Origin: Syncephalis plumigaleata
Lineage: Eukaryota; Zoopagomycota; Zoopagomycetes; Zoopagales; Piptocephalidaceae
Assembly: GCA_025201365.1 (NCBI GenBank)
Contig: JAIXMF010000008.1
Span: forward strand, 372,001-436,000
Length of the DNA: 64,000 nucleotides
Direction of reading: 5' to 3'
Part shown: positions 1 to 64,000 of the stretch, one piece after another
Position numbering within the stretch: position 1 is the stretch's first letter
How the letters are laid out: the number at the start of each line of letters is the position of its first letter
Translations under genes and position numbers: made by a program
Notes under the pieces: generated by a model
Seen by the model: only the letters and a program-made list of their open reading frames with translations
What the model was told of the DNA's origin: nothing
Database searches by the model: none

Positions 1-1248
1 GGCATTATTACCACCTAGTTCCAAGAGTACACGTCCGAATCGTTCTTGCACCGTTAATGCAACACGACGGCCAACCTATAAGACAATCATATTGTTAGTT
101 GATCAGTATTACTACTACTACTACTACTTACAGGAGTGCTACCGGTGAATGAAAGTAAATCAATACGACGATCCTTGGCCATTGCCTCACCAATATCGGC
201 ACCACCGGCTACGAGGGAACAAATGGCGCCGGGCAACTTGTTCTTCTCGAGTACATCAGCGAGTATTTTAGTAACAGCCACCGAGCATAGATTAGTAGTA
301 GGTGCTCCTTTCCTATATAGATAGATGAATATATACATATTAATACATGCTATCCACAGATGCATCCTCTATCTTTACTACTTACCATAAAATAGTATTA
401 CCGCACACTAGACCAATAGCACTATTCCAACCGTAAACGGCCACGGGAAAGTTGAACGCACTAATGACACCGACATTACCGAGTGGATTCCATTGTTCCA
501 TCATGAAATGGCCAGGCCCTAATAAACAATTAGTAATTAACAATAGTAAGCTTGTCTCTACTTACTCTCCGATGGAATCACTTGACCATTAAGCATGCGA
601 CTTAATCCAACTGCATAATCGGCGACATCAATGTACTCTTGCACCTCGCCCAATCCCTCTTGGTAGATCTTGCCCATTTCAAGTGCCACCAATTGGCCTA
701 ATGGTCCCTTCTTGGCCGATAATGCCTCGCGCATTTGACGGACAATTTCGCCGCGTTGTGGGGCGGGCATCTAAAGATAATCGCATACATTATTGTTATT
801 ACTATCAGTATTGCTTGGCTGGCTGGCTGGCTGGCTAGTTAGTTACCTCGCGCCACTGCACTTTAGCTGACTCCATGGCTTGCAAAGTCTCGTCCAGTTC
901 AGCTTGCGTACCCTAGTAGCAATGGTATTTATATATACGCGTGTATATGTATACGTTAGAATAGCATTGATGCAAACGGTTTTGTTTACCACTTACCGTG
1001 CGGACATGAGCTAGTGTCTGACCGGTTGCCGGATTCACCGACTCGACAAGCTGACCGTTACCGCCCCAGCGTCCGTTGTAAACACCGGGATTTTCGTCTT
1101 TTAGTCCGAGTTCCTGTAGGACACGACGAGCAGTATTAGCCGAAGCCGAGCTACTATAACGACAAGCGGTCAATGTAGACGAACGCATGGAGGTTATAGC
1201 GCGACCGCTATAATTAGCAAGACGTAAACGCAACATGTTAAAGGACAA
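1..1248 (-). CDS. Aldehyde dehydrogenase, ALDH7 (antiquitin) type, N-terminal part, cut by window edge
   Basis: NAD-dependent aldehyde dehydrogenase of the ALDH7 family, whose members oxidise alpha-aminoadipic semialdehyde and other aldehydes in lysine breakdown and osmotic stress. I read six exons on the minus strand: 997-1248, 847-912, 566-770, 386-518, 132-312 and 1-75, all joined by GTAAGT-type introns with consistent phases (84 codons, 22 codons, then phases 1, 2, 0). The ordered family motifs are [55 protein letters not shown] and [12 protein letters not shown]. The last is the NAD-binding turn, followed by LELGGNNA at the very edge. The catalytic Cys lies outside the window. The first 45 or so residues are rich in Arg, Ser and Ala and acid-free, as in a mitochondrial presequence. 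The start could be 1248 or the Met four codons later. Family identity is firm; the substrate is inferred. Confidence 0.93.
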
Positions 1249-1726
1249 TAAGGAGAAAGAGAAAGAAGCAATACGCGTTACACTCCGAATACAAGAATGA
1301 TTCAGAGAATAGCCTAGTATTTATATCCGAGAAGAGAGAAGAGAGAAGAGAGAAGAGAGAAGAGGAGGAAAAGAAGAATACGAAAAAGTAACCAGCTGTT
1401 GGTGTTGTCTTGGTCGTACAACTATGTCCTATACAACGTGTAGAGAGATATCACTCGCTACTCCACAAATGATAAATAGGATGAAAGAAAAGAGGGAATA
1501 CGCTGATAGCGATAGCTATGGCTTGGCCGTGTGTAGTAGTTTATATATATGCGTTTACACGTCAGTGAATAGGATTGGATATCCCATAAAAAGTAACACC
1601 CTGGTTCATATTCAAACTATCGTGGGAAAAATGCCAGTTTTAACGATGAGCCAATAAAAATTTACATTTATTATTATTGTTTTTCCATACAATTTGCGCA
1701 TTTATCCTTTAGCTTTAGTTCTTATT
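1249..1726. other. Intergenic, with a purine-strand GAAGAGA repeat
   Basis: This is the upstream region of the aldehyde dehydrogenase gene. A (GAAGAGA)n tract at about 1330-1373 makes a purine/pyrimidine-biased stretch roughly 90-120 bp upstream of the start codon, a position where CT-rich elements (on the gene strand) are common in fungal promoters. An open frame at 1424-1657 has no family features and I do not call it. The rest is AT-rich with nothing recognisable. Confidence 0.5.
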
Positions 1727-1909
1727 ATTTTCATCAAATAAATTCTCTAGAAAATTACTTTAATATTCATAATATTATACATGAATATATATTTTGCTTT
1801 TACCCTTTTCTCTTTATTAATATCGAACTAAATAAAGTAACTTGGGATTTTCCTCCTATAAATAGTGCCTAATGTGAGCATGTATATTTCTCGCTTATCC
1901 TTTTCTCTT
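1727..1909 (+). repeat. Left inverted terminal repeat of the DIRS-like element
   Basis: The sequence is matched in reverse complement by about 10915-11063 over its inner part. Its outer 75 or so bases are matched by 10763-10833 in the internal complementary region. It contains a TATAAATA box at about 1857-1864, plausible as the element's own promoter. The outer end (ATTTTCATC) is placed by where the match to the internal complementary region stops, so it is good to a few bases. Confidence 0.82.
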
Positions 1910-2016
1910 TCGCGGTCATCACCGCAAAGTTCTAGTTAAAGCGTTCTATTATCATTATATTTTATATAGCGTTATTTACAACATTTGCAATGGAACAAAA
2001 TCAAGGTTTCAACCCA

Positions 2017-2021
2017 CAGGA
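2017..2021. repeat. Target-site duplication CAGGA (left copy; right copy 7150-7154)
   Basis: The five bases CAGGA directly precede the TG of the left LTR and directly follow the CA of the right LTR. This is the 5-bp target duplication expected for Ty3/Gypsy integrase, and it fixes the insertion point inside the DIRS-like element. Confidence 0.88.
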
Positions 2022-2254
2022 TGCAACAAGTAGACACACAAAACCGTATATAATCGCAGCGTAATAAGTATAAGCTAATAACCTCTCACGGCAATTAACT
2101 ATTGCCAATTGCGGTTGCTACTATCATTACTACATTATAATTTTGTTCAAATATTTTATTATAAATAAAGAAAGCCTCCGCCATAACAGCGGGAAGGGCA
2201 TCATTCATACTCTAATCCTTATTGTCTAAGTAGCAGTAGCTTTCACTTGTTACA
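2022..2254 (+). repeat. Left LTR of the Ty3/Gypsy element
   Basis: It begins TGCAACAAGT and ends ACTTGTTACA, so its tips form a short imperfect inverted repeat. It is 233 bp and shows no difference from the copy at 6917-7149 when read side by side. It contains AATAAAG-like and TATA-like AT-rich stretches that could serve transcription start and end. Confidence 0.95.
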
Positions 2255-2255
2255 G

Positions 2256-2266
2256 TGGTAGCAACG
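2256..2266 (+). other. Primer-binding site of the Ty3/Gypsy element
   Basis: One base after the left LTR the sequence TGGTAGCAACG begins. TGGTAGC is the complement of the 3' end of initiator methionine tRNA (GCTACCA), the primer used by many Ty3/Gypsy and Ty1 elements. The match beyond the first seven bases is uncertain without the host tRNA sequence. Confidence 0.65.
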
Positions 2267-2295
2267 GTAGTCAACGCAACATTTGTCTGCGTTAG

Positions 2296-2905
2296 ATGTT
2301 TAGCAGAAATTTATCAGCTCGAGAACGCAGATTACACCAATTACAGCAGAACCAGCAGCAACAGTCAACAAGAAGCAACATAGCGGCAGGAAGCAGTACA
2401 ACGACAGCACACTCACCAACATCAACATCATCAGCAGAAGAAGAGTACTTTGACGTAGCAGACGAAGCAATACAACCAGACAGCAGCAACATGGACCCGT
2501 ACAACAATTAGTAATACGCCCACTAGAACGGTTTACTCACCACCTCGTCCGATACCAGTTATGCAACAGCAAGGCCCCCAACCAATGGAACTAGACGCAA
2601 TCGCATTCCACGTTGGGCCAAATGACTGTTACAATTGCGGACAACAAGGGCATCGTCGTTTCGAATGCACCAATCAGCCGAGATGTTACAATTGTGGCCG
2701 TAACGGCCATATTGGACGTACCTGTCGCCAGCCTCGGAGAGACGCACGCCGTGCCGCTGTCCCACCTCAAGCAACGATACGCCATAGGCCTAATCAACCA
2801 CATACTAATCACCGTGCACGCCTAAACAACGTAGAAGTCGACACACACGCTACGAACGACAACGTTGCGGAAATCGACAACAAGGATTTTACCAACGACC
2901 AGTAG
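2296..2905 (+). CDS. Gag region of the Ty3/Gypsy element (zinc knuckles)
   Basis: This is the fossil structural-protein region. A Gln- and Ser-rich stretch is followed by two CCHC knuckles, [14 protein letters not shown] and [14 protein letters not shown], and then a basic tail (RQPRRDARR). These are nucleocapsid features that bind element RNA. The region is shorter than a usual Ty3/Gypsy Gag and I see no clear capsid fold in it. Confidence 0.7.
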
Positions 2906-2973
2906 ACACCGGTAATCTACTGGTCTGCACCAGCACTCCACCGGACTTCCCTCTCCTCTCTACCACCGCCCTA

Positions 2974-5900
2974 TTGAATCGTAACTCTGTCGTTAATTCC
3001 TTCACTTCTACTTACCCTCTAGTTACAATACCTTGTACAATCAATAATGTAGCGGTGCGCGCGCTAATCGATTGTGGCGCTACTAATAATTTTATTGACC
3101 CCCTCGTAATGCAACGCTCTCTCACTTCTTATACATCATACGATTCCAAAGGTCCTAAGGTACGGTTAGGAGACGGATCAGTTCGCTCGGTCGCTGGATA
3201 TGCATCTAACATCACAGTCGAAATTAAAGATACTATTTTAAAACTAGACTTTGAAGTAATGACGTTAGGACATTATGATGTAATATTCGGTATGCCGTGG
3301 CTTACGAAATACGACCCTGATATCGATTGGAAAAATGGTACGTTGCGCTGTTTCCGTCAAGGCTTGGCCACACTCGACACTCTGCCAGCCACGCTAGACG
3401 TGAAATTACTATCGTCACACGCTATACTACCTTCACGGAATTCAAATCAAGCGGCAGGATACGATCTATACGCAGCAGAAGACGTCGCGATACCACCTGG
3501 TAAATCTAGGACAATACCCACCAACCTAGCGTTGAGACCACCAAGTGGAACATACGTAAGAATCGCACCGCGTTCTGGATTAGCAGTGAAACATTCCATT
3601 GACGTACTAGCGGGAGTGATAGACCCAGATTACCGTGGCGAAGTTAAAGGCGTGTTAATTAATCATGGTGAAGAGGAAATCCACATCAAGAAAGGTGAAC
3701 GCTTTGCCCAAGCCATATGTGAAGAACACAAGACACCAGTGATACAACAAGTGGAGGAACTCGACGAAACACAACGCGGCACTGCAGGTTTCGGCTCAAC
3801 CGGCATGAGAAACAACAACACACCAATCATGTCAAGTGAAACAAGTGTGAAACAACATATCGAACTACGCACGATCGAAGGAGAGACATTTGACGTAGAG
3901 AATGAAACTACACTCCTGCTGTTTGTGACCGAAACTACGTCGTCACCACCATTAAGATCTAAAACAGCCGATCAACTCATGGGCGATCTAATAGAAGAAT
4001 ACGGAGATGTGTTTCCAGAAGACTTACCTGCAGGATTACCACCACCGCGTGCAGTCGATTTCGCCATTGATATTATACCAGGATCGACGCCTCCCTCACG
4101 ACCACCTTATCGATTGACACAAGATGAATTAGAGGAATTAAAGAAGCAACTAGACGACCTATTAGACAAAGGCTTTATACAACCAAGCGTCTCACCTTAC
4201 GGTGCACCAGTACTATTCGTCAAGAAGAAGGATGGATCCTCTCGTATGTGTGTCGATTACCGTATGTTGAATGACATCACGATCAAGAACAAGTACGCGT
4301 TACCATATATCGACGATCTGTTTAGACAGTTACACGGTGCTACTATATTCAGTAAGATCGATCTACGGTCAGGTTATCATCAAGTGAGAATCAAAGAGGA
4401 ACACGTCGAACGCACCGCTTTTCGCACTCGCTATGGCCACTATGAATTTCGCGTACTACCATTCGGTCTTACCAACGCACCGGCAACCTTTATGCGACTA
4501 ATGAACGATGTACTACGACCACTACTAGATAAATGCTGCGTCGTATTCCTAGACGACATACTCATCTACAGCAAATCTGAGGAAGAGCATCGACAACATG
4601 TACAACAAGTACTACAGTTACTACGCGATAACGCATTATACGCTAAACATAGCAAATGTACCTTCGGTGCGAAACAAGTGGAGTTTCTCGGTCACATAGT
4701 AAGCGGCGAAGGGATTCACATGTGTCACGACAAGCTAGCCGCCATTCGTAATTGGCCAATACCTAAGAAGATACAAGACGTGAGAAGCTTCCTAGGATTA
4801 ACGGGATATTACCGTCACTTTATATACAACTACTCCAAGATCGCACAGCCACTTACTAACCTCACCAAGTTGAATACACCTTTCGTAATGGAAGGCGCAC
4901 CAACAACGGCGTTCGAGGAACTGAAGAAGAGAATGATGGAAGCACCAGTATTAATGATACCCGATCCAAAGAAGCCTTTCATCGTTACAACCGACGCTTC
5001 AGATTTTGCTATCGGTGCAGTGCTCGAACAGGCCGATGGTAAGAAGGCACGACCGTGCGCATACCTGTCACGTACGTTAACCGCTGCTGAACGGAAATGG
5101 CCTGTATACGACAAGGAACTGTATGCCATTATGGAAGCTCTTCGTGTATGGGATATCTGGTTAAGAAGTATCAAATTCGACATATACACAGATCATCAAC
5201 CACTGCGCTATCTCCGTAAGCAAACTAGCCTTCCGAAGCGGCAATCGAACTACTTAGACGCGTTAGCTAGTTACGACTTTGACATACATTACAAACCTGG
5301 ACGCAAGAATGTAGTAGCAGATGCGTTATCACGGCAAACAATCGGAGAAGCTGAACTAGCCAATATATCATCGATAGTACCGGAAGGGAGATTATTAAGG
5401 AGCATTCGGGAAGGATATATACACGACACGTTCTTCAGTCAAGTCTTAAAAGCAATCACGGATGAAGAAGCGACACCAACAAGATCACACAAGTGGAAAC
5501 GACAATTTAGACGAGTAGCAGAAGACGGATTGATATATGAAATGAGGTCTGACATTCCACGTCTGTGTATACCAAAAGTTGACAACTTACGCGTCAACAT
5601 CATTCGAGAGAATCACGACGCACCAACAGCAGGACACTATGGAGTGGAACGCACGGTATCAAGTATCAAGCGATATTATTGGTGGCCTACGTTACGTTCG
5701 GATGTATTACGATATATATCATCATGCGATACCTGTCAACGTAACAAACCTCGCAACCAGTTACCAATAGGATTACTACAACCATTACAAGTACCTGAAC
5801 ATCGTTGGCAAGAGATTTCGATGGATTTGATCGTGAAATTACCAAAGACACCTCGTAATGTCGATGCTATCTTCGTAGTAGTAGACCGTTTAACGAAACG

Positions 5901-6948
5901 CGCTCATTTCATAGCTACACAGACTAGTGCTTCCGCTCGTGATTTAGCCCGTTTATTCATAGACAACATATTCAAACTACACGGTATACCGGAGCGCATT
6001 ATATCGGATCGTGATGCACGCTTTATGTCGAGATTTTGGAAATCAACATTCGAACTACTTGGTACGCAACTACGCCCGTCGTCAGCATATCACCCACAAA
6101 CGGACGGTCAAACGGAGCGCACGAATCGCACCCTAGAAACGATGATACGGCATTACGTTAACTTTACACAAGATGACTGGGATGAATGGCTGTCAATACT
6201 CGAATTTGCTTACAATAATGCGGAACAGGAATCAATACGAATGACTCCATTCTTTTGCGACACCGGAAGACACCCCAGACGTCCAGATGCACTTGCCCGA
6301 TCATTCGACATACGAGGAGCAACAGATGTAGCGGCAACCGAAGAATTCATAGGACGAATGCGTGCATTAGCGTTAGAAGCACAAACGGCGATATCAGATG
6401 CTCAAGCAAAGCAGAAGTATTACGCTGACCAACGTAGACGCCTCGAAGAATTCAAGGTTAATGATATGGTATGGCTATCGGCAGCAAACATCAACACCGC
6501 AGCCAGCAAAGAACAACCAACACGAAAGTTCAACGCACTCTACTATGGACCATTTAAGGTTATCAAGAAGATCTCCGCCGTCTCTTACGAACTTAAATTA
6601 CCTGATCATTGGCGTATCCACAACGTATTTCACATATCTCTATTAAAGAAGTACGTACCCGAACCTAGCGACATGCGAGGACGCGCGCCAAGTCGACCCG
6701 ATCCAATAATCGTCAACAATGAGGAAGAGTATGAGGTGGAAACAATATTGAAATCGCGAGGTACCGGCCGCAACCAGAAATTCCTAGTTAAATGGAAAGG
6801 ATGGGACTACGACGAAGCAACCTGGCTAACGCGCGACGACTTACGCAACGCCCCCGACATCCTACGACGATTCGAAAATAAAGAGTCGAGGTCGACTCGT
6901 TCTATAAGGGGGAAGGTGCAACAAGTAGACACACAAAACCGTATATAA
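2974..6948 (+). CDS. Pol polyprotein of the Ty3/Gypsy element, protease-dUTPase-RT-RNaseH-integrase-chromodomain
   Basis: A fossil polyprotein read as one open frame of 1,324 codons. Parts by approximate residue: aspartic protease near 33 ([11 protein letters not shown]); dUTPase 143-278 with all five family motifs; reverse transcriptase about 380-560 with the active site FLDD near 525; RNase H from about 668 (TTDASDF); integrase from about 870 with an HHCC zinc finger, then SDRDARF and [13 protein letters not shown]; chromodomain about 1250-1300 ([15 protein letters not shown]). The order protease-RT-RNase H-integrase is Ty3/Gypsy and the chromodomain marks a chromovirus. The dUTPase is the odd part: it is not standard in this lineage. 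Confidence 0.96.
6906..6916 (+). other. Polypurine tract of the Ty3/Gypsy element
   Basis: The eleven purines AAGGGGGAAGG abut the right LTR, as expected for the plus-strand primer of reverse transcription. Confidence 0.85.
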
Positions 6949-7149
6949 TCGCAGCGTAATAAGTATAAGCTAATAACCTCTCACGGCAATTAACTATTGC
7001 CAATTGCGGTTGCTACTATCATTACTACATTATAATTTTGTTCAAATATTTTATTATAAATAAAGAAAGCCTCCGCCATAACAGCGGGAAGGGCATCATT
7101 CATACTCTAATCCTTATTGTCTAAGTAGCAGTAGCTTTCACTTGTTACA
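6917..7149 (+). repeat. Right LTR of the Ty3/Gypsy element
   Basis: A 233-bp copy identical by eye to 2022-2254, starting TGCAACAAGT and ending ACTTGTTACA, followed directly by the second CAGGA of the target duplication. Confidence 0.95.
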
Positions 7150-7155
7150 CAGGAG

Positions 7156-7953
7156 ATGATGGCGATGTGGCAGCAAATGCAAGAAGCTATGCAGCAGTTC
7201 AAACAGATGCAAGAAACTCTGCAGGTTCAACTCCCGACCAGGCAGAAGGACACCTGGATTCCGGACGAAAACTTTGTTAACCACGTCAGTTCATGGTCAG
7301 CAAGGCTGGATAACTTTAGCTTATCTGAGAAAGACAAGAAGGCAATAGTCGATGCCTACGCTCCAATAGAAGGTATTGACTATACGCCAGTCAGTAGCTA
7401 TGAATCGAGCTCAAAACTTAACAAGTATCAGAAGGCATACGACAGCCGATTCAAGCAAATAGCATATTTATTAACAGGCGTTGTACGCCCGCTAGATGTT
7501 ATCCTACAACAAGCAATCCTACAAGCAGACCAGGAAGCTGATCGCCAGTTTGTAGTAGCTCTAGACGATATTAGATCGTTGCTGTTAAACACGATTCACA
7601 CTGTGAAATCGTTTAGAATGGATATGGTCCTCAAGTCAATGGACAGTGACTTCACACTCATTCAGAAAGAAGAGCAACCAAAGGAAGACCTTGCAATTAT
7701 CCAACAAGCTTTCATTGAGCAAAGCAACCAAAAGAAGGCCATACTGGAACACAAAAAAGCCCAGCAGTTTTTTCGAGCGGACCCGCCACGAAACGCTGGC
7801 GGGCAGGATCAATCCAATTGGCACAACAGGAACTCTTACCAGAAGCGCCCATTCAACCAAGCCAACAACAACAGAAGAGGAGGCAGAGTCAAGCCCCAAT
7901 TCAACAGAGGCAACCACCACCACAACAACAACAACAACAACAACCAACAGTAG
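7156..7953 (+). CDS. Gag-like frame of the DIRS-like element (part right of the insertion)
   Basis: A Gln-rich frame with no zinc knuckle. It begins with a Met/Gln-rich helix (MWQQMQEAMQQFKQMQ), continues through a helical middle, and ends in a basic Asn/His/Gln-rich tail. Its position ahead of and overlapping the reverse transcriptase frame is that of DIRS ORF1, a structural protein. It is interrupted at its left end by the LTR element. Confidence 0.72.
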   Translation: MMAMWQQMQEAMQQFKQMQETLQVQLPTRQKDTWIPDENFVNHVSSWSARLDNFSLSEKDKKAIVDAYAPIEGIDYTPVSSYESSSKLNKYQKAYDSRFKQIAYLLTGVVRPLDVILQQAILQADQEADRQFVVALDDIRSLLLNTIHTVKSFRMDMVLKSMDSDFTLIQKEEQPKEDLAIIQQAFIEQSNQKKAILEHKKAQQFFRADPPRNAGGQDQSNWHNRNSYQKRPFNQANNNRRGGRVKPQFNRGNHHHNNNNNNNQQ

Positions 7954-9854
7954 GAGGCAGATTCCAGCGCTTCCATCTAGCCTGGGCTCGATTGACAGAC
8001 AGCAAGTGGGTACATGCCGTCGTCAAAGAAGGTTTCCGGATACATTTCAGCAAGTGGCCACCAATCTCAAACAAAGTGCGACCGACGATCCCGCTCAACC
8101 AGGAACAGCGCGTATTACTGAGGCAAGAGATCAACAGTCTATTGGCCAAACGAGCAATAGAGCCTGCCACGAATACGCCAGGTTACATGAGTCCCATGTT
8201 TGTCATCCCGAAGTGGAACGGAGGCTATCGACCAGTGTTCAATCTGAAGGCACTGAATCAGCACGTTATATCCCCTCACTTCAAGATGGAGACAATCCAA
8301 CAGGTCACCCAGCTAGTAAGGAAAAACGACTACCTCACGTCCATAGACATTACCGACGCCTTCCTACACATTTTGGTACATCGCAGCTCAAGAAAGTACC
8401 TCCGTTTCAATTGGGAAGGAGAAACATTCCAATTTCGCACCACACCCTTCGGCCTGTCAGTAGTCCCGTGGGTTTTTACACGTTTAACAAAGCCCGTATT
8501 AGCATGGGCAAGGTCAATAGGCATTCGAATTTCAGCATACCTAGACGATTGGATCATCATCGCCAGCTCAAAGCAGGAATCGAAATGTCACACAAACACA
8601 ATAATGGCCAAACTAGCAGAACTAGGTTGGCTGTGGAATCCCAAGAAGTCACAGCTCACTCTAACGCAGTCTCTAGTTCACCTAGGCTTCAAGATAGAAA
8701 CGAAGACGATGACCATCAAGCTTCCCACCAAGAAGATCCGCGACATACGCAAATCGATCAAAGCAGTGCTCAACAGCAATACGACAACACCTCGAATGAT
8801 CCACAGTCTCACAATGAGAATCAAGGCAGCGACGATCGCAATATTTCCTGTGAACTTGTACACCCAAGCATTGATGTTCTTCAAGAATTCCCATGTGAAG
8901 AACAACAAGAACTGGGACAGCAAACAGACGCTACCAGCAGATTGCAAGCGAGAACTGAGATGGTGGTCCACCAACCTATCCAAGTGGAACGGCAGATCAC
9001 TAATAACACGTCCACCAACATCATCAATCTATGTGGATGCCAGCGACAAGGGATGGGGTGGAGTTTACAAGAACAACATGATACAAGGTCTATGGTCACA
9101 CGAAGAAGCGAAGCAATCAATCAATTGGAGAGAGCTGAAAGCAATCGAATTGATGATCAAATCATTACCGCAACTATCGAATACGACGATTCTGATACGC
9201 ACAGACAACACGACGGCGAAGTCATACATCAACAAGCAGGGAGGAACGAGATCTCGTCAACTCAGCTCACTAGCAACGCAGATATGGGAGATGTGTCTCA
9301 AGAGGAACATTCAGATTCGAGCCAAACACATTCCAGGCTCTCAGAATACCGAAGCAGACTACGCATCGCGCAAGTTCTACCTCAAGAACTTATGGCAAAT
9401 ACATCCACGCACATTTGCACAGATACAACGCAGGTACGGTCAACACGACGTAGATCTATTCGCCGATCGAACGTCTCATCTACTACCAACGTATGTAGCG
9501 TGGAAGCCAGACCCTCACGCGATAGCCACAGATGCACTATCAATCAGCTGGAGACAATTCAGCCATCCTTACCTGAATCCGCCGTGGAACTTGATATCCA
9601 AATGTGTGAACAAGATACAACAGGAGAAGATAGCACAAGCAACGATAGTGACGCCATTCTGGCCGTCAGCAATGTGGTTCCCCATACTGAGCAACTTAGC
9701 CACAGCTCCCCCAATAATACTCGACCCACAACACCACGCGCAAACTACCTCCCCTTCCGCCAGTTGGCCATGGACAAATCACAAGTGGAGAATATCCGTG
9801 TGGAGTGTCTCAAGCGAAAATATGAGGAGCCAGGATATTCGGACAAGGCAGTGA
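7818..9854 (+). CDS. Reverse transcriptase / RNase H / methyltransferase-like frame of the DIRS-like element
   Basis: A fossil frame overlapping the Gag-like frame. The reverse transcriptase shows FNLKALNQHV, the first catalytic block SIDITDAFLHI, TPFGLSVVPWVFTRL and the active site YLDDW. RNase H follows (SIYVDASDKGWGG, then RTDNTTAKSYINKQ). After it comes a block DVDLFADRTSH ... NPPWNLISKCV ... TPFWPSAMWFP, the methyltransferase-like domain known downstream of RNase H in DIRS elements, with an NPPW catalytic-type motif. The combination separates DIRS from LTR elements and LINEs. Confidence 0.9.
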   Translation: MAQQELLPEAPIQPSQQQQKRRQSQAPIQQRQPPPQQQQQQQPTVGGRFQRFHLAWARLTDSKWVHAVVKEGFRIHFSKWPPISNKVRPTIPLNQEQRVLLRQEINSLLAKRAIEPATNTPGYMSPMFVIPKWNGGYRPVFNLKALNQHVISPHFKMETIQQVTQLVRKNDYLTSIDITDAFLHILVHRSSRKYLRFNWEGETFQFRTTPFGLSVVPWVFTRLTKPVLAWARSIGIRISAYLDDWIIIASSKQESKCHTNTIMAKLAELGWLWNPKKSQLTLTQSLVHLGFKIETKTMTIKLPTKKIRDIRKSIKAVLNSNTTTPRMIHSLTMRIKAATIAIFPVNLYTQALMFFKNSHVKNNKNWDSKQTLPADCKRELRWWSTNLSKWNGRSLITRPPTSSIYVDASDKGWGGVYKNNMIQGLWSHEEAKQSINWRELKAIELMIKSLPQLSNTTILIRTDNTTAKSYINKQGGTRSRQLSSLATQIWEMCLKRNIQIRAKHIPGSQNTEADYASRKFYLKNLWQIHPRTFAQIQRRYGQHDVDLFADRTSHLLPTYVAWKPDPHAIATDALSISWRQFSHPYLNPPWNLISKCVNKIQQEKIAQATIVTPFWPSAMWFPILSNLATAPPIILDPQHHAQTTSPSASWPWTNHKWRISVWSVSSENMRSQDIRTRQ

Positions 9855-10762
9855 AAGTTCTAGCAGAAGTAAAGCACAAAACGTACATCAGAGGTCAACA
9901 ATTATTCATTTCATGGGCAATCCAAAGGGATATCAATATCAGCAAATTTACATCAGCAGATTTGGTTAATTTCATAGCAGATGCACATGAAGCAGGCTAC
10001 AGCAAAGCAACTCTACAAACTTATAGAGCAGCAATTGTCAAGCTACACACACGCCCTGAATCAATCAAAACCAATCCTGACATACAAGCACTGATAAGGA
10101 ACTTCAAATACATCCCACGTCCACTGAATAAATCAAAAGTTGATATTACGCCCACATTACGTCACTTATACGCCATACCGACGTCACCAGCAGCTGATTT
10201 TGATCAACTACGACGAAAAACGGCTTACTTACTGGCAATGTCAGCACTATTGAGACCCTCTGATATCAATAGAATTTGCAGATCACAATCAAAAACAACT
10301 GACGAAGGCCTACAGCTATACATCATTAATCCGAAAGAAAAGCGAAAGAAGGAGTCGATTACTAAACCAATCATTATTCCACCTAACAGCAACATCCCAC
10401 AGCTATGCCCCGTACAAGCATACGAAACACTATTACAACACCCACAATATATCGTCAGAAACAACTACCTATTCACTAAGTTAGGCAAGCCTCACAATAA
10501 AGTCGCCGATAACACCATTGCTTCTTGGTTGTCAAAGTTGACAGCGCTCTCAACAGACATTCGCCCAACTCCTCGTGTCAGATCAATCGCTTCAGATTTA
10601 GCACTTGAAAGAGGTGTACCACACGATGACATCATTACACTAGGCAATTGGGCAGATGCACGCACATTCGAAAAACATTACAGACGCCAGCGTTTATTAA
10701 GAAGTAATGTTACAGAAAAAGTGTTAGATTTAAGTCCAGTACACTTTGCGTCAGCTGAATAA
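9770..10762 (+). CDS. Tyrosine recombinase of the DIRS-like element
   Basis: A phage-integrase-type recombinase that replaces a DDE integrase in this order and inserts circular DNA without target duplication. An N-terminal SAM-like DNA-binding part (KTYIRGQQLFISWAI ... YSKATLQTYRAAIVKL) precedes the catalytic domain. There LLRPSDI carries the first Arg, RVRSIASDLALERG the second, and FEKHYRRQR the nucleophile Tyr. The frame is open further upstream in overlap with the reverse transcriptase, so the true start is uncertain. Confidence 0.88.
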   Translation: MDKSQVENIRVECLKRKYEEPGYSDKAVKVLAEVKHKTYIRGQQLFISWAIQRDINISKFTSADLVNFIADAHEAGYSKATLQTYRAAIVKLHTRPESIKTNPDIQALIRNFKYIPRPLNKSKVDITPTLRHLYAIPTSPAADFDQLRRKTAYLLAMSALLRPSDINRICRSQSKTTDEGLQLYIINPKEKRKKESITKPIIIPPNSNIPQLCPVQAYETLLQHPQYIVRNNYLFTKLGKPHNKVADNTIASWLSKLTALSTDIRPTPRVRSIASDLALERGVPHDDIITLGNWADARTFEKHYRRQRLLRSNVTEKVLDLSPVHFASAE

Positions 10763-10882
10763 GCAAAATATATATTCATGTATAATATTATGAATATTAA
10801 AGTAATTTTCTAGAGAATTTATTTGATGAAAATTACACTTTAATATGAAGAATATTATACATGAATATATATTACCCACCAC
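10763..10882 (+). repeat. Internal complementary region of the DIRS-like element
   Basis: The first part (about 10763-10833) is the reverse complement of the outer left end (about 1727-1805). The second part (about 10841-10882) is the reverse complement of the outer right end (11022-11063). In DIRS elements this region templates the joining of the two ends into a circle. It begins directly after the recombinase stop codon. Confidence 0.87.
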
Positions 10883-10903
10883 ACCCTCCGCAAGCATGAA
10901 TTG

Positions 10904-11063
10904 ACCGCGAAGAACGGATAAGCGAGAAATATACATGCTCACATTAGGCACTATTTATAGGAGGAAAATCCCAAGTTACTTTATTTAGTTCGATATTAAT
11001 AAAGAGAAAAGGGTAAAAGCAAAATATATATTCATGTATAATATTCTTCATATTAAAGTGTAA
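10904..11063 (-). repeat. Right inverted terminal repeat of the DIRS-like element
   Basis: The reverse complement of 1727-1909 over most of its length, including the mirrored TATA-type box, with differences near its outer tip (ATTCTTCATATTAAAGTGTAA against the left end). The outer boundary is set by the match to the internal complementary region and is good to a few bases. Confidence 0.85.
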
Positions 11064-12249
11064 ATAAATAAATTTACTCAATTGTTAACACCATTATTGC
11101 AATAGAAATGCCAATTGATATAGCATGATAATAATAACAATTCAGTATTTAGTAATGGATCCTATATTTATAGCGATAATTATCATCATCAATTCTATAA
11201 GGTAGATGATACAAGTGTACTAGTATAGTCGGATACTGCCATGTCATGTACTTACAAGTAGTAATAAACTAGAATGGTAGATAAATTATGATGATAATGC
11301 TTACGATTGATTGCATAGAGAGTAACGAGTGAACAAATAGAATACACGATAAACAATGTAATAAACAAGCAGTAACTAGTAGAATGACTGACTTGTCACG
11401 AACGAGCGAGGAATGAGCAAGGAAGGGTGCATGAACACGTATGCCAGTTTATTTGAAGAAGCAGTATATGCTTGTAGATAGATAGAGTATGGAGTTGGCA
11501 GTAAACAAGTAAAAATACATATAAAAGCATGACGTAATAGTGGCATACAAACAGATGACGGAAAAGAGTGGTAAAAGTAAAAGGTACATATTACAACGAG
11601 AGCAGTGAACGCTTAAACATTGATAAATAAGCAGGACAGTGATAGAAAACAAAGCACTAGAACGAACAATAAACAAGGCTTATTGGTATAGTAATAATAA
11701 CGATAAGTGAGCATGTAGATAAGTTAGAGGAAGAGGAAAACAAAGAGATAAATAAAAGTCATAGAGAGAGTATGGCAGAATAGTTGCTATTGGGAATGTG
11801 TATGTTAAAGTGAAAGAGGAAGTAAGTGGAATGTGAATGACACGAAGAAGACGTGTATTACTGAGAAAGTAAAAGAACTAGCTAGCATATAGTTAAGAGG
11901 AAGTAGACGTGTGTTGTTTACTGGCAAGTGGAATGCAGTTAAGAAGGCACTTACTGTTTAGTGGTAAGGGAATGACGGGGAAATACAGTTGACACGAATA
12001 AGACAGTATGTGAAAGAAGTCAACGACAAGTGGAATGTAGTCAAGACTAAGAAGACAGCATTGATAAAGAAATAAAGGAAAACAACAATGAAATGGATAC
12101 TTAGAAATGGATTAGTACATCATTAATGACAGTTAATAAAGTGTTAACAAACAGTTAAAAAGAAATTGCTAATGGAAGCATTAGTAAAACTATTATTTAT
12201 TCATAAAAACAAATGGCTAACTGCGCAAATTGGATGGAAAAAGCCTGTA
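11064..12249. other. Intergenic, nothing recognised
   Basis: An AT-rich stretch of 1.2 kb between the retroelement and the GPI-protein gene. Frames are short and carry no family signature. There is loose repetition of AAGTGGAATG-like words (about 11820-12035) without a clear unit. It would include the 3' untranslated part of the next gene. Confidence 0.5.
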
Positions 12250-13410
12250 CTATAGAAGATAAACAAATGCCGAACCTAGCAGGGCAAGCACAGCCATGAC
12301 TGATGTCGCATCATTTGATATGAGAAGCGCTGATTGACCAGCACCGGATATATCAATTTGACTTGCATTGATATTACGACGTGGCGACGAGGATGACGGC
12401 TGAATGGTGGAGCGTGGCGTAGTAGAAGCGGGTGCTTTGGTGGAGGAAGCATTGTTGTTACTAGCATTATTACTCTTGTCAGAGTTTACCGATTTATTAC
12501 GATCATTAGATGATGATGATGATTCCTCGGATGCTTTGGCTGCAGTCGGTTCTGGCGAGGCAGCATTAGACGATCCTTGTTCATTGATCATCGAATGAAT
12601 AATGTTGTTTAGATCAGGTTTACCCGTGGATGAGGATGATGATGCCGGCAATTTCTGTTCATTATTTGGCGACGATGATGACGATGATGACGATTGAGCT
12701 TTCGCCTTTTCTGTGGGTGTAGCCATTTGTTTACTAGCATGACTATTGTTATTATCGTTGTTATCAGGCTTGTTGCTACCATTGGTAGATGTGGTAGCCG
12801 GCGCTCGTTTCTCGTCTGCTTGTTTCGTTTCCTTACTAGCTTGCTTCTCATCTAGGTGTTGCTCCTCTTTGTTCGCTGGCTTGTCATGTTGATTTGTGGA
12901 TGAGCTGGATCCATTTGCGTTTCCTTCTGGCTTCATGGGTGTTGCGCCAGTATTGCCATTTGGTTTCTTATTTGCATCGTTATTGACCGTGTGCTCCATC
13001 GGGATTTCCTTCTTTTCACGACCACCATCCATGATAGCGTGAATAACAGGCTTAGGCTCGGACGACGACGCTGCTGCTGCTGATGATGAGGATGCCTCGT
13101 TCGGTTTTGATTCCTTTGATGGCTTATTATTATTATTATTATTATTATTATTGTGAGCAAACACTTTTTCCAAATGATCAGGTATCGTCACCGTGATTTC
13201 ACCCGTGACACTGCTACCTACTGGCATGTATAATCCTTCAATATCAATGGCTCCTAAGGGACCGGCAACGACCGATTTACCCTGCGATTGGTTACTAGGG
13301 GTTTCCTTGGCGGCATTGGATGCCACGGTAGAACTGGCAGCTAGTGTCACACTAGCTAAACTACTCAAGAGCAGTGCCGCTATCAAAGGACGAAGCATGG
13401 ATGACATCAT
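12250..13410 (-). CDS. Secreted GPI-anchored Ser/Asn-rich low-complexity protein
   Basis: A single exon of 386 codons. Residues 1-24 form a clean signal peptide (MLRPLIAALLLSSLASVTLA core, cleavage near AASS). A short ordered part follows (GPLGAIDIEGLYMPVGSSVTG, then EITVTIPDHLEK at roughly 55-85). The bulk is low-complexity: a run of nine Asn near 88-96, many Ser runs, and KEETK/ADEK charged repeats. The C-terminus has a Gly/Ala omega-type site (SGAGQS) and a hydrophobic tail ending LALLGSAFVYLL with no charged residues, as in GPI-anchor signals. Such proteins coat fungal walls or membranes. I do not recognise a family, and a function beyond surface display cannot be given. The homopolymer codons are likely to vary between strains. 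Confidence 0.85.
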   Translation of the reverse strand: MMSSMLRPLIAALLLSSLASVTLAASSTVASNAAKETPSNQSQGKSVVAGPLGAIDIEGLYMPVGSSVTGEITVTIPDHLEKVFAHNNNNNNNNNKPSKESKPNEASSSSAAAASSSEPKPVIHAIMDGGREKKEIPMEHTVNNDANKKPNGNTGATPMKPEGNANGSSSSTNQHDKPANKEEQHLDEKQASKETKQADEKRAPATTSTNGSNKPDNNDNNNSHASKQMATPTEKAKAQSSSSSSSSPNNEQKLPASSSSSTGKPDLNNIIHSMINEQGSSNAASPEPTAAKASEESSSSSNDRNKSVNSDKSNNASNNNASSTKAPASTTPRSTIQPSSSSPRRNINASQIDISGAGQSALLISNDATSVMAVLALLGSAFVYLL

Positions 13411-13862
13411 ATTAGTAATAATAGTGAACGGTTAAATAAAATGATGATAATAGAGTGAACACGTAAAAGAGATGGTTGCACTAATGGCCTTATCCTTGTT
13501 GTTGCTAAGCTTGAAAGAGAGAGAGCGAGAGAAACAAAAATAGTGGAATAATACTAGTGATGTAATAAAACTAATCAAGAACGTTGACACGTACACTCTT
13601 ACATTTATACATGAATGCCAATGATATTCTTAGATACATTAAAAGCAACAAATAAACAAACGAACACACTAACAAATGGTGTAATGTAGGATTTATTAAG
13701 AATAGACATGACATGAAATGATTATACGATGAATTACTACAATAATAATAATGGCGAATTGGTTGATTGCTTGCTTAATTGACTAACAAATTAATTACCA
13801 AGGAAACTGTAATAGCCTGGTAGTCAATTAAAACATTTTCTCTCTTTCTCTCTCAAGTAAAC
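13411..13862. other. Intergenic, upstream of the GPI-protein gene
   Basis: It holds the promoter side of the GPI-protein gene. There is a GAGAGAGAGCGAGAGAAAC purine tract at about 13515-13535 about 110 bp upstream of the start codon. At its right end lies the CT-rich target duplication of the LINE fragment. Nothing else is recognisable. Confidence 0.5.
13825..13862 (+). repeat. Flanking duplication of the LINE fragment, left copy (right copy 14657-14692)
   Basis: The last 16 bases, TCTCTCTCAAGTAAAC, are identical in both copies. Upstream of them CAATTAAAACATTTTCTC resembles CAATAAAAACATTATTTC in the right copy, with small differences. It is best read as a target-site duplication of about 36-38 bp that has diverged in its CT microsatellite. 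Confidence 0.7.
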
Positions 13863-14632
13863 TCGGGAACAGGAAGCTCATAATTCCTCAGAACATCAAA
13901 GAGAGATTCATGGAAGCAGGCGAACAACCTCCTTTTAAATGGCAAGACGCTATCCACAAACTACTCATTGTTAACGCACAACCAATCGAGTCGTTTACCG
14001 CTAATCTCAGTAGGAAGTCAATCCAATCGTTAAAAGCTACCCATCACTCAACTATCGATCCATCGGTAGATCCCAAGCAATTATGGAAACGGATAGCTAA
14101 TCCAGCAATCTCACCAAAACTCCAATCCTTCATGTGGCTGCTCAACAACAAAGGAATTTGGAGCGGTGCGAAGGTGTCCAAGTGGGCTAACGCTATTGTT
14201 CCTTGTACACGTTGTCAACATCCCAATGAAACTCTAGAGCATTCATTTTGGTCGTGTCCTCCGGTTCAGCAGTTTTGGACAAACATACTAGCACGATTAT
14301 CAATTATTCCGTCAGCAGATTTCAATTGGAAGTCAATCGTCACACTTTCTTACATCCTACACTCGGGCAAAGCCAGTATTACTAACCATATATCTATCAT
14401 TAGCGCGCTGTGGGCCATACACAGCACTCGTATAGCCAGCATCTACAATGACAAACCGTCTGATCACCAACATATATTCAACTCATGGTCCTATACATTA
14501 CAGAATATTATACGAGCAAAATATCGCACAGCGTTAACGCTTTCGTCTACTTCGACATTTCGTCACAAGTGGCAATGGTTATGCGATGCCTTAAATGTAA
14601 ATTTTCACTCCCCATTATCGACTGATGGATAA
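13863..14632 (+). pseudogene. LINE ORF2 C-terminal fragment (zf-RVT zinc-binding region)
   Basis: The fragment shows the domain that follows the reverse transcriptase in plant- and fungal-type LINEs: LWKRIANPAISPKLQSFMWLL, then CTRCQHPNETLEHSFWSCPPVQQFW, a CxxC...H...C zinc-binding motif. The Trp-rich tail (FRHKWQWLCDALNVNF) ends at a stop at 14630-14632. No reverse transcriptase, endonuclease or ORF1 is left. An ATG at 13910 is probably not a real start. It is dead as a mobile unit, though its frame is still open, so it is either young or by chance unbroken. Confidence 0.8.
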
Positions 14633-14676
14633 AATTTGTTAATTTTCTTTATTGGTCAATAAAAACATTATTTCTC
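13863..14676 (+). mobile_element. 5'-truncated LINE (non-LTR retrotransposon) insertion
   Basis: Only the last 240 or so codons of a LINE ORF2 are present, ending in a short 3' region and bounded by an imperfect direct duplication. The open frame runs left into the junction without a start of its own, as expected of a 5'-truncated reverse-transcribed copy. The 3' tail is AATAAAAACATTATTTC followed by CT repeats rather than a long A run. It lies between the GPI-protein and proline dehydrogenase genes and hits neither. Confidence 0.8.
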
Positions 14677-14753
14677 TCTCTCTCAAGTAAACAAACAAAC
14701 AAAGAAAGTAAGAAAGAAAGAAACAAGCTAGAAAGCTTTCCTTCTATTGCTAT

Positions 14754-16997
14754 TTACACTTGACGTAAACCGAACCATCGACGCCAACCTAGACGTTCGC
14801 GTAATATATGAATAATGGCGTTACGATCCTCGCCTGGCATGCCCGCGTCAATATCGACCTCCATCTCCTCTGGCGTGGATGCTATTTCATTCGGTGTTAC
14901 AAACATGGCTCCATTCTCCTCCGCCCTCCTTAATAGATACGGCACGACCTCTTGCACTGGCCCGTACGGCACGTATTTGGCCGATTGATAGCCTTGTTCA
15001 AGAATGCGCGTCATAATCAACTCACCCATACCGAGTAGTTGTGCGAAATGAATACGCTGCCTCAACGACTGCTGTCCCGCCTCGTTCGCCTTTCGTTGCT
15101 GGTCAAGCCTCTCCATAAGCTTCATTGCCCGCGCCACCGATCGATTGTTATGGGTGGCCACCACGACATGAGCTGAGCCTTGGTTTGCCTGTTCAATGGC
15201 CATGGCCGCGCCGATATCATAGGATCGATCGGTGTCCGGCTTGCTCGGCCAGATGGCGTTCGTTTGATTGTGCTTATGCGCGTATCGTTGCTCCGTAGAC
15301 ACATAAGCACCGCGTACCAATTTGCCCGCCCAGTGATATCCGTTGCGCTCGGCCATCACCATGTCCTCGACTAGATTCTTCAGTCCTTGACGTAAATACA
15401 ACTGGTAAGTGTCATAGATTTGCGGTGGTGTCGCATCATCTCGTTGATTATACTTGCGCGCCACTTGACGTGCCATATAAGCAATGGCAGGTTGCAAGTA
15501 ACTTTGTTCCGCGTCAATCATTAAGCGTACCGATGTCTCACCCGCTTCATGTGCAATTGACGCTTCGCACAACCGTTCTAAACGAGCAAGCGCTTCTAAC
15601 ATTTCCGCTTGCGTGTCAGGATGCAAGCAACAATAAATCTCGTTTTGATCCACTTTATCCGGCAATGTATTACGCGTCATATTTTGGCATTTTTCCGTTT
15701 CATCCGGTATTAAACGGATCTGACCATTGCGCAATCGTTCACTATTGAATAGTTGCACGTAATCCACCCAGTCGATACGTCCTCGTTTCCTCGTGTCAAG
15801 TTGATGGAATATCGTTTTCAATTGTCGTTCTGTTTCATTGGCACTCATCGGTATGCCTGATTCCGTTTTCGTAGATAGATACGGCCAGGCTAAGGCAATA
15901 AAGTCTGATTCATCAATTGTGTGCTTTTCCAATTGCTCTCTCAAGTGTTTTACGTTCATTTCATTTGGATTTACTGGTGGATTCAATATTTTTGTTTGTT
16001 GCTCTTTTTGCTGCTGCTGCTGCGGCTCTTGTTGTTGTTGTTGTTGTTGCTCTATATTTTGTCGTCCAGTCAATTCGTCAAATTCACGTCGTGCATTACG
16101 TAATGCCACGCTCCATTGTTCAAATATCTCTGGATCCGATGCAAGTGCCGTGCATTTCACGGCGAAAAAGGTGCCTGGTGCCGCTTTGCCTGCACGTATA
16201 CCACGCTCAATCAACGACATCACATGGTCGGCACGCGTTGCTTGTCCCTCGCGGTTATTTCGCCAATAGGTGGTGGATTCGCCTCTTGCCGCTGCCGCCG
16301 CATCCTCGGTCATGTTGCGTGTGGCCTCACTAATATCCGCTTCAATCGATAGGTCAAGTATGCCGCTGATATTTTGACGGTGCATACGTGTCAGCAGTGG
16401 CAGCGTCTCCTCGACCGTTTCGCCACCACAAAATTGACGGAATGCCGTTTCACGCACGGCAAATCGTACCGGAAGATTCAGTAGTGGCATGTTCTCCGCC
16501 AGGTTGATCACCTTGGAAGCGAGCGTTACTAACTGGGGATAGGCGCACACTTCGTAGATAAGCAGCGAGCGAAGTAACGACAACGTTGAACGATCCTCGA
16601 ATGTTCGTCGTATCAACGCGAGGTTAGCATCCAAACGAGGCCCCCACTTTTGGTTGTCATGACTCGCTCCCTCCGCCATAACGTTTGACCTACTGGAAAA
16701 CAAAGGCTCCGGGTCTAGCAGGATGATAGCCGTACCAATACCGAGTGCACTAAACAAAACGGCACTCGACATATACGACGATTGACGATGCTGATGGTTT
16801 GACTGTCGTTGCCGTTGCTGTACTATTGATGAATCGGCTTCTTTTGTCGTTGCCGTTGCCCTTGTTGTATATAAACTACGATAGGTACCGAGTCGTAAAC
16901 GGTTGGTTCTTAACGAGGTTGTAGCAATCGACCAACGCACCGAGCCTTCCCCAATACGACGTCCACTTGAAGTAAGCGCGCGCGCGAGTATATTCAT
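14754..16997 (-). CDS. PUT1: Proline dehydrogenase (proline oxidase), mitochondrial, with an EF-hand-like insert
   Basis: A FAD enzyme of the inner mitochondrial membrane that oxidises proline to pyrroline-5-carboxylate, the first step of proline use. It is a single exon of 747 codons. The first 50 or so residues are Arg/Ser/Thr-rich with no acid cluster (presequence). Family blocks: LPVRFAVRETAFRQFCGGE, IEADISE, YNQRDDATPPQIYDTYQLYL, KLVRGAYVSTEQRYA near 560, VATHNNRSVARAMKLM, QLLGMGE and KYVPYGPVQEVVPYLLRRAEENG. The protein is longer than yeast Put1 because of two inserts: a Gln run at about 320-340, and at about 388-410 an EF-hand-like helix-loop-helix (FHQLDTRKRGRIDWVDYVQLF) with several calcium ligands replaced by Arg. 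The active-site barrel looks intact. Put1 function is firm; calcium binding is doubtful. Confidence 0.93.
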   Translation of the reverse strand: MNILARALTSSGRRIGEGSVRWSIATTSLRTNRLRLGTYRSLYTTRATATTKEADSSIVQQRQRQSNHQHRQSSYMSSAVLFSALGIGTAIILLDPEPLFSSRSNVMAEGASHDNQKWGPRLDANLALIRRTFEDRSTLSLLRSLLIYEVCAYPQLVTLASKVINLAENMPLLNLPVRFAVRETAFRQFCGGETVEETLPLLTRMHRQNISGILDLSIEADISEATRNMTEDAAAAARGESTTYWRNNREGQATRADHVMSLIERGIRAGKAAPGTFFAVKCTALASDPEIFEQWSVALRNARREFDELTGRQNIEQQQQQQQEPQQQQQKEQQTKILNPPVNPNEMNVKHLREQLEKHTIDESDFIALAWPYLSTKTESGIPMSANETERQLKTIFHQLDTRKRGRIDWVDYVQLFNSERLRNGQIRLIPDETEKCQNMTRNTLPDKVDQNEIYCCLHPDTQAEMLEALARLERLCEASIAHEAGETSVRLMIDAEQSYLQPAIAYMARQVARKYNQRDDATPPQIYDTYQLYLRQGLKNLVEDMVMAERNGYHWAGKLVRGAYVSTEQRYAHKHNQTNAIWPSKPDTDRSYDIGAAMAIEQANQGSAHVVVATHNNRSVARAMKLMERLDQQRKANEAGQQSLRQRIHFAQLLGMGELIMTRILEQGYQSAKYVPYGPVQEVVPYLLRRAEENGAMFVTPNEIASTPEEMEVDIDAGMPGEDRNAIIHILRERLGWRRWFGLRQV

Positions 16998-19274
16998 ATA
17001 GGTAAGCGTTGAAAAATAAGTCGCTATAGATAAACCGACTGAGAGTAGCTTGCAATAAGAGCTAAAAAGAAAGATACAAGCGTATGTTTGTGTGTGTACG
17101 TTTGCGTGCGAAGAATAGAAAAGGTGCGGTTGCTTATAATAATAAAATTACCAACTTCATTTGTCATTGACAACGTAGTTGGGGTGACGAACACGGAAGA
17201 GTGTGATCCGTCTGATGCGATTGGGGTGACACATGATGTCGTTTAAGATGGTCAGTATTGAAAATGGCATCGTCATCACCACCAACATCCACATTTAACC
17301 TGTGCGCCTTCCTATTTGGGCTTATGATAAATGTGGCTCTATTCCACCTTTAAATGGCGATACCTATTTCTTTCCCTTTTCCAATGCTTAGTTTCTTGTC
17401 TCTGCCTAAAGTATACTACAGTAGCGGCTTCAGTTTTCATTTGTCTCATAAAAGTAAAACCATGCTTGTTACGACTATCTTGGATGATGATTATTGACAT
17501 GCAAGTATCTAATGCTTTATTCCATGCTGAGTTGATTGTCATGTATTACTTAATATCTGTGTTTATTCGAGTATGTATCGTGAATACGGCAATGTAAGCT
17601 TCGTATCATTTAATACCATTGTAACTTTGCTGCAATGGTATAATGCTGCTTATAGCTCAGCAACAAACAGATAAAGTGACAAAGGATGGTGGTATAATGC
17701 TGGGTATTGCTAGTAATTGTACTAGTAGGATTCAGTATGTGCTACACGAGTCTATGAGCAATTGGGGAGACTGTTGATAGAGTAAACTGCATGTGTATGT
17801 AAATGAATGAATGGATTGATTAGATCATCAAGTATGCTGGTTTATACAGCGTAATTAATAATGACAATAGATCATATTAATTGGATGAATGTCGTATCAC
17901 ATTATAGATACCATCAAACATATTCATGTCCATATGGTTGTAGGATCATTCGATGACATGTCATGATGCATTGCAATCAGTATCGATCATGTCAATTGAC
18001 AATGGAATGAGCAATGATAGATTACATACAAATGAACATGTCATGCAGATGTCATGACAATGAATGACATTTGTATGGATGTGACAATCAAGTCAGAATA
18101 ATAATTACTTGCACGCTCTATTATTGAAAGCTATCGTGTATTGTTCGTAATTCGCACGTATTTCTATGCTAAAAGAGCATAATATCGGCTATTCAACTTG
18201 GTTTGCCATCACTGTCCAACTAGGCAGACATGCCTCCTATTCTTACCTATTCACTTCTTAATCAACTTAATCGAACAACCGACTATCCTCACCACACATG
18301 CATGTAATACGCATAACAATCCGAGCATAGCATAATGTCTAGTGTTAGTAAAATGTGCGACTAAGGAGTTAAAACAAGTGAAGATGGAAATGAGTACTTT
18401 TATTGGCCGGGAAGAATGATGTCGAACAAATAAGTGGATGTAAACGAGCTACATCAGTTCTCAGCCTAATGATAGTTGCATTCGATAATTCCAAGCAAAT
18501 AAACACTCCCTCCTTCGGCAAATGCTCATATTCCCCAGCTTGCTTACATTGGACTGACCAATCCGACCACATTGAAAGCAACGAACATCATGAAACACTC
18601 GTACATTGTTGTATGCTTGCATTTGTGTCATATATCGCAGCTGCCGGTTACTTCATTCCTCGTTAGATGGTTGGCTATTCTATTCATTTAGCCAGGTTTC
18701 TATTCAAAAATGAAATGGCTCTAACACGCTCTGTTGAATTGACCTGTTTTACTCGAACTGAGGTTGGCTGCTTAACCATTGACCAGCAAATACCCGCCCA
18801 GATCCCTTATGTGGGGTTGGTAAAACGTATGGACAAAAGCCATGGTGCTGGGACCTTCCGGTTTTCTTCTTACAAAACAGGTTTATCCGAATACCAGTCC
18901 TGCTACCTTTGGACAATGACGACCTCTATCACACCATCACCAAAGTAATCCCAATGCGAATGTTTCTCTCTAAAGATAACAGGTAAAAGAGAAATGGGAG
19001 TGGCGAGTATGGAGGAAATGGTGGATAGCAACATAGGATTAGGTTACAAGGTCCTGTGAAAAAGGTTCCAGGTGAAGGAAATAAGGAGGGAAGGCCTCGT
19101 AGAGTTAAAGCAATGCAAGGAAATGTGTAATACAGCGTTATAATATCATTCCATGTCGTTACAACATAGCATCACGTGGAGTAGATGCTTAGGGGAATTA
19201 CTCGCGTGTATAATGAATGACACCACGATAGCCATCATCATGCTTTCCACCTGAATATTTAGCATCATCTCGGC
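16998..19274. other. Intergenic between proline dehydrogenase and the micro-exon gene
   Basis: A 2.3-kb stretch of AT-rich DNA. It includes the proline dehydrogenase promoter, one copy (17871-17972) of a roughly 105-bp repeat, and a 10-bp perfect inverted repeat CATACAAATG / CATTTGTATG at about 18026-18078 with dyad-like TCATGCAGATGTCATGA inside. Open frames at 17331-17597, 18403-18666 and 18667-18948 have no family traits and I reject them. Two TGGTATAATGCTG words lie at about 17636 and 17690. Confidence 0.5.
17871..17972 (+). repeat. Roughly 105-bp dispersed repeat, copy 1 (copy 2 at 22039-22153)
   Basis: From ATCATATTAATTGGATGAAT to CATGTCATGATGCATT the segment matches 22039-22153 in the same orientation, with scattered substitutions and an extra 13 or so bases (CTTTATTGACACG) in the second copy. 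The two copies flank the micro-exon gene about 1.4 kb upstream and about 1.1 kb downstream. No coding potential or terminal inverted repeat was seen. Confidence 0.75.
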
Positions 19275-19281
19275 TATAAAT
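19275..19281 (+). promoter_or_regulatory. TATA box of the micro-exon peptide gene
   Basis: TATAAAT lies 130 bp before the start codon, followed by a CT-rich leader (CTCTACTCTACTCTCT at about 19331-19352). This arrangement, a strict TATA box and a pyrimidine-rich leader, is typical of highly or conditionally expressed fungal genes. The same GCTATAAAT core stands before the UDP-glycosyltransferase gene at 23051. Confidence 0.65.
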
Positions 19282-19410
19282 CAAGCACTTTTGACACACT
19301 CATCTTGCCATCTTCATACCCACTCTTCTACTCTACTCTACTCTCTCTACTCTACTTTCTACTCTCGTTCTAGTCAGCTGAGCTATCCATTCCACTAGGC
19401 CAATATTAAC

Positions 19411-20664
19411 ATGAAGTTCTCTACCATCATCGCTATTGCCGTCGCCGTTGTCGCTGTCGCCAGTCTGGTCGCCGTTGAAGCTAGTCCTGCCCTGGAACGT
19501 CGTAGTATGTCTGGCCGTGATCCTATCAATTGATGTACTAATCGTAGTCTATTGTTTCATTGCCCACCGATGATTAGCGATAGCTCGTAAGTTCATGTAT
19601 ATTAAATGGTTATTTTGACATGCTAATCACATTACAATGTTTATTCCACATATTAATTTGTTAGCTGAATGGGGTAAGCTAGTTTATTGACCATGACAAG
19701 TGCTATGCTAATAGTAATATAAATTAAAATCATGTGTGATTACCATTTCAAGGACCTGTAAGTTATCATTCTGACTATGATGTACGAATACTAACTACGA
19801 CATGGTTCGCCATTCTTGTATGCTTGTGGATAACAGCCTGTAAGCTAGTATCCTGATTGTAATGCACAATGTATTAAGAACTATGATATGATACATGATC
19901 CACGTATGTTTGTATACTAGCCTGTAAGTTATCATTCTGATTGTAATGAATGGCGTACTAACTCTGCTATGACACATGATCCACATACATTTTGTATGAC
20001 AGCCTGTAAGTTATCATTCCAGTTATAAACTATGCTGTGCTAATTACGATTTGGCACACGATCCACGTATGCTTGTGCATAACAGATGGTAAGTAATCAG
20101 AATGATTGCAATGAATGATATGCTAATCGCGCTATGGCATACGACCCATTTATGTTTGCGTATGATAGATGGTAAGTTAATATTTCTGGCTGCAAGGAAC
20201 CGGGCACTGATCGCAATATGGCACACAATCTATACATTATTGTATGATAGTGGGTAAGTTATCATTCTGACTACAATGAATGGGTACTAACTATTACATG
20301 GCACACGATTCACATACGCTCCTGTATAATAGAACGTAAGTTACCATTCTAATTGTAATGATCGAGATACTAATTACGATATATCACACAAACCATGGAT
20401 GTTCCTGTATAATAGAAAGTAAGTAATCATTCTGACTACAATGAATGAGATACTAATCACAACGTGGCACACGATCCATCTGCCTGTTTACGCTAGCCTG
20501 TACGTTACCATTCTAATTGTAATGAACGGGTACTAACTATTACATGGCACACGATCCACGTATTTTCTTGTATAACAGCTTGTAAGTAATCATCCCAATC
20601 GTCATCTACGCTACACTAATCACAATACAATCTATATTAATTGATTGAATAGCCACGAGATTAA
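19411..20664 (+). CDS. Secreted 50-residue peptide precursor encoded by one-codon micro-exons
   Basis: I recognise no family. Exon 1 (19411-19504) encodes a signal peptide (MKFSTIIAIAVAVVAVASLV, then AVEA) and SPALERR, a short propeptide ending in an Arg-Arg Kex2-type site. Then follow exons of 3, 9, 5 and ten times 3 nt: 19584-19586, 19665-19673, 19753-19757, 19837-19839, 19921-19923, 20003-20005, 20086-20088, 20169-20171, 20251-20253, 20333-20335, 20416-20418, 20497-20499 and 20579-20581. The last coding exon is 20653-20664 with a TAA stop. Each lies between an AG acceptor and a GTAAGT, GTAAGC or GTACGT donor. Introns are 71-81 nt, mostly 79-80, and most carry a TACTAAC or CTAAT branch point. 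Phases close exactly on the stop (153 nt). The predicted mature peptide is TPEWGPPPPMMWNKPLPRD. Splicing is inferred, not observed; leaving out exon 20653-20667 would open a longer tail to 20898. Confidence 0.68.
19505..20652 (+). repeat. Tandem array of 14 duplicated introns, period about 82 bp
   Basis: From 19758 to 20578 the units share, in order, GTAAGTTATCATTCTGA, ATTGTAATGAATG, TACTAACTA, ATGGCACACGATCCACGTAT and TGTATAACAG, with substitutions and 1-2 base indels. Units before and after this core keep the splice signals but are more diverged. Splice sites and branch point are better kept than much of the filler, as expected if each unit works as an intron. A plain satellite would show no such bias. 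The 3 nt between units differ (CCT, ATG, TGG, AAC, AAA, CTT), so the codon is the variable part. Confidence 0.85.
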
Positions 20665-20916
20665 GCAGTAAGTAATAATCCACATGCTAATCATACTCAT
20701 ACTAATCCATTATGATTACAGGACAAGACAAGGGCATCATCAAGTAGATATTATAGGTATTCAAGTCAAGAATGGATTGGTGCAAGTCCCTCATTTAGTG
20801 TCCATGCCATTCAAGTCATTATTCCTTGGACCAAGAAATATATCTACAAGTCCCTTTGGTCTATTCATCCATGGTCCTATTACATAAATATCAACTAATG
20901 GCTGGTTCATTGATTG

Positions 20917-20922
20917 AATAAA
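20917..20922 (+). terminator. Likely polyadenylation signal of the micro-exon gene
   Basis: AATAAA follows the last predicted splice acceptor (AG at 20720-20721) by about 195 bp and precedes the TATGTAATG stretch. It would close a primary transcript of about 1.6 kb, most of it intron. Confidence 0.5.
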
Positions 20923-20940
20923 TATGTAATGCTATAGGGC

Positions 20941-23050
20941 ATTCTTCTACTCTATTCATCGTCCGATTCTTTCTTCTACTCCAGCTATGCTCATTACTTA
21001 TCGTGTGACATAAATGAGCATTGTATATCGAGTGAGGTCATCGAGCATTGCTTACACGACTGCTATTTCATCACATATGTCAGTACCCTTAGAACTATGC
21101 TTCCTACATATTGTCATTACACTTGGATTACAACATGTCATAACTATATCTAGTGTTGCTGTAATGCTAGGGACAAAGACAACGTCTACGTTTCTATACT
21201 TTAATGCTTAAACGATACAACAGCATGGAAGGGAGTGATGACAACAGCGATCAATGGGAGTGGTGAAACCACGATTCGATACACATACAAGTGATTACGG
21301 AGGACGTAGTCAAATGTGAAATAAGGGAAGAGAGAGAAAGAGAGAGAGGTAATTGCAACGGATACGTATTCTTCAATGACACATCGTGACACCATTAACA
21401 ATTGGATCTAGACATTCTGCTGCACGTCGCATGCATCTACCGCATTGATATACACTAGTGTTTGAATGATTGTATAGGCACAACTAATCAGCATTATTGA
21501 TAGCAGTTTATTCATTATGTACAAGTACACGTATACACTAGCATCAACATCAATCCTTAATCATCATTGTATTGACTGATGATATACGAGGATTGGACAA
21601 GTATGAATGGTCAATCGGTCTATTGATTAATTCGTACTAACTAATGCCATTTACGATAGATGGTGCTCAAAGTGCAAATAGCAGCACTGATCCACATACA
21701 ATTGTTATGCTGGAATGAGATGATAAGGAACAGGATAAGCAATTGCAACGTAGCATATGTATGCTGTATACTAACAAGTCATTCTAGATGATTTATACCT
21801 TGATCAACATTCCGTTACGCTAGCATACGCTATTGGCAAGCTAGGAAAGGCAGTCAAGCCGTTGAATTCTGCTTAATACATGGAATATTCGTTGATCAAT
21901 AGGAATAAAGCTTACTTTTGCCCTTCTATTCTTACATTGTTGAACATGCATACACTAGAATGACAATGTCAAACGTATGTCATTTGATTTACATGTAGTC
22001 AACGTATATGTGTGTGAGGGAAGGATACTTGAGCAATGATCATATGAATTGGATGAATGTCGTATCGCATTATAGATATCATTGAGTATGTTCATGCTTT
22101 ATTGACACGTCCATATGATTGTGGGATCATTCGATGACATATCATGATGCATTATCTCACTTATTTCCCCTGCTAATCTAAGCTGTCTTGATAGCTTTCT
22201 ATCATTGCACGTATTCTTGCTACTGATCCCGTTTCTGTAAGATGAGCATCATCTTATTATTATCTCGTATGGATTATACGGTTCAATCGAATATAAATAA
22301 AATTATTCTATTGATAACATTATGAAGCTCTATGTGTACCATTAGGTTCATATAGAGTAGCACAAGTACCTCTCTCTATAGGTGGTATACTATCGTACTA
22401 TCCTGATTGGATGGCTAGCATTTTTTATTACGAACTTGGTCAGTGTACATAATAAATGTAGCATACGTATTTCCTCGCAACAATCAATACAAATAACATA
22501 CGTGAATGTTTGATTAGTAATATATTATTTTGACAATAAACATAGTGATATTGAATTTAGTATAGAATATCTGTTGACGTTACATCGTGATCGTCAATTG
22601 CAATGGCTACAAGGCTTCATTTGACGCGACAATACGAAGAGATATGTACGTTCCAGTCGGATAAACGGAATGCATGATTCCAGTCGGATAAATGTGATCT
22701 AAACTCCGTCCTTAGCCGTTCAAATCGTAACGCGTGACCCAAAATTAGGAAGTCACTACTACCATCATCAGCATCATTGTTTATGCGTAAGCTTACTACT
22801 CGTTTCTTATTAGTCATATTTTATCTGATATGCCAGCAATGTATATACGCTGTAGCACATAGAATGCAGCTCAACAAGAATAGGTGGAATTATTGATAAA
22901 GCAAAAAAACATCGAATAATACTGTGTCATGCACAGCTAAAGCATGCTGGGCCAACTCGAAAGAGCACATGGTTTATTATTCTACGTTACGGTGATAGTA
23001 ACGATGTCAATACCAGTATGAATGATGTTAAAAGAATGACCATACATTGC
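20941..23050. other. Intergenic between the micro-exon gene and the UGT gene
   Basis: An AT-rich stretch of 2.1 kb. It holds copy 2 of the dispersed repeat (22039-22153), a short tandem pair TTCCAGTCGGATAAA at about 22650 and 22679, and the upstream region of the UGT gene. Open frames at 21014-21211, 21201-21401 and 22617-22817 lack any family trait. I searched it for further one-codon exon cassettes by their donor and branch words and saw none. Confidence 0.5.
22039..22153 (+). repeat. Roughly 105-bp dispersed repeat, copy 2
   Basis: It matches 17871-17972 in direct orientation (ATCATATGAATTGGATGAAT to CATATCATGATGCATT) and is 13 or so bases longer in the middle. Confidence 0.75.
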
Positions 23051-23057
23051 TATAAAT
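23051..23057 (+). promoter_or_regulatory. TATA box of the UDP-glycosyltransferase gene
   Basis: TATAAAT lies 112 bp before the ATG at 23163. It argues against an upstream in-frame ATG at 23064, which is only 7 bases past the box and would precede the transcription start. Confidence 0.65.
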
Positions 23058-23162
23058 AAGCAATTGCTAACGATACGTAACATAGTCGTATGTATTATTA
23101 TTCTGCACTCTCATCATTGTTTCTACTATTACTACTACTACTACCATCATTACTACTACACG

Positions 23163-24848
23163 ATGTTTTCTAAAAGGATATTGGCCATCCTTCTACTTGG
23201 TACGACAATATCTCAAGGTTCATTAGGTGCCGCTAGAAAGCAAGCTCAAGGCATACTCGACAAACGCGTCAATGATGGTCAACCATTAAATGTTTTCATT
23301 AGTACCACGATGGGTACATGGTCGCATGCCTCGCCGCAACTCGTATTGTCCGATGTATTGGTGGAGCGCGGCCATAAAGTTGCGTTTGCCAGTTACAATA
23401 CCTCACTAGATGCCTGGCTTAAGGACTACCCACACGTACAACCAGTGGATATGGGCACTAACCCGATGCTTAAACACATTGCCATGAGAAGTGCCCATAG
23501 AGTGGTATCCGCCGATCAAGCTGTAGATTTCATGGAGATGGAACGACTTCTTCATAACATCTTTGGACATAGTTATCGCGATACTTACACATTCTATCGT
23601 AATCACTTCACGAATCATCCGGTAGATGTGGTCATTTGCGATTTCTTCAATCCTTCCTGCCATGATGCCGCCTATGAGTTTGGCTTACCCTTTGTGGTCA
23701 CCATGCACATGCTAGGCTTACTCAGTCAGGAGCGTCCGCCTTACATCACAAATTCATTCGCTGGATTGCCGCCCACCCATGAGACTGCCAGTTTTTTCGA
23801 ACGTTTCTACGATGCTATTGTTCTGCCATTGCGACAACGCCTTTTCTTTAGTGATACTTATAGTGTGCGTCAAGCTGCCATGAAAGAATTAGGCATCGAG
23901 TCATATGGTCCATTCGGTGAACGTTGGCGACACGGTCTCGTGTTGGTTAATACGTTTTTTGGCCTCGAGTTGCCACAACCGGTGCCGCCTAACACGCACT
24001 TGATTGGCCCGACTATTCCGCACAAGTTCAAGCCGCTACCCGATGATCTACGGGAATTCTTGGATACACACGAGCGTACCGTATACGTTGGATTCGGTAC
24101 GGCAGCCATCTTATCTGGCGAGCGTATCTCGACCATCTTGAGCGCGTTACTCGTCGCACATCGTGACGGTCTGCTCGACGGTGTCATTTGGGGTCTAATG
24201 CAGTCGGCCACTAACGAGAAATCACAACTGCACACGGTTACCGTGGATGGTGTCACGCATAACATTGCTGACATGCGGTCCGGCAAGCATCCGGTGGTGC
24301 GTCTAATGGATAAAGCGCCGCAACGTGCCATCCTAGGCCATTCATCGACCAAGCTATTCATCTCACATTGCGGCGTCAGCTCTCTTTTCGAGACCATGCA
24401 CGCGGGTGTACCAATTATCGGTCTGCCCGCTTTCGGCGATCAGGAGAATAACGCGTTCAAGATGACCGAGATGGGTGCCGCTCTTTGGCTACCAAAGACA
24501 AAGGTAACTCAGGATACGCTTTACGAGAAACTCTCACTATTACTCTCACCAATGTCGGATGTGGCAAAGACGGCTCGTGACACGATGACACGTCTTCAGA
24601 AGATGTTCCACATCGCCAATCGTGATCATACGAAAGCGGCCGATTTTATCGAAATAGCTGCAATCCCTGGTGCAATGAAATCCTATCAAAGTGCCGACAT
24701 GCGTATGCCATGGTGGAAGGCACAAAACTACGATTTGTACGCATTCCTCGTTGCAGTCATTGGCATTGCCACTTTTATTCTTATTTTTATTATTCAATAC
24801 GTTACAACATTGCTACCATTTGGAAAGCGTAAAGAAAAGCAAGCTTAA
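23163..24848 (+). CDS. Membrane-anchored UDP-glycosyltransferase (GT1 / UGT family)
   Basis: Transfers a sugar from a UDP-sugar to a small lipophilic acceptor, probably on the lumenal side of the ER. It is a single exon of 561 codons from MFSKRILAILLLGTT. Residues 1-22 are a signal peptide. The acceptor half starts VFISTTMGTWSHASPQLVLSD. The donor-binding signature near 401-440 reads HCGVSSLFETMHAGVPIIGLPAFGDQENNAF (split here: HCGVSSLFE, then GVPIIGLP, then DQENNA), with Cys in place of the usual second Gly of HGG. A transmembrane helix at about 524-548 (LYAFLVAVIGIATFILIFII) and a basic tail KRKEKQA, like a dilysine retrieval signal, follow. Signal peptide plus C-terminal anchor is the animal UGT layout; fungal sterol UGTs are soluble or peripheral and lack it. 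The acceptor is unknown. Confidence 0.9.
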   Translation: MFSKRILAILLLGTTISQGSLGAARKQAQGILDKRVNDGQPLNVFISTTMGTWSHASPQLVLSDVLVERGHKVAFASYNTSLDAWLKDYPHVQPVDMGTNPMLKHIAMRSAHRVVSADQAVDFMEMERLLHNIFGHSYRDTYTFYRNHFTNHPVDVVICDFFNPSCHDAAYEFGLPFVVTMHMLGLLSQERPPYITNSFAGLPPTHETASFFERFYDAIVLPLRQRLFFSDTYSVRQAAMKELGIESYGPFGERWRHGLVLVNTFFGLELPQPVPPNTHLIGPTIPHKFKPLPDDLREFLDTHERTVYVGFGTAAILSGERISTILSALLVAHRDGLLDGVIWGLMQSATNEKSQLHTVTVDGVTHNIADMRSGKHPVVRLMDKAPQRAILGHSSTKLFISHCGVSSLFETMHAGVPIIGLPAFGDQENNAFKMTEMGAALWLPKTKVTQDTLYEKLSLLLSPMSDVAKTARDTMTRLQKMFHIANRDHTKAADFIEIAAIPGAMKSYQSADMRMPWWKAQNYDLYAFLVAVIGIATFILIFIIQYVTTLLPFGKRKEKQA

Positions 24849-25434
24849 TCATCTATTAACAAACTAGCATTATAGGATTTATTAATAAATATTGTTTTAT
24901 TTTCTGATATTTGACATGGTTCTACTTGACAGCAATGCTATGATTACTTTCTTATTACAAGTGTTAACGTGTCCATTCTAATAGTTATACCTTTCTCTCT
25001 CTCTTTATTCATTCACTTCGTCAAGTTTTCTCATTCCTCTCATAGCTTTCCCTCTTCGCTTTACTCCGTTCTACTCGTTCCTCCTTCGCATCGACTAGAG
25101 GTCGAATGGCTTTCGTTCTAAAACACTGAAATTATTCTGCTTTTCTTCTTTCCCACGCTTTAAAATGCAGTTTACTCGGCCGTCACTTCCTCAATCGTGA
25201 AATGAGCCCAAATAATCACATTTCGCACTTCGCGGGAGTGCTACTATTGCTCATGCTGGATAATGGTGTATCCATAATCCACTGTTATTGTCATTAAAAC
25301 GATTCTCACTTTACTACATTGTGCCAGCAACATTAGTTAACACTTGTATATATGAGACATGTTCCCTTTAATCATTGTTATTTTATTTCATAGTATGAAT
25401 AAAGCGTTACTTTCATTCTTATTCTTTAACTGTT
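24849..25434. other. Intergenic between convergent UGT and peroxidase genes
   Basis: It contains AATAAATATTG at about 24882, a likely polyadenylation signal for the UGT gene, and on the other strand the 3' untranslated part of the peroxidase gene. A TC-rich stretch lies at about 24990-25090. No gene seen. Confidence 0.5.
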
Positions 25435-26793
25435 CTATTCATTCAATGGTTTAAAGTAGTAAGTCTTGGTATCGGGCGGGAATTCAACACCGAGTTCCTC
25501 TAGTTTCTGGAATGCCTTTGCAAAGTCGTCAAAGAATCGTTTCTCGTCTTTAGCGTAGATTTGTGCCCATTTAACAAATTCCTTATCTGTACGGATGGCC
25601 ATATCCGTGGGCAGCATCATTAGTTGACCGGTGGCTTTGTCGACGAATTGAGAGGGTCCGCCCCACTTCTTCTCTACCCAATCTTGCTCTAGTAGCACTT
25701 CGAAGAAGTCATTAGTGAATACGGTAGGTGAGAATGTCCATGGACCTATTATTATTATATGTGTTAGTATTAGTAGATGTGTATAATTATTGAGTAGGCA
25801 TTTATTTTTCACTTACCATCGAATCCAGATCGTGTCGTATGACAACGACCAAGTGCATGTGCACCCACAAGTGCAACAATCTCTTGATCGTTGAAACCCA
25901 TACGATAGAATATATCGCGAATATGCTGAGCACCCTTTGAAGCATCAGGTAGACGACCCTCAGGTGGTGTAGCATCCATCGTCTTGTCCGCGCGACCAGG
26001 ACGCCATGGGATTTGTGGGCCGCCCTAATAGTAATACACGTACGCAGATTAGTCATCAAATACAGATATACGCTTGTAATGCATCACAATTTCACTTACC
26101 ATCTCTTGAATAGCGACCACACCACCCAATGACCATAGATCAGCGTAACTGATATCGGGGAAGCGTGTCTTCACTTGCTCGATGTGTTTACGAGCATGCT
26201 CGAGACCGGCATTAGCACCATGTGCCGACTAGTAGTTTATCATTATTGATTAGTATACGATAATGATATGAGTGTCAATGCAACTAACTTACCTCTGCTT
26301 TGTAGCGCATCGTGGCACCGTCGCTACCACCGGTATGTGTTCGTTTGTCATAAGTTCCGGCGGCATGCCATGCCAATCGCAATAGAATGGGGCCATAACT
26401 ACCGTCGTCATAGTCGTTATCCTCGAGTAGTTCCGCAATGGCTTTATAGACAGCGTAATAATCTACATCGCCCCTTTTGCCCTTGATAGCACTCGTGGAA
26501 GGTGGTGAGTTCAAGAAGTAAGCGGCACCAGCACCCGCACCAATAAGTAAGGTTGTATAGAGTAGGAAGCCTGCTTGTCTTGGTGGTGGAATAGGACGAC
26601 CGTGATGGCCACTGGACGCGTAATGACGAATATTTTGTACGGAACGAGCAGTAACACCGAATGTATTAAGTGCACTTGGACGGTAAGTAGTAGCAGCAGT
26701 GGTACGCGTAGTTGCCGAAGAAGTGACTAATGAACGAGTGTTACGTTGCGCAGTGGCAGCAACTGTACGAAGAACCGTACGAGGCGATAGCAT
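25435..26793 (-). CDS. CCP1: Cytochrome c peroxidase, mitochondrial
   Basis: A class I haem peroxidase that reduces hydrogen peroxide with electrons from cytochrome c in the mitochondrial intermembrane space. Four exons: 26293-26793, 26100-26228, 25817-26024 and 25435-25745 (382 codons; phases close). A long Arg/Ser/Thr-rich presequence is followed by a hydrophobic stretch [20 protein letters not shown], the two-part sorting signal expected for the intermembrane space. Catalytic blocks: [13 protein letters not shown] (distal Arg and His), [44 protein letters not shown] (proximal His), and [15 protein letters not shown] carrying the Trp that forms the radical in yeast Ccp1. Ends YYFKPLNE. The match to CCP rather than catalase-peroxidase or ascorbate peroxidase is clear from this Trp loop and the presequence. 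Confidence 0.96.
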
Positions 26794-28115
26794 GTTGGAT
26801 AGTTAGCGATAGAGGGATAGAGAAGAGACGTTTAACGCAATGGTAGAGTATCGACAACGACTATCACAATAATAATAAAGAAAAGAGAGGAGGAGAGGAG
26901 AGGAGAGGAGGGGAGAGCAGAAAGAGCCGAGAGACGAGTATATACGTTGTACGTGTACACAGACAAACAAACAAGATATGCATGTGCGAACAGGCACGAG
27001 CGGCATCCGGCCTTTTATTTATACGCTAGACCACGCGTGTATGTGGTGCGGATGTGTATCTGAGGTTTCGTCATGTGCATGCTGACAAATTCGGCAAACA
27101 ATAAATTCTCAGCCTTTATAATACGGGGTTTTTCCATCCGATTAACACTGTTGCTCTTTATTAATAATAAATTTGCACAATTGTCAACATCGTTATCGCA
27201 TTGCTATTACTAATGAGTAGTTGTCATTGCTCTAGCAGTTGAGGGAGATGTTAATGATCGCGATATCATATATTACAACTAGTGATAATAAATAATAGTT
27301 ATTCCTCATTATTACTTCACATTGCTAGTTAATAAAAACATATTGCTCGCTCTAATGTAATCAATAGCATTGCGTTACAATATACTAATTCATTATTCTA
27401 TTAGATGCACACATCAGAATTGTAAAGATGACATGAATGGTAAAGGAATTAAGTATCGTGTATGGAATCGGGATATGGCAGCATGTCTGAATTCTATTCA
27501 TATTATTCTCAGTCTTCGCAATGGAAACGGTGTTCCAACACAACTACATCAAAGTGCCATTACTTCTAAACATTCAAGAAATGAAGGACAACAAGAAACA
27601 ACTTATCTGTGATGTTTATCGCTATTCACATCTAAATACATATTTACATAACCGTTATTTATTCATAGAAACAAAAGGCCAGCTGTGCTAATTGGTCGGA
27701 CAAGTTCTGTATACACTTAGATTAGATATAGAAGCATAAACTATACAAAATGAAATGCTAGTTTTTACGAGATGTTACCAACTATGTATTAATCTGACTC
27801 ATTATGATGTTGCCTATCCATCTATCGTCATCAAAGAAAAGAAGAACGCATTTACGGCTAATCTCATGGTATAAACGTGTGTGTGTGTGCTGTTATTTGG
27901 AGTTAGTAAAAGTGTAACGCGCCATAATCACCGAATCGTTCACCTTGTTCGCCTACTACCACTACTACCACTACTATTACTAGCACTGACCCTTTCATTA
28001 TTATTGATTGTGCTTGGTAGTTTTCTCTTTTTTCTCTTTTCATCCTATTCCAGTCGATATTGTCTATTCAATCGCGTTATATATATATATTGCTATATAG
28101 TTATACGTCGATAGT
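26794..28115. other. Divergent intergenic region between CCP1 and GCN1
   Basis: It serves as promoter region for both genes. A GGAGAGGAGAGGAGAGGAGG purine run at about 26889-26912 lies about 100 bp upstream of the peroxidase start. A short CTACTACCACTACTACCACT pyrimidine-biased stretch (about 27951-27975) and a TATATATATA tract (28079-28090) lie before GCN1. Frames at 27370-27612 and 27881-28114 show no family trait. Confidence 0.5.
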
Positions 28116-31100
28116 ATGGAGTGGAGTGGTTTCGACAACGAGCAACAGTTGGCGACAAGGTTGCTTAGTGCGCAACTCACGGTTCGTGAAGAACTGTTCC
28201 GTAATCAATTATTACCGCGTCTACGTCATGAAGGTAATGTAACGTCGTGTTATCACTAGTTGTGGTGCACAATATGCAATCTAGATCTAACCATAAGGGA
28301 AACATACACTTTGATAGACTTGACGCCACAAACTATTGTTACTATACTACGCTTGTTGACGCTGACCGTATCGCGTTATCAAGATATTCAGTCGCGTCGT
28401 CTCGTCCTCGAAGTGTTGGAGGCTCTTTCTCGTTTCGACGTGTTTAACAAAGCGGCCATCACCGTACTCAAGGAAGTGAGCACGAGTGCGGCACAAGAAT
28501 CTGCCTCGTAAGTGTTGCCGCATATAATCCAATAGGCATCCATAATAGAGATTGATATCATATGCATAATAATATTTAGGATAGCGGCCACTGATCGATT
28601 TGTCCTATTGACTTGGACCAACAAGCTGTGCACGCTATGGTTATCACGTATCGAGGAGAAGTCATCGGATACGGATAACGCGCTTTGGTCATCCCTAGTG
28701 GAGTGTCAGGCTAGTCTGCTTAATGCATTGCTAGCAGATCAGTATGCACGTCGTCGTATACAAAAAGCGGCCGTAGCATCCGTACGACGAACGATACGCC
28801 AGGTAATGCCTACTATTTGTGTAATAGATGCGTGTACTAATATGATATCTTATTGTATGATAACTGTAATGATTAGCATAAGCAATACGCGGAACAATGG
28901 ATCAAACCGTTACTTAGTAAGGTGACACCAACTTATCGTAATGTAGCATTACTCGGTGTTGTCCTGTATGTGATGGGCGATCAAGTTAGCAATAAGGTAA
29001 ATAAACAGCCAATAGATATTAACAATAATCATGTGTATTCATTAGTTGTAATCTATATAGACTGCCATCCTTCAATATTATGCAGATAATGTATGGTCAG
29101 CTAAACAGAAACCACCTCATTATGTTTTGGTATGTGTATTTACTCTTTATTATTCAGTAACAGCCATAATAATATTATATAAAAGATGGCTTTATCGAAG
29201 TTCTTTAGTCAAGCAATTACGCAGGATGACGTGTATCAATCGATTGCACCAGTATTAGAAAAGATGTTGCTTCGTTCACCGGAAATTGCACTATCAGGTA
29301 ATGATGTTATGTTAATTGAGTGTCTCTACATATATCTAATATCTAATATGGAATGATGTCTACATGTAGCTGTACGAGAATTAACACTATCAGTGTCATT
29401 TGATGCCTCTGCCATGTTCAAGGATAAATGGCTTACACCATTGAAGACACAATTGGTATCCACTTCGGAAGCTGTACGTAATGATGCAGCAAGTGCATTT
29501 ACCGTTCTAGTCGACAAATCTCACGATAATGCTATTGTTGAAGGCATTGTCAAGGAACTATTTGATGCATTGGTTGCGGGTAAGCATGATTGATCTAGCT
29601 ATTACCATGGACTATTACAAACTAATAATTACTATAACAATTAGGTAAAATATCTACTTGGAATCATCGTCAAATCTATTATGTGCAATTGACGAAATTT
29701 GCCAACAAGTTTGCCAGTGTCGATGCTATCCTCCTGAAGAATGCCATTGCCATGCTTGCCAAAGAGAATAACGAAACGGCTCTTGAATCATTAGTACTAC
29801 TCGCTGTAAAGATGCTATTTATACATGCGACAGCCGATGAAAGCAAGGATGCCGATACAGGATCTACCGATGAATTGCTAGTTAAAGCGATACCACTACT
29901 TACTAAAGGATTGGAGAATAGTAAGCCGGTAGTTCGACAGGCTTGGTATCGAGCATTAGGGCATGCTATACCAGAGGAGATTAAATGGAATACCTCCAGT
30001 TTAACAAAGGCACTACCTGATATTGCCTCTGTTCTACTTAAAGCGGTACAACCACCATCGGGTAAAGCTAGTACTACTGCTGCTGTCACTACTGCCACCA
30101 CCACTAGTAGCAATCTTTTCCTTGAAGCCTATATTGCAGTCATGGTTATAGAACGTATGCGACACTCATTAACCGGTACCATTCACGATGAAATTAACGC
30201 ATTGTTGGATAAATCAAAGTATGAAACTAATCTACTCAAGGAGACATCGATCATGTTTGCCGAGAAGATTGTATTGAAATTAACCGGTGAATCCGTAATG
30301 TGGTATTTCAAGGCATTGGCCACATTTACGACCAACTCACATGACATGACATCATCACTCGAGTAAGTGATACTCAATATTCTCTTATGTAACCATAGAC
30401 TAGTTTGACTAAATAACACACGTTGTATGTTTATATATAGAATACTATATGGTGGTGCCTTTATCCATTTCATGCTACATGGCACGGTAGATGAGCGTCA
30501 ATTGGCCGATCGTATACTACGACAATGCACTCATACTAATCCTAAATTGGTGACGAGTTGTATTCAACAGGCATTACAAAGCTGGTTACCATATGTAAGT
30601 ATATAGTTACTACTAATCAATCAACATGATAGATACTAATGAATATACAATTATAGATGGAGAAGGGACAACGTACTGAAGGATTGTCCTCTGAGTTGAT
30701 TACACGTCGTTTACGCCAAGTATTAACGGCTGCCACATCATTCGCTCCATCATGTGAGACATCAATTAGAAATGATGCACTAGTGAAATTGCTATTCGTA
30801 GCACATCATCCATTACTTGGTGAGTAGTAATAGTAGTAGTAGATAGTGTACAAATAACTGATAGTATCATTATCATTAGCTGATAAGGGTAACAAATACA
30901 CCTGGACAACATTGGCACAACGGGCTCAATTCGATTTCTCAATCCTATCACAGCATGTTGATTCACTATTAGCACATATAGTGAATGGTTTGAATGATGT
31001 AGACAAGGTGAGTCTAGTTATCTAGATGTATATATATATATATTGTATTTATTAACTTGCATCTATTTATTAAGCAATCATCGTCTCTACGTGTTGTGCC

Positions 31101-34100
31101 CACTCTCGTCTTTGTCGATGCTGATACATTTGTGCCACCATTGACTAGTTTGGTGACTCAGTATCTACTAAATCAACATGAACCAAATACTACCGTATCT
31201 ATATCAAGTTTATCGTCATTATCACCACCTACTCTAAATGATGATGAACTTGCTATCTGGCACACTGAACCTGGTACTCTCTATGTTGATGGTAAGTTCT
31301 TATCTTGCTATAGAGTATCACATTCTGTACTAATTATAATATCTATAGTATTACGTAGAGGTCAGAAGATAGCCGAGGATAAGAATCGTAAGAATTACGA
31401 GATTGAGAAATGGGAACAGCAAGTGAAGCAGGAGATTGCCAAGAAGAAGGGACAATCCATTGCACAAAAGTTGTCTAAAGAGGAACAAGCTATGGTGGAT
31501 GCGCAATTAGCCAAGGAGGCTGCCATACGAGAACGCGTACAACAATGGCACGATTCATTGGTGAAAGGGCTCAAGTTGACGCAAGCACTCATGCAAGGAT
31601 CTAGTCAAGTGGAGACAAGTCTATCAACGTTAACACCATTGTTGCTGATGGTACTAGAACAACGAGGTGAAGCACTAGTAGGTCGTCTATTTAGTGATAC
31701 ATTCATGGTAAGTGATCATCTATTTGTAGGTGTATCTATGTATTTATATATCTATACATATATAGGCATTGGGTCAAGGATTATCGAGTCGATTGGTGCA
31801 TGCACGTACCACAATTGGCTATGCGGTATTACGTGCATTCAATGCTCAATCGTTAGATGAACAATGGACACAAGAACCTATGAAAGGTAAATATTACTAA
31901 TGTATTACTAATATGCTTACTAATTAACAATTCATAAAGAACTTGTTATACGTGCATTGTATCGTATTCGATTTGTATCTGAGCAGAAACCATTATCGCC
32001 CGGTTCATTCGCTTATGGTTTCCCATTAGTGGAGCGTGTTATTCAACAGAATGGTATTGGCTATCCTGAAGGATTCGTTGAAGTATTAGATGATGAAACC
32101 GGTGTAACAGAAAAGACCACGGAACAAACTATGATCGCTGTGGATATTATACGCTTCCATGCATTATCAGGTAATACTAATAGTATTAGCTAATATTTAT
32201 ATAGTAGTTGACTAACTAGTTAATATATTCGTATTATTAGGAGATCAATCGGATATGCCACGACGTAAGATGATTGCCTCGCTATTGACGGTCATTCGTG
32301 ATTACTCCAAGTTAATGCATCAAGCTAAGGTAAATAAGTGTAGTATTACATGAATGTATCTATACTGATTAATTATTATAATGCTAGGAAACACTCGAGA
32401 CATTCTGTGATAGTATGGCCAATGATATTGTTAAAGATGAAGTGGACACGTTATACGCGGCATTGTTATGGCCATCTGAATTAGTAAGAATGGCTTGTTT
32501 GGATGCATTATCTGTAAGTCATCATTCGATCGTTACTTTATTATTCTAGTTACTAATACAGCAATGACATGATTGATTAATAATAGGCATGGAGTTTAAC
32601 ACCATTCGGATATAGTCGTGAATTATGGACAGCTTGTCATGATAGTGATGATAACATTGCTGCTACTGCCACAGCATGTTGGAAGGAGGCAGATCTAGCT
32701 GTTCCTAATGATTATTTACCTGGTTTATTAGATTTGATTGGTATGTCATTATTAGGATAATCATTATTGTGTGTGTAAGCTAATGACATAGCATCTATGA
32801 TGTAGTTAATGGTGCACCCGATATTAGAAAGAGTGCAGGTCGTGCTTTAGCCGATGCAGTAGAACAATATCCATCCACCTTACCTGAAGTACTCAAGGCT
32901 ATCTACGAGGAATATGCTAGACTAGTAAGTTATCGTAGTATGATAATATTATTGTTATTAATGATAATAATTAGACGGTGGCTGCTATACCAAAATACGA
33001 TAAATTCGGTCTAGTTATACCAGAGACATTGAATCAAAAAGATCCATGGGAGGCTAGAGTGGCACTTGGTTATGCACTAAGCGAGTGTGCACCCTTACTT
33101 GCTACCACCGAGTTACAATCATTGTTCTCCTTCTTATTAGGTGGTGAGGCACTAGGTGATAAAGAGGAAGCTGTTCGTCGATCCATGCTAGAAGTAAGTA
33201 ACTAGATTAGTTATAAGGATTAGTTATTTATTCATTCATGATTAGGCTGGTAATATCGCTATTAAATTGCATGGTAAAGACAATCTATCACTCATGACGG
33301 TATTTGAGAAATATCTCAAATCACCCGCTAAAGCCAGCGAGGTACATGATCGTATTAGAGAAGGTGCTGTCGTGTTATATGGCAATATGGCACAATACTT
33401 GGAACAAACAGATCCACGTGTTAATTCAGTGGTGGATCGTTTGATTGATACGTTGAAAACACCATCGGAATCCGTACAACTGGCCGTGTCCGAGTGTATC
33501 TCGCCATTAGTGAAACGTGCCAAGGAAACGGCTCCCGCTCTCGCTGATCGTCTAATGGATCGTATGCTACACGCGAAGAAATACGCAGAACGACGTGGAT
33601 GTGCCTTTGGTCTAGCGGGTGTTGTAAAAGGTTACGGTATCTCCTTGTTGAAAGAGTGCCATATTATGTCGTCGCTTAAGGAGGCGGCCGAGGATAAACG
33701 ACACATTTACGGACGACAAGGTGCCATGTTCGCATTCGAGGCATTTGCTCAACTATTAGGTCGTCTATTCGAACCGTACGTGATCCAGGTGATTCCTCTA
33801 CTACTTGCCGGATTCGGTGATACTAGCAAGGATGTACGTGATGCCACCATAGAGACGGCACGTATGATCATGAGCAAGATTAGCGGGCATTGTGTTAAAT
33901 TGATCTTGCCATCATTGATGATGGGTATACACGATCGACAATGGCGTACGCAACGTGGCTCTGTCGAATTGTTAGGTGCTATGGCCTATTGTGCACCTAA
34001 ACAATTGTCGGTATCCTTACCGCAAGTGGTGCCACGTCTAGTGGAGGTGTTGAACGATGCACATCAACAAGTGCAAGAATCAGCGAGAGAGGCATTATTG

Positions 34101-37100
34101 AATTTCGGACAAGTGATTAGTAATCCGGAGATACAAGCACTCGTGCCCACACTAATGCTTGCCCTATGCGATCCTGATGGTAAAACGACGCTTGCTCTAT
34201 CGGCCCTACTTGAAACGTCATTTATTCATTATATCGATGCACCATCGCTTGCCTTGGTAAGAAGTTGATTAGCTAGCTAGTTAGTTAATTAACCCTTACT
34301 AACATATAATGTCAAATTATTTAGATTATGCCGATTATTCAACGTGGTCTACGCGAGCGTGGTGCTCTAGTAAAACAGAAATCCGCGCAGATTATCGGTA
34401 ATCTTTCTTCATTGACGAATGCAAAGGACTTTACACCGTATTTGGGCGAATTATTGCCTGGCCTGCGAGACGTGCTCGTCGATCCAGTACCAAGTGCACG
34501 CGCCACCGCTGCCATGGCATTGGGTGTACTCGTACAACGTTTGGGCGAGGAACAATTCCCCGACTTGGTGCCGCAATTGTTGCAAACGCTTAAATCCGAC
34601 ACGAGCGGTGTGGATCGACAAGGTGCCGCACAAGGTCTTAGCGAGGTGGTTGCCGGTTTGGGCATACAACGCTTGGACGATTTGTTGCCGGATATCATTG
34701 CTAACACGTCAAGTCCAAAGGCTTATGTACGAGAAGGATTTGTGTCGTTGCTCATTTACTTGCCGGTTACATTCGGTGTACGATTCCAGCCTTACTTGGG
34801 CCAGATTATACCGTCGATTCTTGCGCGTTTGGCCGATGACTCGGATTACGTGCGTGAAGCATCGTTGAAGGCAGGTCAAATCATTGTGGATCACTTCTCC
34901 ACAACTGCCATCGAGTTATTGCTACCCGAACTTGAACGAGGTCTATTCGAGGAGAACTGGCGTATTCGACAGAGCTCCGTACAATTGATGGGCGATCTCT
35001 TGTACAAGATGACGGGCATTCAAACGAAATCACTTGCTGCTGGCGGTGGTGCAGCAGACATCAACATGATTGCCGGTGCGGATGGCGAGGAGAGTCGTCC
35101 AGATGGCGCGGAAGAAGACGATGAAACGGAAGTGCTCATCACGGAGGAGGGACGCAAGGCACTCGTAGAGATATTGGGACAACAGCGAAGGAACTCGGTG
35201 CTAGCCGCGTTATACGTGGTAAGATCCGATGGTAAGTCTCGACAATGTTTGGCGAGGACAGTAACTAACTCACGAATGATAACGGATGATAGTGTCGGCT
35301 GTGGTACGTCAAGCGGCCGTTCACGTATGGAAGACGATCGTGTTCAATACACCACGTACAGTTAAGGAGATTCTACCGAGTATCATGGAGATTGTCCTTA
35401 GACATTTGGCCAGTCCCACCGATCTATTGCGACGTGTTGCTGCTTTGACACTGGCAGATCTCGTGCGTAAACTAGGTGAAAGCATTCTATTGCGTATTAT
35501 TCCCCTGTTGCAAACGAGTCTCACCTCCGAGGATAGTCATCAACGACAGGGTGGCTGTATCGGTTTAGCCGAGGTGATGCAGACTGCCGGTAAACTACAT
35601 GTCCTCGAGGAGATTGACCATATGGTGCCTATCATCCGTATGGGTGTATGCGATGCCGTACCGGAAGTACGAGAAGCAGCTGCGCATGGTAAGCTAAAGA
35701 AGATTGACTATTGTTCGAAATGTGCTAATGAACGAGCGATACGTGTTATGATGTGCGATAGCCTTTGATATTCTACACGGCCTAGTGGGTCCACGCGCAG
35801 TGGATGAAATCATTCCTGCGCTATTGAATCAATTGCACACGGGCGAGGCAAATGCCTTGGAGGGATTAAAGGAGATCATGACGGTGCGTGCCAATGTCGT
35901 CTTCCCTGTACTGGTGCCTACACTCGTACACGTACCGATGAGCGAGTTCAACGCGAATGCACTAGGCGCTCTATTGTCGGTGGCGGGTAACGCGTTGAAT
36001 CGTCGATTGGATCAAGTGTTGAACGCGTTAATGGCCTCGTTAAATCAACCGGATGAAGCAGCGGTAACAGCCGTGCGTAACACCATCCAAGTACTTGTGT
36101 CGAATATCGATGATGATGATGCGGTACACGCATTGATGCTACGTCTATTCGAGAAGATGAAAGATGAGGTGGACATGGAGACAGGCGAGAAGATCATCGA
36201 TCCCACCTCGAGTGTTAAGATTGCTACATGTGGTGTGTTAGCATCATTCGCTCAATCGAATCCGGAAGCAGTTGGTAGATACACGAATGATTGGATTCGT
36301 ATCCTCGTTGACTTCTACGGTGTTGACAACGAGTTAACACACGCTGCCTCGAATGCAATGGATGTCATGATACGAACACAACCTAAGGCGGAATTGGATC
36401 GTTACATGAACACCGTACGAGGATCGTTAAGACGTGCGTATGAATCGTTGAACACGACGACGACATCCTCCAATTTATTACCCGGTCTATGTCTACCAAA
36501 GGTGGGTACATTATGTAGTCGATTGTTAATATAAGACAGAATAGTAGTAGTAGAAGAATTACATGCTCATACTGGTTTCTATTAGGGTATTTCACCATTC
36601 TTATCGGTTTATCTGCAAGGTTTAATGAATGGTACATCTGATGTACGAGAGATATCCGCCCTAGGATTAGGTAAGTAATAGTAGAAGGAGAGGAGAGAAT
36701 ATCAGCAACCAATTGTATTTATATTGTGTTTGTTTATTAGGTGAAATGATTCAACATACAAGTGCCACGGCATTACGTGCCTATGTCACTCAGATTACCG
36801 GTCCGTTAATTCGTGTTATCGGTGAACGCTATCCTGCACCGGTTAAGGCGGCCATCTTGCAAACACTTGAGTAAGTGTGTGTGTGTGTTATTTATTACTA
36901 AGTAATAACTAACCGGCATATCATCTAGCGTTCTACTTAATAAGGTGTCGAATCTATTGAAACCTTTCTTACCTCAGCTACAACGTACATTTATCAAGTC
37001 GTTATCGGATACCGATGCTGCCGTACGATCTCATGCTGCCTCGGCACTTGGCACCTTGATTACGTTGCAAACACGTGTGGACACCCTGGTCATCGAGTTG

Positions 37101-38303
37101 TGCACGGGTATACGTACGAGTGGTAGTCAAGGCATTCGTGAGACTATGTTGAATGCGCTGGCTAGTGTATTGGCCAAGGCAGGCTCATCCATCAATGAAG
37201 CATGTCGACAAGCGGTAGAGAAAGCCATTGCTGAATCACTTACGGATAGTATAAGTAAGTACAAAGTATATTATATATCTAATTGATGTACTAATATCAT
37301 ATTTCCTTGTAGTGACCATTCAGGTAGCGGCTGCTCGTTGTCTAGGTGCTTATGGTCGTGCTGTTGAACCGAAGTTATCTGAACCATTAGTGCGGTAAGT
37401 TTACTCGTAATAAATGCTAAACAAACAATTGCAATGATACTAATAGAGGAATACTACTACATGTTATACATACATATTATAGTGCACTTGTTCTCGCTGG
37501 TGATGATGAGACGGTCCTCGATCTACCGGCCATGCTTAGTGTGGATGCATTGCTAATCGAGAATCCTAGCTACTTTGAACAAATTAACGCGGCCGACACG
37601 ATTATTCGACGTGTTCTACTCACTGCCACGCAACCATCATCTGATGTATGTCATTTGTTATTTTTTTATTCATTCATTAATACTAATATGATTGCATTGC
37701 GTAACTAGTATCAAACGGTGGAAATGACCGCTTATGCTATTGGTCGTTTATTGGATTGTCCCGCTTACAAGGCGATAGTAGACGATGCTCTATGGAAGCA
37801 GTTATGGCATTGCTTACTAACGCTCATCTCTGAGAATACCAGTAATGATGTTCGATTGGCGGCCATCACCGCTACCAAACGTATTGCTAAGCATCATCAC
37901 GAGGAGATTATCGCGTCGAACGAGTTGAATCGTATCGTGTCTGCCATTCTAGGCAATCTACGTGATCGTCCCACACCGGTTAAATTGGCCGGTGAACGCG
38001 CACTACTCTACGTGTTGGCACTACAACACAACGATGATTTATTGACGGTAAGTGGTCATTTATTAATTGATAGTAAGATATGACGTATACTAATATTGAT
38101 ATGAATAATAGCAATTGACAAGCAACACTGCTAGTGGCAGTGACACGGCATTGGCTAAATCACTAGCTGAGTGTCATCGACGTGTACTGGCCAAGATGGC
38201 CACCTCCATTCGTGCTAATGACGAGCAAAGTGACGACGATAGTCATGCAGATGGACCATTGCGTCGAGGTGGTAAATCAGTCGATACTACCAATAGTCAA
38301 TAA
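28116..38303 (+). CDS. GCN1: GCN1, translational activator of the eIF2-alpha kinase GCN2
   Basis: A giant HEAT-repeat protein that binds (stalled) ribosomes and hands uncharged tRNA signals to GCN2. I built 31 exons; coding total 8,211 nt, 2,736 residues plus stop, close to yeast Gcn1 (2,672). Exons start/end: 28116-28233, 28318-28507, 28580-28802, 28877-28996, 29061-29129, 29186-29297, 29370-29579, 29645-30362, 30441-30594, 30657-30819, 30880-31007, 31075-31291, 31349-31707, 31766-31886, 31940-32170, 32241-32329, 32388-32513, 32587-32740, 32806-32924, 32975-33193, 33246-34256, 34325-35231, 35293-35688, 35762-36501, 36586-36670, 36741-36870, 36929-37254, 37313-37394, 37483-37645, 37709-38047, 38112-38303. 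The eEF3-like block (KYAERRGCAFGLAGVVKGYG, RQGAMFAFEAFAQLLGRLFE, IHDRQWRTQRGSVELLGAMA) and the GCN2-binding block (VDRQGAAQGLSEVVAGLG, RDGCIG-like QRQGGCIGLAEVM) are plain. All phases close with no break. Confidence 0.96.
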
Positions 38304-38850
38304 TGACTCCACTAACTGAAGAAGGTTTCTACTAACAAAAATAAAGATACATTCTAATAATAAAAAATAATAGTAGTAGGATATTTGATATTACGTATTT
38401 AGTTTCCATATACACTACTCGATTGGTTTATTTCGATAGTGATAGGAATGACGGGGATGACGCATGGATATCTAGTGAAACCCTTAGGCACGGCTAATTG
38501 ACGTGATTATTGAAATAGGATATGGAAAGAGGAATTCTGTGTAACTTCGCTACGTAATCTTAGGACCTTGATGACGCGTATACTCTTTTTTTGAATAAAA
38601 AGATCTTACGCAAATCCATAGCTGAGTTCGTCATTATGTACGGTACCATCTAAATTATTGTTATAGTATTGCTATATATTTTCTTTGTCAGTAACTATTG
38701 AAGGTTAGCGATATTAATGCATTGTTACTAGTGTTACTAACGCATTATAATGGTGTAGATAATAAAGTTATTGCCGACTAGTTATGGTGTAGGTAGTCTA
38801 AAGAGAGAGTAAAGAACATCCATTAACGTGTTGCTGTTTTTACTAGATCA
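38304..38850. other. Intergenic between GCN1 and the ABC transporter gene
   Basis: It holds the GCN1 3' end (AATAAAGATACATT at about 38339 looks like a polyadenylation signal) and the transporter promoter. A CTTTTTTTGAATAAAAAGA hairpin-like stretch lies at about 38584-38603. No gene seen. Confidence 0.5.
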
Positions 38851-41800
38851 ATGTTTGAAGCATTCTCACTGGCCGCGGTGCTGTTATCCGCCGCTATTCT
38901 CTTGATCAATCGTTTACACTCGTATGTGTATGGTCATGTCTCGTATAGTCGTGTCTCGGATGGACAGTCACCGTCGAATGATCCGTTCAAATGCGAGGTA
39001 CACGACGATAACTGGAACGAACTCGATGCGGATGAGTCGACCTTCGAGGTGGCGAGTGTGTTCAGTAGCACTACACACGACCGACTCGACTACACCGATC
39101 GTATTAGGCGTATGATCAAGCGTATTAATACGGATGCCAATCTAGCCAAGATGTTCGGCAGTATGATTGCACTATCCGCGTCCGTGTGGGGTATTCTATG
39201 GCAACTACTAATGGAACGAAATCGTGGACATCAACACTCAAACCCACATCATGGTCATGGTCATCCACATCATGGTTATGGTCATCCACATCATGGTTAT
39301 GGTCATCCACATCATGGTTATGGTCATCCACATCATGGTCATGGTCATCCACATCCACAACCGCATCATCGACACTACTATCATCATGATAGCTATGTAT
39401 ATTTCTCTGCTATCAACGCGTGTCTCTGGTTCTACATTACACTGTTGTCCATTGCCAATATGCGGTATAGGAAGCAGCACACGTCAAGTCCTCAGATTGT
39501 CATACATCAAACGATACTTATTGCCATCGCTTATTGCGGTGGATGGATCGATTTCATCACTAGATACTCGACGGGTATTCTGACGGTCTACATTCGTGAA
39601 ACGCAATGTACGCTGATCATTCTACTCGGTGCTCATATCGCGGCCATCGGTCTACTATGGACGCGTGGTAAAGCGGAGACCACCGCTAGTGGACGATTGA
39701 AATCACTGGAATCGAGTGCCTCCATCTACGAGTGGTGCTTCGTCAGTTGGATGTCACCGATCATGGCGGATGGCGCGAAGAAACCCCTAGGTAATAGTGA
39801 TATGTGGGAGTTGCCGGAGAGTAGTCAAACGAGCCCGCTCATCAAACGATATGAATACTACAAGTAAGTGGTGAATACACATGACATTCACTAATGATGA
39901 TGATGATGATGATGATCTATTACTAACGAATATGTATATATTATAGTCACAATCGAGCATTTGGCACCTATGGACTCTTCATTGCTTGTTGGCCACAACT
40001 GGCTAAGCAATTCGTGTATAGCATCCTGTGGAGTATCGTTACCTTTGGCGTGCCAATCTTCTTTTACCTACTGCTTCAAGATCTTAGCAGTGTCGACGCT
40101 CGTGACTCAAAGGCCTGGCTTTACTTGGCCGGTATGTTCATCAGTATGATACTGTGTAGTATTCTATTCCAGTTATGCTGTATGGCTGGACAATGTGCCG
40201 GATTACAGTTCAAGAGTATCATGTCGAATGAGATATTCAAGATGTGTCTAAAACAACACATGCCTATCACTAAGCATGACGACAACAACGCGGAATCCAC
40301 CGATACCACGTCTAATGGCAAGAGTAACTCATCCAAATGGGACAAGGGCGCAGTGACCAATCTATTGGGTAGCGATGCCAACATGTTCCACGAAGCGATC
40401 GCTAATCTTCACGCTCTCTTGGGAGGCATTCTACAAGTAATAATTGGTTGCACGCTAATCTGGTATATCGTGGGCGAGGCCATCCTGTTCACACTATTGG
40501 CCATTCTCTTTTACACTTGCGCGAACTTTGTAGTGATGCGACTTAGCCCTGGATTAATATTCAAGCGTCAGACAGCCATCGGCAAACGTCTATCCTTGGT
40601 TAACGAGGTAAGCAATCGATCTACCGTCGTTTTTTTATCATTTCCATTACTAACGATGACGATAACTAGATGTTACAATCGATACGAGTGGTCAAGCTAT
40701 TCTCATGGGAGCAACAATCGTGCGCTCGTATTGATGAAGCGCGTGAAGCGGAACTACGCGCTATATGGGTGAACTTTTGCAACTTTTGTATTTTCGCCGT
40801 GCTAAGCTCAATTGCACCGGTGCTAATCACGGTCGCTACCCTTGGCTCCTACACGCTATGGTATGGCAATAAGCTTGAGCCCACCACGGCATTCACTTGT
40901 ATCGCCCTGCTCGAATCTCTAAGAACCGCAATGAGCATGCTGCCCGACAGCGTATTCTTCACCATACAATACGTTGTTATTATGAGGCGAATCAAGCAGT
41001 TCCTATCCGGGCCCACGGTCGACACGGAATCAGAACGCCTACATCCCGCCGCCGTACCCGCTAGTTCCGATCGTATCGGCTTTATTAATGGCAAGTTTGC
41101 ATGGAAGATCAACGAGGACTCGCAAACGCAATCGAGATGTAGCGATACGTCGACCGAGCATTCCGTGTTTACACTCAAGGAGCTTGATGTCGAGTTCAAG
41201 GTTGGCAAGTTAAACGTCGTTGCTGGACCCACCGGTAGTGGCAAGACCTCGCTCCTTCTAGCATTACTCGGAGGTAAGTGGCAGGTGACATCGATCGTTG
41301 ATGCACGCTAATCCAATGAACGCTACGTAGAAATGCCCCGTATCGAGGGTAGAATACTACTTCCTCGACCTAGACGACACGTGAATGCAATGGGTGTCGC
41401 CTGTAGCGATATAGGCTATGTGGCGCAGCAAGCATGGCTACAGAACTCTAGCATTCGTGATAACATCCTCTTCGGCCAACCGTACGATGAACGACGATAT
41501 CAGCAAGTGTTGTACGCATGTGCGCTAGAACGAGACTTGGAGATACTAGATGCCGGTGATCGTACCCAAGTGGGCGAGAAGGGCGTGGTGTTGTCGGGTG
41601 GTCAGAAACAACGAGTAGCCCTGGCACGAGCGGTCTACGGACCCGCCCAGCATGTTTTATTCGATGACTGTTTGTCGGCGGTCGATGCACATACCGCTCG
41701 ACATATCGTGCAACACTGTCTATCGGGACCGTTGATGGATGGACGTACACGTATTCTCGTCACGCATCACGTCGATATATGCATATCGATAGCGGAATTT

Positions 41801-44269
41801 GCAGTTCTACTGAACGCTGGTCAAATTGTTGCATCGGGTGATCCAGACACGGTACTCTCCTCGTTAATCGGCACATCCAGTCATAGTGGATCCGATTCGG
41901 ATTCAGAGAAACGCACTCATGCAAGTGGTAAACATCATAGGAAGGAAAGCAAGAGCGGTGGCAAGTTGATGCAACCGGTGAAGGAGCAAGCGAATGTCAA
42001 TAACACGGGTATTCTCGTTGAAGAGGAGATCTCGGTCAATGGTTCGGTTTCCTTGCAAATCTACAAGAACTACTTCCGTGCGGGTGGCTACCGTTTCTGG
42101 GCATTGCCGGTCATCTCGTATCTCCTATTCCAATTGGCGGTCATCATGCAAGCGTATTGGATAGTTGTTTGGACACAAGACTCGCTCGAGAGATCGGATC
42201 GCTACTACGTGCACGTCTACATATGGTTCACGGTGGTGGTCGTTATTTTTGCCATTTCATCGCCGCTACTCTCGTGCCGGGCTGGCCTTCGCTCGGCTAG
42301 AGCACTATTCCGCGATATGATCCATCGAGTGGCCTATGCCTCCATTCGATTCCTGGACAAGACACCGATGGGTCGTATAATGAATCGATTCAGCAAGGAC
42401 ATGTATGAACTCGACACGGTTATGGGATTTGTAGGCCAGTACACCCTGTCGTCTGGCGGTCGTATGTTATTCCAACTGTTGATTGTTGGATTCATCATGC
42501 CACAATTCTTTATTGCCATTATCGCAGCGAGTAAGTCCCATTATATTGACAAATACTAAATGTGTCTAATCACAATGCTACACCATGCTATTCTAGTTGC
42601 CGCCTATTGTATCGTTGGCAGTTATTATCTAAAGACAAATCGAAGTCTTAGACGACTTGAACTGGTCAATTCCTCTCCACTTTATCCCTTTCCTCAGATA
42701 TGATCAGGTAAGTGGAATATGGGTAACCTGTCGACTACCCGTATACTAATGGCTACAATGCAATAGTGGTGCTGTCACGGTTCGTGCATTTGGTATGCAG
42801 CAATGGTTCTCCAAGCAGAATATCCATCGAATCAATAACATGCAACGTCCATTTTATTTGAAGGCCGGCGCCACACAATGGATCACCTGTCGTACGCAAG
42901 TGATCTCCGCGGTCTTCACCCTACTGGCGACGACATGTTTCATTTGGAAGCGCGATCAAATTGGTGTGGACGTCGTAGGATTCACCCTTAGTTACGTGCT
43001 AGGTTTCTTGACATCTGCCGCGGTACGTATTGACTCTATGAATGTATCTGATAGATCGATGACTAATCATGCAACTATATCCATCGTGTGTAGACTACCA
43101 TTCAATACTATACAAAGGCTGACATGGTCATGAATAGCGTGGAACGTATCGATGACTACTTGAGCATCGAACAGGAACCGCCTGCAATTATCGAGGACAA
43201 CCGACCACCTCACAATGTAAGCGATACACTAACTAATAATAGATGCAATGCAGCGACTAACTATACATTTCTTTATTGGAAAGTGGCCGGAAAAAGGTCA
43301 AATCGATGTGAACAACATCTCTATTCGATACGCAGAAGATCAAAGTCCCGTCATACATAATCTCTCGTTTTCCGTTAAACCTGGCGAACGTATTGGTATT
43401 GTAGGCAGAACAGGCAAGTATTCGCTGCATCAATATTCATTCATTCATTCATTTACCTACTTGGTGCTAACTATCATGTATAACAATAGGTGCCGGTAAA
43501 TCCACCATATCATTGGCATTCTTCCGATTTGTGGAACCCTTCATTGGTAATATTCTTATCGATGGCGTGGATATTAGCAAGATTGGACTGAGAGATCTAC
43601 GCTCGCGTCTCACTATTATTCCGCAGGATCCCGTGCTATTTAACGGTACAATCCGTAGCAATCTGGATCCATTCTCGATGCACGATGATGCCGCATTGTG
43701 GAATGCCTTACGTCGAGCGCATCTAATCGATACAGATGTAAATGCCGAGAAACCTGCCGGTCTAGAACATCTAGATGCACCAATAGCGGAGAATGGTGGC
43801 AACTTTAGTCATGGACAACGCCAGCTTTTATCGATGGCTCGAGCCCTACTACGTAATAGTCGAGTAAGTGCACGAATAAATAGCTAATCATTGCTTCTTT
43901 CTCTTGTTGACTAATGATAATCCTAGCTGATCATTATGGATGAGGCCACAGCCTCAATCGACTTTGACACTGATGCCAAGATTCAAGAGACTATTCGAGA
44001 AGAGTTCAAGAACTCGACGCTTTTATGCGTGGCACATCGACTACGTACAATTATCGATTACGATCGAGTGATGGTACTTGGTAAGTGATTGCTATTATCG
44101 ACAAGTGTATCTGTATATTTACCTTTACTTCTTCGTAGATGCCGGTCACCTTGTGGAATTTGATGCACCTGGTGTACTGATTAAACAGCCGAATAGTATG
44201 TTCCGTAATCTTTGCGAACAATCCGGCGAATTGGATTTGCTCCTAAGTCTTAGCCAAGCCGCGCCCTAG
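38851..44269 (+). CDS. ABC transporter, subfamily C (MRP/Ycf1 type), with a His-rich loop
   Basis: A full-length ABCC pump (TMD0-TMD1-NBD1-TMD2-NBD2) of about 1,577 residues, likely vacuolar or plasma-membrane export of conjugates or metals. Exons: 38851-39863, 39947-40607, 40670-41273, 41331-42530, 42597-42707, 42767-43022, 43118-43216, 43284-43413, 43490-43863, 43927-44080, 44139-44269. Five membrane helices form TMD0; between helices 2 and 3 (residues about 127-182) lies a His-rich repeat. NBD1: [12 protein letters not shown], signature LSGGQKQRV, Walker [16 protein letters not shown]2: GIVGRTGAGKSTI, signature [21 protein letters not shown], switch His in CVAHRLRT. The intron after 43413 starts with GC instead of GT. 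Exon 42597-42707 has an apparent one-base loss near 42684-42692: the frame downstream ([14 protein letters not shown]) is shifted relative to upstream, so either a sequence error or a broken allele. Confidence 0.92.
39247..39351 (+). repeat. 21-bp tandem repeat coding the His-rich loop of the ABC transporter
   Basis: Five units of CATCATGGTTATGGTCATCCA (middle three near-identical, outer two with CAT for TAT) encode (HHGYGHP)n, bounded by further His (QHSNP before, [12 protein letters not shown] after). The units are in frame, so copy-number change alters loop length by 7 residues without breaking the gene. Confidence 0.92.
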
Positions 44270-44494
44270 TTGTTAATCTCGTGCCAATTAACTATTGCTA
44301 ATGACTCTTTGGCCATGCGCAGTTTACGAGCACTTCTTCCTTATGCATCACACAATTTAATAAAGTAAACTATATATGATCTATCATAATAGTGTTAACA
44401 CTACAACAACATCATCATCATTGGCTATTGATATACATGTATACCGTGAAAGATAACAAGTAATCCATTTTATTCAATTTACTAATACTACTTG

Positions 44495-45417
44495 TTAATA
44501 GTCGGGTATCTTTGAGGAACGATAGCCGAATATACGCCCAGCTTTGCTCAACACCAAACTCTCCTGGTTCCTTCCACTTGAATCAAATGCTTCAAAGTAG
44601 AAATAGTTGATGTTTTTGACGGCAGCCGCTTTTACGAACGAATTAATAAACTGTTTCGCATTCTCTGGCGATGGAATGGCATTCCCGTTCTTTTTACCGT
44701 GGAATGGCCAGCCTACTTCACCGATGACCAATGGTTTACGACCTGATCGATCGCGTTTCTTTACCAAATCCATCAGTAGGAACACCTTGTCAACTGCACC
44801 ATTAATGGCGACACCGTCGAAATAAGGATGTAGATTGGGCACGATAACATCTACCGCATCAATCAACTCGGCACTATAGGTGGGGAATGGTTCCGATGTG
44901 GTAACGGGAGCTGCTACACCAGCATCACGCAATGCTCTGCGTACCTCGTTAATCCGTGCGATGACCGTCTTCTCCGTTACTTGTTTCTTGAGGATAACCT
45001 CATTGCCAACGATCACTGCTTTTACGTGATTCCTGAATGCATTCTTATTCTGGTTAACCGCGGCCATCAATTCCTTAAATTGCGTGCGATAACTTTGCTC
45101 GTTCGCGTCAAAGTAGATGCCGGCAAATATTGCGCATTACCCTTGTGAGCGGCCACTGCTGCAATAGTTCTCTGCAACACATCGCCATCTGTTCCGTAGA
45201 GACGAATACGATTGGTGTACTTTAGCATGATGTTCACATCCTGTTGTATATTGACTGCGGCATTTTTACGATAAGGATTGTAGGCGACACCCGATAAACG
45301 ATTCTGAGCCATACGATAATGCTGAGCATCCACGACCGGTGAGACTTCCGCCGAACAACTAGTGCTGAAGAGAAAGCCGACCAACGCGGTTGCCAAGTGT
45401 AATGGAGTGAATTTCAT
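44495..45417 (-). CDS. GH17 glucan beta-1,3-glucosidase, secreted (cell-wall enzyme)
   Basis: A secreted family-17 glycoside hydrolase that cuts or remodels cell-wall beta-1,3-glucan. Single exon, about 307 residues. Signal peptide about 1-23 (MKFTPLHLATALVGFLFSTS). Family blocks: LSGVAYNPYRK, NRIRLYGTDGD, GIYFDANEQSY, AVIVGNEVI (acid/base Glu near 137), TSEPFPTYS, VIVPNLHPYFDG, and VIGEVGWPF (nucleophile Glu near 240). One base appears to be missing at about 45121-45130: the frame up to AHKGNAQY and the frame from AGIYFDANEQ are offset by one, both strongly coding. It resembles fungal Bgl2/Scw/Mp65-type enzymes; which of these cannot be told. Convergent with the ABC transporter, ends 225 bp apart. 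Confidence 0.9.
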
Positions 45418-46427
45418 GATGTGTTTAATTTATATTACTAGTTCTCGACTGTAACCTTGGCGATCAACGCAACCAGTAGAGTCAGTCAATGATAATGGTG
45501 ATAATATAATAATAATAATGAGGATATCGCGAATGAAACTGTACTGAATATACGCCTGTTTTATACGATTTCTACATGGAATATATATGCTTATTAGTAG
45601 TGAATTTACACACGCACACATCCTAATAGACGTTAGGAGATTCGCGTCCAAGTCGAGTGTATCCACCAAATGACTTTGTCTCTATAGTAGGATATTCCAT
45701 TTTGAGTAATTCATTTAGATAAGAGTCCGACAATCATGAGGCCTACTCCGAATCAAAAATGAAACAGCGTCAAGTATTAGTTTAATGCAGTAAATGAACT
45801 GTTTCCTTCTTGTAAATCATTCACATCACTTGATGCAAATACTAATCAATGCTACTATTTATTATATTGACATTCATCAGCAATGGCATATACGTTTATT
45901 AAAGCGTGGCAATTAGAATACAAATTTACACAATCAATTATTTCACAAATACACGATTCTTATTTATTGAACTACAGGCCTAGTACTGCTGAATAAACTT
46001 TTCATTCCTTATATGCGATAATATAGATAATGTAGAACAGTTTCGATCACAATATTTAATGAAACATAGCAGATATAGACTTGTTATAAATGACTAAATT
46101 GCATATTCATCCTTGCCTATTTCCAGTGTAGTAACAAGCATAGCATAGAGATTGAGATGCAAGTATTATCATGTAGGATTGTTAATCAACGTCAAACAAA
46201 TCAATAAAGGCATATCTAGCAGAATTGTATCAGCCTGATCATAAATAATGAACTCTTTTTTACCGGCATAATTTGACCCGAATCAATTCCATGTTTCCGT
46301 GTTTTGTCAGTACCATATCGCTTCACTCCTCCTCACACTTCTTAATCTCTTTTATTCCCCTTTCCTTTTTTTTAACCACTTCTTTTTCCTACTTTGATTC
46401 TACAGTTGATTCTTTTGTGTTGCCAAC
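45418..46427. other. Divergent intergenic region between GH17 and COX12 genes
   Basis: An AT-rich kilobase acting as promoter region for both genes. Before COX12 there is a strongly pyrimidine-rich leader (about 46315-46410, CACTCCTCCTCACACTTC, then CCCCTTTCC). No gene seen. Confidence 0.5.
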
Positions 46428-46830
46428 ATGTCTGAGGAAGCTGAAACCAAGAATATCACCTTGTCGACCACGCCATTTGATGCGCGTTTCCCAAATACCA
46501 ATCAGTCAAAGCATTGCTTGCAAGATTACGTCGACTACTATCGATGCATCAGCGCCAAGGGTGAGGACTACGCTCCCTGCATGCAATTCAAGCGTAATTA
46601 CACTAGCTTATGTCCCGTTGACTGGGTAAGTAGCGGTAGTGATGACAGCAGAATACTTGTGTGATTATGGATTGTTTGTTGTTTGTTTGGCTGGATGACA
46701 ACAATATGAGATTATGTACGCGTAATATTGTATTCCTATCTAATAATAATGCTTTATTACGCTATTATAGGTTGAGAAATGGGATGAGGCTCGCGAAGAA
46801 GGTCGCAGCGCATTCAACTATAAGATTTAA
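46428..46830 (+). CDS. COX12: Cytochrome c oxidase subunit 6B / Cox12
   Basis: A small intermembrane-space subunit of complex IV that links the two monomers of the oxidase. Two exons, 46428-46625 and 46771-46830, giving 85 residues. The twin-cysteine pattern is intact: CLQDYVDYYRC (CX9C) and CMQFKRNYTSLC (CX10C), as in Cox12/COX6B, which are imported and oxidised by Mia40. The start MSEEAETKNI and the TPFDARFPNTNQSKHC block match the family closely. The pyrimidine-rich leader fits a well-expressed respiratory gene. No presequence is expected or seen. Confidence 0.96.
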
Positions 46831-47072
46831 GAAGATTTATTGTTTGCAAGCCATTGAACCTATGAGTTGCCATGCCGTTGCAGCTATGTGATTACGCATG
46901 CATCCTATAATAGTCTTGTTTGCGTAAACAAAAAAGCATAAATCGATCTTGATTAAAGCACACGGCACACACGCACGTAATTGGTGTGGCTTTTCAATTA
47001 ATATCCATTTAGATGCAACTATGCGTGGCTATATATTTATTTATTTATTCCTTTATTTATATACTTGTATGC

Positions 47073-50000
47073 TTATGATCCTATTGTCAATTTAAACAAC
47101 TCGTGTATATCTCCTCCTATACGCGACAATGTTTGTCGGGCTAACTTGGCCACTTTACTATCTGTGACGGCAGATAGACGACAAAGAAGTGGATATAATG
47201 CCACAATATGACTTGATTTGCCTGAATTAGTAGTAGAGGTAGTAGTATCTGTTTCTTGACTGCATACTGCATACATACATGTATGTATATATGTATACCA
47301 ATTAGTATTAGTGTTATTATTGCTTCTGTTCTACTTACACTTTAGTACTGCTTGATCATGTAGCTGAAGTTCTAGCAATTGATGCAGTATAAATGTAAGC
47401 TCGTTTGTTCTGATCCTGTTATAAAATAGACATTATTGGTAAATAGAACGAATATCGATAGTAGTCATAATCATAATAATAAAATACTCATCTACCTTGA
47501 AAATGGATAACCACCACGTAATTGAGCATCGGCTAAATAGGCCTCCATAATGAAGCGACAACGCTGTAATAGTTGTGAGATGGCAGCATGCGATAGAGCA
47601 CCTTGTATGATGATTTGTTCATCTATTAAATCAATAAAGCAGATTAGAATCACACGACAAGCATTATTAATGACTTACAACGTGTATCGGATGAACAGAA
47701 AGCGAATAAACGCGAGAAACAGGCAGTGGCCGCATACTCACGAGCCACCGGCTTTACCTTTACCGTAGTGCCAGAGATAGTATGATCGGTAGTTAATGAC
47801 GAGGCATGATCAGCTTCTAGCACGTATGGTCGCGGTACATTAGCGTAATAATGAGCACTACGCGAAACGAGATCCAATACATGTCCGATAATATCGATGG
47901 TGTCCACTGCTGGTGCACTATGTAAAAGTACAACATCTAGGATCTGATTAAACTGTTCAGTATCGAATAGTTCATCACTATGTAGCAATTGATATGGAGT
48001 ATCGAATGGCAAACTAATATGCAATGTTAAGACGAGTATACAATTATTAATCATCTAGCTTACCTATCCCAATGAATAATTGTTTCCAATAAATTAAATA
48101 TAGATTGCCAACTTTTCTTGGTCATTTCTAACTCCATATCTACAAGGAGATTAGTATGCAATCATTGAATGACACAGACATCAATGCTTACTCTTTGTAT
48201 TGATGGATAGTTCAGGCACACCACATGCTATGATAGTATTGCAGTTTGAGTAGCAAATCTCCATAATGGCTCGTTCTTCTCTTCTATCGTTGGTTGCATC
48301 GTGATATTGGATCGTTTAGCAGCCACTACTTTCTCCAATCGCTAATTGTAAATGTTAGACTTGTACAACTGTGATAGGATAAAGAAGAAGGAAAAGAAAC
48401 ACACACACACGCTTACACTCACCTCGATAATATTGGTAAATATACCATCATTATATATTGTCATGGCATGGGCATGTTGCTTGAATAGATCACGCGTCAA
48501 TTCCATACTATGACGAGCTAGTGCAATATACGTGGATGGTTTGCCGCGTATACCATCATTAGCAACACCGCCTGTGGTGATCATTGTGGCCATAACACTA
48601 GCTTGTGGTGCAAGTGAATAGAAGCGTGAAAGTGCCAACAACAATACAGCAGCAATATCCGTGTTGGTATTATCAATCGCGTTAACGGCATTAATCACCG
48701 CTTCTTGCACGTCGTTAAGACGATTGATATCGAGTGATAGATCGACTGCTTGCGGTAGAATCACCAATTCATACAGTATATCCAATAGCACGCTTAGTCG
48801 TTCATCGTTCATTTGCTCGTGGATCCATACGTGTAATTCGGCATAGGCACGTATAAATGACGCGATAATCTTGTAGTCGAGATAGTTCATTGGCATTTCC
48901 TTCGATGTCATACCTCGACCAACTTGCGCCCATACTTCCCATACATTCATCCAAGGCACCGCCACTTGTTGATCTTTATTATTAGGCTGGTTAATAATCT
49001 GACGTAGTGCATCGATGGCTGATGTCGTGACCATTCGCGTCGAGTGTAAGCATAAACGATTCAATACGGACAACCATCGGCTCCATGCCACCGCTGAATC
49101 GGGCATCTTCACATCAGCGAATAGATAGCCGGTGAACACTTGGGTAAATCCTTGAATAAGCAGTGTTTTCGTTTCATCCCATTGCTGTTCAGGACTGATA
49201 CGCGAGTGCAATGACCAAGCATCAATGTCGCGTGCTGGCGCACCACCCTTGACCGGTTCTATAATGACGGTATTCGCTACTTGAGCGAGTGCTTGCTCGC
49301 ATGCATCAATAACATGCTCGGCCGTGGGGAATAACACTAGGTAGACACATCGTGTCCATGCCGTGGCATCTAGTACTGATCCATTCAGGCTGACAGTACG
49401 GAATAGCGTTTGAATAGCACTATTGCGTACTTCTGGTCGAGTATCAGCCGCTAACATTTCTAATTCCAGTAAAACGAGAAGCCATAGTGCAAGTAACGAG
49501 GAGGGTGTGCTAGGCGTTACAATTGCTTCATTAACCAGTGCGGAATGCGCTTCTTCATTCGTGGATTCCGATGAATTTAGCGTTATATCATTAGCGAGTG
49601 ATGCTGACATGGAGTGTTCTGCCGTATCATCGGTGGGTGTATTCGATGATGTCACACTGCTAATGTCATTCGTTTTTTGTCGACTAGTTTGTAGAAAGTC
49701 GGACAAATTCCATAGTTGACCAATGGCCGTTAAACTAATATTCAAATCTTCCGTTTGCCATCCATAAGCACCCAGTGCAGTAATACACTGATAGAGACAT
49801 GCTGGTGACAGACTGCCTAGAAAGTCGGAACAAATAAGACGAAGACTCGAGAAGCCCACTTTAACTAGGGTCGATGGGAATGTGAGACCTGATGTCGACA
49901 TTGATCGTGTAGGACTAGGCAATGGTGATGGCTGCCTACTAAGTCGTCGTCCTATAAATGGTGTAGTGTTAAGCGATGTGGTACGCGTTAAACCGAGAGG

Positions 50001-53000
50001 TTGAATAAACGAGGCGGTGGAGGAGATGGCAGTCTGACTTGTTGCGGTGGTTGCCGATAAAGACGACGTGGTATCCGATAGAATAGCGAGTGAACACACA
50101 CCAGCTAGCATTTCAAGTATCATACTCCAACCGTGCGTGAATGATTGCCCCGATGTTTGTAGTAGTTTATCGAGGGTCTCCAGACCTACACGACGAATAT
50201 CCACCAGGAGGATGCAGCTGTATCGTCCATTCCCGGTATTTGTTCAAGTACCAAACGACGTAATGATCCAGTAGACGCAACTGAATATGCTTGTCATCTT
50301 GTATGGCCATGGTCTCTGCCGTTGTCATTGCGGAACTAATCAACTCGCCAATAGTCTCGCCAGCTTGTTCTCGAAGACGAGCAGGAGTTGCTGCTGCAAT
50401 ACACGTATCGATCAAATGGCCAATGGCTAGATCCCATAGCTTATTCTCAGGTGTAGTCGATAACAAGTGTCGCATGCCTCGTAGTATAACTAGTTTCAAA
50501 CGATCGATGGCAAATGACGGCTCATTATTCTATAGTAATTGTTAGATAATGTGAGATTAATAATCATGGTTGTAATTGTAATTACCCTATTCATCGTGTA
50601 GATCCTAGTAGATTTATTGTTAGTACGTGATGATGACGACGACGATGGTGGTGCCGGTGCTGGTGCTGCTGGTGCTGATGATGAGGATGGCTCATTCGAT
50701 GTGCTGTCATTAGGTAATGGTGCGTCATTCGATTCGGAGGATAAACGGCATAGACCACGAATCAATCGTTCAAATGGTTCGATTTCAAGTTCACTCGCTT
50801 GTTCGAATAGCATCTGCATATCTGTTAATAGCACACTGCCTTCACCTTCTCCACGAGTCGACGATGCCGACATCTTTCTCAAGGGTCGTATGGTAGATCC
50901 GGACAGCATATGCTTGGGTAACTTGCGTCCACCCGCTCTACCATGTAGCAAATGGTTGACATACTCAAATGTAACCAGTACCGAATACCATGTGTCCACA
51001 TCCAGTAGTTCCATCAGGCAGCCGCACACATCAAGGAGTGCCTGCATACAAGTGGTGTGTCGTTCGGAGAATAGTGTACGTGCTAACTCGTCGCCTGTCG
51101 ACATTTGTGGAATGGCATTCTTACACAATGACGTTAGGAATGCATTTCTCGGCGTGGTTAACCCGAGTACACCGACTGTAATCGAGAATTGTCGGAATGC
51201 CTTCATCAACAAGTGGTATAGATCATCGTCCAATGGTGTGGTTAAATAGGCGGATAATCCAGCTAACAAGCCGGGCCATGCTGTATCGGCCATAGCTACG
51301 GCAGCTTCGAGTTCCTCGTCTAGCGGTTCCTTCATAATCTCTTGCACGCGAGCCTGTTTATAGCAATCACGCGTTGAACGACCCATCACGAATGAGGGTA
51401 ATGGCGAGGGAGATGGAAGTGGAGACAATCGACGGCCAATAGCAAGGCTATGCTTATCGAACTTGCGTTGAATGAAATCCGCAAATGCATTCGTGAGATT
51501 AATCATACACGTAAACGCCAAATAATACTGATATCGCTGTGACATGACAGGTGGCTCGGTTTTATCAAGTTGATCAATGCTAGTCGCAATAGGAAATAAA
51601 AGGTAAGTCATCACACTATTCAATTGATGTATACGCCACCATGCAACCACTGGCTTACCAGGCAATCTTTAAGCGACAACGAGTGTCTAGTATGGCGCCC
51701 TGCTCTTCATCGCTGTTGCACTCGTTAATATTGATTCTTGTTCCACTTCACCGATCATTTCACGAAATGCCAAGGGCGTTTCTGCCGCGCATGATCTAGC
51801 GCGTTCAATAACGCATGATAAATGCCTTTGGCTTTCCCCTTGTTATTGCTATAGCGTGAATATATCGAGTAGAGTAGTTGGAAGTTGCTGCACACGTTAC
51901 GGAACAACTCCAATGCTAGTACACGCTGCCAGGCAGGATTCTGATCTGTTTCAAGCATTTTAAGCAGCATTGACAGGTAGATTTCACATTCTGTAGTCTA
52001 CATACACACATATATGTGAAGGCATATAAGCATACTATTCATTAGCATGTATATATGCATATGTACATATATATCTCACCATAACATCGTGATATTGGCG
52101 AACTAGCACGTTAATAACACGAACTAGTCGCATTATTTTCGGGAAATCATTACGATCTGAGAAATATCGAATAATCAGTGGACATAATTGTTCACGAACT
52201 AGATCTAGAAATGAAGCATGCTATAAGGATAAAGCAATAACACGTTTATCAATGCTCAATGCTAACTGATAATTGATAATAGACTGTCGACTTACCGCGC
52301 GGAATAATGATTCATAGCTGGATAGGATCGATTCAAGTAGTTCTAGCCCACAGTACATGGAAGACCATCCAAGCGTAGAAATATACCCGGTTCTCCATTG
52401 GTAAGTAGACATAAATCCTAGTCTAGTATTAGTAACTATACCATATATATATATATATATACATATATTGATGTGACCTACTTTAAGTAATCGAATAGCA
52501 TCATCGGCACATGGATGATATTCTAATAGATGGAGTAATAATGATGATGATGATATGTTATTAAGCTAGCTTCTATTTACATTAACATGCAGCATTAATC
52601 TAAGCAATATTACCATCTGATTCCTTTAGTGTCGCATCCTCCTTGGATACTTTATCGAATACAATATTAATCAATTGTCGGAATGTCGCACCTGCAATAC
52701 TATTCACCATGGGTGCAGTCGATTCTTGTAAACGATAACATAGCACAAGTGTCTATTGAAATGATGAATGAATGAATGAATGCTGATTAATAATATCTGC
52801 GTTTACATACCTCGACTAATTCATTGTCATGTACATTCGGATAGTTGGACAAGAGTGGTAGCACTATCTGAAGAGTACGTAGTTGAACATCTGCTCCTAA
52901 CGAGACGATATCACCTAGCGTTGTTACAATCGTGCCAATGGCATCCTATGACGAATGAATCGTCAGTGTTTCATTGTCGTAAGTACATCTCTAGTTCAAA

Positions 53001-53486
53001 TCATGATTGCTTACGTCATTCATTGACGATATCTCACCGGTGATACAGCAGAATGAACGATTAAATGCTGTAGACAATTGACGGCGATAGTGGCCAGACG
53101 AGGTTGTCTAGCATGACACGCGAGTAGAATAGGACTGAGGACAGCATGGTTACTTATGATAGCTAGTGTATGGGATAATATATGCATATATGCATATATC
53201 GTCAGTTTACTACTCAATATATATATATACAGTGATGACGTGATGAACAACTCATTCGTCTTACCTGATATTACTTCAGTGGCAGTAAGTGCGCGATATG
53301 CTTTTAATTGGATAAGAACGCGATCAGCAGCCTAAGTAAGTGTATATGTATTTATGTATGCTGTGTTATCGTAATTCATTGGTTACCGCTCTATTAGCTT
53401 ACCTCTTTGACTTCAGGGTATTTTCGTCGTGTTTCCGAAGTTAACGCTGTCAATTCGTAGGACAACGCGTTAATAAGGTCGGCCAT
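47073..53486 (-). CDS. MON2: MON2, Golgi/endosome trafficking protein (Sec7-related HEAT/DCB-HUS protein)
   Basis: A scaffold of the trans-Golgi/endosome that works with Dop1 and the flippase Neo1. Seventeen exons on the minus strand: 53403-53486, 53265-53331, 53038-53162, 52811-52945, 52614-52752, 52482-52522, 52296-52417, 52080-52220, 51659-51997, 50586-51579, 48423-50529, 48192-48341, 48064-48139, 47679-48013, 47496-47622, 47339-47415, 47073-47266. Landmarks: N-terminal ALSYELTALTSETRRKYPEVKEAADR (split: ELTALTSETRRKYPEVKE), DLCLLTNGEP, LELLESILSSYESLF, FREMIGEVEQES, SIDQLDKTEPP, VDIRRVGLETLDKLLQTSG and EVRNSAIQTLFRTVS. Six apparent one-base losses (near 48229-48236, 50203-50212, 50266-50275, 51725-51735, 51778-51784, 52345-52353) shift the frame; with six added bases the total would be 1,752 codons plus stop, near yeast (1,636) and human Mon2. 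Identity is firm; whether this copy is intact is open. Confidence 0.88.
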
Positions 53487-56400
53487 GATGACCGTATGCA
53501 CGAGAGATGAATACAAATGTGTATGTGTTCTTGGTTTAGTTTAGTTTCTATCGAGAGTGAGTGAGTGAGTGAACGAGTAAGTGAACGTGTAAACAATATA
53601 TTAATCTGATTAATGCAAATCTATTTCATCTCTAATTATAGTTATTAATATAATGATAATTAAAACTCATTTAAATAAGCTTTCTTGACTGGGTAAATTA
53701 ACGTTTTATTAAGGAAATACATTGCCATTTCATAACCTATGTATACATACACATACATACATATCGAGTGTGAATACAAGTATACGTATACTATAATGGA
53801 TATAGTGTAATACGGCAGAGTAGTAGACAAGCAAGCAAGTCAACGAGTCAATAAAACGGTTTAGCAATATTAAACATATTGTGATCAACCATAAGGACTA
53901 CTGTGTCAATAGAGTGGTAACAACGGTAGAGTTATGGTTCAACGGTCTGACTGCTAAAGGGATATTATATTTGCTTTAATCGACCATCTTCTAGTATTGT
54001 CTCGATTGTTTATGAGCAAATTCCCGTTAAACTTCTTCTAGGAAAACGAGTGACCATTTAACGTGGATCACCGCCTAACCACGGTTACACGAATGCATGG
54101 TAGATCTCCCACTTGACATTGTGCACCGCCCATATATCATTCACATTCATATCACCCTATGCTACAACATGCAAGTAGAACATATGAGCAGCATGAATCA
54201 CAATAGAAAGGGAAACACGAAACAAGCAGGTGTGGATGGCTAAGCAATCTAGACTGACATGACGCATGCTAATACAGTTAAACATTCATCATCATCATCA
54301 TCATCAGCATCACTCACACTGGCCGGTTTTCCTTTACCCCACACACATCACATACGCATCACATGATAGTAAAGTGAGTATTCGTTGTTATGTGCCATGC
54401 CACCCTCTACTAAGCGTAGGAATGTGAAGCGATAAACTGGCACAGTTCTATCTCACTCTCACTCTCACTCTTTATTCGGAGAAAGGAGAAAGAATGGTTA
54501 AAACCGGATATGTCCATCAATACTGTTACTATTTGATGTGTTCTAGTGTTGGCGCAGCACATCATTCCTCTACATCATGGTCACACGATTCTACTTCGTT
54601 TGTGACTGTGTTTAGCTACTACTGTAGTGAGGCTCGCTGTATTACTCGGATGATTTCACCGTTTTCGTGAATGACAACAAGGGGGAGGGGGAACCAGCCT
54701 ACAAGGCTTACCATTCACGCTATGTGAACCATACAAGCTAGCTGCAGCACTCTATTGTCGTAGAACAACAATAGCAGCGATGATTCCCGTCAATTAAGGC
54801 CACGAGGTGATGCATATGATAATGAATTGACTAGAACTACCAAGTACGAGTATGGAAATGGTGCACATTTAGACGAGAATGAGAATGAGAATGAATTGTG
54901 TATACCATTGCGCCATCGATCTTCCCTTTCCTCTTTCCTTCTCTCTCTCTCTTTTCTTCTCCGCCTCTATTCTGTTCATCTCCACTCACCAGTTTACTTT
55001 ATTTTATCTTCTCCTCTTCTTCTAATATCATCATTTGTATTATTATATATTATACTATTACTATATTATCACGGTTCTTAGTAATTGTAGCGATCCTAAT
55101 CACTACTCTCTTGCTCTTTCACTTAATCTATTCATTCCATTAATCATTTAATCAATCAATCAATTTATTCATTAATCATTACAAGTCTTTCTCTCATTCA
55201 TCTTGTATCATATTCTATCCACAGTTCTTTTATGGTAAGTCTGTGCGTTTCCGCTGCATCTCCATCCTCTTGATCATCTTTACCAATATTATAACTACTA
55301 TTGCCGCTACTACCGCTACTTCGCTCTTGTTAATTGTCGTTGTTGTTGTTGTTGTTGTTTCCTATGACTCAGACCTGCTTGTATACGATTCAGAAAATAA
55401 ATCGCAATTCTCATTGAGGGTTTCGGCGATTAGTCTGTTCCGGTTTCTCATTATTCCGACTCAGCCATCTGGATACATCGTCTGATTGGTTTTAAACTGA
55501 TACGTCTGCTATGCCATGAGACTAAACTGTAATGCATAGTGCCCTATTAGTAAACACTTGCAGTCACTCGGTTCACATCACTGAACAAACCGTTTGTTTA
55601 ACTCTCACACTCATATACGCGCTTATTATATGAACAAACAGACACACACACACACCATTCATATTCATATACATACTACGTGTTCTACTGATATTGAACA
55701 GAATTCTCACATCAAGATTCAAAACACACGCACACCCTCTCTCTCTCTCTCGTAGAAGTGGCATACGTTCGTTTTCTAATTTCTCCTTCAAAACTGCGCC
55801 CACCGATCTCGTATTAAACCTTCTTTTTCCTTTTGGGCTCTCTTTCATCTTCCACCTTACTTGTTGTTTTCTGTTTGCGCTCTCCGACGTCGCCGACATT
55901 GTGCAACATCTCTCTTCCGACTATTAAGCAGGACGATTACAATAAGAACCGTAGCTGCATCTACTTTTGTCATTGTTTGACAGGTACGCACGTACGCATA
56001 TACGCATATACGCAAACACACACACGTACGTACATACGTACATCGTAACATCGTAACATCGTAACATCGTAACGTCGTTGACGTGGTTCATCCTACCTAA
56101 ACTCCCGTATAGTGTCTACTATTACTACTACTTGTCAAGAGTAAGAGGGTAAGTGTACGTGTATGCACGCGCGCGTGTATGTGTTGTGTCACCATTACTG
56201 CCATTGCACTGCTCTTTCTTTATTGTACTTGGCCACGTGCCATTACCTATGTTCATCTATCTATCGCTTGATTCATTCATTCATCTGAAGTGTACGACAG
56301 TTACGCGATTATTGGCACTATTCGTGTTATATAGTAGATAGACCCTGCCAAGTAACAGACTACTCGTCAATCTATCTATTCAGCATCCATTGCTTCTTTC

Positions 56401-58968
56401 TTTCTTTCTTTTATTTCTAATTTCGTGTTTTGATTAGTCACGGTATAGCAGTGACATTGCTACAACGTTAACTGTAAAACAACAAGGTAAGATTTTCTTG
56501 ATGCATGCACTCCTCATCGTGGTACATGCATACGCATGATAGGTATGAGGATGTATGTGTGTATGTATGCACATATGTATGTATGTATGGTATGAGGGGA
56601 TCACTGTTTGACTGTGTCAGGATTGTTAACCACACAGACTTATTGTTATGGCTGACTGGACCGAGTAAATGAATGAATGAATGAACAAGCAAGCAAGCAA
56701 GCGGGGCACGTGGATGCACGCATGTCTCAAGTAGAGCAGCAGCATTCTAAGATGTGTCTACGCATGTTCTCCTGTTTCTTAATCAACAACTATACGGGTT
56801 ATTGTCTACAGGTAACGACCCGTATAATTGTTGTATGAGGATGCATGCCACTTGCACTTGCACTTGATTATTATTATTATAACCATCATCGTTAGTACTA
56901 CTATTATAGATGATGGATCCTGCATTAATGCTGCTGCATGGCTGCAGCTTGGTAGTACTATTGTTTCGGCAGAGTCCTTTGTAGTATTACCATTAGTGCT
57001 GCTGCTGCTGCTGCTACTGCTACTATTATTGTTACTGCTCGTATGAGTTTGCCACGTCTCATGACATAGGCATATACGCCGATATGGCATTCATCTGTGA
57101 ACTTTACTGCTTATAATGGCGCATACATACTCGCTTATTCACTACTCGCTTAGTATTATATTGTTCCGCTTGGCATTAATCTCGGTTAATCTTTCTTGTT
57201 TCTATTCCTTCCTTCTTTCTCGCTCTTTCTCGCTCACTTTCGACTTTTCTATATGTGTGTTTGTTTGTTTGTTTGTTTCCGTCTAGACTCCATTAATAAT
57301 ACCTTTACTCCTCTCGCTATCTCTATCTTTATCTCTATTTCCGCTACTGTTTTGTTCTTCTTGTTATTATCATCTAGCTCACACATTTCTACTTTTTATT
57401 TATCTACATTTACAGTTACTGCTATCGTTTTACATTGATTGATCATTTTGTCATCTCTCAACGAGGCGGTATTATTCATCTCTGGATTTTTATTTTATTA
57501 TTTGCTCTATTTTACTCCATTCTATTTTGTTTTGTTTTATCCAAGTTATTCCAAGTAATTATTTAATTATTGCCTATTGTGCATGTAAGTGCATATAGAT
57601 TACTGATTGATTGATTGATATACATATGCCATCAAGAAGCGTAAATGTTCCGATATTTGTTTAATGCCCCGTACTACCCATTCGCGAGATACATTATGAA
57701 CACGAGTACTACCTCGGTGATTGATGTGCATGCTTGATAATAATGGCATCATGTTTATCCTTAAATGAATGAATGAATGAATGTGATATAGCTCATTCAT
57801 CATCATGCATACATGCTGTATGATGGTAGTCTGACCTTTTCCTTTGTCACTCCTCCTCCTCCTCCTCCTCCTCTTCCTTCTCCTCAACTCAACTTGTTCC
57901 ATTTATCGCGTGTACGGCGTCTAGACCCTTGTTGTTGTTATTCTATTGTTATTTTTACTTCACCTGCTGCAACAACGCGTTACCATGCTCTTCTTTACCT
58001 CGCGAACAGGGCAGCTTGGTCTGCATCACCGCGTCTGTGCGTGTCTGTGCACAATACACGCGAATGCACGGCGACCAATAGCGTTATAGTCCGTCCACTC
58101 TTGTGCGTATGTATGTATGTATGTATGTATGTATATATGTATATATGCGTGCGTGCTAGGAAGCATATGCATGTGCGTTTACCTGAGCAGTGCGCGCGTG
58201 TATTTATATATCTATCTATATATGCATATGCGTATGTGTGAGTATACGAGTATGAATACGAGTATGAGTGTGCGCGATCTTGTTCTCATTTCAGCAAGTG
58301 CATGTTGTATGCAACTGTACGATGCGCGTGTATGCTATGTATGTGCGCGCAAGCGTCTCATATGTTTTATGTTTATGCAGCACTAACGCAGCATCAATAA
58401 CAGCGTAAGGTCTTTCTCTCTTTCTCTCTTTCTTACTCTCTCTCTCTCTATGCTTTCTAACTTGGTCCGCGTGTGTGTGGGTGTCCCTATTTACTTGCTC
58501 GCTCTCTCTCTCTCTCTGGGTATAGTGCTTGCCGAGCTCGAATTCAAGCGAATGTGCCAGGTTGAAACAAAGGCGCAATTCACTACGAAGCGATACTTCT
58601 TTTTTTTAATACCTCGAGTTGACCTCTCTGTATTCTTTCAACTATATCCGTCGCACCTTCTCCTGTTATTCTATCCCCCCACACACATATACGCATATAT
58701 GCATACACACACACACACTACACGTACTAACTCTCTACGGTTACACATAGTCTTATTCACGTAGTCCATCCTTATTGGTGGCAAGTTACGACCTGACCTC
58801 TGGTCTGCCCGCTTTATATTATAGTGGCGGCATGTCAGATAGCAAAACTACATACGACAATCAATTTGAGGTAATACGGCTGCTGCCGGCCAGCAAACAG
58901 CGCTCTTTAGTGGTGATAGTGCAACAGCAGTATCGGCAATTGGTGGTGTACCGCACAACCCTTACAGC
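53487..58968. other. Long microsatellite-rich intergenic region before the Zn2Cys6 gene
   Basis: 5.4 kb with no gene I can support. It begins with the MON2 promoter. From about 54,800 it is crowded with simple repeats: CT runs (54938-54966, 55737-55752, 58408-58454, 58500-58518), an 8-bp repeat CATCGTAA at 56040-56073, TTTG at 57258-57280, CTC at 57846-57872, GTAT at 58105-58140, GAATGAAT and others. Frames are short and low-complexity. The right part probably holds the promoter and a long leader of the regulator at 58969, as is usual for fungal regulators of development. A small frame at 58832-59068 in another phase overlaps the start and could be an upstream ORF. Confidence 0.5.
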
Positions 58969-61442
58969 ATGGATCCAAACGCTGTTTACCGACAACACTC
59001 GTCTGAACCGGGAGCGATGGGCGAGGGTATACAGCAATCGCATTATCTGCCGATGGAACCGCCTGTAGGATCACAACCTGTACTCGGGTATAACGTCGGC
59101 TATGTTCCCTCGCAAGTGGGCGGTGATGCCGCATCCATGTACGGATACACGGGCCAGGTGCCAATGCAACCCATGATGCAGCCCGGCGGTGACGCATCGG
59201 CATCTTTCCCTACTGTCTCCGTGGCCAGCTCGTCATCACAAGGACGAAATAAGCCTGCCAAGCGTAAACAAGTTAAAAATGCATGCGGTACGTGATCGGC
59301 TTGGCATTTGTTTAAAATTATTTTCGACAGTATGTGCAGTTACACTAATTCTATTTTTTTTCTCGTTTTCTTTTCTTGGCATTGTCATAGTCAATTGTCA
59401 AAAAGCGTGCAAGAAATGTGACGACGGTAGACCGTGTCAGCGTTGCATCAAATACAATTTAACCGAGACATGTGTCAATTCACCGCGTAAGGAACGTAAG
59501 AAAGGAATTAAACGTGGGCCATACAAACGTCGACAAAAAATGGAGCATGACTCTGATACCGGCCATGGTACACAGATTACCGGTAATGAGGAGGAGGCGC
59601 CGTCGTTTACGGGTAATTGTAAGTATCTCAATGCATAGTAGAACTCATTAGTATAATGACTAATGAATGAATAATTTTAGTGGTTATGGGTAATATTCCA
59701 GGAGTAGGCATTCCTGGTCAGAATCTACCACCACAGGATATCTCCTATTATCAAGCGTATTATCCAACGCAACAACCAATGATCTATGATCCGAATCAAC
59801 TATCGCAAGCACAACCGGCTAATTATTACTACATGTCTGCACCGCCACAACATCAACCGCCAACGCATCAATCGCATCAATTGCACGCGGGTGTCACTGG
59901 TATTGAACAACAGCAACAGCAGCAGCAACAGCAACAACAGCCGCAACAGATTAGCATACTTCCGCAACAGGCACCACCACCTGCTGGCTATTACTACCCG
60001 CAGTATTATCAAGCACCACCACCGCCACCGCCTCAATTGGCTCAGGTGCGCAGTATCCGCACGCTTTCCCTTCTGGTGCCATCACTATGCATACACCTGG
60101 TCAGGCGAGTAGTATAGCGACAAATCCATCGGTTTCTCCATCAGAAACACAAGTGCCGCCGACAGTACAGCAGAATAACAATGATGGCCACTCATTCTCA
60201 TTTCCAGGTGGGCTACAACACACGGCAGCAGTCATGATCGCCCCGGTTATAGCACTTTCACCGACCACCGTGTACAAGCGGCGTGATAGTAAGATCGACA
60301 TTCTATCCGAGTTATGCACGGCAGTATTGGATCGCGACAAGCAACGCGACTATCCCAACGATGACAGCGATGTAAGCATTGCGGATGATCACGATGAACA
60401 TATGGACTGGATTCCATCGCAGTATAAGCCTACAAAGGTGATGGCATCATCGTCGTCGTTTAATGACGATAAATCAGCATTATTGCTCAATGATCGATGC
60501 AAGTCAATCATTGATAATGAGGAAAAGACGAACGCGCTATGGGATCGACACACTACACCGCCACCTAGTCCTAAACTCGCATACTACCGACGAGCCAGTA
60601 GTGTAGACGCGATATGTGATAAGGAGCGTAGTAACAATAATACACGTTCATCATCGCAATTATCGCTTGATAAATCGACGACGACGACGACAACTACCAT
60701 CACCGCACCTATTACTTCACCGATACTTTCATCGCAGTATAACAATAGTAGTAACAGCAACAACAGCAATAATGGTTACTATCGTCATCGTCGTCGTCGT
60801 CCCAGTACGCTTCCTATACTTAACGGTCTAAGTGCTTTCGGTATCATGACACCGGAGCATTCTCCAACTGAAGTGAACTTTCCTGAATTCCACACATCCA
60901 TGAATGAATTATCATCAACATCAACAACATCATCCACCATCGTGAAACAAGGTGATCACATTAATTCATCATTGAACACTGTAGCTAATACTATGACAAA
61001 CGATGATGATGATGATGATCATGCATCATTACTACCGTCCAATTGGCCATCATTACTGCCTACACCAGACTGTTATGGTGCTTTATCCGAGTCTGACAAG
61101 GTGCTCGATGCATTATTGCCACAACGTCGAGGATCACAATCTGATATGCCGATGATTGTATCGCAGAATGATACGAGTAAACAGGATTTACCTTGTATTA
61201 CTGCTACCACTACCACCACCACTACTGTAATGGCAGAAAGTGAACCGGTAGCAATCAGTAATGATAATGATGGCGATGATAAAGAAAAGGAATCTAATGG
61301 ACTATCCACATCTAATATGGATACTACATTGTCAAATGGTGAAGAAGAAGACGATGAAGCAGAAGCAGACGATCATCACAATCATTTCACCGAGACATTG
61401 CTAAATCCATCATCATTTAATAGTGACGATAAGCCATGTTAA
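58969..61442 (+). CDS. Zn2Cys6 zinc-cluster transcription factor with Gln- and Ser-rich activation regions
   Basis: A fungal-specific DNA-binding regulator. Exons 58969-59287, 59391-59618 and 59681-61442, about 769 residues. The cluster spans the first intron: KNACVNCQKACKKCDDGRPCQRC, read as NAC-VNCQKACKKCDDGRPC-QRC, then IKYNLTETC, followed by a highly basic RKERKKGIKRGPYKRR, which resembles a conserved group known in early-diverging fungi. Upstream is a Pro/Met/Gln-rich head. Downstream are Tyr-rich and Gln-run regions (Q about 10 in a row near 60,000 minus 90) and an acidic, Ser/Thr-rich tail (DDDDDD, EEEDDEAEADD) fit for activation. No fungal_trans middle domain is visible. One base appears lost near 60041-60045, where PPPQLAQ passes into AQYPHAFPSGAIT in another frame. 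Targets unknown. Confidence 0.88.
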
Positions 61443-62125
61443 ACAGGCGCGATAACCAACAATAATAAGGACTAATATGCATTACTGTTCCTTATTCCAT
61501 TTTACGTTTGTTTATTCTGTTCATCATTAATCCCATCACTTGCTTGACTCTATTCCCTTATAGCTTAGTTTGATCAATACGATATTTGTACTCTTTTGTT
61601 CCACATAGTTACTATGCGTTTTCTCTTTTCGTTTCTCTCTTCATTTCTTACTACTTACTTACTTTGATTCATTCAAAAACAAAACAAAACAAACGACATT
61701 TTTACTATGACTGCCCATTTGCGGTTAATTGCTTTTGTTGTTTTGACACTTACTTTGTAAACTCTTATTCGCGATCAAGTGTGATTCCAATTGACGTAAC
61801 AATAACCATAATATAATAATGACAACGGCATCCACCAATACTACTACTACACTGCTACTGCCATTCTTCCATAACGGATATTACACCTTCCCTATTGTCT
61901 GTTGGATCCGTTTATCAATTACAACTTACTCCTACGATTGTCGTTGTCTTTGTTACCATGAAGAAATAAACCTTTGTTACTACTATTACTATTAATTATT
62001 GTAATAAGGATAATGTATGTTTATTATAATGCACACATTATCTTATGATGGAATCTGTCATAGTGTAATTGAGATGAGGGACGTGCTACTCATTAATAGT
62101 AGTAGTAGCATTGTCATCATCTTAT
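61443..62125. other. Intergenic between convergent Zn2Cys6 and bZIP genes
   Basis: It holds 3' untranslated parts of both genes (AATAAACC at about 61966 as a plus-strand signal). CT/TTC-rich tract at about 61618-61660. Nothing else recognised. Confidence 0.5.
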
Positions 62126-63499
62126 TTACGCTTTAAGAACAGATTCCTTGGTGTTAGCGGCGTTGACACCACCGCCAGCTGATGCTTGTGCGTCGACTTC
62201 AACTAAGCGGGCACGTTTACCGTCACCTTCACCCAATAGCATTGGATCTTTCTCGATGACTAGCGAGCGTAGCCATCGATTCTCTTGTTCAAGTTCACGA
62301 AGACGATCTTCAAGCACTTGAACACGTTCCGTCATGCAATGCGCGGTCTTCTCGAGTTGTTGCTCGCGTTGCTTCTTCTTCAATCGGAATCTGGCCGATG
62401 CTGCCGTATTACGACGTCGCTTATCCTCATCGGGTGATATGATAGATTTTGACATCACTGGACTGGATGCCGGTGGTGATGGCGACAATGAGATTCGCTT
62501 AGCTGGAAGTGCCGGTCGAATAGGCGATGGCGAGCGACGCTTGGCTGGTACCGCGGTTGGTCTCGTCGATACTGTTTGAGGTCGTTCCGCATCAGTCGTT
62601 GGAGCTACCGGAGATCCCACCGATGGGATTGGCAATGATGGCGTAGCATTCACCGTGAGTGGCATATTGACGACAGGCAACTGCTGAACCGGAGTAGGAG
62701 TAGGAGTATTATTGCTACTCGTTGCTGCCAATTGTGCGTTTAGAAGAGTAGTTGGCTGCATGGCCGACGTAAAGGTGGATGGCACCGCTAATGCACCCAA
62801 TAAACCGGCATTGAATGCTTGTAGCGATGCCATAAAGTTAAATGGTACATTTTGCGGGAATGCTGATGTAAGCAATGCTTGAGCTGCTCGTTCTTGCTGC
62901 TGCTGCTGTTGTTGTTGTTGTTGTTGTTGCTGTTGCTGTTGCTGCAATAATAATGCAGTCAATGCAGTTGGATCGACACCTTTGCATTAATGATAAGGTA
63001 ACAACAACAGCAGATTAGTATAACATGGTTCATCATCGGTTTGTTTATCGTTCAACTATACTTTACCTTGCGTCTGAAGACCAAGGACATTCCTGAGAAG
63101 ATTCGTATGATTGACATTTGAGGCTGCAGCATCAGGCATAGCGACCGACACGGGTGCTTGCTCTACTGGAGCTTGGCTCGTCTTCTTCGTTTCATGACTA
63201 GCTGCTGCTGCCGATTCTTGACGAAGACGCTCTTGAAGTTGCTGTTGCGGTCTCGCTGACGAGAGCTCCTTACCAGCAATCTCCGAGGTGGTCGATGGCT
63301 TACGGGAGGATGCCTTCGAGGATAGACCATCCGTGCCAAACTCGACCGATTGCCACCAGTCAAGTTCCCGCTGTAGGGACGCCTCCTCCTCAACGGAACC
63401 AGTGCCTGTATCTGTTGTCACAGGTGGTTCCGTGGTGGTATAGGGAGGGATAGTGTTAAGATTAGCCAAGAGATCATAGGATTGTTGATAGTTCGACAT
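62126..63499 (-). CDS. bZIP transcription factor, Cys-3/Met4/Zip1-like
   Basis: A leucine-zipper regulator. Exons 63067-63499 and 62126-62979 (428 codons). The basic region near residues 325-345, DEDKRRRNTAASARFRLKKK, has the NTAASARFR core shared by Neurospora Cys-3, yeast Met4/Met28 and fission yeast Zip1; the zipper follows with heptad Leu (LEKTAHCMTERVQVLEDRLR, then ELEQENRWLRSL). Ahead lie a Gln run of about 17 residues (after ALTALL) and Pro/Ser-rich parts (KRRSPSPIRPALPAKRISLS). I chose the start at MSNYQQSYDLL (63499); an in-frame Met nine codons upstream is possible. By family it could control sulfur supply or stress genes, but that is inference. It is convergent with the Zn2Cys6 gene. 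Confidence 0.9.
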
Positions 63500-64000
63500 G
63501 ATGATAAATGCGATAACTATGAGCAATTAGCAATTAGCCGTAAGATAGTAAATAGGATTTACGTATCAATGACGTAAGCGTAGGTTAGAACAAATAGTAT
63601 AAGAGAAAAGAGAGCAGTAGATTTTGTTTGTTATCAGAGACAAATGGTAGACGCCGTTGTTGTTGTTGTTGATATCAGTGATGGAACACTAAACACGATA
63701 TACGTGTAGAACTAGATGGCAAAGGCAAACTGCAAGGAAATGAGCTGTTCAATATCCAAAGTGACAACTAAGCAAGCGTAGGATCAACAAGCTAGAGTAG
63801 GGCAGAGCAGAGCAGAAGCAAGAGTAAACTCAGAGGCAGACGAATCAAGGCAAGTTGTTAAAAAAGGAGTAGTACCAGTTGTGGTAAGAGCATACAGGAA
63901 GCGTAGGCTTAGTAAGCGAAAGTGGCAGAAAAGAGTAGAACGAGTAGCGCGTGTGTTAGAACAGATGAAAAAAAGTGTGTAAAAAGCTACGAAAGGTCGG
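63500..64000. other. Upstream region of the bZIP gene
   Basis: AT- and purine-rich sequence with a GTTGTTGTTGTTGTTG run at about 63655-63671 and AGAGCAGAGCAGA at about 63803-63815. No coding frame is supported up to the window edge. Confidence 0.5.

Follow-up and report, generated by a model that had tools for sequence, protein, structure and literature searches.

The window considered here is the whole stretch of 64,000 nt analysed from contig JAIXMF010000008.1 of Syncephalis plumigaleata, and coordinates are given as positions within it. A gene at 19411-20667 begins with an exon encoding a signal peptide that ends in Arg-Arg, continues as a run of tiny exons and finishes with a last coding exon carrying an in-frame TAA (Table 1). 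Its structure was decoded by scoring intronic splice-site positions and branch-point words only, the reading frame not being used, with matrices trained on 649 sites from which those of the window gene and of its closest relatives, L045-L047, had been left out. The frame-blind path consisted of coding exons of 94, 3, 9, 5, ten times 3 and 15 nt, and translated to MKFSTIIAIAVAVVAVASLVAVEASPALERRTPEWGPPPPMMWNKPLPRD, that is, 50 codons followed by a stop in exon 15 of 16. As the decoder returned this same path, the structure proposed in the initial annotation, with its eleven named 3-nt exons, exons of 9 and 5 nt and a TAA closing the frame after 50 codons, holds to the base. The intron lengths of 71-81 nt given there are true of all 14 introns separating coding exons, and the TATA box placed at 19275 is indeed present.

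Eleven of the 14 internal exons of the gene are 3 nt long, and 10 of the 19 residues of the mature peptide are each encoded by one whole exon. The 3-nt exon ahead of the 5-nt exon lies in phase 1, and the 5-nt exon restores phase 0. Nine open reading frames of 40 aa or more surround the array, counting both strands, and none makes a better gene than the spliced model. A 99% identical copy of 19411-20721, L047, is present on the small contig C379 and may represent the other haplotype; 8 of 1055 intron sites distinguish the two, whilst the compared sites of exon 1, splice signals and micro-exons are all identical.

Table 1. Features of the tiny-exon gene in the S. plumigaleata window.
Feature	Position	Strand	Evidence
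TATA box (TATAAA)	19275..19280	+	sequence
Exon 1: signal peptide and Arg-Arg (..ALERR plus one base), ends in phase 1	19411..19504	+	decoder
Exon 2, 3 nt (CTC), phase 1	19584..19586	+	decoder, paralogue comparison
Exon 3, 9 nt (CTGAATGGG)	19665..19673	+	decoder; start of joined exons 1-3 aligns with uninterrupted L062/L063
Exon 4, 5 nt (GACCT), back to phase 0	19753..19757	+	decoder
One-codon exon CCT (Pro)	19837..19839	+	decoder
One-codon exon CCT (Pro)	19921..19923	+	decoder
One-codon exon CCT (Pro)	20003..20005	+	decoder
One-codon exon ATG (Met)	20086..20088	+	decoder
One-codon exon ATG (Met)	20169..20171	+	decoder
One-codon exon TGG (Trp)	20251..20253	+	decoder
One-codon exon AAC (Asn)	20333..20335	+	decoder
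One-codon exon AAA (Lys)	20416..20418	+	decoder
One-codon exon CCT (Pro)	20497..20499	+	decoder
One-codon exon CTT (Leu)	20579..20581	+	decoder
Last coding exon CCACGAGATTAAGCA, 15 nt, TAA at 20662-20664	20653..20667	+	decoder, paralogue comparison
Last intron (3' UTR), 54 nt	20668..20721	+	spliced join TAAGCA/GACAAGACAAGG equals uninterrupted TAAGCA-AACAAGACAAGG of L063
3' UTR exon; end arbitrary, set for comparison	20722..20930	+	aligned with L062, L063 and L065

Four compact paralogues (L062, L063, L064 and L065) encode a similar signal peptide within one open frame. The signal peptide of L062 and L063 runs uninterrupted into RRAPQEHDP.., whilst spliced L042 reads RRAPQEPP.. across exons of 3, 9 and 5 nt; at the position of RRAPQ.., a reading found in several relatives, the window gene has RRTPE... 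The last junction is also common to the array gene and the paralogues, with TAAGCA-AACAAGACAAGGACATCATC in L063 against TAAGCA-GACAAGACAAGGGCATCATC where 20667 is joined to 20722 in the window. The decoder itself preferred a last acceptor at 20756; this was dropped, as the intronless paralogues favour 20721, the acceptor originally annotated. The upstream region and 3' UTR of L062, L063 and L065 align with those of the window gene, and the rest of the mature region of L062 and L063 aligns poorly with the window peptide. L062 and L063 resemble natural cDNAs, or else an uninterrupted ancestor.

The assembly (32.6 Mb, 383 contigs) contains 83 places that match the start of intron 1 with three mismatches or fewer, and none that match a reversed control. 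The pattern GTAAGT-N58-84-AG-Nk-GTAAGT was found 1931 times for k=3 (112 for the reversed-pattern control), 29 times for k=4 (213), 123 times for k=2 (50) and 109 times for k=6 (42). Duplication of units must explain some of the excess at k=3, and tests of coding potential therefore outweigh the pattern count. With the array as a DNA query at least 100 matches were obtained (best 40 of 206 candidates scored), and with an uninterrupted family member as a protein query at least 144 (150 of 167 candidates scored), the latter comprising both arrays and compact genes.

The loci analysed comprised 39 relatives from the array DNA search, eight on contig C1, picked among the first 100 of the 1931 k=3 places, and six more. 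Frame-blind decoding of the 39 relatives gave 833 internal exons, 716 of them exactly 3 nt long, and 525 of the three-nt exons of these loci lie in phase 0. The model of L041, which with L042 forms a pair resembling that of the window gene and L047, contains 42 exons of 3 nt and 48 introns, and its score was equal with and without a frame constraint. Exon 1 reads as hydrophobic across the 39 loci, and Arg-Arg comes after it in all but L010, L012 and L037; in L016 and L034 the signal region of exon 1 is shifted in frame. Of the 51 decoded loci, 46 have a TATA-like word 80-200 nt ahead of the ATG, compared with 14% of shuffles. The original observation is confirmed and reaches further than first described: the gene belongs to a large family with hypervariable codons.

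That the triplets between the introns are codons is indicated by four tests: stop counts, the degeneracy of third bases, residue patterns taken jointly and the intronless paralogues. Among 712 three-nt exons only one stop codon was found, against 52.7 (sd 7.0) expected for triplets drawn from the same introns, and cysteine codons numbered 63 against 29.0 expected from same-intron triplets. In the 24 loci with their first stop in the penultimate exon, stops numbered 0 of 550 codons in frame, whereas one shifted frame had 6 of 528 and the other 54 of 528, with the last coding exon left out of the count; these 24 loci were chosen by frame, and the 712-triplet count is therefore the fairer number. 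Third bases were purines in 14 of 213 triplets belonging to four-fold boxes (pyrimidines in 199), as opposed to 111 of 312 split-box triplets, or 80 of 263 once those whose AG is ambiguous were excluded. Intron triplets reverse this trend, with purine fractions of 0.52 (four-fold) and 0.32 (split boxes), so that the third base of the exons avoids purine mainly where the amino acid permits. Presumably the preference for a pyrimidine adjoining the donor is a constraint of splicing seen through the genetic code.

With frame given no part in the decoding, the penultimate exon held the first stop in only 24 of the 39 loci, L016 among them. The remaining 15 do not close there: L012 and L015 close one exon earlier, inside a 6-nt exon, L020 seems to be interrupted and L034 has the shifted exon 1 already mentioned, whilst the failure of the others to close was attributed, mostly without proof, to decoder errors or decay. 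Twelve further loci were decoded. Closure fell in the penultimate or final exon for L053, L054 and L060, whereas exon 1 already contains stops in L048 and L050 and an early stop ends L051, L055 and L058; L056, L057 and L059 are open to the end of the analysed stretch, and the decoded reading of L052 contained no stop. A Cys-CysCys-Cys framework with differing loops was present in the decoded models of eight of 51 loci (L009, L012, L013, L018, L021, L026, L028 and L029, with L013 and L028 encoding one peptide) and absent from those of the other 43; the peptide of L022 is rich in histidine and that of L025 is charged. A Pfam scan of 12 spliced peptides gave nothing convincing, the best match (E 0.041) lying below its curated cut-off, and one mature peptide searched against PDB sequences gave a single unconvincing match (E 0.39).

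Public gene models provide a further comparison. With twelve spliced peptides as queries, a search relying on shared 5-residue words matched 26 proteins, of which 18 are named as S. plumigaleata, and long stretches of the predicted spliced peptides were found within P0015 and P0021. The whole of P0015 (BDF22DRAFT_685685) can be threaded on L041, using 41 introns and 39 three-nt exons, all 41 of its donors and all 41 of its acceptors being among those of the 48 introns of the decoded model. P0021 could be threaded on L059 over 69 of 82 residues with 27 three-nt exons, and 28 of 30 donors and 29 of 30 acceptors match the decoded model. P0016 threads fully on L009 and has seven 3-nt exons before it departs from the array; P0024 threads fully on L019 with no 3-nt exons, reading into intron 1. 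Nine public models, these four included, have their first 20 residues in common with an analysed locus; the other five thread over 21-30 residues only, and their own loci probably lie outside the compared set, which makes these five uninformative. Seven proteins from short contigs (P0033-P0037, P0039 and P0040; sources jgi and ena) have a diverged signal peptide, and since six of the seven continue into an intron-1-like translation, the family seems to have relatives beyond the present assembly.

P0015 leaves out six exons of the decoded L041 model (one each of 9, 6 and 2 nt and three of 3 nt), and this bears on the possibility that the exons are real and joined in many combinations, each gene yielding a mixture of peptides through the skipping of one-codon exons, which are frame-neutral, since the loss of a 3- or 6-nt exon leaves the frame intact. 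The exons missing from P0015 mostly have weaker splice sites, however, and P0015 may therefore be an ab initio model rather than one derived from RNA, in which case the program would have dropped them too; random skipping would moreover spoil the four-cysteine frameworks. We regard such mixtures as possible, though not as the likelier reading.

The comparison of related units concerns both the pace of change and the condition of the arrays. Over 191 reciprocal-best unit pairs, codons differed at 10.1% per nt and flanking introns at 3.7%, a 2.7 times difference. Two or three nt had changed in 17 of the 191 codons, compared with 79 of the 6062 intron triplets from the same pairs, a ratio of about 7 (Fisher p 3e-9, a value that is too small, since duplication links the unit pairs, and likewise the triplets, to one another). 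The changed codons comprised 32 non-synonymous and 3 synonymous cases; single-nt changes considered alone gave no non-synonymous excess (3 of 18 synonymous, 21% expected). L009 and L017 have a unit in common whose flanks agree throughout the alignment (at least 112 nt), yet its codon is CTG in one locus and CGT in the second. By default, the fast codon change is read as strong diversifying selection. Close pairs also differ by whole units, with 18 and 16 introns in L030 and L032, and 17 and 15 in L046 and L045. Flanks within 20 nt were 6.5% divergent around multi-nt-changed codons and 2.6% around unchanged ones, and those further away 5.8% and 3.0%; short conversion tracts around changed codons are consequently not favoured, distant flanks being nearly as divergent as near ones.

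Amongst 12 chosen pairs, seven had micro-exons more divergent than introns and five had the reverse, and splice sites were better conserved than intron interiors in all 12, a comparison in which the decoder favours good sites. This conservation weighs against the view that the arrays are mostly relics with little expression, copies in decay whose genes were formerly compact and then took up introner-like introns. In favour of that view are the uninterrupted paralogues and the damaged signal exons or misplaced stops at several loci. Against it stand also the TATA word kept in 46 of 51 loci and the purifying case of L013 and L028, between which 1975 intron sites show 90 differences and 89 micro-exon sites show none, and we consider it improbable. 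Improbable, too, is that the array forms a single long intron (19505-20652 or 19505-20721) of intron-like tandem repeats with untranslated triplets: Tandem Repeats Finder gives 81-83-nt repeats in parts of the array, duplication by itself would repeat AG-NNN-GTAAGT and the best Pfam match is poor, but the near absence of stops, third bases that obey the genetic code, closure in the penultimate exon at 24 of 39 loci, the cysteine frameworks of eight loci and a public model with 39 such exons all contradict it, and exon 1 joined to 20653 would leave the TAA at 20662 out of frame.

The original proposal of a secreted-peptide gene in which each triplet forms a one-codon exon is accordingly strongly supported by the frame-blind decoding, the near absence of stops and third bases that follow degeneracy, with further support from the cysteine frameworks of some relatives, the splice sites shared with a public model and the resemblance of intronless paralogues to spliced copies. 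The window gene very probably codes for a small secreted peptide, the mature part of which is mostly contained in 3-nt exons. Exon 1 would supply the signal peptide for secretion and an Arg-Arg processing site, cleaved by what we take to be a Kex2-like protease. The 3-nt exons are flanked by introns of approximately 80 nt that have strong GTAAGT donors and branch points. Splicing would have to proceed by intron definition, most simply with introns removed 5' to 3' during transcription, each removal adding one codon to the growing upstream exon. The suggestion in the initial annotation of one-after-another splicing, with a 19-residue mature peptide released at Arg-Arg, is plausible.

Codon-plus-intron units appear to be gained and lost whole, with codons swapped faster than introns, so that an array could lengthen, shorten or change its peptide by single residues with the frame kept. 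Since array exons are whole codons, skipping one would lose a residue and not the frame, and arrays would thus tolerate splicing error and allow combinatorial products. More tentatively, and we think this rather unlikely, the one-codon exons may serve as a device for peptide diversification, in which single residues are added, dropped and exchanged as units whose inclusion may be combinatorial, and a focal process would replace single codons outright. We read the large family as one of diversified secreted effectors, toxins or antimicrobials. Syncephalis is described as mycoparasitic (PMC10386755), and this life style, together with the signal peptide, the dibasic site, the cysteine frameworks and the Pro/Arg-, His- and Lys-rich variants, suggests that the peptides are most likely released whilst parasitising other fungi or competing with microbes.

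The arrays are read here as a new, extreme form of micro-exon gene, the nearest kinds being the micro-exon genes (MEGs) of schistosomes and the bicycle genes of aphids. Passages of PMC10526429 and PMC4350168 describe schistosome MEGs as encoding secreted, fast-evolving proteins of the parasite interface, with a conserved signal peptide and many tiny exons of lengths that are mostly multiples of three. These exons are mostly of 15 bp, with a minimum of 6 bp in the results text and a range of 3-81 in the abstract, and the introns are of 0.1-5 kb (PMC10526429). The S. plumigaleata family is similar in having its signal peptide in the first exon and a mature region of mostly very small exons divisible by three; it is set apart from the MEG descriptions by exons that are mostly of one codon and by repetitive introns of approximately 80 nt. 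On exon and intron size it does not fit the schistosome MEG families, and the protein search by shared 5-residue words, which could miss remote homology, matched predominantly proteins named as S. plumigaleata.

Aphid bicycle genes, as described in PMC9168663, encode putative effectors and have many micro-exons (approximately 17 exons on average, with almost all internal exons in phase 2), rapid divergence and a structure more conserved than sequence. The S. plumigaleata genes differ in having 3-nt exons that are mostly in phase 0. Bicycle proteins carry cysteine-tyrosine motifs. Conotoxins and snake-venom phospholipases likewise combine a conserved signal region and introns with hypervariable mature coding sequence, in exons of ordinary size, unlike the one-codon exons of S. 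plumigaleata. Isolated exons of 1 or 3 nt are shown or reported to be used in Arabidopsis, Fusarium CYP621A, Drosophila homothorax and Dactylellina lipS (PMC4674806, PMC12940212, PMC7392893, PMC5639578); these number one or two per ordinary gene, whereas the S. plumigaleata arrays contain runs of tens. Open-access literature searches on runs of one-codon exons, fungal micro-exons and Syncephalis introns returned no such report among the matches listed.

Should transcripts confirm it, this would be the most extreme exon fragmentation known to us, with 42 three-nt exons in L041 and some 1900 pattern matches in the genome. The arrays make it testable how the spliceosome handles exons too short for both splice-site complexes, whether the order of intron removal is forced, and which splice signals suffice without exon sequence. 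They would also offer a route for evolving secreted peptides residue by residue, and suggest that current annotation would miss much of the secreted arsenal of S. plumigaleata.

Tiny exons were also noted in other settings. L053:1885-2510 has a different signal peptide and unrelated, non-repetitive introns, with an apparent 6-nt exon and four 3-nt exons ending in ..SSSCTRRRCYDD and a stop; its low decoder score (10) makes it weak evidence, though frame closure supports it, and if correct it would make tiny exons a habit of this genome, beyond one duplicated repeat. L061 (C58:10200-12900, - strand) is an array mixing 3-nt and 6-nt exons, those listed being rich in Pro and Arg codons, and the pattern list contains a very similar array at C223:612325-614641. 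L049 (C1:1411500-1419500, - strand) has many tiny exons with codons that are rare in the main family. Elsewhere in the window, long open reading frames at 2974-10762 read by eye like retroelement polyproteins, and a UDP-glycosyltransferase-like open reading frame at 23163-24845 has several paralogues in the genome.
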